In this document: positions 1 through 12,302 of the stretch, piece by piece
How the letters are laid out: the number at the start of each line of letters is the position of its first letter
Numbering within the stretch: position 1 is the stretch's first letter
Assembly: GCA_913009285.1 (NCBI GenBank)
Contig: CAJVYE010000011.1
Span: 1 to 12,302 of the forward strand
Reading direction: 5' to 3'
Length of the DNA: 12,302 bases
DNA from: an uncultured Nitrospirota bacterium
GTDB taxonomy: Bacteria > Nitrospinota > Nitrospinia > SZUA-224
Position numbers and translations under genes: made by a program
The notes under the pieces: model-generated
Seen by the model: only the letters and a program-made list of their open reading frames with translations
What the model was told of the DNA's origin: nothing
Databases searched by the model: none

Positions 1-107
1 AGAATGGAGTGAGACGGTAGGACAGGTGTGTATGATTCCAATATTGACTTCCGATCTATTCGAGTTTTTCAAGAGTATTATATTTATTATGTATATTTTT
101 TTTTTTT
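1..107. other. Low-quality, adapter-like contig end
   Basis: This stretch shows no gene. Positions 48-57 read CTTCCGATCT, the last ten bases of the Illumina adapter that appears complete just downstream. Positions 2-20 also resemble a mutated copy of the same adapter (GAATGGAGTGAGACG against GACTGGAGTTCAGACG). A T-rich run ends at about 107. I infer erroneous read-through sequence joined to the contig rather than genomic DNA. Confidence 0.75.
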
Positions 108-173
108 CAAGCAGAAGACGGCATACGAGATAAAGGAATGTGACTGGAGTTCAGACGTGTGCTCTTCCGATCT
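108..173 (+). other. Illumina P7 index adapter (assembly contamination)
   Basis: Positions 108-131 match the P7 flow-cell sequence (starts CAAGCAGAAGACGG). Positions 132-139 are an 8-base index, AAAGGAAT, whose reverse complement ATTCCTTT is, as I recall, TruSeq index 27. Positions 140-173 match the TruSeq read-2 primer site and end GCTCTTCCGATCT. Its translations give the well-known database artefacts KQKTAYEI (plus strand) and KSTRLNSSH (minus strand). Nothing at or before 173 should be annotated as gene sequence. Confidence 0.98.
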
Positions 174-745
174 ATATAGTTTTTTATTACCCTGTTTGCA
201 TAGGAATCAAAGGCATCAGGGTAGTAGATAACAGTATCATCACCAATAGGGCAGAAACAGGTATCGAGATGATAAAAGGCAGGATCTATCAGCTCCATGG
301 AGATTATCCTCTTACCGATTATCTTCCAGACAAATTTATGGGATCGTATATCTGACCTGAATCGATAGCCAGCAAAGAGGTTATCCCCACTGAAAAGGGC
401 ATCTCCCTCCCCTTCGAAATAGTGTTCCTCAGGGAGATTTATAACCTTGTAGCCATTTGTTCGAAACCATTCAGAGAAGAATCTTGCCTCAGGCTGTCTC
501 TGTGGATATCTGAAATTGCTGCATATAAAATTTCCCTTATATATCAGTCCTGCGTTTGCTGTGAAGGTCATATCAGGGAGCCAGGGCTGCGGTTCAATCA
601 GCTCAACTACTGCCTTGATCTCTTTGGTCAGTATATTGTATAGTCTATCCCATTGATATAAGGCGGTAGAGGTGTCAGCAGGGCGGTGTATATCCATCCA
701 GGGATTTATCTCATATCTGATATTATAAAATGTCGGTCGACACAT
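174..745 (-). CDS. Arginine dihydrolase/amidinotransferase-like protein, 3'-truncated by adapter
   Basis: This is a member of the DDAH/arginine deiminase-like guanidine hydrolase superfamily. It most resembles the dihydrolase domain of cyanobacterial ArgZ/AgrE, which releases ammonia from arginine. About 190 genuine residues remain. Visible marks are YEINPWM at 11-17, FTANAG at 61-66, an acidic EGEGD at 111-115 and a probable catalytic His159 in YHLDTCF. The family's nucleophilic Cys lies near the C-terminus and is lost, because the reading frame runs into adapter after residue 191. The ATG at 745 follows a weak AAAGG. However, the in-frame codons just before it read KTPKVL, giving KVLMCRP, which looks like the family's N-terminal strand, so Met745 may be internal. 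The gene starts 20 nt after the stop of the upstream LOR/SDH gene, so the two are probably cotranscribed. Substrate specificity is inferred only. Confidence 0.8.
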
Positions 746-765
746 AAGAACCTTTGGTGTTTTGA

Positions 766-1020
766 TTATTTTTTCGTCCCCCCTTTATGTATTAATACAA
801 CACCAAGTTTTGTAATCCTATCCAATATATTGTTCAGGATATCGTTGGTAGGCGCAGAGATCTTTATTCTTGCATAACTCTGATCCTCCCTCCTCTTTCC
901 CATACTTATCTCCTCTGTGGTGTAGTTTCCACCACGGTCTAGGATTTCATCATAGACCTTTGGAAGAGTCAAGGAATCTATGATATGTCCTTCCAATTCC
1001 ACCACTTGTGTAAATTCCAT
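766..1020 (-). CDS. Small LOR/SDH-domain protein (Saccharop_dh_N-like)
   Basis: This 84-residue protein resembles the LOR/SDH conserved domain found at the N-terminus of TIGR00300 proteins and between the dihydrolase and ornithine cyclodeaminase domains of AgrE. Family-like features are VELEGHIIDSLTLPKV near the N-terminus, a central DRGGNY and YARIKISAP at about 50-58. Here the domain stands alone, without the Rossmann/cyclodeaminase part. The start at 1020 is chosen because AAGGAGAG lies 5 nt upstream. The frame stays open to 1293, but that extension runs through foldback element A and is not protein-like. The C-terminus ends KGGTKK over runs of six G and six A, followed 20 nt later by the dihydrolase ATG. 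I infer a role in arginine/ornithine metabolism from the neighbour; the domain itself may bind a ligand or be a subunit. Confidence 0.75.
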   Translation of the reverse strand: MEFTQVVELEGHIIDSLTLPKVYDEILDRGGNYTTEEISMGKRREDQSYARIKISAPTNDILNNILDRITKLGVVLIHKGGTKK

Positions 1021-1025
1021 ATAAT

Positions 1026-1033
1026 CTCTCCTT
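1026..1033 (-). promoter_or_regulatory. Ribosome binding site of the LOR/SDH gene
   Basis: On the minus strand this reads AAGGAGAG, 5 nt before the ATG at 1020. It fixes the start there rather than at the far-upstream in-frame ATG at 1293. Confidence 0.75.
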
Positions 1034-1091
1034 TTTATCTCTTTAATATAAGATAAATAATTTACTGAAAAGTGTCCACTAAAAAAATTTG

Positions 1092-1146
1092 ATTTTTTAT
1101 TCTGCTGGATTACCGGTAAGTAAAGTGGTAGAATCAAAAATTGATA
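1092..1146. promoter_or_regulatory. Palindrome TTACCGGTAA inside an imperfect inverted repeat
   Basis: A perfect 10-bp palindrome sits at 1110-1119. It is flanked by partly complementary arms, ATTTTTTATTCTGC on the left and GGTAGAATCAAAAAT on the right. It lies between the divergent LOR/SDH (start 1020) and Yip1-like (start 1350) genes, a suitable place for an operator. Regulatory function is inferred; no regulator is visible in the window. Confidence 0.35.
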
Positions 1147-1172
1147 GTGAGAGAAGAAAAATTGTAATATGT

Positions 1173-1335
1173 TCAGGTACTGCGCAGAAATAAGTTGTAC
1201 ATATGGCGCAGGATTTTGGTTCGTCTTCAAGGCGCACCAAAGGGCGCATATTATTAATATGTAACCTTTGGTGCAACGCTGGAGACGGAACAAAAGACAA
1301 GCCAGATGTGCAAGTTATTTCTGTGCAGTGCCTCA
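1173..1335. repeat. Foldback element A (long imperfect hairpin)
   Basis: The two halves are complementary along nearly the whole length. The left arm begins AGGTACTGCGCAGAAATAAG, and the reverse complement of the right arm begins AGGCACTGCACAGAAATAAC. Pairing continues through GTACATATGGC/GCACATCTGGC and GGCGCACCAAAGG/GTTGCACCAAAGG to an apex around CATATTATTAATATG (1247-1261). The arm motif CAGAAATAACTTG recurs in both arms of element C at 8758-8943. No open reading frame inside looks coding. The right end lies 3 nt before the ribosome binding site of the 1350 gene, so if transcribed it would form a large 5'-UTR hairpin. MITE-like repeat and structured leader RNA are both possible. Confidence 0.8.
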
Positions 1336-1349
1336 GTTAGGAGGGGACA

Positions 1350-1883
1350 ATGACCAGTTTTAAAGATCGTATTATTCGCGCTGCTAAGTTAGATGTTAAC
1401 CTGTATGAAGAGGTTGAAGCTGATAAGGGGGCACTAGGCCAGGCCATGGGTGTTGTAATCCTCTCCAGTATTGCAGCCGGAGTAGGAAGTTCGGGAGTAG
1501 GTGGGTTTGTTGGGATTTTGGTAGGAACAATCGGAGCCCTTATCGGATGGTATGTCTGGGCCTATCTCGCTTACTTTATTGGCACGAAATTCTTTCCAGA
1601 ACCACAGACCAAAGCAGATCATGGTGAATTGTTGCGAACCGTAGGCTTTGCGAGCTCCCCAGGGTTGATTCGAGTACTGGGTATCATCCCTGGATTGAGA
1701 GGGATTGTTTTTCTATTTGCCTCAATTTGGATGTTGGTGGCAATGGTGATTGCAGTCAAACAAGCCCTTGACTATAGAAGTACATTACGTGCTGTAGGGG
1801 TTTGCATGATCGGTTGGGTAATTCAGATAATAATCATTATGTTATTATTTTCTATTTTGGGTGGCGCTGTAAAGCCGGTCTAA
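1350..1883 (+). CDS. Yip1-family integral membrane protein
   Basis: The product is 177 residues with a short polar N-terminus and about five hydrophobic stretches: roughly 28-47, 53-77, 102-112, 116-137 and 147-170. The pattern, including VGFASSPGLIRVLGIIPG at 97-114, fits the bacterial Yip1 (PF04893-type) domain. These are small polytopic inner-membrane proteins whose bacterial function is generally unknown. AGGAGGGG at 1339-1346 directly before the ATG is a strong ribosome binding site and decides the start. The gene stands alone: it is divergent from the arginine genes and separated from htrA by a 423-bp gap. It is flanked on both sides by foldback elements (A immediately upstream, B downstream). 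Alternative: another uncharacterised small membrane protein. Confidence 0.75.
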   Translation: MTSFKDRIIRAAKLDVNLYEEVEADKGALGQAMGVVILSSIAAGVGSSGVGGFVGILVGTIGALIGWYVWAYLAYFIGTKFFPEPQTKADHGELLRTVGFASSPGLIRVLGIIPGLRGIVFLFASIWMLVAMVIAVKQALDYRSTLRAVGVCMIGWVIQIIIIMLLFSILGGAVKPV

Positions 1884-1991
1884 TATTTGTCTCTTATTTT
1901 TCCCTGCTTTATTCTCTCTTGAATTCCCATATTACGGAAATATATTCATAATTATAGCCTTTTTTCTCTTCCTTTTAAGGATCTGTATGAT

Positions 1992-2024
1992 TTTTTCCTT
2001 AGGGCGAGCCCTTATTTGGAAAAA
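1992..2024. other. Interrupted stem-loop in the Yip1-htrA gap
   Basis: TTTTTCC...AGGGC-GA-GCCCT...GGAAAAA forms an interrupted hairpin downstream of the Yip1-like gene. There is no T-run after the stem on the plus strand, so an intrinsic terminator is not well supported. The rest of 1884-2075 is AT-rich with no coding potential that I can see. Confidence 0.35.
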
Positions 2025-2075
2025 TTGTTGGCAATGGGGGATTGTTTTTGATATCCTATATGTTTTATGATATTC

Positions 2076-2258
2076 TATACTGAAGTAGGCCACAAATTTG
2101 GATTTTTCGCGCTCAGGATTAGATCAGTTTTGGCCGATCTGATTGAGCAAAACCGCAGGAATAGTAGTGCTATTTCGAGGATTTAACGATTGAGGTTCGG
2201 TCAAAGATGATTTGAAGATGAGATGCGAAAATCCCAATTTATGGCCTACTTCAGTATA
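2076..2258 (-). repeat. Foldback element B, shares its core with element C
   Basis: This is a 183-nt near-palindromic element. Its 26-nt outer arms (2076-2101 and 2233-2258) pair with few mismatches: the left starts TATACTGAAGTAGGCCAC and the reverse-complemented right starts TATACTGAAGTAGGCCAT. The 131-nt core, 2102-2232, read on the minus strand aligns without gaps to 8785-8915 of element C, with about 17 differences by hand count. The outer arms of B and C are unrelated. The right end lies about 35 nt before the htrA ribosome binding site. The htrA frame runs back into the element (to 2212), but that extension is not protein-like. I see no transposase. The minus-strand label refers to orientation relative to element C. 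Confidence 0.88.
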
Positions 2259-2293
2259 TATAAAAAAGTTCGCAAAAAAAATAAAAAAATTAT

Positions 2294-2298
2294 GGAGG
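2294..2298 (+). promoter_or_regulatory. Ribosome binding site of the first htrA
   Basis: GGAGG lies 9 nt before the ATG at 2308. It selects that start over an in-frame ATG at 2212, which lies inside element B. Confidence 0.8.
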
Positions 2299-2307
2299 AA
2301 TAAAGAT

Positions 2308-3762
2308 ATGGTTAAACTTCAATTCAGGAATCACTTTGTATCTACAGCAGTATTTATGATTTTGGTACTGGTGTTATGTCTTGGTACAACAACAGTGTGT
2401 GCCATGAAGACTAATGACAACCCTGCAGGGTTAAATATCTTTGTGGAGATAGCAAAAAAAGAAAATCCTGTAGTGGTTAATATAAGTACCACATCGAAGG
2501 TGAAATTTAAACATCCTAAAACTAGAAGGGGATTTAGAGGCCCGAGAGCCCCATTTGGTCAGAAAGATTTCTTCCAGGACTTCTTTGATAAATTCTTTGG
2601 GGAGATGCCTAAGGATATCCCAAAGAGGAGTCTTGGATCAGGCTTTATTATAGATAAGGAAGGATATATATTTACCAATAATCACGTTATAGCAGATGCA
2701 GAGGAGATAAAGGTTACGCTGGATAATGAAAAAGTGTATGATGCAAAGGTGGTTGGTACTGATCCTAAGACAGACATTGCCTTGATAAAGATTGAAGCAA
2801 AGGAGGATCTTCCTGTGATTGTAATGGGTGATTCTGACAAATTAGAGGTAGGTGAATGGGTGATAGCAATAGGAAATCCATTTGGATTGAGTCATACCGT
2901 CACAGTTGGGGTGATTAGTGCAAAGGGGAGGAGGGGTATAGGTCCAGGTCCTTATGATAACTATATTCAGACAGATGCCTCTATAAATCCTGGTAACAGC
3001 GGTGGCCCGCTTATAAATACAAGGGGTGAGGTAATCGGGATTAATTCGGCAATACTTGCTGGGAATACAGGTGGAAATATTGGAATAGGTTTTGCTATTC
3101 CTATAAACATGGCAAAGAATATACTCGATGATCTAAAAGAGAAGGGATCTGTTACACGAGGGTGGCTTGGTGTAATGATTCAGAAAATTACTCCTGAGTT
3201 GGCAAAATCGTTTAATTTATCAGAAAGTGAAGGGGCATTGGTCGCAGATGTCATGCCGAAAAGCCCTGCTGAGGAGGCGGGATTGAAGCATGGGGATGTG
3301 ATTATTGAATTTAATGGTAAGAAGATAAAGTCGATGGAGGAACTCCCGATGATAGTAGCCTCAACTAAACCAGATGCTAGGGTAGAGGTGGTTATCATAA
3401 GAGATGGCAAAGAAAAGAGGATAAAGGTGACCTTAGCAGAGTTAAAGGATGAAAAGAAGACATTAGTGACTACTAAGAAGTTGGGGATGAATGTGCAGGA
3501 CATAACACCAGAGATAGCGCAGAGTCTGGGTCTGGAAACCAGTGATGGTGTTTTGGTGGCAGATGTTGAGATGGGGAGTGTTGCTGAAAATGCTGGAATA
3601 TTACGTGGTGATGTTATTGTCCAGGTAAACAGACATGATATCGAGAATATTGATGCTTATAAAGCTGTTATGGATACGGTGCAGAAAGGAGATACTATCC
3701 TTTTTCTTATTAAGAGAGGTAGTAGCACTATATACGTTGCGCTCAAGATGGAGAAAGAGTAA
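2308..3762 (+). CDS. htrA: HtrA/DegP-type periplasmic serine protease with two PDZ domains
   Basis: The 484-residue product is an envelope quality-control protease that degrades misfolded exported proteins. Residues 1-32 form a signal peptide: basic start, hydrophobic 12-27, probable cleavage after Cys-Ala at 31-32. The trypsin-like domain carries His126 (TNNHVIA), Asp156 (KTDIALI) and Ser231 (NPGNSGGP). A long Phe/basic-rich loop at about 63-107 precedes it. PDZ1 spans about 283-375 (starts RGWLGVMIQ) and PDZ2 about 390-484 (KLGMNVQDI onwards). Length and architecture match DegP/DegQ/MucD. The start at 2308 is supported by GGAGG and by the signal peptide. A paralogue of the same architecture follows 140 nt downstream, suggesting tandem duplication. 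Foldback element B lies immediately upstream. Orthology to degP as opposed to degQ cannot be decided from sequence alone. Confidence 0.96.
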   Translation: MVKLQFRNHFVSTAVFMILVLVLCLGTTTVCAMKTNDNPAGLNIFVEIAKKENPVVVNISTTSKVKFKHPKTRRGFRGPRAPFGQKDFFQDFFDKFFGEMPKDIPKRSLGSGFIIDKEGYIFTNNHVIADAEEIKVTLDNEKVYDAKVVGTDPKTDIALIKIEAKEDLPVIVMGDSDKLEVGEWVIAIGNPFGLSHTVTVGVISAKGRRGIGPGPYDNYIQTDASINPGNSGGPLINTRGEVIGINSAILAGNTGGNIGIGFAIPINMAKNILDDLKEKGSVTRGWLGVMIQKITPELAKSFNLSESEGALVADVMPKSPAEEAGLKHGDVIIEFNGKKIKSMEELPMIVASTKPDARVEVVIIRDGKEKRIKVTLAELKDEKKTLVTTKKLGMNVQDITPEIAQSLGLETSDGVLVADVEMGSVAENAGILRGDVIVQVNRHDIENIDAYKAVMDTVQKGDTILFLIKRGSSTIYVALKMEKE

Positions 3763-3802
3763 AGGGATGCATCTAAGATTTTAGCTTATATTATAAGGGT
3801 TT

Positions 3803-3836
3803 TTGAAGAGATGTCTGTTCAAGGATATCTCTTCAA
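3803..3836. other. Stem-loop between the two htrA genes
   Basis: TTGAAGAGAT and ATCTCTTCAA form a perfect 10-bp stem with a 14-nt loop, 41 nt after the first htrA stop. No T-run follows, so it may be a processing or attenuation hairpin rather than a terminator. Function is inferred. Confidence 0.4.
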
Positions 3837-3902
3837 TCATCTATTCTCAGATCTAAATTTTGGATACTAACAAGAGTAAAAAGATTATTATGCTTAATCG
3901 CT

Positions 3903-5291
3903 ATGATAAAAATGAAGATAGTTATTACAATCCTTTCAAGTATCATCTTCTTTTTAAATCTACTTTTTAATCCATTCCTTATTACAGCAGAGGAGAATTT
4001 TCCAAGAAAAAATGCTGTGGTACTGGCAGTGGAAAAGATTAGTCCTGCAGTTGTAAACATCAATACTGAAGAGATAATAAGTCAAAGATCTAACCCCTTT
4101 TATAATTTTGGTGATAACTTTTTTGATGAGTTCTTCAAGGACTTTTTTCCAAGACGGGATTATAAGAGGCAGAGTCTTGGATCAGGTGTAATAATACATC
4201 CTGCAGGGTACATACTTACAAATGAACATGTCATCTCAAGGGCATCCAAAATAAAAGTGACACTGAGCAATAACCAGGAGTATGATGCCAGACTTGTAGG
4301 GTCAGATTCTCGATTAGACCTTGCTGTGGTAAAGATCCAGGTAGATGGTAGTTTCCCCTATGTTAAAATGGGGCGATCAGATGATCTGTTAATAGGTGAG
4401 ACAGTAATAGCTATTGGTAATCCCTTTGGCCTTTCCCATACAGTTACCACAGGTGTTATAAGTGCTTTAAATCGGACCATTAAAGGGAGCGATGGCAAGG
4501 TCTACACAGAATTTATTCAACTGGATGCCTCAATTAATCCTGGTAATAGTGGCGGACCACTTCTGAATATCAATGGTGAATTGATAGGTATAAATACAGC
4601 TATCTATCAAAAGGCAGAAGGTATAGGTTTTGCTATTCCGATTGATAAGGCAAAGAGGATAGTAGATGATCTGATTAAATACGGAGAGGTTCATAGGGGA
4701 TGGTTAGGGATATTGGTCCAGGATATGACCCCTCAACTGATAAAATACTTTGGTATCACTTCTAAGGGTGGTGTTCTTGTCTCAAAGGTATTTAAAGGGA
4801 GTCCTGCCTATAATGCCGGACTTAGAGAAAGTGATATAATCATTTCTATAGATAACAGTCCAATAACATCGAGGGAGGATTATTACGAGAAGATATCTTC
4901 CTATACTGTAGATGATAAACTCAGGATCGCCTTTTTTCGGAATGGAGAGAAGAAAGAGGTAAATCTGATTGCCCAATTGGTGCCTGAGAATTTAGCGTTA
5001 GAGATTGCCAGGGAGTGGTTGGGATTCTCTGCTAGTGAGATCAGTACGGATATGGCACGGAAATTTGGTCTCCATACTCATTCTGGAGTGATAATTACTG
5101 ATGTAGTTTCAAATAGTGCTGGATGGAGGATAGGGATCAAGAGAGGCGATGTCATCAGACAGATAAATCAAACCACAATAGAGAATCTATCGGATTTTAA
5201 GAAGGCCATAATTGATGCAAATAGTGGAACTAGTGTTCTTCTCCTGGTTCAGAGGGGAAAATATGGTTATTATGTTACCCTGGAACCATGA
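3903..5291 (+). CDS. htrA: Second HtrA/DegP-type serine protease with two PDZ domains
   Basis: The 462-residue product is a paralogue of the preceding gene and is predicted to be exported. Residues 4-29 are hydrophobic, ending ITA before EENFP, and fit a signal peptide. The catalytic triad is complete: His109 (TNEHVIS), Asp139 (RLDLAVV) and Ser216 (NPGNSGGP). PDZ1 starts near 265 (RGWLGILVQ) and PDZ2 near 371 (EWLGFSASE). The aromatic/basic loop before the protease core (about 61-90, with DNFFDEFFKDFF) is shorter than in the upstream copy. The start could be the ATG at 3903 or the one at 3912; no clear ribosome binding site precedes either, so translation may be weaker. The two genes may be cotranscribed, but the 140-nt gap with a stem-loop leaves room for separate control. 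The copies are clearly diverged in the signal, loop and PDZ regions. Confidence 0.95.
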   Translation: MIKMKIVITILSSIIFFLNLLFNPFLITAEENFPRKNAVVLAVEKISPAVVNINTEEIISQRSNPFYNFGDNFFDEFFKDFFPRRDYKRQSLGSGVIIHPAGYILTNEHVISRASKIKVTLSNNQEYDARLVGSDSRLDLAVVKIQVDGSFPYVKMGRSDDLLIGETVIAIGNPFGLSHTVTTGVISALNRTIKGSDGKVYTEFIQLDASINPGNSGGPLLNINGELIGINTAIYQKAEGIGFAIPIDKAKRIVDDLIKYGEVHRGWLGILVQDMTPQLIKYFGITSKGGVLVSKVFKGSPAYNAGLRESDIIISIDNSPITSREDYYEKISSYTVDDKLRIAFFRNGEKKEVNLIAQLVPENLALEIAREWLGFSASEISTDMARKFGLHTHSGVIITDVVSNSAGWRIGIKRGDVIRQINQTTIENLSDFKKAIIDANSGTSVLLLVQRGKYGYYVTLEP

Positions 5292-5336
5292 AGACAAAGT
5301 AACTGTTTGATATTTGCATTTTACATTGAAGTTTAG

Positions 5337-7403
<2,067 letters not shown>

Positions 7404-7430
7404 TATGATAGGAAGGTGAATTATTACGTT

Positions 7431-8174
7431 TTATCCAATGTTGCCAAATTTAAACTGGATTATGCTGAGGATGGTAAGTGCAACTGTCTCTGTCCTCAAT
7501 ATATTCGACCCCAGACCTGTTGGGATAAAACCAAAATCCTTTGCAATTCTGATTTCTTCTATAGAAAGACCCCCTTCAGGTCCTATGATAACAGCGATAT
7601 CTCTTGGGATGGAATCTCTGTTTAATACCTCCCTGAGCCCCTTTTCCTTCTCTTCTTCCCAGAGGATAAACTTCAGGTCACAGCCATGGTAGAGGGTACA
7701 GAATCGTTTAAGATCTATAATCTCTTTTGGTATCTCGGGTATAGTTGTCCTCATAGATTGTCTTGCCGCCTCTCTTGCAATCCTCTTCCATCTCTCTATC
7801 TTTTTTGCCCCCTGTTGGCTGTCTATCTTTACTATAACCCTTTCGGTCTTCATGGGTACAAGCACGGATACCCCCAACTCTGTACCTTTTTGGATGATAA
7901 GATCCATCTTATCACCTTTTGGTATTCCCTGGCCAATAACAATCCTGATTAATGGTTCTATATCCTTTTCATCCCTCTCTATAATATCTCCGATAACCTC
8001 ATTCTTAGTAACCCTGATCAATTCTACCAGATACTCACTACCTGTTCCATCCAATATAGTCACCTTGTCTCCAGCAGAGAGGCGAAGTACCTTCCTGATG
8101 TGATTCACATCGGCTCCCTTTATTATTGCCCTGTTTTTGATTATCATCTCTGGCTCTACAAAAAATCTGTTCAT
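7431..8174 (-). CDS. rsmE: 16S rRNA (uracil1498-N3)-methyltransferase RsmE
   Basis: This cytoplasmic SPOUT-class methyltransferase makes m3U1498 in the 30S subunit using S-adenosylmethionine. It has 247 residues, normal for the family. An N-terminal PUA-like domain (about 1-70, with RKVLRLSAGD) is followed by the knotted SPOUT domain. Hallmarks are QGIPKGDKMD at 82-91, QKGTELGV at 95-102, EAARQSMR at 135-142, the SAM-loop motif IIGPEGGLS at 196-204 and LGSNILRTETA-type sequence at 211-221. No strong ribosome binding site precedes the ATG at 8174. The gene is convergent with ligA; the 27 nt between their stops shows no terminator hairpin. A ~240-nt upstream gap separates it from the oppositely directed tRNA genes. 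Confidence 0.97.
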   Translation of the reverse strand: MNRFFVEPEMIIKNRAIIKGADVNHIRKVLRLSAGDKVTILDGTGSEYLVELIRVTKNEVIGDIIERDEKDIEPLIRIVIGQGIPKGDKMDLIIQKGTELGVSVLVPMKTERVIVKIDSQQGAKKIERWKRIAREAARQSMRTTIPEIPKEIIDLKRFCTLYHGCDLKFILWEEEKEKGLREVLNRDSIPRDIAVIIGPEGGLSIEEIRIAKDFGFIPTGLGSNILRTETVALTILSIIQFKFGNIG

Positions 8175-8206
8175 AATTTCATATTGAACTTATCGCATTA
8201 GGCGGA

Positions 8207-8274
8207 CTATTTGGCTAAACAATTACCAAAATTCAACTAAATAATAACACACCTTGCCTATTTGGCTCAACAAT
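8207..8274. repeat. Pair of 17-bp direct repeats upstream of rsmE
   Basis: CTATTTGGCTAAACAAT at 8207-8223 and CTATTTGGCTCAACAAT at 8258-8274 differ at one base. Their starts are 51 bp apart, about five helical turns. They sit 33-100 bp upstream of the rsmE start, a possible tandem regulator site or a slippage relic. The gap 8175-8412 otherwise holds only the tRNA-Cys promoter candidate. Confidence 0.5.
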
Positions 8275-8355
8275 ATGTTTATCTCTTCTCCTTACAAAAC
8301 AACTAATTAAAACTGATGGGAGTTTTTGGGTAACTTTTAGCCGGAAAAAAAATGA

Positions 8356-8384
8356 TTGGATTTTTTATAGAGGAATGATATATT
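8356..8384 (+). promoter_or_regulatory. Candidate promoter for tRNA-Cys
   Basis: TTGGAT (8356-8361) and TATATT (8379-8384) are separated by exactly 17 nt. The predicted start is near 8391, about 20 nt before the mature tRNA. A TATAAT at 8387-8392 is an alternative -10 but has a poorer -35. Confidence 0.5.
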
Positions 8385-8412
8385 ATTATAATAGAGAATT
8401 GTAAGTCAATAA

Positions 8413-8484
8413 GGCACCGTGGCCAAGTGGTAAGGCAAGGGTCTGCAAAACCTTTATACCCCGGTTCGAATCCGGGCGGTGCCT
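8413..8484 (+). tRNA. trnC: tRNA-Cys (GCA)
   Basis: The gene is 72 nt. The acceptor stem GGCACCG/CGGTGCC pairs fully and the discriminator is T8484. The anticodon stem AGGGT/ACCTT has one G-T pair and its loop CTGCAAA places anticodon GCA at 8445-8447. The T arm CCCGG-TTCGAAT-CCGGG is canonical. CCA is not encoded (TCA follows the acceptor stem), so nucleotidyltransferase must add it. Confidence 0.96.
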
Positions 8485-8578
8485 TCATTCTTTTTTAAGG
8501 GATAGCCCAAAGTTCTTTTCAGTATTCTTCCTTGATGTGATTACCTCTTTTGTTTCCTCTCTATCACAATAAAGGGAC

Positions 8579-8605
8579 TATAGATTCCAGATATGGAAAT
8601 CTATA
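8579..8605. other. Small stem-loop upstream of the tRNA-Leu promoter
   Basis: TATAGATTCC pairs with GGAAATCTATA (one bulged A) around a 6-nt loop, ending 8 nt before the TTGACA box. It could be a 3' processing or termination hairpin of the tRNA-Cys transcript, or an operator. There is no T-run. The rest of the 186-nt spacer between the tRNAs holds no recognisable gene. Confidence 0.35.
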
Positions 8606-8613
8606 TAAAGAAT

Positions 8614-8642
8614 TTGACAATAGTGTCTTAAAATGTTACAAA
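8614..8642 (+). promoter_or_regulatory. Promoter for tRNA-Leu
   Basis: A consensus -35 TTGACA (8614-8619) and a -10 TACAAA (8637-8642) are separated by 17 nt, giving a start around 8649, about 20 nt before the tRNA. This suggests the two tRNAs can be transcribed separately. Confidence 0.6.
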
Positions 8643-8670
8643 ATAAAACGACCTTCAGAGGATTTAAAAT

Positions 8671-8756
8671 GCCGGGGTGGCGGAATTGGTAGACGCAAGG
8701 GACTTAAAATCCCTCGGTTGGCAACGACCGTGCCGGTTCGATTCCGGCCCTCGGCA
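8671..8756 (+). tRNA. trnL: tRNA-Leu (UAA)
   Basis: This is an 86-nt class II tRNA. The acceptor GCCGGGG pairs with CCTCGGC (one G-T) and the discriminator is A8756. The D loop holds GGTAGACGC. The anticodon stem AGGGA/TCCCT encloses CTTAAAA with anticodon TAA at 8705-8707. A long variable arm (CGGTTGGCAACGACCG) is typical of Leu. The T arm is GCCGG-TTCGATT-CCGGC. CCA is not encoded. Foldback element C begins at 8758, one base beyond the discriminator. Confidence 0.97.
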
Positions 8757-8757
8757 C

Positions 8758-8943
8758 TTAAGGACGGGTCAGAAATAACTTGGCATTTTCGCATCTCATC
8801 TTCAGGTCATCTTTGATCGATTCTCAATCGCAAAATCCTCGATATAGTACTACTATTATTGCGGTTTTGCTCAATCGGATCGACCAAACCTGACCTAAAT
8901 CTGAGCGCGAAAAATGCCAAGTTATTTCTGCCCCGTCCCTTAA
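8758..8943 (+). repeat. Foldback element C, abutting tRNA-Leu
   Basis: This is a 186-nt near-palindrome. The left arm starts TTAAGGACGGGTCAGAAATA and the reverse-complemented right arm TTAAGGGACGGGGCAGAAAT; pairing continues through AACTTGGCATTTTTCGC. Even the core is partly self-complementary (AGGTCA, TTTGATCGAT and TTTGGTCGATC segments), so the whole can fold into one long hairpin. The core 8785-8915 matches element B (reverse orientation) without gaps. The arm motif CAGAAATAACTTG is shared with element A. No coding potential. It fills the first half of the 348-nt tRNA-to-activase gap; the second half (8944-9104) is AT-rich, with a small ATCATT/AATGAT stem and a ribosome binding site (AAGGGA) for the next gene. 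Confidence 0.9.
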
Positions 8944-9104
8944 TTGTGTCACGGACTTCTCTTCTCAACCCTATAAATGTGGATAATAATACAAAAAAAA
9001 CAAAGAGATAGGAAATTTTGATATTGTTTTTGCTTTATATATGTTATATCTTAATCTTTTAGGATTCGATCATTAAAAATCTTCAATGATAAGGGAAATT
9101 GTAT

Positions 9105-12100
9105 ATGGATAAACCTAAAAAAAGAGATAGGGATATTCATTTAGGTCTGGACATAGGTTCTATTAGTGTAAATACCGTACTTATTAATAATAGTAGGGAG
9201 ATAGAGGAAGAGTATTATACCCGGCTGAAGGGGGAACCCTGCCAGACAGTAGTAAGGGTTTTAGAAGACATATTAAGGCATATACCTCAGGAAAGGATAA
9301 TGAGTATCTCGGTGACTGGATCAGGTGGGAATCTGATATCAGAACTTCTCGGTGGTGAGTTCATAAATGAGATTGTGGCTCAGGCAAAAAGTGTTATGGA
9401 ACTTTATCCAGAAGTGCGGACAGTTATCGAGATAGGGGGAGAGGATTCCAAGTTTCTTATCTTCAAGAGGGATGAGGCAAGTGGGAGGCCTTCACTCGAA
9501 GATTTTGCCATGAATACCATATGTGCAGCAGGCACAGGGTCATTTCTCGACCAGCAGGCCAATCGGCTCGGTATATCCATTGAGAGCGAATTTGGGGAGA
9601 TGACGTTGAGGTCCAAGCACCCACCAAGGATAGCAGGCCGGTGCAGTGTGTTTGCAAAGTCAGATATGATCCATCTCCAGCAGATAGGCACACCTGATTA
9701 TGATATTGTTGCAGGTCTTTGTTATGCTGTTGCAAGGAGCTTTAAGAGTAATATCGGGAAGGGAAAGGAATTCAAAAAGCCGATCATCTTTCAGGGTGGT
9801 GTAGCTGCCAATATAGGGTTGATAAAGGCATTTGAGGATATACTCGGATTAGAGAAGGGGGAATTGATCATACCGAACCATTATGCCTCTATGGGGGCAA
9901 CAGGTGCGGTATTTGTAGGGATAGAGAAAGGATCAAATGGGGGTTTCAAGGGTCTTGATAGAATAAAGGATTATTTGAAGACCCGCAAGGTCACTGGAAG
10001 TGGATTGGAGAGGCTCTCTGAAGATGATGGTGACAATAATATCAAGACCGCTGCTGTTACTCCTATTAAAGGAAAAGATAGGGTTGATACCTATATGGGG
10101 ATCGATGTTGGATCCCTCAGTACAAATGTAGTGGTAATCGACAGGGATAAGAATGTTATAGCAAGACGGTATCTGAAGACAGAAGGCCGGCCAATAGACG
10201 TAGTACAGCGGGGTCTGAGGGAGATAGGGGAGGAGATTGGTGGACATATAAATGTCTTGGGAGTAGGTACCACCGGGTCAGGGAGGTATATGACCGGTGA
10301 TTTTGTAGGGGCAGATGTTGTAAGGAATGAGATAACAGCCCAGGCAACAGCATCTATATATTTTGATAGAGATGTGGATACTGTATTTGAGATTGGTGGT
10401 CAGGATTCTAAATATATCTCGATTCAGAATGGTATTGTAGTAGATTTTGAGATGAATAAGGTATGTGCGGCCGGGACAGGCTCTTTCCTTGAAGAACAAG
10501 CTGAAAAATTAGGTATAGATATAGAGAATGAGTTTGGTGATAGGGCATTGAGATCTTTATGTCCAAGTCGTCTCGGAGAGAGGTGTACTGTATTTATGGA
10601 ATCAGATCTCGTATCTCATCAACAAAAGGGTTATCTCAGGGATGATCTTGTGGCCGGTCTGGGATACTCCATAGTCTACAACTATCTCAATAAGGTTGTG
10701 GGGGATAGGAGGATAGGTGATAATATCTTCTTTCAGGGGGGGGTTGCATGGAATAAGGCGGTTGTAACTGCATTTAAGAAGGTGACAGGCAAGAGGATCA
10801 CGGTACCCCCACACCACGATGTGACAGGCGCTATAGGTATAGCCATCCTCGCTATGGATTACAGAGAGAGGAATGACGGTCATGTGGAAAGCCGTTTCAA
10901 AGGATTTGATCTGAGCAGGAGTAGATACAGTGTAACTTCGTTCGAATGTAAGAGATGTACTAATATATGCAATATAAGCAAGGTAAAATTTGAGAATGAA
11001 AGGCCTCATTTTTACGGGGCAAGGTGTGAGAGATTTGAGGTGGATAAAAAGAAAAAAGAGGAGGAGAGCAATATACCGGATCTGTTTGCAGAGAGGGAGA
11101 GATTGCTTGTATCCAATTACCGTTCATCTGATACTACAGATATTGCTGGACAGAAGAGCCGATCACGCACTCAATCCTCAACACTGGGCCGTATTGGTAT
11201 TCCAAGGGTTCTGCTTTTCCATGAGTTCTTCCCCTTCTGGAATGCCTTCTTCTCAAGACTTGGTTTCGAGGTGGTTCTCTCAGAGATGACCAACCAGAAG
11301 ACCATACATCTCTCTATTGAGAATGTCACTGATGAGACATGTTTCCCCATCAAGATAGTATACGGTCATGTACTTGATCTGTTAGAAAAGGATATAGATA
11401 TCCTTTTCCTTCCAAGTATTATTGATTTTAAAAAGAATGGCAATGGATCGTTTGAAGGTCAGACATGTCCATATGTTCAGGCAATCCCATACCTTATACA
11501 GTCTTCTATTGATCTGAAAAAGTGGGGGGGCAAATTCCTGAAACCACCTATATATTTCCATACAATGAAAGATATGGAGAGGATCATGATCAGGTTGGGG
11601 AAGGATCTTGGAAGGAGTTCTATTAAGACTAGGGAGGCGATAAGAGAAGCAGAGAAGGCACAGGATGATTTCTACAGGGCTATCAAGGCCAGGGGAAGGG
11701 AGATACTGGACAATCTAAGAGAAGGGGAAAGGTGTATTGTAATAATAAGCAGATCCTATAATGGGTGTGATTCAGGTATAAACCTCCAGTTACCCAAGAA
11801 GTTAAAGGATCTGGGTGTTACAACCATACCAATGGATTTTCTTCCGCTTGACTCATGTGATGTCAGTGCAAGGTGGCCAGATATGTACTGGAGAAATGGT
11901 CAGAAAATCCTTAATGCAGCCAAATGTGTAAAGTCGCATAAGGGATTGGAGGCTATATTTATCACAAACTTTGGTTGTGGCCCAGATTCATTCATAGAAA
12001 TCTTTTTAAAGAAGGAGATGGGAGATCATCCATTTCTCCAGATCGAGATAGACGAACATAATGCCGATGCCGGTATAATGACAAGATGCGAGGCATTTTT

Positions 12101-12302
12101 AGATAGTCTAAAGAATTTTAAGGGGGATAGAGAGGATATCTCCAAAAAACAGGGAACAAAAAAGAGTAAAACTCCCTTTTCAACAAAGATAGACAATAGG
12201 ACTATTTATCTTTCATATATGATGGATAGTGTATTTGCCATTGCCGCGGCCTTTGAGGCAAATGGGATCAAGGCAGAGGTTCTCCCTGAACCTACCAGGG
12301 AG
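9105..12302 (+). CDS. Tandem acyl-CoA dehydratase activase/DUF2229 fusion protein (partial)
   Basis: The frame is open for 1066 codons to the window edge; relatives I recall are about 1400 residues. Two ASKHA-fold activase modules of the BadF/BcrA/HgdC family come first. These ATPases bind a [4Fe-4S] cluster and energise electrons for 2-hydroxyacyl-CoA dehydratases or benzoyl-CoA reductases. Module 1 (about 12-270) has LDIGS, GGEDSK (Glu113), Cys140 in CAAGTGSF and Cys180 in RCSVF. Module 2 (about 332-590) has GIDVGS, GGQDSK (Gln433), Cys454 and Cys494. The Cys-Cys spacing is 40 in both. A Cys4 cluster follows (Cys615, 618, 622, 641). The DUF2229 region then starts near 696 (IGIPRVLLFHEFFPFW) and includes FGCGPDSF with Cys958. 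AAGGGA precedes the ATG. No dehydratase partner is visible, so the substrate is unknown. Confidence 0.93.
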   Translation, partial: MDKPKKRDRDIHLGLDIGSISVNTVLINNSREIEEEYYTRLKGEPCQTVVRVLEDILRHIPQERIMSISVTGSGGNLISELLGGEFINEIVAQAKSVMELYPEVRTVIEIGGEDSKFLIFKRDEASGRPSLEDFAMNTICAAGTGSFLDQQANRLGISIESEFGEMTLRSKHPPRIAGRCSVFAKSDMIHLQQIGTPDYDIVAGLCYAVARSFKSNIGKGKEFKKPIIFQGGVAANIGLIKAFEDILGLEKGELIIPNHYASMGATGAVFVGIEKGSNGGFKGLDRIKDYLKTRKVTGSGLERLSEDDGDNNIKTAAVTPIKGKDRVDTYMGIDVGSLSTNVVVIDRDKNVIARRYLKTEGRPIDVVQRGLREIGEEIGGHINVLGVGTTGSGRYMTGDFVGADVVRNEITAQATASIYFDRDVDTVFEIGGQDSKYISIQNGIVVDFEMNKVCAAGTGSFLEEQAEKLGIDIENEFGDRALRSLCPSRLGERCTVFMESDLVSHQQKGYLRDDLVAGLGYSIVYNYLNKVVGDRRIGDNIFFQGGVAWNKAVVTAFKKVTGKRITVPPHHDVTGAIGIAILAMDYRERNDGHVESRFKGFDLSRSRYSVTSFECKRCTNICNISKVKFENERPHFYGARCERFEVDKKKKEEESNIPDLFAERERLLVSNYRSSDTTDIAGQKSRSRTQSSTLGRIGIPRVLLFHEFFPFWNAFFSRLGFEVVLSEMTNQKTIHLSIENVTDETCFPIKIVYGHVLDLLEKDIDILFLPSIIDFKKNGNGSFEGQTCPYVQAIPYLIQSSIDLKKWGGKFLKPPIYFHTMKDMERIMIRLGKDLGRSSIKTREAIREAEKAQDDFYRAIKARGREILDNLREGERCIVIISRSYNGCDSGINLQLPKKLKDLGVTTIPMDFLPLDSCDVSARWPDMYWRNGQKILNAAKCVKSHKGLEAIFITNFGCGPDSFIEIFLKKEMGDHPFLQIEIDEHNADAGIMTRCEAFLDSLKNFKGDREDISKKQGTKKSKTPFSTKIDNRTIYLSYMMDSVFAIAAAFEANGIKAEVLPEPTRE

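What the first reader, a model, noticed from the sequence alone, without database searches (positions are those of the whole stretch)
8758..8943. Arm swap: same core, different but self-complementary outer arms
Elements B and C share a core but have unrelated outer arms (TATACTGAAGTAGGCC versus TTAAGGGACGGGGCAG). Each arm pair remains complementary over about 26 bp. One-sided exchange would break pairing, so both arms changed together. This suggests selection for the hairpin itself, or a mechanism that copies one arm from the other, such as template switching or hairpin-intermediate transposition. I know of no named element with this behaviour.
Basis: partly seen in the sequence, partly recalled or inferred. 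Interest (0 to 1): 0.72.

Follow-up and report, generated by a model that had tools for sequence, protein, structure and literature searches.

The report
Conserved hairpin core, swappable transposon ends
The two hairpins are copies of a small mobile-looking DNA element whose folded middle part is conserved in very different bacteria while its two matching ends are exchanged, which is the reverse of what such elements usually do.

Summary
Elements B (2076-2258) and C (8758-8943) belong to a dispersed MITE-like family: 41 core copies in this 1.5 Mb draft genome, and carriers in 33 of 60 genomes of a Geobacteraceae-centred sample. The ~118-nt core is conserved and structured; the ~30-nt arms fall into discrete types, five in this genome. 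C-type arms have 3-bp TTA/TAA duplications and resemble ends of ISAzo13-family insertion sequences; B-type arms carry TA at the tips. The arms of one copy match far better than arms of different genomes (20.6 vs 9.7, permutation maximum 12.1; second set: 16.2 vs 9.2). One-sided exchange does occur: 3 of 28 near-full copies here have mixed arms. It works like a MITE, but a conserved core with variable ends is unusual; 10 text searches listed no description. Unsolved: the core's role, and the enzyme, since 31 of 33 carriers in the second set lack a detected ISAzo13 gene.

The parts
8758..8760 (.). left copy of the 3-bp target-site duplication (TTA) of element C, directly after tRNA-Leu
   Evidence: read; layout; tRNA end
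8761..8790 (+). element C left arm, type I terminal inverted repeat
   Evidence: this arm type on 12 of 28 near-full copies in this genome
8791..8908 (+). element C conserved structured core (118 nt)
   Evidence: CM match G000:C11:8791-8908, 133.8 bits
8909..8939 (+). element C right arm, type I terminal inverted repeat
8940..8942 (.). right copy of the target-site duplication (TTA)
2076..2108 (-). element B arm, type II (TATACTGAAGTAGGCC), TA at the tip
2109..2226 (-). element B core, same family as C, opposite orientation
   Evidence: G000:C11:2109-2226:-, 112.6 bits
2227..2258 (-). element B other arm, type II
1173..1335 (+). element A with its TCA duplications (1173-1175 and 1333-1335): CAGAAATAASTTG arms of the C layout round an unrelated core; second copy on contig C172
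8671..8757 (+). tRNA-Leu(taa), abutting element C (context, not part of the element)

Best explanation
This is a non-autonomous, MITE-like transposable element. Its arms are the terminal inverted repeats read by a DDE transposase; its ~118-nt core is a conserved imperfect hairpin that is not part of the insertion sequences whose ends resemble the arms. Most arm types look like ends of ISAzo13-family insertion sequences (3-bp TTA/TAA duplication); types II and IV of this genome have other ends with TA at the tips and presumably belong to another transposase. An arm swap happens in steps: (1) recombination or template switching between copies, or between the two halves of one copy, puts a different tip on one side, giving a mixed-arm copy; (2) arm-to-arm copying within the palindrome (quasipalindrome template switching) makes the other side match; (3) copies with matching ends are the ones the transposase multiplies. 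Shown: discrete arm types, concordant arms, mixed-arm copies, conversion tracts, covariation, 3-bp duplications, resemblance of arms to ISAzo13 ends. Inferred: the order of steps, the transposase's role, a TA duplication for types II and IV, and that the core is kept because the element or its host needs it.
For: Copies: 193 non-redundant core hits, 127 near-full, in 41 genome labels. In G000 41 distinct places, 28 near-full: 12 type I, 5 III, 2 III', 2 II, 3 IV, 3 mixed, 1 with no clear right arm (listing, my classification). Arm pairing: one copy per genome, n=35, own score 20.6 vs 9.74 sd 0.64, maximum 12.09 of 1000 permutations; separate CM-found set, n=26 loci, 16.19 vs 9.18 sd 0.83, maximum 12.38 of 5000. 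Within single arm types the own arms still agree best: 85, 8, 34 and 36 of 5000 permutations reach the observed value in four genomes (n=12, 17, 12, 8). Swaps within one genome: core 95% / tip 52% (JAGOQT), 93/61 (G007), 91/57 (G000). Duplications: 41 of 118 copies have a 3-mer repeat at the fixed boundary, at most 4 at 13 other shifts; 10 of 27 against at most 2. Opposite-arm tracts in 7 of 119 copies; of the 4 tip-mixed copies noted, L011 and L100 have two left-type shoulders, L010 a partial right-type tract, L025 none. ISAzo13 ends: of 10 IS ends, 9 match some arm better than the best of 200 shuffled-arm sets and 1 ties; L121 and L244 have 3-bp repeats at both ends. Site bias: 22 of 103 sites inside ORFs of 120 aa or more, against 75% expected.
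Against: The ISAzo13 gene (PF07592) is not found in the window's own draft genome (58.9% complete), is found in 12 of 37 named core-bearing genomes, and in only 2 of 33 core-positive against 1 of 27 core-negative genomes of the Geobacteraceae-centred set. So the mobilising enzyme is unproven there. The IS-end test is partly circular: most ends were located by likeness to the arms of the same genome; only L121, L244, L256 and L340 have a second end found on its own, with best arm matches of 19, 18 (the tie), 19 and 23 of 25. Own-genome arms were the best match in only 2 of the 8 cases where both were known. No transposase was found for type II/IV ends: PF13358 is absent from G000, and the one IS630-like element looked at in G007 has unrelated ends; their TA duplication is not proven because the tips themselves read TATA. 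Mobility was not observed (no empty site compared). Arm covariation across genomes is expected for any transposon ends and alone does not prove copying.
Confidence: 0.65

Rival explanations
1. The core is a functional structured RNA or regulatory hairpin that happens to travel in MITE form; selection on the folded transcript conserves core and pairing, and arms only need to pair.
For: 24 of 30 core pairs change on both sides, 290 such cells against 82.6 sd 9.6 shuffled (83 distinct cores). Internal-loop bases are conserved. Between tandem genes the core lies antisense 28 to 12 (p 0.017).
Against: G.T versus A.C mismatches show no strand preference over the 30 pairs (13 vs 10 pairs). No Rfam family reaches its threshold on the element. 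The tip covariation is explained by transposon ends without any RNA. The orientation bias is weak and one of several tests.
Confidence: 0.17
2. Each arm type arose by separate capture: a core moved between pre-existing inverted repeats (nested insertion or deletion), with no arm-to-arm copying.
For: The core-arm boundary is sharp in A1. Arms-only mini elements exist (C58, C37). Nested insertions occur at C195 and C154.
Against: I saw no duplication at the core-arm joint (by eye; not tested by count). Mixed-arm copies and opposite-arm tracts need exchange within the palindrome. Within-type agreement of own arms is not explained.
Confidence: 0.13
3. Single-strand hairpin transposition, as in REP/HUH systems, makes both arms from one.
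For: Strong single-strand fold as DNA; both arms look copied from one template in some copies.
Against: Clear 3-bp direct repeats and ends like those of DDE insertion sequences.
Confidence: 0.03
4. Assembly chimera or chance.
For: Fragmented draft with adapter sequence at contig ends.
Against: Same arms at many sites; same core in many independent assemblies.
Confidence: 0.01

Closest known systems
MITEs of bacteria in general (example MITEAba12, PMC6382973, passages read)
   Same: Under 200 bp, no gene, inverted repeats, target duplication, many copies, ends like those of an insertion sequence
   Different: In MITEAba12 the ends are the most conserved part and the centre varies; here the centre is conserved across phyla and the ends vary
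Correia repeat enclosed element, CREE (PMC2649163, passages read)
   Same: A directional core inside ~26-bp inverted repeats that come in two end-sequence variants, symmetric or not
   Different: Said there to be found only in Neisseria, with two end variants; here many end types and many phyla; sequence homology not tested
ISAzo13-family insertion sequences (PF07592)
   Same: Arm layout and 3-bp duplication; ends up to 23 of 25 identical to an arm
   Different: The insertion sequences do not contain the core: 1 of 25 transposase loci has a CM match, and it lies outside the IS end
Chunjie MITE of Geobacter uraniireducens (only review passages seen, PMC10969869)
   Same: Intergenic MITE of 178-235 bp in a Geobacter species, a group where this core is common
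Quasipalindrome template switching (PMC8794818 abstract and outline read; others seen only in the search listing)
   Same: Arm-to-arm copying that keeps stems paired
   Different: A mutation process, not an element

Membership tests
MITE | short, non-coding, with terminal inverted repeats | tested here: met
   ~180 nt, arms 30 and 31 nt; coding was judged only by eye from A1, no reading-frame test was run
MITE | target-site duplication | tested here: met
   41 of 118 and 10 of 27 exact 3-mers at the boundary
MITE | many dispersed, mostly intergenic copies | tested here: met
MITE | parent insertion sequence with the same ends in the same genome | tested here: inconclusive
   own genome best match in 2 of 8 cases; no PF07592 in G000
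MITE | observed transposition or empty sites | not tested
   no pair of strains compared
ISAzo13 derivative | ends and duplication of that family | tested here: met
   types I, III, III' and arms of many other genomes; partly circular choice of IS ends, see the Against line
ISAzo13 derivative | types II and IV share these ends | tested here: not met
   TA at the tips, other sequence
ISAzo13 derivative | interior derived from the insertion sequence | tested here: not met
   no CM core match inside the 25 transposase loci examined
CREE | Correia 26-bp repeat sequence | not tested
   no CREE record fetched
Rfam family | score above the gathering threshold | tested here: not met
   only the two tRNAs of the window pass; weak generic hairpin matches only

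The most novel reading that the evidence does not exclude
The core is an independent, ancient, structured mobile unit. It survives across phyla by re-dressing itself with the inverted repeats of whatever transposase family is present, using palindrome-templated arm copying to convert both ends, including a switch between ISAzo13-type (3-bp) ends and the TA-tipped ends of types II and IV.
Probability: 0.35. Interest if true: 0.88.

Novelty: new variant of a known kind. Interest (0 to 1): 0.72.

Why it matters
MITEs are thought to be tied to one transposase by their ends and to have expendable middles. Here the middle is the conserved part and the ends are exchangeable. That offers a way for a non-autonomous parasite to outlive its transposase, and gives a natural record of palindrome-templated mutation in which matched, mixed and converted arms can be compared in one genome. 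It also warns that covariation of stem pairs, usually read as proof of a functional RNA, can arise here from transposon ends and arm copying.

Tried and rejected
Assembly chimera: rejected (many independent copies). Core as the inside of an ISAzo13 element: rejected; the CM finds it in 1 of 25 transposase loci (L247), outside the IS end; partial core pieces at L123 and L257 by nhmmer only. IS630 origin of B-type ends: PF13358 absent from G000, the one G007 element looked at has other ends; left open. RNA strand test by wobble pairs: no signal. Phage or plasmid carriage: no blastn match of element C in either collection, and none of the left-shoulder pattern in viral contigs. First arm comparison without gaps was too strict because offsets differ by one base; replaced by local alignment. 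The transposase link looked strong in Nitrospinota (3 of 6 carriers vs 0 of 54 non-carriers; Fisher p about 6e-4, my arithmetic) and failed in the Geobacteraceae-centred set (2 of 33 vs 1 of 27). Literature: 10 searches; no listed title or abstract start described this element, and a search for five pieces of it as text gave 0 papers. Passages only were read of PMC4853749, PMC6382973, PMC9208149, PMC10969869, PMC2229807 and PMC2649163. Rows dropped before counts: A1 left out 12 odd or mixed copies, so its pairing percentage is that of tidy copies; one search left out L173 (G007), L156, L181 and L199 (Scalindua) and non-type-I copies; one search kept only copies with concordant arms; one search dropped L333, an edge artefact that still contained.

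Full report
WHAT IS THERE. Element C (8758-8943) sits directly behind tRNA-Leu (8671-8757); element B (2076-2258) lies upstream of a trypsin-like protease ORF (my reading of the translation, no family search). They share a core in opposite orientation and have unrelated, self-complementary arms. The window is contig C11 of a 1.51 Mb draft genome, 58.9% complete, in 304 contigs. By kinship it lies in one class with G003 and G007, which correspond to MAGs titled Nitrospinota and Nitrospinia.

COPIES. Searching the genome with C gave 66 matches and with B 47 (both strands of one copy are counted there). A profile of the core over all fetched loci gave 193 non-redundant hits in 41 genome labels, 127 of them near-full; 41 hits and 28 near-full ones are in this genome, all at distinct places. 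The architecture is constant: left arm 30 nt, core 118 nt, right arm 31 nt. Among the 28, arms are type I (GGGACGGGTCAGAAATAACTTGG; 12), III (GGACTCGCTCAAAGATAACTTC; 5), III' (GGGCTTGCGCAAAAATAACTT and near variants; 2), II (CTGAAGTAGGCCATAAATTTGG and near variants; 2), IV (CTCTGGACGGCCATAAATTTAG; 3), mixed (L010, L011, L025; 3) and one copy with no clear right arm (L279). Element A carries a C-like arm motif (CAGAAATAASTTG) round an unrelated core and a TCA duplication; its second copy (C172) has TAA and TAT at the two ends (my reading).

DISTRIBUTION. MAG labels and binning are as deposited. This set was chosen by the left shoulder, so conservation of that stretch is biased in it. A covariance model of the core (R1) then found 6 of 77 genomes of the window's phylum, own genome included, and 33 of 60 genomes drawn from the family of a Geobacteraceae MAG, several with million-base contigs. 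No match was found in plasmid or phage records, nor by pattern in viral contigs.

ARMS SWAP, CORE STAYS. Between genome representatives the core is 76.7% identical on average and the 22-nt tip 49.7% (ungapped tips); in the Geobacteraceae-centred set 79% and 60%. Within one genome, pairs with nearly equal cores have different arms: 95/52% (JAGOQT), 93/61% (G007), 91/57% (G000). The two arms of one copy nevertheless match: n=35 representatives, own score 20.6 against 9.74 sd 0.64 permuted, maximum 12.09; own pairing was strictly the best in 21 of 35. The second set gives 16.19 against 9.18 sd 0.83, maximum 12.38 (26 of 30 loci usable); there own was strictly best in only 4 of 27 (one artefact row included), since these genomes share about four arm types.

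STRUCTURE. On 43 whole elements 90.9% of cells pair, against 72.4% after shuffling and 24-45% when partners are slid; all 15 outer tip pairs vary on both sides. These 43 exclude 12 odd or mixed copies that I left out beforehand. On 83 distinct cores alone, 24 of 30 pairs change on both sides, 290 cells against 82.6 sd 9.6 (this alignment was fitted to the model, which leans towards the structure). The core is not a perfect palindrome: left shoulder CATCTCATCTTCAGGCCATC and right shoulder GACCTAAATCTGAGCG differ at conserved places, so halves can be told apart.

HOW ARMS ARE EXCHANGED. Halves are left-right in 122 of 127 copies. The exceptions are informative. L011, with tips of type I and III, and L100, with a III'-like tip (GGGCTTGGGAAAAAATAACTTC) and a type-I-like tip, have two left-type shoulders. 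L022 has two right-type shoulders. L010 (III' and I) has a right-type tract in its left half. L279 scored left-left but has no clear right arm. L016, L021 and L110 carry shorter tracts of the opposite arm (7 of 119 copies in all). In L021 the left arm reads CATTTTTTGCGCTCA like its own right arm, including a T at the arm-core joint that none of the other 11 type I right arms has. Within one arm type, own arms agree better than arms of sister copies: 85, 8, 34 and 36 of 5000 permutations reach the observed value in four genomes. So single-arm replacement, and copying of one arm from the other, both leave traces. Template switching between inverted-repeat arms is an established mutation process (PMC8794818, abstract and outline read). 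That the transposase then selects matching ends is inference.

WHICH ENZYME. 3-mer direct repeats, mostly TTA and TAA, sit exactly at the arm ends: 41 of 118 against at most 4 at other shifts, 10 of 27 against at most 2. ISAzo13-type elements L121 and L244 have open transposase frames, 3-bp repeats and ends of the same layout. Of 10 IS ends, 9 match some arm better than any of 200 shuffled sets and one ties, but most of these ends had been located by their likeness to arms. The four with a second end found on its own (L121, L244, L256, L340) score 19, 18 (the tie), 19 and 23 of 25. Against this, PF07592 is missing from most carriers. Types II and IV have TA at the tips and no identified enzyme. 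At L247 and L257 an element abuts an IS end with a shared TTA.

SITES. 22 of 103 sites are inside reading frames of at least 120 aa, with 75% expected from random positions in the same loci. Between tandem genes the core lies antisense 28 to 12, which is weak.

PLACE AMONG KNOWN THINGS. It works like a MITE and meets its structural criteria; a parent in the same genome is usually not shown. In MITEAba12 the ends are conserved and the centre is not (PMC6382973, passages); here it is the reverse. The Correia element has two end variants round one core (PMC2649163, passages) and is the nearest precedent I found for arm variants. Chunjie (PMC10969869, review passages) might be a member and could not be tested. 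Hence: new variant of a known kind.

Noticed in passing
window 109-172; also L018 flank (contig C29): Illumina adapter-like sequence (recognised from recall) near contig ends: the assembly was not fully trimmed.
   Followed up: no
L100, L113, L118, L096: A second small palindrome (GGACAAACAAGTTTGTCC with CATGCCACCCA beside it) interrupts the core at a similar place in G000, G001 and G002, as if it targeted the element.
   Followed up: partly
L155, L187, L201, L204, L220 (JAHJDE): The apical loop of the core carries or is replaced by a GC-rich hairpin (GAGCCGCTCCCACGGCGG-like) in several copies of one gammaproteobacterial MAG.
   Followed up: no
L156, L181, L199 (Scalindua): An extra segment (CCTGTCCGAATGGCTGGTAGGCCGGGCGGG or parts and variants of it) lies between arm and core.
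   Followed up: no
G000:C58 near 3267 (L048) and G000:C37:1638-1684 (L093): Elements of arms only, without core; the C37 one joins an A-type tip to a type IV tip.
   Followed up: partly
L247 2466-2620 and L257 2044-2166: An element abuts the end of an ISAzo13 insertion sequence with one shared TTA.
   Followed up: partly
window 8758; L006 (C106); L007 (C181): Several copies lie beside RNA genes: directly behind tRNA-Leu in the window, and next to 5S-rRNA-like and tRNA-like sequence (recognised by eye) in the other two.
   Followed up: no
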